A stretch of DNA of 33,773 bases, from positions 1 to 33,773 of the IMG/VR virus record IMGVR_UViG_3300005056_000019; one strand, given 5' to 3'. Numbering within the stretch: position 1 is the first letter of the stretch; the number at the start of each line of letters is the position of its first letter. The position numbers were made by a program, and so were the translations under genes. This stretch comes from a virus. Positions 1 through 33,773 of the stretch are shown here, one piece after another. The notes beneath the pieces are model-generated. The model did not search any database. It saw only the letters and a program-made list of their open reading frames with translations, and was not told the origin of the DNA.

Positions 1-99
1 TTAATATTATTAAGTTTATTTTAAAAAACATAATTGTTTATTATATTTTATTATTAACAATAATTTTTAATATTTGTTTATTATTTAATATAATTTTAA
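1..99. repeat. Left telomere: 99-bp terminal inverted repeat
   Basis: Positions 1-99 are an exact reverse complement of 33675-33773, and identity stops abruptly at base 100. Only 5 of 99 bases are G or C (14, 29, 36, 58, 76). Joined end to end, the two copies make a 198-bp perfect palindrome centred on TTAATTAA, the shape expected for a protelomerase target. An internal direct repeat TTGTTTATTAT occurs at 34-44 and 74-84, and TTATT-AAC-AATAA at 51-63 is a small hairpin. With the adjacent protelomerase gene, a hairpin telomere is the best reading; covalent closure itself cannot be seen in the sequence. Confidence 0.88.
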
Positions 100-111
100 A
101 TGTTTTTTATG

Positions 112-144
112 TATAATGTATTATAATTAATTACAATTAAAGGG
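112..144 (+). promoter_or_regulatory. Protelomerase promoter and ribosome site
   Basis: TATAAT occurs at 112-117 and again at 122-127, just inside the telomere repeat. AAAGGG at 139-144 lies 5 nt before the ATG at 150. No clear -35 is visible; the candidate TTTAAA at 94-99 would lie inside the telomere, so promoter strength could depend on the telomere conformation. Confidence 0.45.
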
Positions 145-149
145 CTTAT

Positions 150-1385
150 ATGTTTAATTTAACTCAATTTCTAAAAAGTTATAACAAAAAATTGCACTGG
201 AACCATAGAATTAAAAACTATATCCAAAGTGAAAACAAACTACTGGAATTTAACAAAGATAAAGCGAATTATTACAGTAATGTTGAGACTGCTATTGCAT
301 TTATAGGAGCTGTATCAATAGCTAGAGAGCTAAAGCTAAACATATCTAATGATTTGTATAAACGAAGAGTTTTAGAGCTTAAAAGTGAGGTTATTAATGT
401 TCCAGTAGCTACTCAAAAAGTATCAAAGAGCTTAGAGAATGACCACTTTAATATTTATGGAGTTAAAAATATTCACGAACTCGCTGAACATATTATTGAA
501 GACATTAAAAAAGTTGAAGTAGATGAGATAAAAGAAGTATTTAAAGATTATGTTTACTTCTTTACATATTCATATAAATATAATTCAATTAGGACTCATG
601 TAGCTACAATTAGAAGAGCTATAAGAGAGTCAGACCTATCTCAAGAGCAAAAAGATATGGGAGTTCATGAATTTAAATTTAGTGAGCGAGTTCACGACTG
701 GTTAAATGCTGGTGGTAAGCAAAACAGAACTAGCAATATGACAGAGGTTTTAAAACCTATTGAAGTTTCTTTTTTAAATGACTTTGTATCAAAATCTAAA
801 AAATATTTAGATGTTAAAGTAAATAAAGCAAATAGAAAACTTGTATTTACTCATGTATCAACTATTTTAGCTTTATCAATTGGTAGAAGATTGACTGAGC
901 TTGTTAGCAAATCAGAGTTTAAAAAAGTTAGTGATTATAAAATAGAAGTTATTGGATTAGCAAAAAAAAGACATGATGAAGTAGCAACTATTATAGTACC
1001 TACTTTGTTTTTAAATGCTGATGAGGTTATAAGAGCTGTATCTGTATTAAGAGATATACTTCCAAGCTCTCTGAGAGTCCAAGAGCAAAGAGATAAACAT
1101 GCTCACAACCTAGCAGACTTTAAACTCATTGATAAGAGGCTATCAGTTCAAGGAAGTAAGTTTGCAAGTTTAAGAGCGATGTATGCAGTTGTATCAGAAC
1201 TGATCTACAACCAAAACAATATCATCGAAGAGAATCGCAAACCTCAAGCAACTTTCATCCAGCAACTGTTAGGTCATGGAAGTGAAGACTTCACTACATA
1301 CCAACACTACTACAAGAGACAAGTTCTTCTTAAAAACTTTGATTTACAAAGCTACCTAAACACTTCTAAAACTGCAATGATATAA
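150..1385 (+). CDS. Protelomerase (telomere resolvase)
   Basis: A 411-residue tyrosine-recombinase-type enzyme that would cut and rejoin the replicated telomere palindrome into two closed hairpins. Visible catalytic pattern: GRRLTEL with R247, a beta-hairpin lysine at K272/K273 (AKKRHD), R342 in SLRAMYA, H376 in LLGHGSED, and the nucleophilic tyrosine among Y384, Y387 and Y388 (TTYQHYYK). The long N-terminal part before the catalytic domain fits telomere resolvases better than integrases. It starts 50 bp inside the left telomere with a good ribosome site and is followed by a hairpin terminator. An ordinary integrase is the alternative, but the 99-bp terminal inverted repeats argue strongly for resolvase. 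Confidence 0.88.
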   Translation: MFNLTQFLKSYNKKLHWNHRIKNYIQSENKLLEFNKDKANYYSNVETAIAFIGAVSIARELKLNISNDLYKRRVLELKSEVINVPVATQKVSKSLENDHFNIYGVKNIHELAEHIIEDIKKVEVDEIKEVFKDYVYFFTYSYKYNSIRTHVATIRRAIRESDLSQEQKDMGVHEFKFSERVHDWLNAGGKQNRTSNMTEVLKPIEVSFLNDFVSKSKKYLDVKVNKANRKLVFTHVSTILALSIGRRLTELVSKSEFKKVSDYKIEVIGLAKKRHDEVATIIVPTLFLNADEVIRAVSVLRDILPSSLRVQEQRDKHAHNLADFKLIDKRLSVQGSKFASLRAMYAVVSELIYNQNNIIEENRKPQATFIQQLLGHGSEDFTTYQHYYKRQVLLKNFDLQSYLNTSKTAMI

Positions 1386-1389
1386 ACCA

Positions 1390-1433
1390 AAAAGGTACAC
1401 CACCACCAAGAGTGGCGATGGAGTACCTTTTTT
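1390..1433 (+). terminator. Terminator after protelomerase gene
   Basis: AAAAGGTAC (1390-1398) pairs with GTACCTTTT (1423-1431), and the T run continues to 1433. It starts 5 nt after the stop codon. The right arm, GCGATGGAGTACCTTTT (1415-1431), is exactly repeated inside a methyltransferase gene at 29345-29361. Confidence 0.7.
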
Positions 1434-1434
1434 A

Positions 1435-1506
1435 TGTGAGTCAGCTGCGGAACTTTTCTGTGACTATCCCTGGCATAAAGAGTGTGTCATTAGTATCATC
1501 TTTTAT
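1435..1506 (+). repeat. 24-bp repeat cluster A (3 units)
   Basis: Units begin TGTGAG (1435), TGTGAC (1459) and TGTGTC (1483), exactly 24 bp apart. Each has a G+C-richer middle and an A/T-rich end. The first two units closely match the first two of cluster E (29641). It lies directly downstream of the protelomerase terminator. Proposed as a binding array, perhaps for the RHH partition protein. Confidence 0.75.
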
Positions 1507-1540
1507 CTCAAGTATCACCTTTTTTAGCGATGTAATTTTT

Positions 1541-1630
1541 TCCGAGTATTATCTGAACTCCCACCCTTTACCTTTTTAGAGGCTCTCCAACACTATCAAC
1601 TTAAATTGAGTTCCACATATTCGGAGTAAA
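1541..1630. other. Imperfect inverted repeat in non-coding region
   Basis: A stretch around 1541-1560 (TCCGAGTATT, then TGAACTC) is mirrored imperfectly around 1608-1627 (GAGTTCC, then ATTCGGA). No gene is visible here. The whole 1386-2025 gap holds the terminator, repeat cluster A, this element, the GTTACCAA iterons and the G9 run. Confidence 0.35.
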
Positions 1631-1653
1631 ACATTAGTCAAAAAAAAACAACT

Positions 1654-1951
1654 GTTACCAAAGTTACCAAGTGTTACCAAGTTGTTACCAAAATAAAAAC
1701 AGCTACAAAGTACCATAAAATAGGAGTTTATAAAGAAGTGTTACCAAAGTTACCAAATAATAGATATATAGCCTCACAACAAATAAAATATAATTTAAAA
1801 ATAAAAATAAAAAATATTTCTGATAGGGGGGGGGTATATCTCAAAACTTGGTAACACTAAACAGTTTAAAAAAACATTCTAAAAAAGCCTTTGAGATAGG
1901 CTTAGAAGCTTTTTAAAAGTGTTACCAACAAAATGGTAACATTTTGGTAAC
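1654..1951. repeat. GTTACCAA iterons, candidate replication origin or control region
   Basis: Nine exact copies of GTTACCAA plus one with a single mismatch lie within 298 bp. Forward copies start at 1654, 1663, 1673, 1684, 1740, 1749 and 1921; reverse copies (TTGGTAAC) are at 1848-1855 and 1944-1951, with the one-mismatch copy at 1933-1940. Spacings of 9-11 bp in the first group put the boxes on one face of the helix. Iterons of this kind are typical of plasmid origins and copy-control sites. The region is A+T-rich. Which protein binds is unknown; the primase/helicase genes lie 2-4 kb downstream. Confidence 0.6.
1826..1834 (+). repeat. G9 homopolymer tract
   Basis: Nine consecutive G residues occur in an otherwise A+T-rich non-coding region, between iterons. 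Tracts of this length are typical slip-prone contingency loci in Campylobacterota. No open reading frame crosses it, so any effect would be on spacing or transcription. Confidence 0.6.
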
Positions 1952-1993
1952 GAGGCTTTTAAATGGGTATTTTTATACAAAAAGAGATAAACT

Positions 1994-2011
1994 AATAAGA
2001 TTAATTTTATA
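1994..2011. promoter_or_regulatory. Second repressor operator (imperfect)
   Basis: AATAAGATTAATTTTATA matches the perfect 18-bp palindrome at 3304-3321 at 16 of 18 positions. It sits 15 bp upstream of the start at 2026, so the gene there is probably under the same repressor. Confidence 0.55.
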
Positions 2012-2025
2012 AAAAAAGGATAGAG

Positions 2026-2523
2026 ATGATAAAAATGAGTAAAAAAACAAAGATAATAGGTTCGATAGTAATAGTTCTTATCATGATAGCTTCAGCACCA
2101 TCTAAAGAAGAGAAAGATGCAGAACAAAAAGTGAGTATGGAAAAATTAAAAGTAGAAGTGTTAAAAATAAATGCTTTAAATGTAGATGATAATCTATATG
2201 CATATAAAAATTTAGTCAGTTACTACCCTGAAAATAAAACATATAAAAGTAAATATGCAAAATATAAACACATGTCAGATATTGAAACAATGTGCAGAAC
2301 TAAATCAAGAGAGCAAGATAAACAATCTTTAAAAAATCCAAATACATACAATGGCGAAACCGATAGGTTCAATAAATGGCTTTCATCAAAAGAGTTTATA
2401 ACGAGTTCTTCTTTTATGGGTAAAAATTCTTTTAATGTTGAGTTTAAATTTAACTCTCAATATAAATGTAGCATTACCAAAGAGGGTGTACAAATAGAAA
2501 AAATGTATATGAAACAACTATAA
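2026..2523 (+). CDS. Membrane-anchored protein of unknown function
   Basis: A 165-residue protein with an N-terminal hydrophobic anchor (roughly residues 8-24, KIIGSIVIVLIMIASA) followed by a soluble, lysine-rich domain, so it is probably exposed outside the cytoplasmic membrane or retained by a signal anchor. No family is recognised. The segment NLVSYYPENKTYKSKYAKY resembles helical repeats of small envelope proteins. AAAGGA precedes the ATG; a second in-frame ATG lies 9 nt further on. An operator-like copy of the repressor site lies just upstream, suggesting it belongs to the repressor regulon, perhaps as an exclusion or lysogenic-conversion gene. That role is inferred from position only. 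Confidence 0.65.
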   Translation: MIKMSKKTKIIGSIVIVLIMIASAPSKEEKDAEQKVSMEKLKVEVLKINALNVDDNLYAYKNLVSYYPENKTYKSKYAKYKHMSDIETMCRTKSREQDKQSLKNPNTYNGETDRFNKWLSSKEFITSSSFMGKNSFNVEFKFNSQYKCSITKEGVQIEKMYMKQL

Positions 2524-2532
2524 ATTAAAATA

Positions 2533-2580
2533 TGTGACCGTGCTGCATAAACAAAGTGTGACGGTCCGGTTAGTTTTTTA
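2533..2580 (+). repeat. 24-bp repeat cluster B (2 units), possible terminator
   Basis: TGTGAC at 2533 and 2557, 24 bp apart, lie in the short gap between two convergent genes and run into the 3' end of the repressor gene. GACCGT (2536-2541) and ACGGTC (2561-2566) also form an inverted repeat followed by a T run, so it may double as a terminator for the rightward gene. Confidence 0.6.
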
Positions 2581-3244
2581 AAATTCGACCTATGACAATT
2601 CCAACTATCTCTAAGTGCTCTTGGCTCTCAGTCTTATTTATCTCTTCATCAGGATAAGCTTTATTACATGAAGATATGATTATATTTCCGTTTGTTCTAA
2701 AAGATAAATTTTTAACCATAATTCCGTTAACAGTTTCTATAATATATTTTCCATCTGCAAGATTATATTGTCCTTTTGCAAGTGGAGAAAATAAAACTAT
2801 ATCAGAACTATCAACATAAGGTTTCATGCTATCTCCTATTACTTCAATAGCTTTAACCTCTTTATCTTTATACCCTCTTTTGATAGAATGAGAATCTATA
2901 TATAAATGGTCTATAATTTCTATATTTTCAATTACTCCAGTTGAACCAGCTCCAACATATCCATCAAGTAAAGGAACTCTAATAATATCCTTTATCATTT
3001 CACTATTTGAAAATTGACTTAATGCATATTCACTATCATCAAATAAAAATTGAACTGGAATTTTTAAAACCATAGCTAATACTTCAATAACTTCTAATTT
3101 AGGATTAGCTTTTTTTCCACTTTCATAACCTTGAATATTAGCTGGACTAAAGTTAGTTTTAACAATTTGAGATACACATATACCTAAATGATATTGAGTG
3201 TATCCTATTTTTTTTCTATATTTTTTTAATAGTTCACTAAACAT
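2570..3244 (-). CDS. Phage repressor, HTH plus S24 (LexA/CI-like) protease domain
   Basis: A 224-residue repressor. The N-terminal HTH (about residues 1-65) includes GYTQYHLGICVSQIV and SPANIQGYESGKK. The C-terminal S24 domain has the A-G cleavage site (residues 99-100, in GYVGAGSTG), the catalytic serine S139 in IGDSMKPYV and lysine K178 in GIMVKNL. These predict RecA-stimulated self-cleavage and thus SOS induction of the prophage. It is transcribed leftward, divergent from a Cro-like gene, with a perfect 18-bp palindrome in the 105-bp gap. Autoregulation and repression of the rightward early operon are inferred from this classic arrangement. Confidence 0.88.
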   Translation of the reverse strand: MFSELLKKYRKKIGYTQYHLGICVSQIVKTNFSPANIQGYESGKKANPKLEVIEVLAMVLKIPVQFLFDDSEYALSQFSNSEMIKDIIRVPLLDGYVGAGSTGVIENIEIIDHLYIDSHSIKRGYKDKEVKAIEVIGDSMKPYVDSSDIVLFSPLAKGQYNLADGKYIIETVNGIMVKNLSFRTNGNIIISSCNKAYPDEEINKTESQEHLEIVGIVIGRILKN

Positions 3245-3303
3245 AATAATAATCCTTTTTTAAAAAATACTACTATAGTTATTATATCGACAAAAATAAT
3301 AAT

Positions 3304-3321
3304 AATAAGATTAATCTTATT
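3304..3321. promoter_or_regulatory. Repressor operator, perfect 18-bp palindrome
   Basis: AATAAGATTAATCTTATT is its own reverse complement and lies between the divergent repressor and Cro-like genes. A 16/18 copy lies upstream of the gene at 2026. Confidence 0.65.
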
Positions 3322-3349
3322 TTAATAAGGGTAAGAGTATTATTCTCAT

Positions 3350-3556
3350 ATGAAAAAAGAATATAAAGATTATTTATCCATAATAAAAGGTTTTGAAATT
3401 AGAGAAACTGCCTTAGTTATTGGAGCAAGTGAAGATGTACTTAGAAAGTATGTCAGAGGCGAGACTTATCCACGACTACCAATAGCAGTTATATTAGAAG
3501 ATAAATTTGATATACCTTGTAAATTTTGGATATTAAATCATGAGAAAAATAAATAA
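3350..3556 (+). CDS. Cro-like small HTH protein
   Basis: A 68-residue protein with a helix-turn-helix-like core (RETALVIGASEDVLRKYVRG). It is the first rightward gene after the operator, opposite the S24 repressor, which is the usual place for a Cro-type antirepressor or early regulator. The ribosome site is weak (GTAAGAG about 12 nt upstream). It overlaps the next gene by 17 bp. The assignment rests on position and the HTH-like sequence. Confidence 0.6.
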   Translation: MKKEYKDYLSIIKGFEIRETALVIGASEDVLRKYVRGETYPRLPIAVILEDKFDIPCKFWILNHEKNK

Positions 3557-4007
3557 AATGTATTCCACTAAAGAAATTGCTACTATTTTAGAAGTTGATG
3601 AGAGAACTGTGAGAAATTATATAACTCAAGGTCTTTTAAAAGCTGAGAAAACTGGTAAAGATTTCAAAATCAATACTCACTCTTTAAATGATTATTTTAA
3701 AAACCATCTAAACAAAACACGAATTGCTACTGGTAAAAATAAAAAACTTACATCTAATGAAGTCCAGCACCTAGAAGCTTTTATACAGTATTTAAAAAAC
3801 ACAAATACAATTGAAGAATTTATAACTATCTTTGAAAGTAAAGAGTTTGATATTCCTTTTTTAGAGGTCTATCAAAGATTTACACGAAACAAAATAATAA
3901 AGCAAGATAAAAAAGAGGGCATGACATATAAAGAACTGGCTACTAAAAACAATTTGCACATAAAGACCATCGAAAAAATACTAAAAAATGAAGATGCAAA
4001 TAAATGA
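3540..4007 (+). CDS. Two-HTH DNA-binding protein (MerR/excisionase-like N-terminus)
   Basis: 155 residues. The N-terminal YSTKEIATILEVDERTVRNY followed by ITQGLLKAEKTGKDFKI is a MerR/excisionase-type winged HTH (about residues 8-50). A second HTH-like segment (MTYKELATKNNLHIKTIEKI) lies near the C-terminus. It overlaps the Cro-like gene by 17 bp and precedes the primase by 33 bp, so it belongs to the early operon. Possible roles are replication-origin binding or early regulation. An excisionase role is unlikely because there is no integrase. Confidence 0.6.
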   Translation: MRKINKMYSTKEIATILEVDERTVRNYITQGLLKAEKTGKDFKINTHSLNDYFKNHLNKTRIATGKNKKLTSNEVQHLEAFIQYLKNTNTIEEFITIFESKEFDIPFLEVYQRFTRNKIIKQDKKEGMTYKELATKNNLHIKTIEKILKNEDANK

Positions 4008-4040
4008 ATACTATAATACAGATAAAAAAAGGTTTAGAAT

Positions 4041-5213
4041 ATGAGTAATCAATTAACAATCTCAGAACTAAAACAAAGAGTAGATATAGTTGAATATATT
4101 GGCAATAAAATACAACTTAAAAAAAATGGTGCGAATTTTAGTGCTTGTTGTCCGTTTCATGATGAGTCTACACCAAGTTTTCAAGTTTCTCCAAGTAAGC
4201 AAATTGCTACTTGTTTTGGTGGGTGTACAAATGGTAAAGGTAAAGCTTTTGATATTTTAGATTTTATACAAAAGTTTCATAATGTTTCAAACATAGAAGC
4301 TATAAATCTTTTAAGAGAGTATGCTGGTTCTCCATACCAAGCTTATTCAACACCTCAAAATTATCAAGCTCAAAAACAAGAAACTCCAAAAGATAAAACA
4401 GCGATACAAACAAAGTTAAATAAAACAGCTACAGCTCTGATGCATAATCACAATAAGCTTACTATTTTTAAATTGATACCAACTGAACATGAAAACAGAA
4501 CTGATCTATATGTTCTTATTCATGAGCTGTATCATAAGCTCTTTGAGAAAAAACAATTTACTATGAGCATGGAGCTTAAAAAAAGAACTAACTATATGCT
4601 GAAATATATTTTAGCTTATGACTCGTTTTTTAAGTGTCCAGCGATTATCATCCGTGACCATACAGGTGTGGTTTGTGATATCGCAAAATATAGACCTCAG
4701 AAACCTGATAGTTTCTCAAGCTTTTCAAATCCTAAATACATGTATATAAAAGAGGAAGATAAACTCAAAGACAGAGGGGATGACTTCCTATACCCATTTA
4801 GTAAAGAGATGGATAGACTCATAGATAAGCATAATTTCTTTTTTATAGGCGAGGGTTTAAAGAATGCTCTTGTTGCTTTTTTATTTGGAGTTCCTTTTAT
4901 ATCTCTAGAAAGTGTAAGTAATGGCATTAGTGAGAATTTAAAAGACTACATAAAAGAAAAATCAAAAAATAAAACCATAATAGGAGCATTCGATGGCGAT
5001 GAAAAATTAAATGATGACAAAAGCTACAGCAAAGGACATGGAGCTTATTTAAAAGCAAAAGAGGTACTAGGTATAGAGTTCAATAATCTTTTTAAGTTTG
5101 ATAGTAATATAGATTTTGCAGACTACTTAAAAGATGAAAATAATCTTATTGATTTTGATAAAAAGTTTAACGACTTATTTATAAATATGTTTAAAAATGA
5201 AACAACCACATGA
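4041..5213 (+). CDS. DNA primase, CHC2 zinc finger plus Toprim
   Basis: 390 residues. The N-terminal CHC2 zinc finger has CPFHDESTPSF (C37, H40) and CFGGC (C58, C62), with one extra glycine compared with the usual CFGC. DFIQKFHNVSNIEAINLL follows, as in DnaG-type primases. A Toprim-like region begins near residue 270 with IGEGLKNALVAFLFG (catalytic Glu) and continues with GAFDGDEKLNDD (Asp residues). It would make RNA primers for replication of the linear element. In N15-type phages primase and helicase are one polypeptide; here they seem split between this gene and the one at 5600. Confidence 0.82.
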   Translation: MSNQLTISELKQRVDIVEYIGNKIQLKKNGANFSACCPFHDESTPSFQVSPSKQIATCFGGCTNGKGKAFDILDFIQKFHNVSNIEAINLLREYAGSPYQAYSTPQNYQAQKQETPKDKTAIQTKLNKTATALMHNHNKLTIFKLIPTEHENRTDLYVLIHELYHKLFEKKQFTMSMELKKRTNYMLKYILAYDSFFKCPAIIIRDHTGVVCDIAKYRPQKPDSFSSFSNPKYMYIKEEDKLKDRGDDFLYPFSKEMDRLIDKHNFFFIGEGLKNALVAFLFGVPFISLESVSNGISENLKDYIKEKSKNKTIIGAFDGDEKLNDDKSYSKGHGAYLKAKEVLGIEFNNLFKFDSNIDFADYLKDENNLIDFDKKFNDLFINMFKNETTT

Positions 5214-5230
5214 AACATATTAATAAACTA

Positions 5231-5260
5231 TTGACTTTATACATACAAAGTAAGTATAAT
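5231..5260 (+). promoter_or_regulatory. Sigma-70-type promoter
   Basis: TTGACT (5231-5236), an 18-bp spacer and TATAAT (5255-5260), just after the primase stop codon. It would drive the small RHH gene at 5290 and probably the helicase beyond. Confidence 0.65.
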
Positions 5261-5289
5261 AATTTATCTAAAGCAAAAGAGGTCTAAAA

Positions 5290-5481
5290 ATGGGTGAAGA
5301 TAATAATCCAACTCTATTTCCAGTTAAATATAAAAGAGTTAAAAAAACATATACGATTAGAGAAGATGTTGCTAAGGATTTTATAGATAATAGTATCAAT
5401 GAAAATATGTCTTCAATTGTTGAAAAATTATTGAAAGGTTATTTAGCAAGTAGAGGTTTTGAGAAATATAAAGTAGTTTAA
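5290..5481 (+). CDS. Small ribbon-helix-helix (CopG-like) protein
   Basis: 63 residues. KKTYTIREDVAKDFID followed by NMSSIVEKLLKGYLA fits a ribbon-helix-helix fold (beta strand, two helices), a family of small DNA-binding copy-number and partition regulators. It has its own promoter at 5231 and precedes a two-hairpin element at 5485-5563 and the helicase. This places it as a candidate regulator of replication, by analogy with CopG in plasmids. Confidence 0.6.
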   Translation: MGEDNNPTLFPVKYKRVKKTYTIREDVAKDFIDNSINENMSSIVEKLLKGYLASRGFEKYKVV

Positions 5482-5484
5482 GAG

Positions 5485-5563
5485 TAGCTGGTAAACAGCT
5501 AAACTTAGTAAAAGGCAAATTAATACCGTTCGTGGTTGTCCGTATTATACCTTTTACTAAGTT
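5485..5563. other. Two-hairpin element upstream of the helicase gene
   Basis: Hairpin 1: TAGCTG (5485-5490), loop GTAAA, CAGCTA (5496-5501). Hairpin 2: AACTTAGTAAAAGG (5502-5515) pairs perfectly over 14 bp with CCTTTTACTAAGTT (5550-5563), with an inner stem TAATAC (5521-5526)/GTATTA (5542-5547) and a G+T-rich loop. It lies in the 118-bp gap between the RHH gene and the helicase. It could be a structured leader, a binding site for the RHH protein, or an origin element such as a primase or single-strand initiation site. Confidence 0.6.
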
Positions 5564-5599
5564 AAAAAATCAAGAGTTTTATAACAAAAGGGTTGATTC

Positions 5600-7843
5600 G
5601 TGAAAAATATCACATATTTTAGTATGATTTTTAAAAAAGTATTATCAGAAGAGTTTGTTAATGCATATTTAAAAAGAGTGTCTAAATTAAAAAAACAGAG
5701 AATTGCAACTGTTAAAAAAGAGTATAAATCATACTTAAAAAACTTATCTCTTGAAACTCATTTTAAAATTATTTTTAAAGAGGCTCTTCCTGAAGCATCT
5801 ATAAGACTACATTTAAAAAACATATCAGAATTACAAAAACTAGAGACTTCTATAGTCCTTGATAAATTTGAAGACTACCTCAGAGTTTTACCTTTAGACT
5901 CTCACTTTGAGGTAGTTGAAAACAAAATAACTTCTCAAGTAATAAAAGAACAATATTTTCAAAAATTAGTTTCACTAACTGGTACAAATTTAAGAGCTAT
6001 ACAAAAAGATTTTAAATCATTTGTAGCACAAAAACAAGCTTCTCAAAGTCAAGATGATTATAAAAAACTTCCTCTTTTACTGGATAGAACTTTTGAGTTA
6101 GGTTACACTCCCTACATATCTTATCAATACTCAGAGAGCCATAATATACTAAGCTATGACACAGAACATGAAAGTATAAATTTATGTAATCTTTTTGTAC
6201 CAGTTTCAAAAATTACGAGTGAGATAAATGGTAAAAAGAAAACTCACTTAAAAATCTTGATGAGATACATGAATAAAAATGTTGAGATTATAGAATCTAC
6301 AAGAGACTTAATCAAAACAGATAGACTTGCTAATACTTTTGGAGATTATGGTTTTATTATAGATAATCCAAGAGCTTCAAAAATGGCAAAGTTCATAGCT
6401 GACTATACACTTGATAATCAGTACAAAATTAAGCATGAGATAGGTCGTTTACAAACTGGCTGGAATGATAATATATTTTACATGCCTCAAAGAACTCAAG
6501 ATGTTGTTTGGTTGGAGTCTAGCTTAAGAAGAGCATATGTAGAATATGGAACTTATGATAATCAACTTACTTTATTAAAAGAACTTTCAAAAGGTAAGGT
6601 TTTTATAAATGTACTTGGAGCTTTTGCAAGTTCACTTTATGGCATCTTAAATCCTATGAACTTTTTTATTCATAATGGTGGTATTACAGAGGGTGGTAAA
6701 TCACTAGCTGTTAAATGTGCTCTTAGTTTTTTTGGAAAACCATCCAGTATGGGTAACAACTGGAACACTACACTAAATGGTTTAGAAACTTATTGGGAGC
6801 AAAACCATTCAATGCCTATGTGGATTGATGAGATGGAAGTATCATCAAGAATAGAAAATATTATAGAAGCTGTTTATGTTTTTTCAGATGGTCATGGAAA
6901 GCTAAGAGCATATGCAAAAGATGAAGAGGTTAGACAAAGAGAGACTAAGACTTTCAAGGGTATCTGCTTTACTACTGGCGAAAAATCATTTGTAGAAATT
7001 CAGAACATGGCAAACAATCGCTCAAAGCCTCGTGGTATTACTGGTAGGGTTTTAGATTTAAACATAAAAGATCTATGGGAAAATATCGACATGGAACTTG
7101 TTAAAGATTTACTAGACAATAATCACGGAATTTTAGGAGTTGAGTTTATTAAATATTTAGAACAAAATGCTCAAGCAATTAAAGAAGACTATAAAAACCA
7201 AACTTCTTTTTTTAATGGCATTGTTTCAGGTCGTAAAGCTGACCAGTTCGGACTATTGAAATTAGTATTAGAAATTATGTACAGAATGAAATTAATAGAT
7301 ACATATCAATACGATATACAAGTAGCAAATTTAAAACATTTTGCAAAATTAGAATCTGAAAAATTAACAATTATAAAAGATACTTTTACAGAATTTAAAG
7401 AAGCATATACTGAGTTCGTATTATCAAATAGTGAATATTTTGATTTTGTTAATGACTTAGGATATATAGATGTACATACTAAAACTCCTTTCTATGGTAA
7501 AGTAGATTTACAAGCAAATACGGTCTCAGTATTTAAGAAACTATTTCAGAACTGGTGTATAGAGCATAACTTTGTTAAAGACCAAGTTTTAGAAACTTTA
7601 GATGATAATAAAAATATAACGATTGCAAAAGGTCGTGAAAATTATAGAGACTCTGTAACAAGGTTTGCTGGTAAACCTATGAAGTGTTACCAATTTATAA
7701 GACTCTTTGAAAAATCAACTGCTGATATTCCAACTACATATGAGACTATTTCAAAAGATAAACCAGTATCTGCTCCAGCTCCTGAACCAGTAGTTGAAGA
7801 ACCAGCAAATCTTTTAAACCAAACCGATGAAATTCCATTTTAG
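5600..7843 (+). CDS. DUF927-type replicative helicase/ATPase
   Basis: 747 residues from a GTG start (AAAAGGG 7 nt upstream). The ATPase core has a P-loop GITEGGKS (about residues 361-369) and an acidic MPMWIDEME (about 404-412), as in DUF927 plasmid/phage helicases; GRLQTGWND precedes it. The N-terminal 140 residues contain three tandem segments of about 45 residues that each resemble VLSEEFVNAYLKRVSKLKKQ. The C-terminus is a proline-rich linker (PAPEPVVEEP) ending in TDEIPF, like the acidic tip of bacterial SSB proteins. It probably acts with the primase at 4041 to replicate the linear plasmid. Confidence 0.75.
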   Translation: MKNITYFSMIFKKVLSEEFVNAYLKRVSKLKKQRIATVKKEYKSYLKNLSLETHFKIIFKEALPEASIRLHLKNISELQKLETSIVLDKFEDYLRVLPLDSHFEVVENKITSQVIKEQYFQKLVSLTGTNLRAIQKDFKSFVAQKQASQSQDDYKKLPLLLDRTFELGYTPYISYQYSESHNILSYDTEHESINLCNLFVPVSKITSEINGKKKTHLKILMRYMNKNVEIIESTRDLIKTDRLANTFGDYGFIIDNPRASKMAKFIADYTLDNQYKIKHEIGRLQTGWNDNIFYMPQRTQDVVWLESSLRRAYVEYGTYDNQLTLLKELSKGKVFINVLGAFASSLYGILNPMNFFIHNGGITEGGKSLAVKCALSFFGKPSSMGNNWNTTLNGLETYWEQNHSMPMWIDEMEVSSRIENIIEAVYVFSDGHGKLRAYAKDEEVRQRETKTFKGICFTTGEKSFVEIQNMANNRSKPRGITGRVLDLNIKDLWENIDMELVKDLLDNNHGILGVEFIKYLEQNAQAIKEDYKNQTSFFNGIVSGRKADQFGLLKLVLEIMYRMKLIDTYQYDIQVANLKHFAKLESEKLTIIKDTFTEFKEAYTEFVLSNSEYFDFVNDLGYIDVHTKTPFYGKVDLQANTVSVFKKLFQNWCIEHNFVKDQVLETLDDNKNITIAKGRENYRDSVTRFAGKPMKCYQFIRLFEKSTADIPTTYETISKDKPVSAPAPEPVVEEPANLLNQTDEIPF

Positions 7844-7852
7844 AAGTCAATT

Positions 7853-8002
7853 ATGAAATCATGGAAAATTATATATCTAGATACTAAAAACATTCAAAGA
7901 GAAATAACTATACATGAAGCCGAGGGTTTCACTAAAGAAGAAATTTATATAGGTTTTGATAGCTCAGATATTGAGATAGTCTCTATTAAGGAAATTTCAT
8001 GA
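7853..8002 (+). CDS. Small protein of unknown function (49 aa)
   Basis: ATG at 7853, stop at 8000-8002, overlapping the next ATG (7999) as ATGA. The product starts MKSWKIIYLDTKNIQ and is acidic in its second half (DSSDIEIVSIKEIS). It starts 9 bp after the helicase stop with no strong ribosome site, so translation may be coupled. No family recognised. The tight coupling to the following gene is the main support. Confidence 0.5.
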   Translation: MKSWKIIYLDTKNIQREITIHEAEGFTKEEIYIGFDSSDIEIVSIKEIS

Positions 8003-8199
8003 TAAAAGATATTGAAAAATTTATATTATGGTTTTATCCAATCGGTGCTATTTTAATTATAGCTATATACTTGCTAAGGCTCATCTCGTACCTTTTCTTT
8101 TTTTATAGGCTCACTAAAGATGATGTAAAACTAGACTTCATCCTCCTACTTCGTGATTTATCTCCAAAACACTATTATAAAACTTTAAAAAAGATGTAA
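7999..8199 (+). CDS. Small membrane protein of unknown function
   Basis: 66 residues with a long hydrophobic stretch (about residues 8-37, including WFYPIGAILIIAIYLLRLIS) and a basic C-terminus. AAGGA lies 6 nt before the ATG. It is the last gene of the early operon and overlaps the preceding small gene by ATGA. Inner-membrane location is expected. No family recognised. Confidence 0.55.
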   Translation: MIKDIEKFILWFYPIGAILIIAIYLLRLISYLFFFYRLTKDDVKLDFILLLRDLSPKHYYKTLKKM

Positions 8200-8230
8200 T
8201 TCAAAGAACCTAACTAGCGAACTTTCAAGT

Positions 8231-8258
8231 ATGTCTCCGACATAGATGTCGGAGACAT
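8231..8258. other. Perfect 13-bp inverted repeat with 2-bp centre
   Basis: ATGTCTCCGACAT, AG, ATGTCGGAGACAT. It lies 32 bp after the early operon and 6 bp before repeat cluster C. No T run follows on either strand, so it is not a standard terminator; a protein-binding palindrome or a U-less terminator are both possible. The rest of the 8200-8550 gap is taken up by cluster C and a short leader for the portal gene. Confidence 0.65.
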
Positions 8259-8263
8259 AAAAT

Positions 8264-8452
8264 CGTGACAGTACAGGCTACAAAAAGTGTGAACAATCGA
8301 GCAGATAAAAGTGTGACCGACCGGCAACAAATATCTCAAGCACCAACAAATATAACGATGCCACATGACATAAAAATAAATGTGATGTAGCAGCAGAACT
8401 TTTATGTGACAAGACCAGGCACAAAGAGTGTGTCTGCAGTATCGCTTTTTAA
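8264..8452 (+). repeat. 24-bp repeat cluster C (3+3 units)
   Basis: Units begin at 8264 (CGTGAC), 8288 (TGTGAA) and 8312 (TGTGAC), then at 8381 (TGTGAT), 8405 (TGTGAC) and 8429 (TGTGTC). Spacing is 24 bp within each triplet. Positions 8265-8360 match 28635-28730 at 95 of 96 bases, and the second triplet is also similar to that in cluster D. It fills the gap between the early and virion modules. Confidence 0.8.
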
Positions 8453-8550
8453 AACGATGCGATATCTTAGAATAAAACTTTTTAATACCCTACTCTCTTT
8501 TTTCCTTAACATCTGCGACAATTTGAAAATTCAAAATTATAGGCGCAGAG

Positions 8551-9861
8551 TTGAAATTTTCTTTTAAAAATCCATTTTCTAATAAAACACCTCAATCAAA
8601 AAAACATCTAGGTATTGATGGCTTTGCAAATATTGCAAAAGGTATCGGTGGCAAAAAAGATACTTTACAAAATAGCTCATTCAATAGAATCTCTTTAGAT
8701 TTAGGTAAAAACCATGCACTCGCTGAAGAGCTATACCAGTATAACTGGCTAGTTGGTAACATTGCAGATATTCCAGCAAACGAAGCGACTCGTGCTTGGT
8801 GTAATATCACTTCAAATAAAACTGATGAACTTAAAAAAGTAAAAAAACTATTTAAAAAACTTCGCTTAAAGCAAAGAGTTAAAACTGCTCTTACATTTGC
8901 AGACCTCTTTGGTGGTTCTGCTCTTTACATGGTTATCAATGATGGACACACTCAAGATAAACCTCTAAATCTTCGCAACATCAAAAAGAACTCATTTAAA
9001 AAAATCAGAGTATTAGAACCATCTCATTTGATACCAGTTGTTAATGGTATTGATGAGCCTGAACAATATCAACTATTTGGTACTACTGGCGAAAACATCA
9101 TTATTCATAAATCACGACTTCTTATCTTTAGAGGTTTAGAACTTCCTCAAAACAAAAAAATAGAAAATAATTACTGGGGTGGCTCAAAAGTTCAAAGAAG
9201 TATGGAGCCTATCATAGCAAGTGATACGACTATCAATGCCATTGTAAATATGCTTACAGAAACAAATGTAAATGTCTATAAAATGGAGGGCTTAACCGAC
9301 TTAGCTATTGAAGATGAAGATGAAGAGGCTATCAAGCGAATACAAATCATTGACACTATGAAAAGTTATCTAAATGCAATCGTACTAGATAGCAAAGATG
9401 ATTTTATAAAAAGAACTAATGACTTCAAAGATTTACATCAAATTGATATAGCAACTCTAATCCGTGTTGCTGGTTCTGCTGAAATTCCAGCGACTCTTCT
9501 TTTTGGAAAATCTCCTGATGGACAAAATGCAACTGGTGCATCTGACTTTCAAGGTTTTCATGACCGTATTAATCGTTTACAAACTGACAAGATTGAGCCA
9601 TATTTAGAAACACTCATCAGCATCGCCTCTTATTCTGAAAATGGAAGTAATATAGAAGATTATGAAATTTTTTGGAATTCGCTTGTTCAAGAAACTAAAA
9701 AAGAAAAATCAGACCGAGAGAAAGTAGAAGCTGATACAGATAAAACTTTGATAGATGTACAAATCATTACTAAAGAAGAAGCTAGAAAATCTCTCAGAGA
9801 AAACAACTCAAGATATTCTTTTTTAGAGGTCAAAAAAGATGAAGAGAAACAAAATGCTTAA
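8551..9861 (+). CDS. Portal protein (DUF1073/phage_portal_3 type)
   Basis: 436 residues from a TTG start; no in-frame ATG exists nearby and AGG lies 7 nt upstream. Features typical of the family: NWLVGNIADIPANEATRAW near residue 68, ALTFADLFGGSALYMV, HKSRLLIFRGLELP, WGGSKVQRSMEPI, and AGSAEIPATLLFGKSPDGQN with GASDFQGFHDRI near the C-terminus. It would form the dodecameric DNA channel at the capsid vertex. GAAAATT (8525-8531) can pair with AATTTTC (8555-8561), which could partly hide the start codon. The gene overlaps the protease start by 23 bp. Confidence 0.82.
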   Translation: MKFSFKNPFSNKTPQSKKHLGIDGFANIAKGIGGKKDTLQNSSFNRISLDLGKNHALAEELYQYNWLVGNIADIPANEATRAWCNITSNKTDELKKVKKLFKKLRLKQRVKTALTFADLFGGSALYMVINDGHTQDKPLNLRNIKKNSFKKIRVLEPSHLIPVVNGIDEPEQYQLFGTTGENIIIHKSRLLIFRGLELPQNKKIENNYWGGSKVQRSMEPIIASDTTINAIVNMLTETNVNVYKMEGLTDLAIEDEDEEAIKRIQIIDTMKSYLNAIVLDSKDDFIKRTNDFKDLHQIDIATLIRVAGSAEIPATLLFGKSPDGQNATGASDFQGFHDRINRLQTDKIEPYLETLISIASYSENGSNIEDYEIFWNSLVQETKKEKSDREKVEADTDKTLIDVQIITKEEARKSLRENNSRYSFLEVKKDEEKQNA

Positions 9862-11020
9862 GAACCTTTTAGCTCTTGATGACCAAGTTCAAATCATAGA
9901 AAAAAAGTTAAATGATAACGGTTACTTAGTTATCAGATGTATTTTTGCTAGAACTGGAATCCAAGAGAGATATGGTGCTGAAATAAACTCAGACTTTGAA
10001 GCTACAAAGCTTTATAAAGAATATCGCTCTCCAAAAGAAGTATTTAAACCTGAAGTATTAAAAGCTTTCAGAAATGTAGTAATAACTAATGACCATCCTC
10101 AAGGACTTCTCACATCTTCAAACACTAGCTCTCACTCTGTCGGTTTTGTATCTTCAGAGGTTATTGTCATAGATAACACTTATTTAGAATGTGAAATTAC
10201 TATCTATGATAAGGGAGTTATTGAGGATATACAAAACGGAAAAGTTGAGTTATCGGCTGGGTATTTATACTCTTTATTAATGGTTGAAAATGAAGAGTAT
10301 GACTATCTTCAAACAGATTTTAAACCAAATCATATTGCTATCGTTCAAGCTGGTCGTTGTGGCTTAGAATGTTCACTAGCATTTGACAATCAATCCAAAC
10401 CAAACAAAGGAAAAAGCATGAAAAAAATAGTGTTTAAAAGAATGATGCCTGATGGCTCTGAAAACATAATCGCAACGATTGAGGTTTCAGATGAATCAGC
10501 TGTAGCTGTTCAAGGTGTAGCAGATATGATTTTTAAAAAATCAGAGGCTATGGTAACTGCAAGTAAAGCAACTGACGAAGAGTTAACAGCTCTAAAAGAT
10601 GATGTAAAAGCTAAAGATGAAGAGATTGAAGAGAAAACAACTGCTCTTGATAAGCTTCAAGCTCAAGTAGATACTCATCAGCAAGTTGGTACAGATGCAA
10701 AGGCTGTTCAAGCTCTAGCTCTTGATTTAGCTGGTGTTATTGTAGTAGCTCAAGACTGTGCAATTGATACAACTGGTAAAGATATTGAAAGTATCAAAAA
10801 AGCTGTAATTTCAAAAGTTCAACCTGATCTAGCACTAGATGGAAAATCTCCTGAATATATTGGTTATGCATTTGACAATGTAGCAAGTCAACTAAAAGGT
10901 GCTGATGCTTCTTTTTTAAAGGCTATGCAATTTACACCAGTTAAAGGCTTAGATGAAAAACAAAAACTAGCAAATGATGCACAGACAACATTTGGAAAAA
11001 CTTACGGAGGTAATGACTAA
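9839..11020 (+). CDS. Prohead protease/scaffold precursor (DUF2213-like)
   Basis: 393 residues. The N-terminal domain (about 1-185) resembles DUF2213 capsid maturation proteases: GYLVIRCIFARTGIQERYG, VVITNDHPQ and GKVELSAGYLYSL. The C-terminal half is acidic and coiled-coil-rich (TALKDDVKAKDEEIEEKTTA), as in scaffolds. AGAGGT lies upstream of the ATG, which is inside the portal gene's end. An in-frame internal ATG with its own strong ribosome site at 10418 marks the border between the two parts, so the gene probably makes both a protease-scaffold fusion and free scaffold. Position between portal and cement/capsid genes agrees. Confidence 0.72.
   Translation: MKRNKMLKNLLALDDQVQIIEKKLNDNGYLVIRCIFARTGIQERYGAEINSDFEATKLYKEYRSPKEVFKPEVLKAFRNVVITNDHPQGLLTSSNTSSHSVGFVSSEVIVIDNTYLECEITIYDKGVIEDIQNGKVELSAGYLYSLLMVENEEYDYLQTDFKPNHIAIVQAGRCGLECSLAFDNQSKPNKGKSMKKIVFKRMMPDGSENIIATIEVSDESAVAVQGVADMIFKKSEAMVTASKATDEELTALKDDVKAKDEEIEEKTTALDKLQAQVDTHQQVGTDAKAVQALALDLAGVIVVAQDCAIDTTGKDIESIKKAVISKVQPDLALDGKSPEYIGYAFDNVASQLKGADASFLKAMQFTPVKGLDEKQKLANDAQTTFGKTYGGND
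10418..11020 (+). CDS. Nested scaffold protein, in-frame internal start
   Basis: AAAGGAAAAAGC directly precedes an in-frame ATG at residue 194 of the protease gene, the same ribosome-site style used by true starts here (for example 20718 and 22548). The 200-residue product begins MKKIVFKRMMPDGSENI and contains the coiled-coil acidic region. This matches the C/Nu3 arrangement of lambda-like phages. Inferred from the translation signal. Confidence 0.55.
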   Translation: MKKIVFKRMMPDGSENIIATIEVSDESAVAVQGVADMIFKKSEAMVTASKATDEELTALKDDVKAKDEEIEEKTTALDKLQAQVDTHQQVGTDAKAVQALALDLAGVIVVAQDCAIDTTGKDIESIKKAVISKVQPDLALDGKSPEYIGYAFDNVASQLKGADASFLKAMQFTPVKGLDEKQKLANDAQTTFGKTYGGND

Positions 11021-11475
11021 TGAGTGGTTCAATTCAAGATAGTTATGGCAAAAGAGCCAAAGGGTTTAAAGGTGGATTAGCTAATAGTAATCCAACTACA
11101 GAAAAAAATGCAGTTGCTGGAATGGCTCTAGCAATTGGTACATTTGTAAAAGCAAGTGCTACTGGTCTTGTTGACCTAACAGCGATTACAGATAATGTTG
11201 ATGGTGTAGTTTTAAAATCAACTGCTCTTGATACTGTGACAGTACAGGCTGGTTCAAGTGTGACTCTTGCAAAAAGAGCTAGTGTTTTTATGGAATGTGA
11301 AACTGCTTGTGTAGAGGGCGAAACTGTACATGTAAGATTTATAGTTGGTGCTGGTTCTGAACCAGTTGGAAATGTAAGAAATGTTGCTGATGGTGTTACT
11401 ACTGCTGTTGTAAATGCTACATTTGCTGAAACTTTGACTTCTGCTGGTTTAGTAGAAATCGAATTAAATTTATAA
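11020..11475 (+). CDS. Head decoration/structural cement protein (DUF2190-like)
   Basis: 151 residues, rich in Ala, Val, Thr and Gly, with the short beta-strand pattern of capsid cement proteins (AVAGMALAIGTFVKASATG, NVDGVVLKS). It lies directly before the major capsid gene and its start overlaps the protease stop by one base. The segment encoding TVTVQAGSSVTL contains two units of the 24-bp TGTGAC repeat (11235 and 11259). Confidence 0.68.
   Translation: MSGSIQDSYGKRAKGFKGGLANSNPTTEKNAVAGMALAIGTFVKASATGLVDLTAITDNVDGVVLKSTALDTVTVQAGSSVTLAKRASVFMECETACVEGETVHVRFIVGAGSEPVGNVRNVADGVTTAVVNATFAETLTSAGLVEIELNL
11235..11282 (+). repeat. 24-bp repeat cluster G (2 units) inside cement gene
   Basis: TGTGAC at 11235 and 11259, 24 bp apart, within a coding sequence. 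The first unit shares the 15-mer GTGACAGTACAGGCT with clusters C and D, and AAGTGTGA in the same phase. Confidence 0.6.
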
Positions 11476-11488
11476 AAGGTAAGGTCTT

Positions 11489-12451
11489 ATGGATAGATTA
11501 AAAAGTATATCGCCAATTTTAGCTTCAATACTAGCGAACGATGGCATTGCAGATGTAAACCCAGCTGATGTTGCTTCGGCTCTTGTAAAAGTAGAAACTG
11601 AAGCTTACAAAGTAGAATATCAAGATATTGTTTTTCACGAACTGTTTGATGTAGTAAATCTTAATGATACAACTGCAACTTCTTTTGGTTATTACTACAT
11701 TACTGAAGCTGGTAAAGCTCAACTGTCAAACCCTGATGGGAAGATTGCATGGATTGACTCTATGCTTCAAATGAAACAAGCACCATTACACGATGGTAAT
11801 GTTGGTTACAAGTACACTTTAAAAGAACTGGCTCGTGTAGCTAAGTTAAAAACTGCACTTGACTCTTTAAAAGTTGAGACTGCTATTGGTGCAACTTTAG
11901 AACTAGCTCAAGATATATGTTTTGATGGCGATGCAAAGAGAGATATTGTAGGTTTCTTCAATAACCTTGATGTTCCATCTGTTTCACTTATTGCTGGTAC
12001 TGGTGGTAACACATGGGCTCTTAAAACTTCTGATGAAATCCTTGCAGATATTAATCATTTATTTGCAACTGCATTCGCTACTACAAAGCAAATTGAGTTC
12101 AAAATTGGTTCTAAAACTACTAGACTAATGTTGCCAACTGCTCTTTATTCTTTAATCGCTACTAAGAAAATGAGTGAGCAATCAGATAAATCTATTTTAG
12201 ATTATGTGGTTAAAAACTGTCCTCATCTTACTGATTTAAAACAAGTAATTCCGTCTGCACAAATTCCAGCTGATACGATGAGAATCTATCAAAAAGACAA
12301 AAGAAAAATTGCTTTTTACTGGGGTCACATGATTAACTTCAAAGCTCCTCAACCTGATGACTTAAACATCAAAGTTCCAGCTGACTTTAGTATCGGTGGT
12401 CTTGTTATTCGTAAACCTCAATCAATTTGGGACATGGGAGGTCTTTCATAA
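11489..12451 (+). CDS. Major capsid protein (DUF2184-like)
   Basis: 320 residues, HK97-fold type by family resemblance: a long N-terminal helical part, DGNVGYKYTLKELARVAKL, then GFFNNLDVPSV, TRLMLPTALYSLIATKKM and a C-terminal GGLVIRKPQSIWDMGGL. AAAGGTAAGG precedes the ATG. It follows the cement gene and precedes connectors, as expected for this head module. Confidence 0.78.
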   Translation: MDRLKSISPILASILANDGIADVNPADVASALVKVETEAYKVEYQDIVFHELFDVVNLNDTTATSFGYYYITEAGKAQLSNPDGKIAWIDSMLQMKQAPLHDGNVGYKYTLKELARVAKLKTALDSLKVETAIGATLELAQDICFDGDAKRDIVGFFNNLDVPSVSLIAGTGGNTWALKTSDEILADINHLFATAFATTKQIEFKIGSKTTRLMLPTALYSLIATKKMSEQSDKSILDYVVKNCPHLTDLKQVIPSAQIPADTMRIYQKDKRKIAFYWGHMINFKAPQPDDLNIKVPADFSIGGLVIRKPQSIWDMGGLS

Positions 12452-12819
12452 TGAAAAAATTTACTAACTTAACTACAGCTCTTATACTTTTAAACTATAT
12501 GGCTGGTAAAACAAGAAAAGTACATGAGCTACATGGTGGTAAAGCTATTGTTTGTGAGCATATGACAGATGAAGATGTTGCTTACTATGTAGAAAAAAAG
12601 AAAATCAAGGTAGAGGAAGTTAAAAAAACTCCACCACCTCCACCTGAAGCAATCGTGCTACCTGAAAGTCCTACTGCTGAACTTTTAAAAACAACTTTTA
12701 CTGTTCCTCAGTTAAGACAGTATTGTAAAGAGCAAGAACCAAAGCTAGTCGTTCCAACTGGTTCTAAAGAAGATGATATCGTTGAAATCATCTTAGCTTC
12801 TCTAGAATCTAAAGAGTAG
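12451..12819 (+). CDS. Small head-associated protein with proline linker
   Basis: 122 residues from the ATG at 12451, which overlaps the capsid stop and has GGGAGG upstream; a longer in-frame start at 12427 lacks a comparable signal. The N-terminal half includes HELHGGKAIVCEHMTDEDVAYY, then a run of prolines (KTPPPPPEA), then a C-terminal FTVPQLRQYCKEQ segment like a HeH/LEM-type small helical domain. Position suggests a head completion or capsid-associated role like gpFI. Function unproven. Confidence 0.6.
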   Translation: MKKFTNLTTALILLNYMAGKTRKVHELHGGKAIVCEHMTDEDVAYYVEKKKIKVEEVKKTPPPPPEAIVLPESPTAELLKTTFTVPQLRQYCKEQEPKLVVPTGSKEDDIVEIILASLESKE

Positions 12820-12821
12820 TC

Positions 12822-13178
12822 ATGGTTGATGTAGCAACTTTCAGAACTAGATATCCTGAGTTCACTCTTGCGTTATTTCCTGATGCAGTTGTTACAACAC
12901 ACCTAGAAGAGTCAAAAACTCTTCTTAGTGTTGATAGATGTGGTAAAAAATATGAACTTCTAATTTTTCTTTTAATGGCTCATGAGCTTAAGCTCAAAGG
13001 TGCTGAAACGATAGAAGCTGGAGTTGAAATATCTCGCTCAATAGAGGGTGGTTCAAGAACTCTTAAAAACATAGCTACTACAGATAAACAACTTTACTAT
13101 TCAAAAACTTCATACGGTCAAAAATATTTAGCTATCAAAGCAACTATTCGTTTTGCTGGTGCAGTATTATGCGAATAA
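12822..13178 (+). CDS. Head-tail adaptor (DUF4054-like)
   Basis: 118 residues. FRTRYPEF at the N-terminus, a helical core (YELLIFLLMAHELKLKG) and SIEGGSRTLKNIATTDKQLY followed by KTSYGQKYLAI near the C-terminus match the DUF4054 connector family of contractile phages. It would sit under the portal as the first connector ring. Ends inside the start of the next gene (10-bp overlap). Confidence 0.7.
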   Translation: MVDVATFRTRYPEFTLALFPDAVVTTHLEESKTLLSVDRCGKKYELLIFLLMAHELKLKGAETIEAGVEISRSIEGGSRTLKNIATTDKQLYYSKTSYGQKYLAIKATIRFAGAVLCE

Positions 13179-13582
13179 ATGCGAAGCTAAAAAGTAAGAA
13201 GTTAAATAAAAAACTATATAACGATTTAAAAAAAATAGCTGGTAAAATCAATGCTGGTTATCCTAAAGAAAATAGTGAATCCCATGAGCTTGATACAAAT
13301 GGTTACTCAGCTTTAGACAAAGCTTATGCGATTAATTATGCAAACAAAGACTTTATACCCTACCTCCAAATTTCCTATGAAAACAATAAACTCAAATATC
13401 AAAAGAGGTTTAAACAGATAGTTAGATTAAATCCAAGTAAACAAAAAAAACAATTAGATAATTTAGGTGCAGAAATGGTCGAAGATATTAAAGAAACTTT
13501 ATCAAGTATTCAGTTCTCTCCAACATCTAACAATGCTGGTTGTATTTATGGTGCTGTAAGTTTTGTAAGGGTTAAAATATGA
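13169..13582 (+). CDS. Tail/neck completion protein (HK97 gp10-like), tentative
   Basis: 137 residues, basic. KINAGYPKENSES followed by KAYAINYANKDFIP resembles the gp10-like pattern in which a peptide such as VGYPE is followed by AYxNEYG. The C-terminus ends IQFSPTSNNAGCIYGAVSF. Lies between the adaptor and a stopper-like gene. Assignment by position and a weak motif. Confidence 0.5.
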   Translation: MRINAKLKSKKLNKKLYNDLKKIAGKINAGYPKENSESHELDTNGYSALDKAYAINYANKDFIPYLQISYENNKLKYQKRFKQIVRLNPSKQKKQLDNLGAEMVEDIKETLSSIQFSPTSNNAGCIYGAVSFVRVKI

Positions 13583-13896
13583 CTAGAGAAATATTTGCAC
13601 CTGATCTACAAGACTATGAAGTTACTAAGTTAGACTCAGTTACAACATCTCAAGCTGGAGTACAAGAACAAAACACTTCTACTGCTCCATGTAGCCTCGC
13701 TATTTATGACAAAGGTACAAAATTAATCCGTCAAGGCAAAGAAGACTCCTACCTCGTTTCAACTATCCACATCTACTCAGACCCAAAGGTTCTAAACTTC
13801 GTTGATAAAGTTCCTTACAATGGTTTAATTTATCATGTTTTAGAAAATAAAAACTATAAAGAGCATTCATTTTATAAGGCTATGGCTAATGTATAA
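13579..13896 (+). CDS. Head-tail connector or stopper protein, tentative
   Basis: 105 residues, mostly beta-strand in character (GTKLIRQGKEDSYLVSTIHI, VPYNGLIYHVLENKNY), as in head-closure/stopper proteins that check the DNA channel. It overlaps neighbours by 4 and 8 bp in the connector block. Family not confirmed. Confidence 0.5.
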   Translation: MTREIFAPDLQDYEVTKLDSVTTSQAGVQEQNTSTAPCSLAIYDKGTKLIRQGKEDSYLVSTIHIYSDPKVLNFVDKVPYNGLIYHVLENKNYKEHSFYKAMANV

Positions 13897-14383
13897 ACTA
13901 GCTCCTCTTTTAATGGTTTCTTACATCAAAAGTATTGATGCAGCTCTTGAGGTTTTCGATGCGACAAAAACATTCAAAGAGCCGAGTGATTATGCTTCAT
14001 TTTATATTTTAAATGTAACTCCAGTATCTCCTCATGAAAACTTAGTAGATGAAACTGGAGTAAATGAGATTGACCACACTAAACAATTCACATACAAAGA
14101 AACTTCATACTTGATGATTAGAGTTGATTTTAGAGGAGATAATTGTTCGGACAATATGGCACTTTTTAAGAGTTCTTTCTTACTGGAAGCTCAGAGAGAA
14201 TTATTAAAAGAGGCTGGTTTTGGTTTCTTAGGTTTGAGTCCAGTTCAACCAATAAATAGCTTGAGAGATTCTAAAGCTAAATATGGTTTGACAACGACTC
14301 TCAAGCTGATAGGTTCAATATTAGTGACTGATGAAAGTCCTATTATAGATGACATCGTTATTGATGTCTCAAACACATTATAA
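13889..14383 (+). CDS. Neck/tail terminator-like protein (LIC_12616-like)
   Basis: 164 residues. SYLMIRVDFRGDNCSDNMALF followed by SSFLLEAQRELLKEAGFGFL resembles the gp12-like/LIC_12616 neck family, in which a conserved RVDF-RG-A segment precedes a helical LxxxxGF. It sits immediately before the sheath gene, the normal place of the tail terminator that stops tube growth. Confidence 0.62.
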   Translation: MYKLAPLLMVSYIKSIDAALEVFDATKTFKEPSDYASFYILNVTPVSPHENLVDETGVNEIDHTKQFTYKETSYLMIRVDFRGDNCSDNMALFKSSFLLEAQRELLKEAGFGFLGLSPVQPINSLRDSKAKYGLTTTLKLIGSILVTDESPIIDDIVIDVSNTL

Positions 14384-14392
14384 AGGAATAAT

Positions 14393-15433
14393 ATGGATAG
14401 TGTAAGAGCGAGTACGGTATCTCTCAAGAGTTACCCTAAAACGGCTTTCGATAGTATGCTTATTTTAACAGATAAAGCAACATTTGATGAACCATTTAGA
14501 GTTTATCAAGACCCAATAGGTTTTTTTGAGGATAACACTCATGATAATTTAGTTCAAGCTGGTTTAGTTATTTTTGGTCAAGAGCCAAAGATTACAACTG
14601 TGATAGTTGCTAAAACAGCTGTTAATTTAGACATTGGTGCATTGATGGTTGACATGGTCAATTTAGATGCAGTCCTTGATGTTGACTTCTTCAAAGTTGG
14701 AGTTATATCAGCTCACACAGATGACCAGTTAGTAGAACTAGCAAAGTTCATAGAGACTCAAGAGAATATGGCAACATTTTTCACGAACAATCCTCTAGTA
14801 ATTGCAATTGATAGTACAGACTTAGCAAGTCGCTTACAAGCAATAGGTATCAGAAAATCATCTGTATGGTATCACAAAGACAAAAGACTTGATATGGCTT
14901 TCACTTCAAGATTTTTAGGTGAAGACATAGGTCTTGTTTCTGCTAAATTCTTGGTTCTTAGTGGGATTGATTCTAGTGATTTAAGCTCTAGCGAATTATC
15001 GAACCTAGAGGGTAAAAACTGTAATGTTTATGACAGAGAGCGAAAAAAATATGTCATGACAAAGCAAGGTATCACACCAAGTGGCGAAAACATCAACAGT
15101 GTAGCTGGAGAGATATTTGTAAGTGTTACATGTATCGAAGCGACTTATGAAGTTTTACTTAATAACTCAAAAATCTCTTTCAATAAATTTGATTTGAAAA
15201 AAATTAGGTCTGCGATTATCTTCAAACTTAGAAGAGCTCAAAAACAAAAGATTATCGCTGAAGATGATGCAGAACTTGGAGCTGGTTTCTTAATAGCTGT
15301 AACTCCTCTAAGAGCTGAATCTAAAATAGAGTATGACATCAAGTATTTAGATGCTGGAACTCTTAAATGGGTAAGTATCAAATTTACATCTTACAAAGAT
15401 GATAATCAATTTAACATTGAAAGGACTGCATAA
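14393..15433 (+). CDS. Tail sheath protein (DUF3383-like)
   Basis: 346 residues. N-terminal SKSYPKTAF-like region followed by LILTDKATFD, a central FFTNNPLVIAID segment, SRFLGEDIGLVSAKF, and a C-terminal VTPLRAESKIEYDIKYLDAG. This matches the short contractile sheath family DUF3383. AAAGGA precedes the ATG. With the tube gene directly after (one-base overlap), it shows the virion is a myovirus type. Confidence 0.75.
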   Translation: MDSVRASTVSLKSYPKTAFDSMLILTDKATFDEPFRVYQDPIGFFEDNTHDNLVQAGLVIFGQEPKITTVIVAKTAVNLDIGALMVDMVNLDAVLDVDFFKVGVISAHTDDQLVELAKFIETQENMATFFTNNPLVIAIDSTDLASRLQAIGIRKSSVWYHKDKRLDMAFTSRFLGEDIGLVSAKFLVLSGIDSSDLSSSELSNLEGKNCNVYDRERKKYVMTKQGITPSGENINSVAGEIFVSVTCIEATYEVLLNNSKISFNKFDLKKIRSAIIFKLRRAQKQKIIAEDDAELGAGFLIAVTPLRAESKIEYDIKYLDAGTLKWVSIKFTSYKDDNQFNIERTA

Positions 15434-15840
15434 TGAGTTTTAAAACAGTAGCAAGTTTAATCAATCTTTTTTTAGAGGTTGGTGGTTTTAGAATAACTGG
15501 TTTTGCTGAAGATGCAATCAAAATCCAACTACCTGAATGGCTGATAACATCAAAAAAAGGTTTAGACAATGTGGCATGGTTAGCTCAACTTGACTCAGCT
15601 CAAGAGCTTGTAGCAACTGTTACTCTATCAGGAGACTCTCCATCCGTTAAAGTATTGAAAGGTTATGAGAAAGCAAAGCTTGTCATTCCTTTTCGTTTTG
15701 AGTGGGATGATATAGGTGTATTTATTGAAGCCTTAGATTGTATCGTTCAAGAGGTAGGTTCACTAGATGTTGGAACTGAGATGCCTGATGTTGTATTTGA
15801 AATTAAAATCAAAAACTTCATTGAGATGAAAGGTCTATAG
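15433..15840 (+). CDS. Tail tube protein (DUF3277-like)
   Basis: 135 residues. GGFRITGFAEDAIKIQLPE followed by LATVTLSGDSPSV-like repeats of beta strands fits the DUF3277 tube family, and DFIEALDCIVQEV-type helix follows. Its start overlaps the sheath stop. Forms the inner tube through which DNA passes. Assigned on both the sequence pattern and gene order. Confidence 0.65.
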   Translation: MSFKTVASLINLFLEVGGFRITGFAEDAIKIQLPEWLITSKKGLDNVAWLAQLDSAQELVATVTLSGDSPSVKVLKGYEKAKLVIPFRFEWDDIGVFIEALDCIVQEVGSLDVGTEMPDVVFEIKIKNFIEMKGL

Positions 15841-15841
15841 G

Positions 15842-16270
15842 ATGACTAAAGAACTTACTCCTGAGCAAGAAGCTCTACTTGCAGAGTGTAGTGAAAAATA
15901 TGAAGTAAGAGACTTTGCAACAACTACTGAGTCTCTTAACTACACTAGAAAAATGGCTTCGGCTATGTCAAATATGAAAGTTGATTTAGACTCGATGAAA
16001 GATGAAGATGTATCTGCAATTTTTGAGTTTTTTGACCCTACACTTATTAAGTATGTTGTAGATACATTCGTACTAAAAAAAGGTAAGAAAAAATCAAAAC
16101 CAGTTAACTATGAGAGAGAGTTTATAGGAGACTTTGGAATGCTTATGGGTGTTTTTCTTATGGCTGTTAAGCACTTAAGCGAAAAGGCAACTGGTGGAAA
16201 AAAGCCACAAGCTCCAGCTCAGGAAGAGACGGAGCAGATAAAATCGACAAAGAGGTCTTCGACCTCATAA
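15842..16270 (+). CDS. Tail assembly chaperone, zero-frame product (gpG-like)
   Basis: 142 residues, mostly helical and acidic in the first half (LTPEQEALLAECSEKYEVRD), then RKMASAMSNMKVDLDSMKD and LIKYVVDTFVLKKGKKKSK. Position between tube and tape measure is that of the lambda G gene. A slippery A-AAA-AAG at 16198-16204 lies in frame at residues 119-121. Slippage of -1 there joins the product to the downstream frame, giving a 226-residue G-GT-type fusion that ends at 16521. The zero-frame tail after the site is short and low-complexity (PQAPAQEETEQ). Confidence 0.7.
   Translation: MTKELTPEQEALLAECSEKYEVRDFATTTESLNYTRKMASAMSNMKVDLDSMKDEDVSAIFEFFDPTLIKYVVDTFVLKKGKKKSKPVNYEREFIGDFGMLMGVFLMAVKHLSEKATGGKKPQAPAQEETEQIKSTKRSSTS
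16198..16204 (+). other. Programmed -1 ribosomal frameshift site
   Basis: AAAAAAG read as A-AAA-AAG in the chaperone frame, the strongest type of bacterial slippery heptamer (as in dnaX). The -1 frame is open from 16171 to 16521 and encodes DKIDKEVFDLIKDSDLDIME upstream of the ATG at 16291. Confidence 0.65.
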
Positions 16271-16290
16271 AAGATAGCGATTTAGACATC

Positions 16291-16521
16291 ATGGAACTTC
16301 GATGTCTATCTCTAGTTAAAGCTGGTCTTGTATCTCACAAAGAAGTCTTAAATATGAACTTCCAAGAGTTTGAGAGACTAGAAAAATTTAACATTTTAAC
16401 CAACAAAATCGAAGAGAATCACTACAAAAAGAACTCTTCTCTTAAAGGCAAAAACCAAACTCCTGAAAAAACATCAGGAGCTTTAGTTATTAAAAATACT
16501 GGCGAATACGAAAGGACTTAA
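16291..16521 (+). CDS. Tail assembly chaperone extension (gpT-like part)
   Basis: 76 residues if counted from the ATG at 16291 (MELRCLSLVKAGLVSHKEVL), but no ribosome site precedes that ATG. The same frame is open upstream and reads sensibly as protein back to the slippery site at 16198, so it is most likely made as the C-terminal part of a frameshift fusion starting at 15842. The C-terminus is basic and probably flexible. It would bind tape measure during tail assembly, by analogy with lambda gpGT. Confidence 0.6.
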   Translation: MELRCLSLVKAGLVSHKEVLNMNFQEFERLEKFNILTNKIEENHYKKNSSLKGKNQTPEKTSGALVIKNTGEYERT

Positions 16522-16524
16522 ACT

Positions 16525-18075
16525 ATGACTATTGGAGATTTAACATACTCACTCGGTGCTGAATGGGATGAGGGTTCACTAAAAGGCATAGAAAATGGTT
16601 TTAAGAATGTAGCCAAAGGATTTATGACTGCTGTTGGTGTTGCAAGTGGTGCAATGGCTGGAACTTTTGCAGTTGTAAAAGAGTTTGCCGAGGCAAATGA
16701 TGAACTTGGAAAAATGGCACGAAATAGAGATATCGCAGTTGATAGTTTACAAGCATTACAGTACAGTTTTGAGGGTGCTGGTCTTGCTGGTTCTAAAGCT
16801 GGAGATGTACTTGAAGCACTTCAACAACAAAAAGAGAAATTTAAAACTGGTAAAGCTGATTATGAAGCCTTTGACAGAATAGGTGTAAATCCAAATGCAT
16901 ACTCAAATACAGAGGATTACTTTAATGCTGTTATAGATGGTTTAGGTAATTTAAAAGATGAAGCTACCAAAGCAGATTTAGCAAAAAGACTTCTTGGTTC
17001 TTCAGATATGAAAAATCTTATTGATGGTGGTTCTGAAGCAATTAAAAAACAAAAAGCAGAACTAAAAGAACTTGGTGTTTTAATAAGTAATCAAGATTAT
17101 AAAGAGTCTGCTGATTTTAATGCCACTCTCCTAAAAACAATGACTATATTAAAAGGTTTAGCAAATAAAGTAATGACTTCTATCATGCCTATATTTACTA
17201 AGCTTATGAAACAATTTAACTCTTTTATAGATGCAAATAAAGAGCTTTTATCATCAGGTCTCAAAACTTTTTTAAATGCAATCATAGATGGCTCCACTTT
17301 CTTTTTATCTCTTATAGGTCGAATTATAGAGCATTTAGGTGGTTTAAAAGTCATTGTAGCAGTTATCTCTGGACTCTTACTATTTTGGTACTATCCAATC
17401 ATTTTAATTACTGCTGGAATACTTGCTCTTATGCTTATCTTTGATGATGTTATGAGCTTCTTCAAAGGCGAAGACAGTTTGATAGCTGACTGGCTCGGTG
17501 TAGATGATATAGATGACTTTAAAAATCAGTTTCCAAAGATTACAGCAGTAGCTCAAGCTGTCGTAGATACCATGATAGGAATTTTCACTTATTTCAAAGA
17601 TACTTTTTTCAATATATGGGATTTAGTAACTGGAGCTATTAGTTTTGATGAGGCACTATCAAATCAAGTCGAGACAATTAATAACTTTTTAGAATCTATT
17701 GGAAACATATTTAACGACTTTGTAACTTGGATAGTTTCTCTCTTTGACTCAATAGATCTATTCGGTGGTATAAAAGACCAAATCAACGATATTAAAGACA
17801 CTGTATCAAGTTTTATCCCTGATATGCCTAGTTTAGAAAATGTTACCAGTACAGTCACAAATATGCTTCCGAGCATGGATAGTTTATCTTCTTTTATGGG
17901 CTTCCCTACTGCACCAGCTCCTCAACCAGTTCTAGCTCAAGCATCGCCACAAAGAGAGATGGTGGACTCATCTCAAACAACTACAAATACTTATCATATA
18001 AGTGCTTCAGTAGATGCAAAAAACAAAAGTATTAGTGAGGCAATTCAAGAAATCACTAATCCATCAGGATATTAA
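16525..18075 (+). CDS. Tail tape measure protein
   Basis: 516 residues, short for a tape measure and implying a short tail. N-terminal LTYSLGAEWDEGSLKGIENG and GMAGTFAVVKEFAEANDELG are typical, as is RNRDIAVDSLQALQYSFEGA-type sequence. A hydrophobic central region (about residues 275-310, VIVAVISGLLLFWYYPIIL) is the usual membrane-active part. The C-terminal region is low-complexity (APAPQPVLAQASPQ). Follows the chaperone by 3 bp. Confidence 0.82.
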   Translation: MTIGDLTYSLGAEWDEGSLKGIENGFKNVAKGFMTAVGVASGAMAGTFAVVKEFAEANDELGKMARNRDIAVDSLQALQYSFEGAGLAGSKAGDVLEALQQQKEKFKTGKADYEAFDRIGVNPNAYSNTEDYFNAVIDGLGNLKDEATKADLAKRLLGSSDMKNLIDGGSEAIKKQKAELKELGVLISNQDYKESADFNATLLKTMTILKGLANKVMTSIMPIFTKLMKQFNSFIDANKELLSSGLKTFLNAIIDGSTFFLSLIGRIIEHLGGLKVIVAVISGLLLFWYYPIILITAGILALMLIFDDVMSFFKGEDSLIADWLGVDDIDDFKNQFPKITAVAQAVVDTMIGIFTYFKDTFFNIWDLVTGAISFDEALSNQVETINNFLESIGNIFNDFVTWIVSLFDSIDLFGGIKDQINDIKDTVSSFIPDMPSLENVTSTVTNMLPSMDSLSSFMGFPTAPAPQPVLAQASPQREMVDSSQTTTNTYHISASVDAKNKSISEAIQEITNPSGY

Positions 18076-18077
18076 AA

Positions 18078-18593
18078 ATGCAGTATGATTTTAGTTACTA
18101 TGATACTAAAAAACATAAGTTTGGAAATATAGAACTTGATGCATTACTGTCTCAAGATATAACTCTTACAAACATTGTCTCAGAGCATCCATTAGAAACT
18201 GGAGAGATACTCAACGATGCAATTCATAATCAACCTTTGGAAATCTCATTTTCTGCTGTTATCTCAGATATGCCACAAAGCTCAACTGATGAACTTGTAA
18301 AGAGTTCTGACCTAGCAAACACTCTTCTTACTTCAAAATCTATATCAGGCTCTAAGAGTTTAAAAGCATGGATAGACCTATCAGCATTATGGAAAGCAAA
18401 ACAATTAGTTTCAATCACTTCTCCAGTACAAAGTGAACCATTTGAAGATATGGCTATTTTAAAAATTCATGTATCAGTAGAGAGTGTAAAAGGTATTACT
18501 TTTACAGTTGATTTGAAACAAGTTCTTATTACTGAAAATATTAAAAAAATGAACCTAGCTCCTGAAGTTGGAAAGCAAAGTGAGAGAGCATGA
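18078..18593 (+). CDS. Baseplate protein, Dit-like
   Basis: 171 residues. VSEHPLETGEILNDAIHN followed by PLEISFSAVISD is the N-terminal pattern of Dit-like baseplate proteins of small contractile phages (a distal-tail ring around the tube). GSKSLKAWIDLSALWKAKQL and VSITSPV continue the domain. It directly follows the tape measure and overlaps the next gene by 4 bp. Confidence 0.62.
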   Translation: MQYDFSYYDTKKHKFGNIELDALLSQDITLTNIVSEHPLETGEILNDAIHNQPLEISFSAVISDMPQSSTDELVKSSDLANTLLTSKSISGSKSLKAWIDLSALWKAKQLVSITSPVQSEPFEDMAILKIHVSVESVKGITFTVDLKQVLITENIKKMNLAPEVGKQSERA

Positions 18594-18841
18594 GTAAACT
18601 GACAAACAAACTATTTCAAACATACTCAAATGAGAGTGAAGTCATAAGAATAGATATCCTCTTCAATAATATTTTTAACTTCTTTTATTTTGAGACTTAT
18701 GAAAATGATGTACTTATCAAAGGTAATACTAGAATCGTAAACAACTATGAAAACGAGCATTTGAAATTCTCTTCTTTACGGGCTGATTATGCTTCGTTTG
18801 AAATGGTTGAGACTTTCACACTAGAGTTTAAAAATGACTAG
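18590..18841 (+). CDS. Small baseplate plug-like protein
   Basis: 83 residues. The core RIDILFNNIFNFFYFETYEN followed by DVLIKGNTRIVNNYE resembles the small baseplate plug family of Pam3-type contractile phages (DUF6983), where a strand-rich domain carries a conserved glycine before a hydrophobic strand. The gene order Dit-like, plug, hub, spike supports it. Family call is tentative. Confidence 0.5.
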   Translation: MSKLTNKLFQTYSNESEVIRIDILFNNIFNFFYFETYENDVLIKGNTRIVNNYENEHLKFSSLRADYASFEMVETFTLEFKND

Positions 18842-19685
18842 CACTTTATCTACTAGAAACATAAGTATTGTACTTAATGATAAATATGAAATAAATTTAG
18901 ATTTGCACATAAAAGTAAGTATTACTAAAAGTCGTTTAGCTCTTCCAAACTCTGCAAAATTAGAGATATTTAACATAAGCGAAAAAACATTTATAAGACT
19001 TAAAGCTGAACCATTAATCAAGGTCAGTATAGATGGCAAACAGAGCTTTACTGGTAAGGTCATAAATGTTCCAAATGAGTACAAAGGTACTTCATGGTTA
19101 TGTACTATTTATTGTAACGATGTTAGAACAAAACCTTTCAAAAAACCTCAGTATTTAGATATTCCAAAAGGTACAACAAACGAGGGTATTTTAAAAGCTA
19201 TGGCTTCATCTATATCTGATGTGAAGCTTGATACATCTGCATTTAGTGAGTGTGCAAAATCAAAAGGCTCTCTCTTGAAATCAATGGTTGTTGAGTTCAA
19301 AAAAGAGGGCGATATTATGGGAGCTATGCAGAACATGTTTAAAGGATGTGATGCAGAGGTTATCAAAGAAGATGGAACTGTTAAAATTCAGCATACTGGC
19401 TCAGTACCAAATCAAGCTAAACCTCTGAAGTTTGATAGACTCTTAGAATCTCCTAAACTCTCTCATAGAGATATAGAAGTGAAAATCCCTTTTAACTCAA
19501 AGGTAAAACTTGGATATGGCTTTGAGATACAACCAAAAAGCATAAGCACAAAAATAGAAGCTCCCTACACTTATAAAAATCAATTTGAATTAAAGACTTA
19601 TAGAATATCAGAGTTCACACATGTAGCTGATAACTTCACAACTACAGTCGCAATAACTACAATAAAAGGGTTAAATTTTGGATGA
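18834..19685 (+). CDS. Baseplate hub protein
   Basis: 283 residues. Beta-rich N-terminal domain (VSITKSRLALPNSAKLEIFN and VSIDGKQSFTGKVINV), central VGWTNEGILKAMASS-like segment actually read TTNEGILKAMASSISDVKL, and a C-terminal YTYKNQFELKTYRISEFTHV with a final TTTVAITTIKG strand. This order is that of hub proteins which join the tube to the spike. The next gene is a Gp138-like spike. Confidence 0.62.
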   Translation: MTSTLSTRNISIVLNDKYEINLDLHIKVSITKSRLALPNSAKLEIFNISEKTFIRLKAEPLIKVSIDGKQSFTGKVINVPNEYKGTSWLCTIYCNDVRTKPFKKPQYLDIPKGTTNEGILKAMASSISDVKLDTSAFSECAKSKGSLLKSMVVEFKKEGDIMGAMQNMFKGCDAEVIKEDGTVKIQHTGSVPNQAKPLKFDRLLESPKLSHRDIEVKIPFNSKVKLGYGFEIQPKSISTKIEAPYTYKNQFELKTYRISEFTHVADNFTTTVAITTIKGLNFG

Positions 19686-20352
19686 AATGCAACTGGTACT
19701 ATTTGACTACATGGAAAAACTCTTCTCTGATAAACTAGAGCAGATTTATACAATGCAACCAGCAACGATAATCTCATTTGATAGTGATGAGAATACTGTG
19801 AACTGTACTCTAGATAAAGAGGGAATCACACTTAAAGAGATTCCAATAACTTTATTTGGAAATCCTAGCAGTTATATCACTACACCAACACTAGAAGCTG
19901 GAACTAAAGGCTTGTTAATATTTTGTAAACATGATTTATATTCATGGATAGAAGATGATACAGATGCAGATGCAAAAACAGACTTCTCAAAGAACAATGC
20001 TTTTTTTCTTATAGGCTTGACTAATCACAATCACAAAATAACTTACAATCTAAATGCAGTTGAAATAAAGACTGATAAAGCAATAGAGATGTACTCAGAT
20101 AAACATGCTCGTATTCACTCAAAAGAGAAGTGTGACTTTGCAGCACCAAAAATATCGCTGACAAATTCAACTACAAATGATGAACTGTTTGCTTTGCTGG
20201 TTGATACATTAGATGAAATGAAAGCAATGGCAACTACTCTCTCTCAGTCAAAAGATATGACTTATCAAAAGTTACTTACTAACTCATCGGAGATAGCTGG
20301 ATATATATCTAAGTTTGGAGATTTAAGTGCAAAATATGGGAGCTTTAAATAA
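19678..20352 (+). CDS. Baseplate spike protein (Gp138/gpV-like)
   Basis: 224 residues from a TTG start; AAAGGG lies 7 nt upstream, while the first ATG (19687) would be 16 nt away. The N-terminal OB-like region (QPATIISFDSDENTVNCTL, then PTLEAGTKGLLIFCKHDL) matches the Gp138 family. A repetitive strand region (VEIKTDKAIEMYSDKHARIH) follows, as in membrane-piercing spikes. The start overlaps the hub gene by 8 bp. Confidence 0.68.
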   Translation: MDEMQLVLFDYMEKLFSDKLEQIYTMQPATIISFDSDENTVNCTLDKEGITLKEIPITLFGNPSSYITTPTLEAGTKGLLIFCKHDLYSWIEDDTDADAKTDFSKNNAFFLIGLTNHNHKITYNLNAVEIKTDKAIEMYSDKHARIHSKEKCDFAAPKISLTNSTTNDELFALLVDTLDEMKAMATTLSQSKDMTYQKLLTNSSEIAGYISKFGDLSAKYGSFK

Positions 20353-20708
20353 TGGATGATTTTAAAATAAAAATCTTAAAAGATGGTTTTCACTTTGACT
20401 ATGAAATATCATTTGAAAAAACTGATAGTTTTACTCAAAGAGTTCTACTGACTCTTAACACTTGGAAAAATGAGTTTGCATACGATACAGAGAAAGGCAT
20501 TGATTATCATCATGTTCTAAGTAACAAGATTCCAGCTCGTGCCTTAGAGTCTTTTTTCTTATCTTCTCTAAAAAAACAATTATCAGACTTTGATACTTTT
20601 GATAATTACACTCTTGATTATGACAAAACTGAACAAACAGCTCACATTAGCTTTAGAGCTTACTCGACTACTGGCGAAGTTGTTGAGATAAAAAACTTTG
20701 AGATATAA
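20352..20708 (+). CDS. Baseplate wedge protein, gp25/gpW-like
   Basis: 118 residues. QRVLLTLNTWKNEFAYDTEK followed by GIDYHHVLSNK matches the gp25-like/DUF2634 pattern (a helix, then an acidic GIDY or GIP turn). It sits between spike and J-like genes, the standard order for a wedge subunit. Starts at the spike stop with one-base overlap. Confidence 0.68.
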   Translation: MDDFKIKILKDGFHFDYEISFEKTDSFTQRVLLTLNTWKNEFAYDTEKGIDYHHVLSNKIPARALESFFLSSLKKQLSDFDTFDNYTLDYDKTEQTAHISFRAYSTTGEVVEIKNFEI

Positions 20709-20717
20709 AGGAAAAAT

Positions 20718-21860
20718 ATGTTTGATGAAAAAGGTAACTTAGTAATATCAACACTTAGTGAAAATAATGAGCTCTACCAAAAAGAGTATGAAAAAACTTT
20801 TGGACTGGTGGATATTGCTCCATCGTCTGCACTTGGTTCTGATCTAGCAATAACTGCTGAGATGAAAAAAATATCTGATGAGTTCACTCAAAATGCTTAT
20901 ATGCAAAATTCTCCATATGAAGCAACTGGCGAGGGCTTAGACAATCTTTGTTTTCTTGCAGGTATTACAAGAAAAATCAATGAACACTCGGTGTGTTTAG
21001 TAACTTTTAGTGGTGCAAACGACATCGTTATATCTAAGGGTACTGCAGTTAAAAATTCTTTAACAGATGAAGAATTTTTGACAAACGAGCAAGGCATCAT
21101 AATAGATGGAATATTTACAGTTTTTACAACTTCTGTCAATGCTGGTCGCATAGTGTGCAATGCTAATACTTTGACATTAACAGACCTCGAAAATGTGACT
21201 GTTAGTAATCCTCAAGATGGCTTCGTAGGTTTTTTAAAAGAGAGTGATACCGACCTGAGAAAACGACTAGAAACATACTCTAATTCATTAAATCCTACAG
21301 AGAATTTAATGAAGCAACTTCGCAACCTACGAAATGTAAAATATGTAAATGTAGAGTCAAATAAAGAGCTTGTAGCCGATGCAAATGGAATACCAGCTAA
21401 GAGTTCATCTATCATCGTATTAGGTGGAGAGAGCAAAGCCATAGCCAACGAAATACACACTAATCTTATATCTGATAAAAAGCTGGTAGGAACTACAAGT
21501 GAAGTAGTCGTTGAGAGTTTAACAAATAATGAATATGTATATTATTTTTCTAGACCTGACCCAGTACCAGTTACAGTTGAAGTTACAATCACAAAAGATG
21601 ATAGTTTTAATCCTGATGATGTAGGTGTTATCAAAGAGTCAATACTAGACTTCTTTTCTGATAAATTCTCAATAGCAAATGATGTACTAATTGACTCGCT
21701 ATATATTCCAATTCAGCAAGACTATAATAATAATAATCCTTTTTTTAGAGGCATAAACCAAGTAGCAATAAAACTTGACAATGCATCTGTAAATATACCG
21801 ATAGCCTACAATAAGTATGCAACTTTAAACTCTGATGATTTAATTATCATTGTTGTGTAA
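20718..21860 (+). CDS. Baseplate J-like protein
   Basis: 380 residues. AFTQNAYMQNSPYEATGEGL-like N-terminal segment (residues about 58-75), LDNLCFLAGITRKINEHS, VKNSLTDEEFLT and NPQDGFVGFLKESDTDLRKR, then a C-terminal DSLYIPIQQ region, all as in the gpJ/gp6 wedge family. AAAGGAAAAAT precedes the ATG. Forms the outer baseplate wedges that link the hub to fibres. Confidence 0.78.
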   Translation: MFDEKGNLVISTLSENNELYQKEYEKTFGLVDIAPSSALGSDLAITAEMKKISDEFTQNAYMQNSPYEATGEGLDNLCFLAGITRKINEHSVCLVTFSGANDIVISKGTAVKNSLTDEEFLTNEQGIIIDGIFTVFTTSVNAGRIVCNANTLTLTDLENVTVSNPQDGFVGFLKESDTDLRKRLETYSNSLNPTENLMKQLRNLRNVKYVNVESNKELVADANGIPAKSSSIIVLGGESKAIANEIHTNLISDKKLVGTTSEVVVESLTNNEYVYYFSRPDPVPVTVEVTITKDDSFNPDDVGVIKESILDFFSDKFSIANDVLIDSLYIPIQQDYNNNNPFFRGINQVAIKLDNASVNIPIAYNKYATLNSDDLIIIVV

Positions 21861-21872
21861 AAAGGCTATACG

Positions 21873-22538
21873 ATGGATATTCAAGCAGTAGCAGTTTCAC
21901 GAATAGCTGAACCTTTAAGTCGTGGCGAAAATATTAAAAAACTTCTTTCTCTACATGTAGGAATCTATGAAGATCAAGTGGAAAAAGCAATGACTCTTCA
22001 TGACCTCAAAAACATAGATAAATCATCTTCAAACTTTTTAGAATGGTTTGGTGTGCTAAAAGGTATTAAAAGACCAAAGACTACAATTAATAATGAAGTT
22101 TTAAACCAGTTCCTAAATGTAATGACTCCTGATAGATTAGGCTTTAGTGATATAGATATATCAAAGCCTTTATATTTTAATCAACTGAATTATTTTAAAG
22201 TTGGAGATTTAGAGTTTAAGAGAATAATAAAAGCATTTTGTTATCTGACAAATTTTAAGGGAACTGTTCCTGAATACTCATATATATTTAAAGAGCTCTT
22301 TGGTGTAGATGTTCAAATGAGACTAACCGATACTCTAGAATTTATCATAGAAGATACAAATACATTAACAATAGATGATATTTTAATAGTCACTTTAACT
22401 CCGGAACTTGAACAAACTAAAAACGCATTCTTTAAATCTCCCTACTCTCTTTTTTCCTTAAACTTCATTAATATTGAGGGAACGAAGCTAGACTTCACAA
22501 ATGATGTAACGACTTCATCATTTTACTTCTCTTTTTAA
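21873..22538 (+). CDS. Tail protein I-like (DUF2612-like)
   Basis: 221 residues. The sequence KAFCYLTNFKGTVPEYSYIF followed by KELFGVDVQ resembles the pattern of DUF2612/tail protein I, in which a short GT-P turn precedes a conserved helix. Lies between J-like and receptor-binding genes, as expected. A 22-bp stretch near its 3' end (22440-22461) is exactly repeated upstream of the portal gene. Confidence 0.62.
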   Translation: MDIQAVAVSRIAEPLSRGENIKKLLSLHVGIYEDQVEKAMTLHDLKNIDKSSSNFLEWFGVLKGIKRPKTTINNEVLNQFLNVMTPDRLGFSDIDISKPLYFNQLNYFKVGDLEFKRIIKAFCYLTNFKGTVPEYSYIFKELFGVDVQMRLTDTLEFIIEDTNTLTIDDILIVTLTPELEQTKNAFFKSPYSLFSLNFINIEGTKLDFTNDVTTSSFYFSF

Positions 22539-22547
22539 AGGAAAAAT

Positions 22548-23987
22548 ATGAATCCATCTCTCTTGGAATACTTCTGTAAAGACGGACAAAAGGATGAAAT
22601 CTCAGCAATACTTGAAACTGCTGGTTGGTCTCCTGAAAATCCAAATATAAACGGATACCAGTTAAATACAATCTTTAACCAAATCTTCTCTCAACTGAAC
22701 TACTTAAAATCAAAAGGTTTTAGTTTTTGGCAAGATGACAAACCTTATGTAGCTACTGCAAACGACATAGATATTGTTAGACAAAATAACAAAATCTACT
22801 TTGCAAAACAAAACTCAAATACTGACTTATTAACTCCAAAAGCTCCAGCAACTAATCCTGACTTTTGGGGTGTACTTTATGATTTAGATAAATCTCTAGA
22901 TACTACTTATGCTCTAAAGACAGAATTATTGTTAAAAGCAGATATAGAGAAAATAAGTAATATATTTGAAAAGCCTAATAAGAATGTTTTATTTACAAAG
23001 TTTTCAGCAACTAGTTTTATTATTCCAATTGGCTTTACTATAAGAGTTGGTACTACATTAAATAAGTTGACTTCATCATATACATTAAGTTTAGATACAA
23101 ACCTAGATACTGGTGTTAAAATAGCTGGTACAGATTATTATGTTTATGCTAAAGCTGATAGCACTTTTTATATTAGTGCTAATAAAGCCATAACTGCTGA
23201 TAGGTTAATAGGTGGTTTTCATTATAGTTTAATCCCTGAAGCTGAAGCATTAACTGGTAACAAAACTGAAGCTGATATGGTTGCTATTCGTGGTATTAAT
23301 CAGTACAGTTTTTGGGACTTGAAGTTTCGTCCAGTTGCTAACCCTGAGGGTATGGTTTTTGTAAATGGTCGTTGGTATGACATCTATCTTTTAAATAGTG
23401 AACATATTACAAATGGTTCTTCAAAGGCTGGAGCGGTTATCGCTGGTGGAGTTGCAGATACTACAAATTATCGTGCTATTCCTAAAATACCTTTAGAGTT
23501 CGGTGGAGATGGTGCTACAAACTATGGTAAATTCACTTGGTTTCAAGCGTGTGAAATTGCAAAATCTCACGCCAAAGAGCTTATTCCTTATTCGGAATTT
23601 CCAACTATCGCGTATGGGGTAACAGAAAAAGTTTCTTCACAAACAAACGCTTATGAGGTTGTTATAGGAAAAATTGAACATTATTCAAATCTTACCTCTA
23701 AATATGGAATTGAACAAGCAACGGGTACTCAATGGTTATGGGGTGCAGACGTTGGCGGTAACAGAAGTGGAAATTCAACGGCGTGGGCTTGGAGAACGGG
23801 GCTAACTGATAATCGTGGTGATATTTACTCATTACATGCCAACCATATCACAGCGGTGCTTCTGGGTGCGTATCGTGGCAATGGTGTCCATGCTGGTTCT
23901 CGTGCCTCGAATTGGTACAGTTATGTTTGGAACTCGAGCTGGGACATTGGTTCTCGTTTCGCTTGTGACCACTTGGAACTTGTGTAA
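22548..23987 (+). CDS. DGR-diversified receptor-binding tail protein, C-type-lectin-like
   Basis: 479 residues. The N-terminal part (about 1-130) resembles tail-fibre attachment regions (GWSPENPNINGYQLNTIFNQ). The C-terminal domain (about 265-479) has the formylglycine-enzyme/C-type-lectin look used by DGR targets: GRWYDIYLLNSEHI, FTWFQACEIAKSHAKELIPY and TGTQWLWGADVGGNRSG. The last 45 residues are encoded by the variable repeat. Seven residues differ from the template-encoded version: Y442, G444, H448, Y457, S458, S464 and D466, six from Asn and one (G444) from Asp. Probably sits at the tail tip and contacts the host surface. Confidence 0.85.
   Translation: MNPSLLEYFCKDGQKDEISAILETAGWSPENPNINGYQLNTIFNQIFSQLNYLKSKGFSFWQDDKPYVATANDIDIVRQNNKIYFAKQNSNTDLLTPKAPATNPDFWGVLYDLDKSLDTTYALKTELLLKADIEKISNIFEKPNKNVLFTKFSATSFIIPIGFTIRVGTTLNKLTSSYTLSLDTNLDTGVKIAGTDYYVYAKADSTFYISANKAITADRLIGGFHYSLIPEAEALTGNKTEADMVAIRGINQYSFWDLKFRPVANPEGMVFVNGRWYDIYLLNSEHITNGSSKAGAVIAGGVADTTNYRAIPKIPLEFGGDGATNYGKFTWFQACEIAKSHAKELIPYSEFPTIAYGVTEKVSSQTNAYEVVIGKIEHYSNLTSKYGIEQATGTQWLWGADVGGNRSGNSTAWAWRTGLTDNRGDIYSLHANHITAVLLGAYRGNGVHAGSRASNWYSYVWNSSWDIGSRFACDHLELV
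23852..23961 (+). repeat. DGR variable repeat (VR)
   Basis: 110 bp aligned without gaps to the template repeat at 24353-24462 (offset 501). It differs at 23871, 23878, 23889, 23916, 23920, 23938 and 23943, and in all seven the template base is A. After 23961 there is a non-A mismatch, then a short match, which marks the initiation-of-homing end. The last stretch (GGTTCTCGTTTCG) is identical in both copies. Confidence 0.92.
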
Positions 23988-24007
23988 CGAACGAAAGTGA
24001 GTGGATT

Positions 24008-24379
24008 ATGAAACAGACCCCTAAAAACTTAATTATCATTGAAAAATATGAAGAGTTCGTAAACTATACTTATCCAGTATTACAAAATATACCTAGAAAA
24101 CATGGTGTAGTTAAAGAACGAATTTTACTTATTATCTTTGAACAAGTGGAACTGTTTTATAAGGCTTTAAAGTCGGGTCAAAAATCTAAGCTTTATGAAG
24201 CTGATGCAAATTTAGCAAGTATTAGATTTTATCTAAGATTTTTAGCAAATGATAAAAGAAAACTTATAAGTCAAAAGCAACATCAAACAGCAAGTATTAA
24301 ACTTGCAGAGGTTGGAAAGATTTTGCATAGTTGGATTAAGGGCAAACAAGATAGCGGTGCTTCTGGGTGCGAATCGTGA
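24008..24379 (+). CDS. avd: Accessory variability determinant (Avd)
   Basis: 123 residues, the usual length for Avd, a basic four-helix-bundle protein that binds the reverse transcriptase and template RNA. Helical segments include IIEKYEEFVNYTYPVLQNIP, ERILLIIFEQVELFYKALKS, EADANLASIRFYLRFLANDK and ASIKLAEVGKILHSWIKGK. It lies between VR and TR as in many DGRs. Its last nine codons lie inside the template repeat. Confidence 0.82.
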   Translation: MKQTPKNLIIIEKYEEFVNYTYPVLQNIPRKHGVVKERILLIIFEQVELFYKALKSGQKSKLYEADANLASIRFYLRFLANDKRKLISQKQHQTASIKLAEVGKILHSWIKGKQDSGASGCES

Positions 24380-24462
24380 CAATGGTGTCAATGCTGGTTC
24401 TCGTGCCTCGAATTGGAACAATTATGTTTGGAACTCGAACTGGAACATTGGTTCTCGTTTCG
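24353..24462 (+). repeat. DGR template repeat (TR)
   Basis: 110 bp identical to VR except at seven adenines. In the VR reading frame, TR would encode many Asn codons (AAT/AAC), the mutable codon favoured by DGRs. It overlaps the 3' end of avd (to 24379). It is never itself expected to be changed. Confidence 0.92.
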
Positions 24463-24636
24463 TTTGTGAGTATGTTTAAGAATTTTGCTCTCGTGAGTAG
24501 TCAAGGCTTTCACGGAGCGACCTTATTAATTATATGGTCAGCTTGTTTGTCCTACTTCGGTAAATACATTGAGAGGTTTGTAAAAGTTAGAGTAGCTTTA
24601 ATAGTGAAAAAACAAGACAACACACAAAGGTTAATA
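24463..24636 (+). ncRNA. DGR template RNA 3' spacer
   Basis: The 174 bp between TR and the reverse transcriptase start codon. In studied DGRs the RNA downstream of TR is needed to prime cDNA synthesis. The stretch is also open in the RT frame, but a start here would have to lie within TR, so I read it as non-coding. Confidence 0.55.
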
Positions 24637-25653
24637 ATGGGAAGAAGATATAAACATCTTTTTGAAAAAATAGTTGATATTGACAATCTAAGACTAGCAT
24701 ATAAAAAAGCCGTAAAAGGTGGGAATAGATATACAGCTGGACACTTAAAGTTCAAAGAAAACTTAGAAGCAAATCTTTTTCTTTTACAGGAACAATTAAA
24801 GAGTGAAACTTATGAGCATGGTAGATACCATACTTTTAAAGTGTATGAGCCTAAAGAGAGATTGATAGCTTCACTACCTTTTAGAGATAGAGTAATTCAA
24901 CATGCTATAAATAATATAGTTGAACCTATATTTGAAAATATGTTTTATAAAACTTCTTATGCTTGTAGAACAAATAAAGGCACTCACAAAGGTGTTAAAG
25001 ATGTTCAATCAAAGATAAGAAAACTCGCAAAAAATGGAACTGTTTATTATCTAAAAATGGACTTTTCAAAATATTTTCATTCAATAGATTTAAAGATATT
25101 GTTTGTTGAAATTGAGAAAAAAATAAGTGATAAAAAAGTTCTTGTTTTACTCAAAAAATTTGCAAGTGATAATAAAGTAGGTATTCCTATTGGTAACTTA
25201 TTAAGTCAATTATTTGCAAATATATACGGTCATATTTTTGATAGGTTTATCAAGACAAAAATCAAAGCTAGGTATTACTTTAGATACATGGATGATACTG
25301 TAATTTTATGTAATGACAATTTACATTTAAGACGAACTCAAAAACTGCTGAAAATATTCAGTAGATTGTACATGAAGCTAAAGTTTAGTCATTGGCATAT
25401 TAGTTCAATAGTTAAGCCTTTGAACTTTTTAGGTTATAGAATTACGAGTAATTACAAACTCATAAGAAAAGATAGTGTTGTTCGTGCAAAGCGAAAAATT
25501 AAGAGATACAAAAAACAAAATGATGTAACTAAGTTAAAGCTATTTTTAGCCTCGTGGAGTGGACACTTACGGAGTGCTGATAGTTGGAACTTAGTTAAAT
25601 TTATAAATCAAGAGGAGCAATTATGCAAAATGAAATTACAGTTAGTCCATTAG
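24637..25653 (+). CDS. DGR reverse transcriptase
   Basis: 338 residues from the ATG at 24637 (AAAGG 6 nt upstream); the frame is open further back to 24367, but that part lies in TR. Fingers: KFKENLEANLFLLQEQLKSE, VYEPKERLIASLPFRDRVIQ and SYACRTNKGTHKG. The catalytic YMDD is at 217-220. IPIGNLLSQLFANIY (183-197) carries the SQ signature typical of DGR enzymes in place of the QG of group II and retroviral RTs. It would copy TR RNA with errors at adenines. No maturase or endonuclease domain is present. Confidence 0.92.
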   Translation: MGRRYKHLFEKIVDIDNLRLAYKKAVKGGNRYTAGHLKFKENLEANLFLLQEQLKSETYEHGRYHTFKVYEPKERLIASLPFRDRVIQHAINNIVEPIFENMFYKTSYACRTNKGTHKGVKDVQSKIRKLAKNGTVYYLKMDFSKYFHSIDLKILFVEIEKKISDKKVLVLLKKFASDNKVGIPIGNLLSQLFANIYGHIFDRFIKTKIKARYYFRYMDDTVILCNDNLHLRRTQKLLKIFSRLYMKLKFSHWHISSIVKPLNFLGYRITSNYKLIRKDSVVRAKRKIKRYKKQNDVTKLKLFLASWSGHLRSADSWNLVKFINQEEQLCKMKLQLVH

Positions 25654-26165
25654 TGGATATATTGAGTGAACAACTAGGGGAACAAGTTGTTATGAATGGG
25701 GATAAGTATGTTTATCACGCTGGGCTTTTACCAGTTAACCAAAATGATGTAGATGTAGCTTTGTTGGAATATCAATCTTTAATAGAGACTAATAGTATAG
25801 ATTTTTCAAAAACTTCTCTAATGACTTTATGCGATAAAAAGCAAGATGAAGTTCAAAAGCTAGTTCTAGGTTATAAAGCTACTCCCATGCAACTTGAAAG
25901 ATACAAAGATAAATATGAGAGAGCTAAAGCTGGAGAGTTTGACCAAGCTTTAAATGATTTGATTATTTTAAATCACGAGCAGTATTTAACTACTATGAGA
26001 AATCTTGTAGATTTGATTGAATACTTTAGAAGTGAAGTTGATGACATGATAATCGCTGGTTCACTTGACCAAGCAAATGAAGCTATCACAAAAGCTGAAC
26101 TCTTCGATGAAACAACCACTCTAGATAATGCTAAATCTCTTCTTTTAGAGGTTAAAAATGCCTAA
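25623..26165 (+). CDS. Unknown protein after the DGR, possibly tail-fibre associated
   Basis: 180 residues; AGAGGAGC lies before the ATG, which overlaps the RT gene by 31 bp. Largely helical and acidic (YKDKYERAKAGEFDQALNDL, MRNLVDLIEYFRSEVDDMII, ITKAELFDETTTLDNAKSLL). No domain recognised. Location between the receptor-binding/DGR genes and the holin suggests a late gene, perhaps a fibre-assembly factor. Confidence 0.6.
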   Translation: MQNEITVSPLVDILSEQLGEQVVMNGDKYVYHAGLLPVNQNDVDVALLEYQSLIETNSIDFSKTSLMTLCDKKQDEVQKLVLGYKATPMQLERYKDKYERAKAGEFDQALNDLIILNHEQYLTTMRNLVDLIEYFRSEVDDMIIAGSLDQANEAITKAELFDETTTLDNAKSLLLEVKNA

Positions 26166-26511
26166 TAACTTCACAGAACTAGACAAACTAGCAACCATAA
26201 TAGCATTAAGTGCTGGTATGTGGGGTGCAATTTTGAGTTTCTTTCGTAGAGATACAAAGGGGTTTAGTATAAAAAGAAAAATACTAATGTTCATCATGGA
26301 TATGTTCATAAATGTAGGGTTAACAATGCTTACTTATTTAGGACTTGTAGGCTATGGAATCAATGATCTTTTAGCTGTTGCAATAAGTGGATTTTTCGGA
26401 CATCAAGGTGTACGGTCTTTTTACTTAATGGAGCTCATCATAACTGAAAAGCTTGGAGCAAAAGCAACTTTTACAGAGATAGCAGAGGGTAAAAAAAATG
26501 CAAAAAAATAA
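26158..26511 (+). CDS. Holin (LydA/phage_holin_3-like)
   Basis: 117 residues with three hydrophobic segments: about 12-29 (TIIALSAGMWGAILSFF), 44-70 (MFIMDMFINVGLTMLTYLGL) and 73-95 (DLLAVAISGFFGHQGVRSFY). The GFFGHQG motif before a helix is typical of the phage_holin_3/LydA type. It would make inner-membrane pores that time lysis. It overlaps the flanking genes by 8 and 14 bp. Confidence 0.75.
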   Translation: MPNNFTELDKLATIIALSAGMWGAILSFFRRDTKGFSIKRKILMFIMDMFINVGLTMLTYLGLVGYGINDLLAVAISGFFGHQGVRSFYLMELIITEKLGAKATFTEIAEGKKNAKK

Positions 26512-26881
26512 AATACAATTATTCGCACCTCAAGGTTACACTAAATTAACTCCTAAAAAGAGAAAAGAAATTTGTAACGGTTGCGGTGCTAAAGGTGGCA
26601 TTCCAGTTCCTAACACTTTTTGGGGTTTAGATATTTCTGAAGCTTGTAACATTCATGACTATATGTATTATATGGGTAAAACTCATGCTGATAAGCTTCA
26701 GGCTGATAGAGTGTTCAGAAATAACCTTTCACGCATTATAGAGGCTCGTACTTCGTGGGGCTTCTTAAAGAGGCTTAGACATAGACGAAAAAAGACTTAT
26801 TGTCTATTTGTTGAAGAGTGGGGCGAAACTGCATACTGGAATGGTAAAAATAGACCTGAAAACATGCTGGAAGTAGCATGA
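26498..26881 (+). CDS. Phospholipase A2-like protein in the lysis cassette
   Basis: 127 residues. DISEACNIHDYMYYMGKTHAD contains D45, C50, H53, D54 and Y57 in the D-x4-C-x2-H-D-x2-Y spacing of the phospholipase A2 active site, preceded by a cysteine/glycine-rich NGCGAKGGIP loop. A phospholipase A2 attacks membrane phospholipids, so the protein may weaken the membrane during lysis or entry. Its place between holin and two lipoproteins supports a lysis role. No signal peptide is visible; export could depend on the holin. Confidence 0.62.
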   Translation: MQKNKIQLFAPQGYTKLTPKKRKEICNGCGAKGGIPVPNTFWGLDISEACNIHDYMYYMGKTHADKLQADRVFRNNLSRIIEARTSWGFLKRLRHRRKKTYCLFVEEWGETAYWNGKNRPENMLEVA

Positions 26882-26991
26882 GAAAACTAATCTTCATAGC
26901 AGTCTTAACTTCTCTTTTTATAGGCTGTTCTTCAATCCCACAAAGCGAATATGAGTATATAGATATTCCAAATCAAACTAAGGAAAAATGA
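26878..26991 (+). CDS. Small lipoprotein, candidate outer-membrane spanin
   Basis: 37 residues, beginning MRKLIFIAVLTSLFIGCSS: a lipoprotein signal with lipobox FIGC, so the mature peptide is about 20 residues (CSSIPQSEYEYIDIPNQTKE). Starts in the end of the phospholipase-like gene and overlaps the next start as ATGATG. Tiny phage lipoproteins here are often o-spanins (Rz1-like); no matching i-spanin is evident. Confidence 0.6.
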   Translation: MRKLIFIAVLTSLFIGCSSIPQSEYEYIDIPNQTKEK

Positions 26992-27248
26992 TGAAAAAAA
27001 TATTAATTGGATGTATAGTTTTAATGGCTATGGTTCTTGTAGGTTGCTCGGCAACTGATAAAGCTTACGGAGTAGCTAAAGCTGGTTATAAAGTTGGCGA
27101 AGCTGTTGTTGATGTTACTGGTTATGAGAGTGAGAAACTTTCAAAGGTTCACAAAGTAGCTAGTTCATACGATGAAGCTCGTACAGTTGTAAGAGATACA
27201 GATGAAAAAAAGCTGGATGCAGATACTTCTCCAGTATCAGAAAACTAG
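26988..27248 (+). CDS. Lipoprotein of unknown function
   Basis: 86 residues. Signal sequence MMKKILIGCIVLMAMVLVGC ends in lipobox LVGC; the mature part is acidic with repeats of Lys-Val-Gly (YGVAKAGYKVGEAVVDVTGY). AAGGA lies upstream; the start could be 26988 or 26991. A spanin or a lysogeny surface lipoprotein are both possible. Confidence 0.62.
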   Translation: MMKKILIGCIVLMAMVLVGCSATDKAYGVAKAGYKVGEAVVDVTGYESEKLSKVHKVASSYDEARTVVRDTDEKKLDADTSPVSEN

Positions 27249-27268
27249 TAATGTGTCGGTGGTAGATT

Positions 27269-27694
27269 ATGGGTGATTTAAGTAAAAATTTAAGCAGACA
27301 TGAGTTTGCTTGTAGATGTGGTTGTGGATATGACACGGTTGACTTCGGAACGGTTGTTATGATTCAAGGTGCAGTAGACCACTTCTCATCAAAGTTTAAT
27401 GCACCAGCTAAAGTTGACATTAGAGGTGGAAACCGATGTAAAAAGCATAATGAGTTTGTTCAAAAGAAATATAATCCAAAGTATATAGCTTTTAGTTCAA
27501 AAAGCACTCATATGGATGCAAAGGCTGGAGATATTAAAATCTTTTGTTTAAAAGGTGGAGACTGGATACAAGTAGACCCTAATGAGGTTTATGATTATTT
27601 TGATAAAAAATATCCAAAAAGTGCTGGTGTTGGTAAGTATCATAACCGTACCCATGTAGATAGTCGAAATAAAAAAGCAAGGTGGACAGCTTAA
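27269..27694 (+). CDS. Endolysin-like M15 peptidase
   Basis: 141 residues. N-terminal LSRHEFACRCGCGYDTVDFG is the usual M15A opening. The metal site is SSKSTHMDAKAGDI (H and D) and GKYHNRTHVDSRN (H). It would cleave a peptide bond in peptidoglycan, acting as endolysin behind the holin. No signal peptide, so it needs the holin to reach the wall. Confidence 0.8.
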   Translation: MGDLSKNLSRHEFACRCGCGYDTVDFGTVVMIQGAVDHFSSKFNAPAKVDIRGGNRCKKHNEFVQKKYNPKYIAFSSKSTHMDAKAGDIKIFCLKGGDWIQVDPNEVYDYFDKKYPKSAGVGKYHNRTHVDSRNKKARWTA

Positions 27695-27708
27695 GAAAGT
27701 AGCAAAAT

Positions 27709-27786
27709 GCGAGGGTACTCTCTAAGAGAGCGTTCCTCCATGCAGAACATGAAGACACACAGCAAAACTTTGACCCTCGCTGTGTG
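27709..27786 (+). ncRNA. Putative pseudoknotted RNA in the gap after the endolysin
   Basis: Two long pairings interleave. GCGAGGGT (27709-27716) pairs with ACCCTCGC (27773-27780), and CACACAGC (27756-27763) pairs with GCTGTGTG (27779-27786), giving an H-type pseudoknot (order 1, 2, 1', 2'). Between strands 1 and 2 a small hairpin CTCTC-TAA-GAGAG (27718-27730) sits. No coding frame fits the region. No known RNA family was recognised. It could be a terminator-like or regulatory leader of the methyltransferase gene at 27835, or a ribozyme-like element. Confidence 0.6.
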
Positions 27787-27834
27787 AGCTGGAATAATAT
27801 CTAAATTATTATTAATCAACAAAGAGGGAATAAC

Positions 27835-28638
27835 TTGAAGAAAAAACTTACATCTGCATTTGGGTGGATTGGCGGAAAAAGCAAACTCGCAAATGAAATC
27901 ATAAATATGCTTCCTGAACATAAATTATATATAGAAGTTTTCGGTGGTGCATTAAATATATTATATGCTAAAAGAAAATCAAAACTTGAAGTTGTTAATG
28001 ACATCAACTCAGAACTAATCAACCTACATAGAGCCATACGAAACAATCCTCAAACTTTACAGATGTACATGAAACACTTGCTTATATCAAGAGAGATATT
28101 TGATGATATAAAGCATGGTAGAATGAAACCTAAAAACAACATAGAACGAGCCTCTTTTTATCTGTTCCTACTCACTCAAAGCTTTGGAGCTAAACAAGAT
28201 AACTTCGGCATGAATGCAAAAGGTATGACCTCTCCAGTAAACATATACAAATCTTACATGAAGTGGTCACATAGATTAAGAGGTGTTACTATTGAAAACA
28301 AATCCTTTGAAGATTTAATCACGACCTATGATAATCCTGATGCCTTTTTTTATTGCGACCCACCATATGTAGAAACTGAAAGTTATTATAAACATACTGG
28401 AGGTTTTGGAATCAAGGAACATACTCTTTTAGCTTCTTCTTTAAAGGCCTCATCTGCAAAGTTTCTAGTGAGCTACAATGACCATGAACTCATAAGAGAG
28501 TTATATAAAGATTTTAATATCTTGGTTACAAAAGAGATAGAGTATACACTAGGTAAGAATGCACACGGTAAAGCGAAAACAGTAAGAGAGATTTACATCA
28601 CGAACTATGAGGTCAAAAAGAATCTCTTTAGTATGTGA
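27835..28638 (+). CDS. DNA adenine N6-methyltransferase, D12 class
   Basis: 267 residues from a TTG start with AGAGGG upstream. Motif I: AFGWIGGKSKLANEI, then YIEVFGGALNILYAKRK; motif IV: FFYCDPPYVETESYY. NDINSELINLHRAI and AKQDNFGMNA match Dam-like D12 enzymes. It would methylate adenines, probably to hide the phage genome from host nucleases or to regulate. No restriction partner lies nearby. Its stop codon is embedded in repeat cluster D. Confidence 0.82.
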   Translation: MKKKLTSAFGWIGGKSKLANEIINMLPEHKLYIEVFGGALNILYAKRKSKLEVVNDINSELINLHRAIRNNPQTLQMYMKHLLISREIFDDIKHGRMKPKNNIERASFYLFLLTQSFGAKQDNFGMNAKGMTSPVNIYKSYMKWSHRLRGVTIENKSFEDLITTYDNPDAFFYCDPPYVETESYYKHTGGFGIKEHTLLASSLKASSAKFLVSYNDHELIRELYKDFNILVTKEIEYTLGKNAHGKAKTVREIYITNYEVKKNLFSM

Positions 28639-28812
28639 CAGTACAGGCTACAAAAAGTGTGAACAATCGAGCAGATAAAAGTGTGACCGACCGGCAACAA
28701 ATATCTCAAGCACCAACAAAAATAACGATGGGTGATGAAGTGTGATTTTGCAGCAGAACTTTTCTGTGACTGGGCAAGGCATAAAGAGTGTGTCTGCAGT
28801 ATCGCTTTTTAA
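28634..28812 (+). repeat. 24-bp repeat cluster D (3+3 units)
   Basis: Units at 28634, 28658, 28682, then 28741, 28765 and 28789, each triplet with 24-bp period. It begins in the last codons of the adenine methylase gene and ends 16 bp before the convergent one. The first 96 bp match cluster C at 95 of 96 bases, 20,370 bp away in direct orientation. Confidence 0.8.
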
Positions 28813-28827
28813 AACGATGGCAGCAGC

Positions 28828-29538
28828 TTAAAAATGGTTTGCTAATTCTAGACCAAAGTTCTCGGTCATATTTGATAAGATAAAGTTTCTTTCATCAGCT
28901 GGGAGCTTCTCTAGGTTTTTAATCCACCTATCAGATTTTCTTTTTATTCGCTCTCTTTCACGAAACCCTGAACCGATATAACTGTAATCATGTTTGATAT
29001 AATCATCAGGATTGAAGTTACACCAAAGAGCTTCAGTTCTCACACCTTTACGAGTCATAGCATTAAAAGTGAATAAATTCCACTTATCTCTGTTCAAAAG
29101 CTTTGCATACAGTTCTGACTCATAACCACTCAACATGACAAAGCAAGGTAACTCATCAAGTATCTTTATGAGATTAATATGGTCGTTATCGTTGTACTCA
29201 TATTTGTATAAATCTTTTTTACTCTTTCTAGTTTCAAATACATAAGGTGGGTCAACATATACAACTTCATCGCCTTTGAAGTTATATGATTCTAAGAACT
29301 CTTCACATTTTCCATTTATGAGAGATATCGTATCATCATCTTTAGCGATGGAGTACCTTTTGAATTTTTCAAGTGATGCAGTATCAATTTCTATAGCGAT
29401 GGTGCACTCGCTTTTCTTTTTTCTTATGAGGATATTTCCACCACCAAGATGAGTCTCTATATAAACTCTATGCTTTGGCATTTTGTTAATGATTTGTTGA
29501 TGCACACCACTAGCCCCTTTCCCACCGTTGTAGTTCAT
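28828..29538 (-). CDS. Second DNA adenine methyltransferase-like protein (D12 type)
   Basis: 236 residues. MNYNGGKGASGVHQQIINKM is motif I, YIETHLGGGNILIRKK the following region, and VVYVDPPYVFETRK motif IV. A long basic tail (FRERERIKRKSDRWIKNLEK) follows. It is transcribed leftward, with its start on the stop of the cytosine methylase gene (one-base overlap). Together with the other two it makes an unusually rich methylase set for a 34-kb element. Confidence 0.76.
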   Translation of the reverse strand: MNYNGGKGASGVHQQIINKMPKHRVYIETHLGGGNILIRKKKSECTIAIEIDTASLEKFKRYSIAKDDDTISLINGKCEEFLESYNFKGDEVVYVDPPYVFETRKSKKDLYKYEYNDNDHINLIKILDELPCFVMLSGYESELYAKLLNRDKWNLFTFNAMTRKGVRTEALWCNFNPDDYIKHDYSYIGSGFRERERIKRKSDRWIKNLEKLPADERNFILSNMTENFGLELANHF

Positions 29539-30314
29539 TATGCACTTTCTCGTTTTCGTTGAGCTCTTTTCCTACAACTAGAATCGTAATACTTTTTACG
29601 ACCTATCAAAACTCTTTTACATCCACATGGACATCTTTCATGTGAGTCAGCTGCAGAACTTTTATGTGACGGTCCCTGGTCAATAGTTTGTGACATGTTG
29701 GTTGCGATTTTAACTGCATCTGCTAAAACTCGACCAATTACAAGAGGTACTCCATTTCCTACTGCTTTTTTCTTACCAGCTACATTAAAATCAGGTAAAT
29801 CAAAACTATCCTCTAATCCTTGCAAGTAACAAAGCTCTCTGAAGCTTCTATCATCACTAGCTAATGCACATGAGTTCTCAACTCCCTCCATACTTCCTCT
29901 TGGTATGTCTAAATATAAATCATCTTTAGAACCAAACTGAATATGTCTTAAACGACTTGTATCAGAATACCAACCTTGATTAATATCTATTCGCTGATGA
30001 GAGTAATCATCTATTACAACATCAGGTACACCTTTGACATTTTCAAGTAGCCACCAACTCGGCTCGGCTTCCTTAACTACTCTCATAAACTCATCCACCA
30101 TCTCAAGCGAGTAAGTGCCTTTATCTCTTTTGAGTGTGCTAAAATCTTGGCAAGGAGAGCCTCCTATAATTCCATCAAACTTATTAGCTATCGCTTTAAA
30201 GTTTCGTATGTCTTGACCCAGTATCAAATCTCCAGCAGATACAACACAAAAACCAGCTTCTTTAAAAGCTCGGTCTAATAATCCAATTCCACTAAAGAGG
30301 CTTAGAACTAACAT
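29538..30314 (-). CDS. DNA cytosine C5-methyltransferase with C-terminal zinc-ribbon-like tail
   Basis: 258 residues. LSLFSGIGLLDRAF (motif I), GGSPCQDFS (motif IV, catalytic Cys), LLENVKGVP (motif VI) and KKAVGNGVPLVIGRVLADAV (motif X) are all present. The last part, after a linker, is a Cys-rich tail (RCPCGCKRVLIGRKKYYDSS). The linker is itself encoded by repeat cluster E, as if the repeat had entered the gene. It would protect the phage DNA; no cognate nuclease is visible. Confidence 0.82.
   Translation of the reverse strand: MLVLSLFSGIGLLDRAFKEAGFCVVSAGDLILGQDIRNFKAIANKFDGIIGGSPCQDFSTLKRDKGTYSLEMVDEFMRVVKEAEPSWWLLENVKGVPDVVIDDYSHQRIDINQGWYSDTSRLRHIQFGSKDDLYLDIPRGSMEGVENSCALASDDRSFRELCYLQGLEDSFDLPDFNVAGKKKAVGNGVPLVIGRVLADAVKIATNMSQTIDQGPSHKSSAADSHERCPCGCKRVLIGRKKYYDSSCRKRAQRKRESA
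29641..29712 (+). repeat. 24-bp repeat cluster E (3 units) inside a gene
   Basis: TGTGAG (29641), TGTGAC (29665) and TGTGAC (29689), on the plus strand although the surrounding gene runs on the minus strand. The block encodes the linker between the methyltransferase core and its zinc-ribbon-like tail. It closely resembles cluster A (1435). Confidence 0.75.
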
Positions 30315-30318
30315 GATT

Positions 30319-30648
30319 CTATTGTTCTCTTAACCAGTCGGCTAGTCTCATTTCAGTAATATTATGTTTTTTAGCAATTACATAAAACTCTTCTTCAAGT
30401 TCATAATATGCACTAATGAAATCTTCATCGTAAAGCTCTGTGTTAAGTGCTTCTTTATTTTTCAAGAACTGCTCATTATCAATCCATTGTTTTATAATAG
30501 TGATGCAGTCCTGACTAATATCATATATCACAGCAGTTTCACGAACATTAACAGTTCTAAGAGTTCCTACAATATTATTAAATAAATCCATAGGGTTCAT
30601 CTTTTCATTTTCTGCTATTTCTAAAAGTTCTTTTGGTAAATTTTTCAT
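30319..30648 (-). CDS. Small protein of unknown function (109 aa)
   Basis: 109 residues, acidic, helical. AAAGGA precedes the ATG. Segments such as LPKELLEIAENEKMNPMDLF and YVIAKKHNITEMRLADWLRE look like short helices. No domain recognised. It is in the leftward terminase operon, two bases beyond the next gene; a small-terminase role is possible but unsupported. Confidence 0.58.
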   Translation of the reverse strand: MKNLPKELLEIAENEKMNPMDLFNNIVGTLRTVNVRETAVIYDISQDCITIIKQWIDNEQFLKNKEALNTELYDEDFISAYYELEEEFYVIAKKHNITEMRLADWLREQ

Positions 30649-30649
30649 A

Positions 30650-30829
30650 TTAATCCTTTAAATAGTTTTCGTCATGTCTTTTACAAGCTTCTTGATAAGT
30701 TTCTTTTTTTCTTTTTCTTATTAATTCAGCACAAAACTCTTTTACATCTCTTATAAAATTTTTCTCATCTCGAATTTTAGTTTTTTCGGATAAAGATAAT
30801 TTCACAGTTCTCTTTTTTACATCATCCAT
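30650..30829 (-). CDS. Small basic protein of unknown function (59 aa)
   Basis: Start chosen at 30829, where AGGAG lies 8 nt before the ATG inside the end of the terminase gene; a longer in-frame start (30868) has no such signal. The product MDDVKKRTVKLSLSEKTKIR continues with a highly charged helical RKRKKETYQEACKRHDENYL. Its N-terminus resembles RHH-type strand-helix starts (KRTVKLSLSEKTK), which suggests DNA binding, but this is weak. Confidence 0.55.
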   Translation of the reverse strand: MDDVKKRTVKLSLSEKTKIRDEKNFIRDVKEFCAELIRKRKKETYQEACKRHDENYLKD

Positions 30830-30830
30830 C

Positions 30831-32192
30831 TTATACACTCCTCGCCATTCGTCCACCACTCTTGACAAACAATATCTCTAAAACATTTATCATAGCTTTC
30901 ATTACATAATCTCTTTTACTGTTAGGATACAATTTGAGCTCTTCTTTAAAGGCTTCACTCAGCTCATCATCTTTTAGCTTGATTTTGCCCTCTTTAAGAA
31001 GCCCTACAGCATAAAAAGCTGATAAACCTATATTTGTACTCTCTTCAACTTCTTCGACCTTGTAAGGCTTTAATTCTTGCTTTGCTGTTTTAGTAATAAT
31101 ACTCTTTGGAATATATATCTTTTTAGATCTATTGAGCTCACAAAAATCTTTTAATGAAGCAAAGAAACTATCTGCATCTACACTCTCTTCTTGATAGTCG
31201 AGAATGACTGCATTTTTACCCTCTTTTCTAAATGCTACAAAGACAATAGGCTCTGATGTATCTTCAGGGTTGAACGAAATAGTTGTAAAGCTCTTCTCAT
31301 CCGATATGCTCTGAGCAGTAATATCAAAGTGTTTATTTTTAAAATATTTGCCATCAGCACTCTGTGGCTCTTGCATAAGTTGAGTCCAGTAATAATCAGG
31401 GTCATTCTTTTTCTCTAGCAATAGGTCTGATATTGGATACTCTTTACTAGATATAGGTTTACCATTTATCTCAGCTGGTATCTTTAGAAGTTTTGCAGTT
31501 CCATTTTCAAACCATTCAGAATAAAACTCCATTAAGAAACCAGTTGCATCTAGTTTATGAAGTCTTTGCATGATTAAAACAATAGGTACTAAGTGATTAT
31601 TTTTTCTATTTAAAACAGCACTTTTAATCGCTCTATTTGCAGATGCAATTTTAATAATACTGTCCTGAGCTTTGTGAGGGTCATCAAGACCAAGAAAACC
31701 ATTGAACTCATGAATATTCTCTTTACGACCACATCCAAAACCAGTAACCTGACCAAGAGTAGTCTGTGCAAACAGTCCACCATCCTCAGAGTTTGAAAAG
31801 TCTTCTTTTTCTCTTTTATAGGTTGCTTTTGCTCCCTCCATAACTTCAGGGATTTTAAAAATCCTTTGAGTAGTTGAGTACATACGATTAACCAATAAAT
31901 CTGAATAAGTATAGTAGTTATTATAGACTCTAGCATTCTTGTAAATAGTCCATGCATTAAAGTAAGTAAGTAATATAGTTTTACCAAGTCTCGGAGGGAT
32001 ATTAATAATTAAAATACGATATTTAAGTTGATAAACATTTAGAAGTTCAGTAGCTATTTTTTTATTATAACCATGCCACTCAAATTCAGCATTATTTAAT
32101 CTCTTATGTACAAAGTTGACAAAGAAAGTGAAATCTTTGTCTAACTGTTCTTGAATATCTAACTGTTCAAACTCATCAGGCTCTTGGCTCAT
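30831..32192 (-). CDS. Terminase large subunit (TerL)
   Basis: 453 residues. Walker A PPRLGKT (66-72), Walker B GFLGLDDPHKA, coupling motif region LIMQRLHKLDATGFLM, and PADYYW-like region read DPDYYWTQLMQEPQSADG, all typical of TerL ATPases. In the C-terminal nuclease half, the residue that aligns with the first catalytic Asp seems to be Asn (SFNPEDT against the usual SVDPA), while KRDYVMKAMI keeps a later Asp. It drives DNA into the prohead. Unusually, it is transcribed away from the head genes and on the other side of the telomere. Confidence 0.82.
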   Translation of the reverse strand: MSQEPDEFEQLDIQEQLDKDFTFFVNFVHKRLNNAEFEWHGYNKKIATELLNVYQLKYRILIINIPPRLGKTILLTYFNAWTIYKNARVYNNYYTYSDLLVNRMYSTTQRIFKIPEVMEGAKATYKREKEDFSNSEDGGLFAQTTLGQVTGFGCGRKENIHEFNGFLGLDDPHKAQDSIIKIASANRAIKSAVLNRKNNHLVPIVLIMQRLHKLDATGFLMEFYSEWFENGTAKLLKIPAEINGKPISSKEYPISDLLLEKKNDPDYYWTQLMQEPQSADGKYFKNKHFDITAQSISDEKSFTTISFNPEDTSEPIVFVAFRKEGKNAVILDYQEESVDADSFFASLKDFCELNRSKKIYIPKSIITKTAKQELKPYKVEEVEESTNIGLSAFYAVGLLKEGKIKLKDDELSEAFKEELKLYPNSKRDYVMKAMINVLEILFVKSGGRMARSV

Positions 32193-32443
32193 TATTTAAC
32201 TCTCTCGATAATATCACTCTCATCATATACTGTCATAGCACCACCATTATTATTTATAAATCTTACTACATAACAGATACGATTTTTTGGATATATTTCT
32301 ATTCTTTCAATTTTTGCAACTTCAACTTCTTCTATCTTTTTAGTTGCTTCCATATTTCCACAACATTCACACTCTTGTGGTAAATGAATTGTTCTTAAAA
32401 TATTAACTTTATCGTTAATGTCATATAGTGTTTTTATGTCCAT
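32192..32443 (-). CDS. Small protein with a CxCC motif (83 aa)
   Basis: Start set at 32443, where AAGGAG is 5 nt upstream; a longer GTG-started reading is possible but unsupported. Sequence: MDIKTLYDINDKVNILRTIH, then PQECECCGNMEATKKIEEVE and a strand-rich C-terminus (CYVVRFINNNGGAMTVYDES). It looks like a small beta-rich protein, perhaps metal-binding through its clustered cysteines. One-base overlap with TerL. Function unknown. Confidence 0.58.
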   Translation of the reverse strand: MDIKTLYDINDKVNILRTIHLPQECECCGNMEATKKIEEVEVAKIERIEIYPKNRICYVVRFINNNGGAMTVYDESDIIERVK

Positions 32444-32480
32444 AGTAGCTCCTTGATAGGGTGCAAAAAGCACCCATTAA

Positions 32481-32564
32481 TTAAAAGACTTTAGAAGCCC
32501 AAACCTCAATCGTATTCTCAAATCTCTCAAAAAGAGTATTTGCTGTTTTTATCATCTTTGCCAT
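32481..32564 (-). CDS. Possible tiny leader peptide (27 aa)
   Basis: ATG at 32562-32564 with AAAAAGG 7 nt upstream and a TATTAT -10 candidate further up; the product is MAKMIKTANTLFERFENTIE plus seven residues, amphipathic. First in the leftward terminase operon. Size makes it uncertain, but the translation signals are good. Confidence 0.42.
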   Translation of the reverse strand: MAKMIKTANTLFERFENTIEVWASKVF

Positions 32565-32611
32565 AATGTAGCCTTTTTGCTATAATACGGAATGTTTAAA
32601 ATTGCTCGACC

Positions 32612-32659
32612 AAAGTATTTTAAATCCGTAACTGGTTAGCTCTCACGAGCAACTGGTTA
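32612..32659. promoter_or_regulatory. Repeat and hairpin element in the promoter region of the terminase operon
   Basis: AACTGGTTA occurs twice in direct orientation (32630-32638 and 32651-32659, 21 bp apart), with GCTC-TCAC-GAGC between them. TTGCTCG (32612-32618) and CGAGCAA (32646-32652) form a further inverted repeat. It lies upstream of the leftward -10 candidate and may be an operator. Confidence 0.42.
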
Positions 32660-32685
32660 TCTCCTCTCTTTTTTAAATTCCCTAT

Positions 32686-32733
32686 TGTGATTCAGCAGCA
32701 GAACTATTCTGTGACACTCATCTCTTCAAGAGT
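32686..32733 (+). repeat. 24-bp repeat cluster F (2 units)
   Basis: TGTGAT (32686) and TGTGAC (32710), 24 bp apart. The second unit lies in the 3' end of the RHH partition gene. It has the same AGCAGCAGAAC middle as clusters C and D. Confidence 0.7.
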
Positions 32734-33012
32734 CTTTTTAACTCTTTGATTTATACTCATTCTCATAAATGTTTGAGGTTCCATACTCAAGAACTCAGCA
32801 CACTTCACAATATCAGCATACTCAGTATCGCTATAGCCTACTGGTCTATTTTTCTTTTTTTCAGTTGGTGCAACTTTTCTCCGACCAGCTTTGCCCTGAG
32901 CTTTTTCTTTTACTGGCTCTTTAACCTCATCAGCTGACTCATAAGTCTTGATTGAATGGTCTTTGTTTGCTTTGCCTAATATCTTATCCATAGCTGTATT
33001 TTTATCTTTCAT
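32704..33012 (-). CDS. Ribbon-helix-helix partition protein (ParB/ParG-like)
   Basis: 102 residues. The N-terminal half is a flexible, basic, low-complexity arm (EPVKEKAQGKAGRRKVAPTE); the C-terminal 45 residues, RPVGYSDTEYADIVKCAEFL then SMEPQTFMRMSINQRVK, form a ribbon-helix-helix-like dimerisation and DNA-binding fold. It is encoded directly after ParA (2 bp apart). In type Ib systems this protein binds direct-repeat centromeres and stimulates ParA through its arm. Candidate target: the 24-bp repeat clusters, one of which overlaps its own gene. Confidence 0.68.
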   Translation of the reverse strand: MKDKNTAMDKILGKANKDHSIKTYESADEVKEPVKEKAQGKAGRRKVAPTEKKKNRPVGYSDTEYADIVKCAEFLSMEPQTFMRMSINQRVKKTLEEMSVTE

Positions 33013-33014
33013 CG

Positions 33015-33629
33015 TTACTCTCCTATTTCTCTTTTAATGTAGTTCACTAATTCAGTCCATTGCTCCATGATTGAAGCTGACTTTTGATTTTTTCTTTTAC
33101 CATAAGCACTTCTAAGAATTGGAGCAGAACTAAGATAGTCCTCAATTCCTAATCCCATATCCATAGAGTTGTTAAATAGCTCTGTTTGCTTTAGTTCAAA
33201 GAAAGCTTTGATATTAAAGTCTTTCATGCTCTCTTGGATATGCTTGAAGTCATTAGGCTTCTTAGTTTTAGTAGCAATAACAATAACATTGTCATTGTAT
33301 TTAGATAGCTCATCAACTGCACTAATGCTTCTCTTTAAAAAGCTGATGTGATTAACAACTGGGATAATAACCAAGTCACATCTCTTAATTATAGAGATAG
33401 TTCCAGCTTCAATGTATCCACCTAAGTCAATAACAGTATTAGGGAGCTTAGTGAAGTCCAACTCTGCCATCTCGCTCACTGGCATTACTCGTGCATTCTC
33501 ATGTATCTCTTCAACTACATCATCATCATTAGTAAGGATAATACTATCTGTAGCCTTAGCAATGTTAAGACTTATCGGTGTTTTTCCCGTACTTCCTTTT
33601 TTACCAGCTATTACAATAACCATTTTCAA
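33015..33629 (-). CDS. parA: ParA-family partition ATPase
   Basis: 204 residues. The deviant Walker A GKKGSTGKTP (residues 9-18) has the signature lysine K11; NTVIDLGGYIEAGT is the Walker B region, and LVIIPVVNHISFLKRSI follows. Small size without an N-terminal HTH fits type Ib ParA. GAGGAG lies before the ATG, and a TATAAT-like box lies between the gene and the right telomere. With the RHH partner it would segregate the linear plasmid. Confidence 0.85.
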   Translation of the reverse strand: MKMVIVIAGKKGSTGKTPISLNIAKATDSIILTNDDDVVEEIHENARVMPVSEMAELDFTKLPNTVIDLGGYIEAGTISIIKRCDLVIIPVVNHISFLKRSISAVDELSKYNDNVIVIATKTKKPNDFKHIQESMKDFNIKAFFELKQTELFNNSMDMGLGIEDYLSSAPILRSAYGKRKNQKSASIMEQWTELVNYIKREIGE

Positions 33630-33674
33630 TCTCCTCGACCTCTATTAATTTTATATATTATAATTAAATATATA

Positions 33675-33773
33675 TTAAAATTATATTAAATAATAAACAA
33701 ATATTAAAAATTATTGTTAATAATAAAATATAATAAACAATTATGTTTTTTAAAATAAACTTAATAATATTAA
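33675..33773. repeat. Right telomere: 99-bp terminal inverted repeat
   Basis: Exact reverse complement of positions 1-99. The parA gene begins 46 bp inside it, as the protelomerase gene does at 50 bp on the left. The end of the sequence coincides with the centre of the predicted telomere palindrome. Confidence 0.88.

Follow-up and report, generated by a model that had tools for sequence, protein, structure and literature searches.

The locus at positions 22,548–25,653 of the window (the whole stretch of viral DNA that was analyzed, 33,773 nucleotides long) raises the question of whether an apparently intact diversity-generating retroelement (DGR) has been used by its phage, and what distinguishes it from the systems that are already known.

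Organization of the DGR Locus

The mtd gene with its variable repeat (VR), avd, the template repeat (TR), the template-RNA spacer, and the reverse transcriptase (RT) gene are all present and uninterrupted. The first-pass annotation was therefore right to call the element intact, and the spacer, which it omitted, can be added to the BPP-1-type parts. The features, all on the + strand, are as follows:

22548..23987, +, mtd, predicted receptor-binding tail protein of 479 aa with a C-terminal C-type-lectin variable domain
23852..23968, +, VR, mutagenic homing target, matching TR over 117 bp without gaps
23947..23968, +, IMH-like 3′ end of VR, putative boundary; the TR counterpart (24448–24468) has no A
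23987..24002, +, post-VR hairpin, AC-GA-AC-GAAA-GT-GA-GT, defined by a 23-locus alignment and found at the same place as the BPP-1 hairpin
24008..24379, +, avd, 123-aa accessory variability determinant
24353..24469, +, TR, template repeat, sharing 27 nt with the 3′ end of avd, among them its stop codon
24488..24621, +, template-RNA spacer, probable RT-Avd binding and priming region (role by homology)
24637..25653, +, DGR reverse transcriptase, 338 aa, likely start ATG 24637, motifs YMDD and IGNLLSQ

The mtd product matches Pfam mtd_2nd (2.5e-14) and a PHROG tail protein family (6e-77). Its residues 140–478 match PDB 1yu0–1yu4, the solved Mtd structures of BPP-1-type phages, with an E-value of about 1e-44, and this match, together with the aligned variable residues, points to a C-type-lectin variable domain. 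The avd product, whose normal length had been noted, matches Pfam bAvd (8.6e-38), NCBIfam NF033474 (104.6 bits; cut-off 80), and PDB 4dwl (8e-30). The spacer is a full-length match to Rfam RF03022, Phage_DGR (91.2 bits; gathering threshold 50). The RT matches RVT_1 (4e-20), the PHROG RT family (8e-107), and the DGR RT in PDB 8ub7 (1.6e-87), and it carries both the YMDD and the SQ-type motif reported earlier. Since the alignment with the solved DGR RT begins at the first residue, ATG 24637 is the likely start. A DGR-type RT, an adenine-biased VR/TR pair, Avd, and a structured phage-type RNA spacer thus occur together in one locus.

The closest well-studied counterpart is the BPP-1 DGR (mtd-avd-TR-brt). 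The two elements share gene order, an Mtd C-type-lectin target, Avd, RT (47% identical to BPP-1 Brt), the Rfam type of the spacer RNA, adenine specificity, the positions of the variable residues, and a GAAA-loop hairpin past VR. They differ in that the window TR overlaps avd by 27 nt, the window Mtd has approximately 100 extra N-terminal residues, and the phage backbone is different, with a contractile tail and a linear replicon. The TR-avd overlap is also found in L003 and L083, whereas most other relatives have an avd that stops short of TR. The Vibrio telomere phage VP58.5 (VHML group) likewise has a DGR in its tail module, a contractile tail (tail sheath annotated), and a telomere resolvase (PF16684, 4e-46). 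Nevertheless, its target is annotated as SUMF1/EgtB/PvdO type, its hairpin is a perfect 7-bp one, and its RT is more distant (41%). The Campylobacterota-linked loci L003, L083, L084, and L085 have the same mtd-avd-TR-RT order and the interrupted hairpin described below; they differ in their VR sequences and are known solely as metagenome contigs or MAGs. A search by DNA for near relatives among isolated phages found none.

Adenine-Specific Differences between VR and TR

The first-pass annotation had described VR and TR as 110-bp repeats that differ at seven sites, all of them adenines in TR. Between VR 23852–23961 and TR 24353–24462, this is what the sequence contains: the differing TR adenines are 24372, 24379, 24390, 24417, 24421, 24439, and 24444, and all seven differences change the encoded Mtd residue, at the same positions as had been claimed (442, 444, 448, 457, 458, 464, and 466). 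As 22 of the 110 TR bases are A, the chance of all seven differences falling on adenines is low (P = 5.4e-6). The length has to be corrected. The full ungapped repeat is 117 bp long and extends to 23968/24469, with eight mismatches, seven of them at TR A (P = 3.5e-5). The eighth, VR 23962 C versus TR 24463 T, is the first base beyond the 110-bp limit, so the claim of adenine-only substitution holds within 110 bp, fails over 117 bp, and depends on where the repeat is cut.

The non-adenine mismatch sits 7 nt from the 3′ end of the repeat, in the IMH zone. In L003 and L083, both TR and VR have C at this site, which indicates that the T arose in the window TR and has not moved to VR. In BPP-1, TR markers in the IMH zone do not transfer (PMC3240598). 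The IMH-like boundary was placed by two observations, namely that VR/TR identity stops there in family members and that the sole non-A mismatch (23962) lies inside it.

The TR adenines occupy positions 1 and 2 of AAY codons, except at residues 435, 444, 459, 467, and 474. With the AAY layout, adenine changes cannot produce stop codons. The seven changed residues align with residues 344, 346, 350, 359, 360, 366, and 368 of BPP-1 Mtd, all of which are encoded at BPP-1 TR adenines.

Evidence of Use from Related Loci

Adenine bias by itself is a sign of past mutagenic homing and is silent on timing. The dating of homing from this bias alone was dropped, and comparison with relatives was used instead. 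Four bases, none an A, distinguish the TR of the window from that of L003. One is the IMH site; at the other three, which lie outside the IMH, both VRs have copied their own TR (3/3), which means that homing took place after the two lineages split. The TR of L083 differs from that of the window at 1 base, and its VR at 15, with 14 of these at TR adenines. The check proposed earlier, a comparison of VRs among relatives with a constant TR, is provided by L024, L025, and L026. Their contigs are 95–98% alike and their TRs identical, and their VRs differ at 6–14 sites, all adenines. Across the 23 family loci, 243 of the 253 VR/TR mismatches are at TR A, and of 574 non-A differences between the TRs of family members, 563 recur in the corresponding VRs (the pairs are not independent). 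Such comparisons point to transfer of information from TR to VR, and the family record reads as mutagenic homing followed by further homing. The suggestion of recent or ongoing homing is therefore supported as regards recent use, through these relatives (L003, L083, and L024/L025/L026) and not through the bias alone. Only 7 of the 22 TR adenines differ in the window VR; a single homing event would suffice for this, which weighs against the reading of recent use.

Taken together, the sequence comparisons indicate a complete BPP-1-type DGR that was very probably functional in recent phage generations. It is a real and intact element, evidently used, and of an already known kind. By analogy with BPP-1, the avd-TR-spacer transcript would be bound by RT and Avd, with priming in the spacer, and RT would copy TR, inserting random bases opposite adenines. 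The cDNA would then replace VR at the 3′ end of mtd, altering residues on the presumed receptor-binding face. Transfer would begin inside the IMH, so that the near-end TR base 24463 would not be passed on. The hairpin, 18 nt past VR and on the sense strand (the cDNA-pairing strand), may aid homing.

It is rather unlikely that the DGR is structurally complete and now silent, with VR held unchanged by selection or by lost expression since an old rewrite. The T at TR 24463 is what would be expected if TR had drifted after the last homing, and decay does occur among the relatives: L174 has lost TR and most of RT, L005 has lost most of avd and TR, and L179 and L181 retain VR without any DGR. However, the T lies in the part of the IMH where no marker transfer was seen in BPP-1 (PMC3240598), the window element has every ORF and the RNA in intact form, and non-A differences other than this one have not accumulated. 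The idea that VR and TR are a plain duplication, altered by ordinary mutation and gene conversion with no mutagenic reverse transcription involved, could account for VR tracking TR at non-A sites by gene conversion alone, but its probability is negligible in view of the seven of seven differences at A here (P = 5e-6), the 243/253 family-wide, and the linked RT, Avd, and Phage_DGR RNA.

An Interrupted Hairpin Downstream of VR

As a DGR, the element is another example of a well-studied kind, and the target hairpin is the part worth following. In BPP-1, efficient homing requires a hairpin downstream of VR that has a stem of 8 bp and a GAAA loop, and other phage DGRs are described as having GC-rich stems of 7–10 bp with GRNA loops (PMC3240598). 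The window has a GAAA loop at 23993–23996 on the sense strand, as the GRNA rule predicts (Guo 2011, PMC3240598). The uninterrupted GC-rich stem of 7–10 bp given in the same paper is not found; in the first 75 nt downstream of VR, perfect stems reach 4 bp at most. Instead, the hairpin has as its first base the final base of the mtd stop codon and is formed by pairs 23987–24002, 23988–24001, 23991–23998, and 23992–23997, with a tandem G·A (23989–23990 with 23999–24000) between the outer and the inner two. In BPP-1, a perfect GC stem of 8 bp starts 4 nt past the annotated VR end, whereas the window hairpin has 2 + 2 pairs around the tandem G·A and starts 18 nt past VR. This interrupted target hairpin is the unusual feature of the window DGR.

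The hairpin was aligned across 23 loci, the window and 22 relatives, which gave 20 distinct rows. Columns without any variation are limited to GA, G, AA, and GA, that is, the tandem G·A and the GNAA loop. The four flanking pairs covary: 98.8% of cells are paired, and 26 cells are changed on both sides (shuffled mean 6.4). The covariation score is 0.938, against 0.347 ± 0.052 after shuffling, and none of 500 shuffles reaches it. When the hairpin was slid, 5–50% of cells were paired. The outer stem has seven pairs in L085 and four in L009, one outer pair is broken in L084, and the arms occur in either order among relatives. Searched for in strict form, the motif was found 38 times in 2.77 Mb, both strands included; 24 of these occurrences are no more than 60 nt past a detected VR end, and all 24 are in the sense orientation. 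Where one strand has G·A, its complement has T·C, so good folding is expected of the sense strand alone.

Thermodynamic support was sought for the window hairpin with standard DNA and RNA parameters and was absent. With DNA energies, the hairpin had no stability on either strand, and its RNA folding was no better than that of shuffles (z 0.18). Consequently, it is covariation that carries the window hairpin. GNNA mini-hairpins are reported to be unusually stable when they have at least two G-C pairs (PMC4686876), and the standard energy models used here omit this stability. Several relatives (e.g., L009, L018, and L024) have the two G-C pairs; the window cap consists of A-T and C-G and does not.

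Distribution of the Hairpin among DGRs

Uninterrupted stems were recovered in BPP-1; in VP58.5, ACA1, BalMu-1, 1F273_PE002, YPCBV-1, and three plasmids, where some are shorter or have a G-T pair; and in most of L185–L198. On the RT trees, the interrupted hairpin is found throughout the clade of the window with one exception, L032, which has a perfect stem. A second group with the interrupted hairpin comprises L024, L028, L030, and L031, and related internal purine loops occur in L022 and L029. Perfect stems occur in BPP-1 and its closest relatives on the trees. In the first RT tree, BPP-1 appeared as an exception in its own clade; this reading was dropped because, with the loci from the Mtd scan, BPP-1 joins the perfect-stem group. 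The interrupted hairpin had one or two origins, and the order of the two groups is unsettled on the RT trees.

The link between hairpin and DGR is good, not perfect. L179 and L181, which have mtd with a replaced 3′ end and no DGR, lack a hairpin of the interrupted kind directly after VR, and L182, L174, and L005 keep the motif with an absent or broken DGR. DGR target searches based on perfect inverted repeats will miss the groups with interrupted hairpins. No report of mismatched DGR hairpins was found in the literature, in a search of open-licence PMC papers.

Several of these loci have features of their own. In L022 and L029, one TR serves two VRs, and the hairpins that follow have non-adjacent G·A pairs and a different internal purine loop. 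L005 (3940–4020) has a deletion of avd and TR that leaves the first codons of avd running into RT, apparently at a short shared sequence, with the hairpin kept. L174 (5001–6992) has mtd in a phage contig without TR and most of RT. The mtd genes of L179 (5001–6850) and L181 (1–830) stop immediately beyond the VR homology, where the sequence passes into another gene. L182 (861–2040) retains the hairpin, and no avd or RT was detected there.

Possible Role of the Hairpin

The target hairpin may act as a cruciform or as a single-strand hairpin. In BPP-1, T7 endonuclease cut both strands, and the authors kept the term “hairpin/cruciform” (PMC3240598); the BPP-1 target is active in both orientations. 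A 2026 study in E. coli found that homing is favoured when the cDNA-complementary strand is the lagging-strand template, and it was proposed that the stem-loop holds this strand open (PMC12875486). We suggest tentatively, with confidence that falls just short of an even balance, that in two Mtd-type DGR groups, including that of the window, the target hairpin is built on a conserved tandem sheared G·A and a GNAA loop and folds on the sense strand only. The tandem G·A would confine folding to the sense strand, and the hairpin would act in single-stranded DNA. If this is true, the homing machinery recognizes a single-strand hairpin on the cDNA-pairing strand and not a symmetric cruciform. Action on the sense strand would agree with the lagging-strand result in E. 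coli (PMC12875486) and would conflict with a need for a symmetric cruciform. Given the structure on both strands in BPP-1, it is possible that the two systems are different or that the choice of strand is of no importance in BPP-1. A covarying hairpin that is naturally strand-asymmetric allows a direct test of cruciform versus single-strand hairpin.

Rather than a DNA hairpin that serves homing, the motif might be an mRNA structure or a protein site, with a role, for example, in translational control of avd. Five nucleotides separate it from the avd start codon, its standard DNA energies are weak, and some relatives fold well as RNA (L085, z −3.25; L024, z −3.14). This alternative is nevertheless improbable, if less so than a silent element. 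The position, the distance from VR, and the GRNA-type loop fit the experimentally required DNA hairpin of BPP-1 (PMC3240598), perfect stems stand at the same place in related phages, and L182 keeps the motif although avd was not found there.

Replicon Setting

The first 99 bases of the window (1–99; 5% GC) are the exact reverse complement of the last 99 (33675–33773). The first gene (150–1385, +) encodes a telomere resolvase (Pfam PF16684, 8e-14) with a weak PDB match to ResT, and the right-end gene (33015–33629, −) has a weak ParA-like match. With these features, the window is likely to be a complete linear phage-plasmid whose telomeres are hairpins. In N15 and VP58.5, the lysogen is a linear plasmid. 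The sister phage contig of L003 (L204/L205, L207, and L208; 32,332 bp) carries a resolvase at the corresponding position, 47–50% identical, and a terminal inverted repeat of 104/110 bases (L207, 1–110), with 185 extra bases at the right end (L208). In view of the terminal inverted repeats, the telomere resolvase, and the resolvase of the sister contig, the lysogen is probably a linear plasmid and not an integrated prophage. The relatives found in MAGs belong to Campylobacterota.

Two further regions of the window deserve mention. Short ORFs at 28828–30314 (−) have partial matches to D12 adenine and C5 cytosine methyltransferases and are perhaps fragments; a full-length D12-type methyltransferase (27835–28638) adjoins them. 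A 30-bp near-perfect palindrome at 8230–8259, TATGTCTCCGACATAGATGTCGGAGACATA, follows the primase/helicase gene and is a possible origin or regulatory site.
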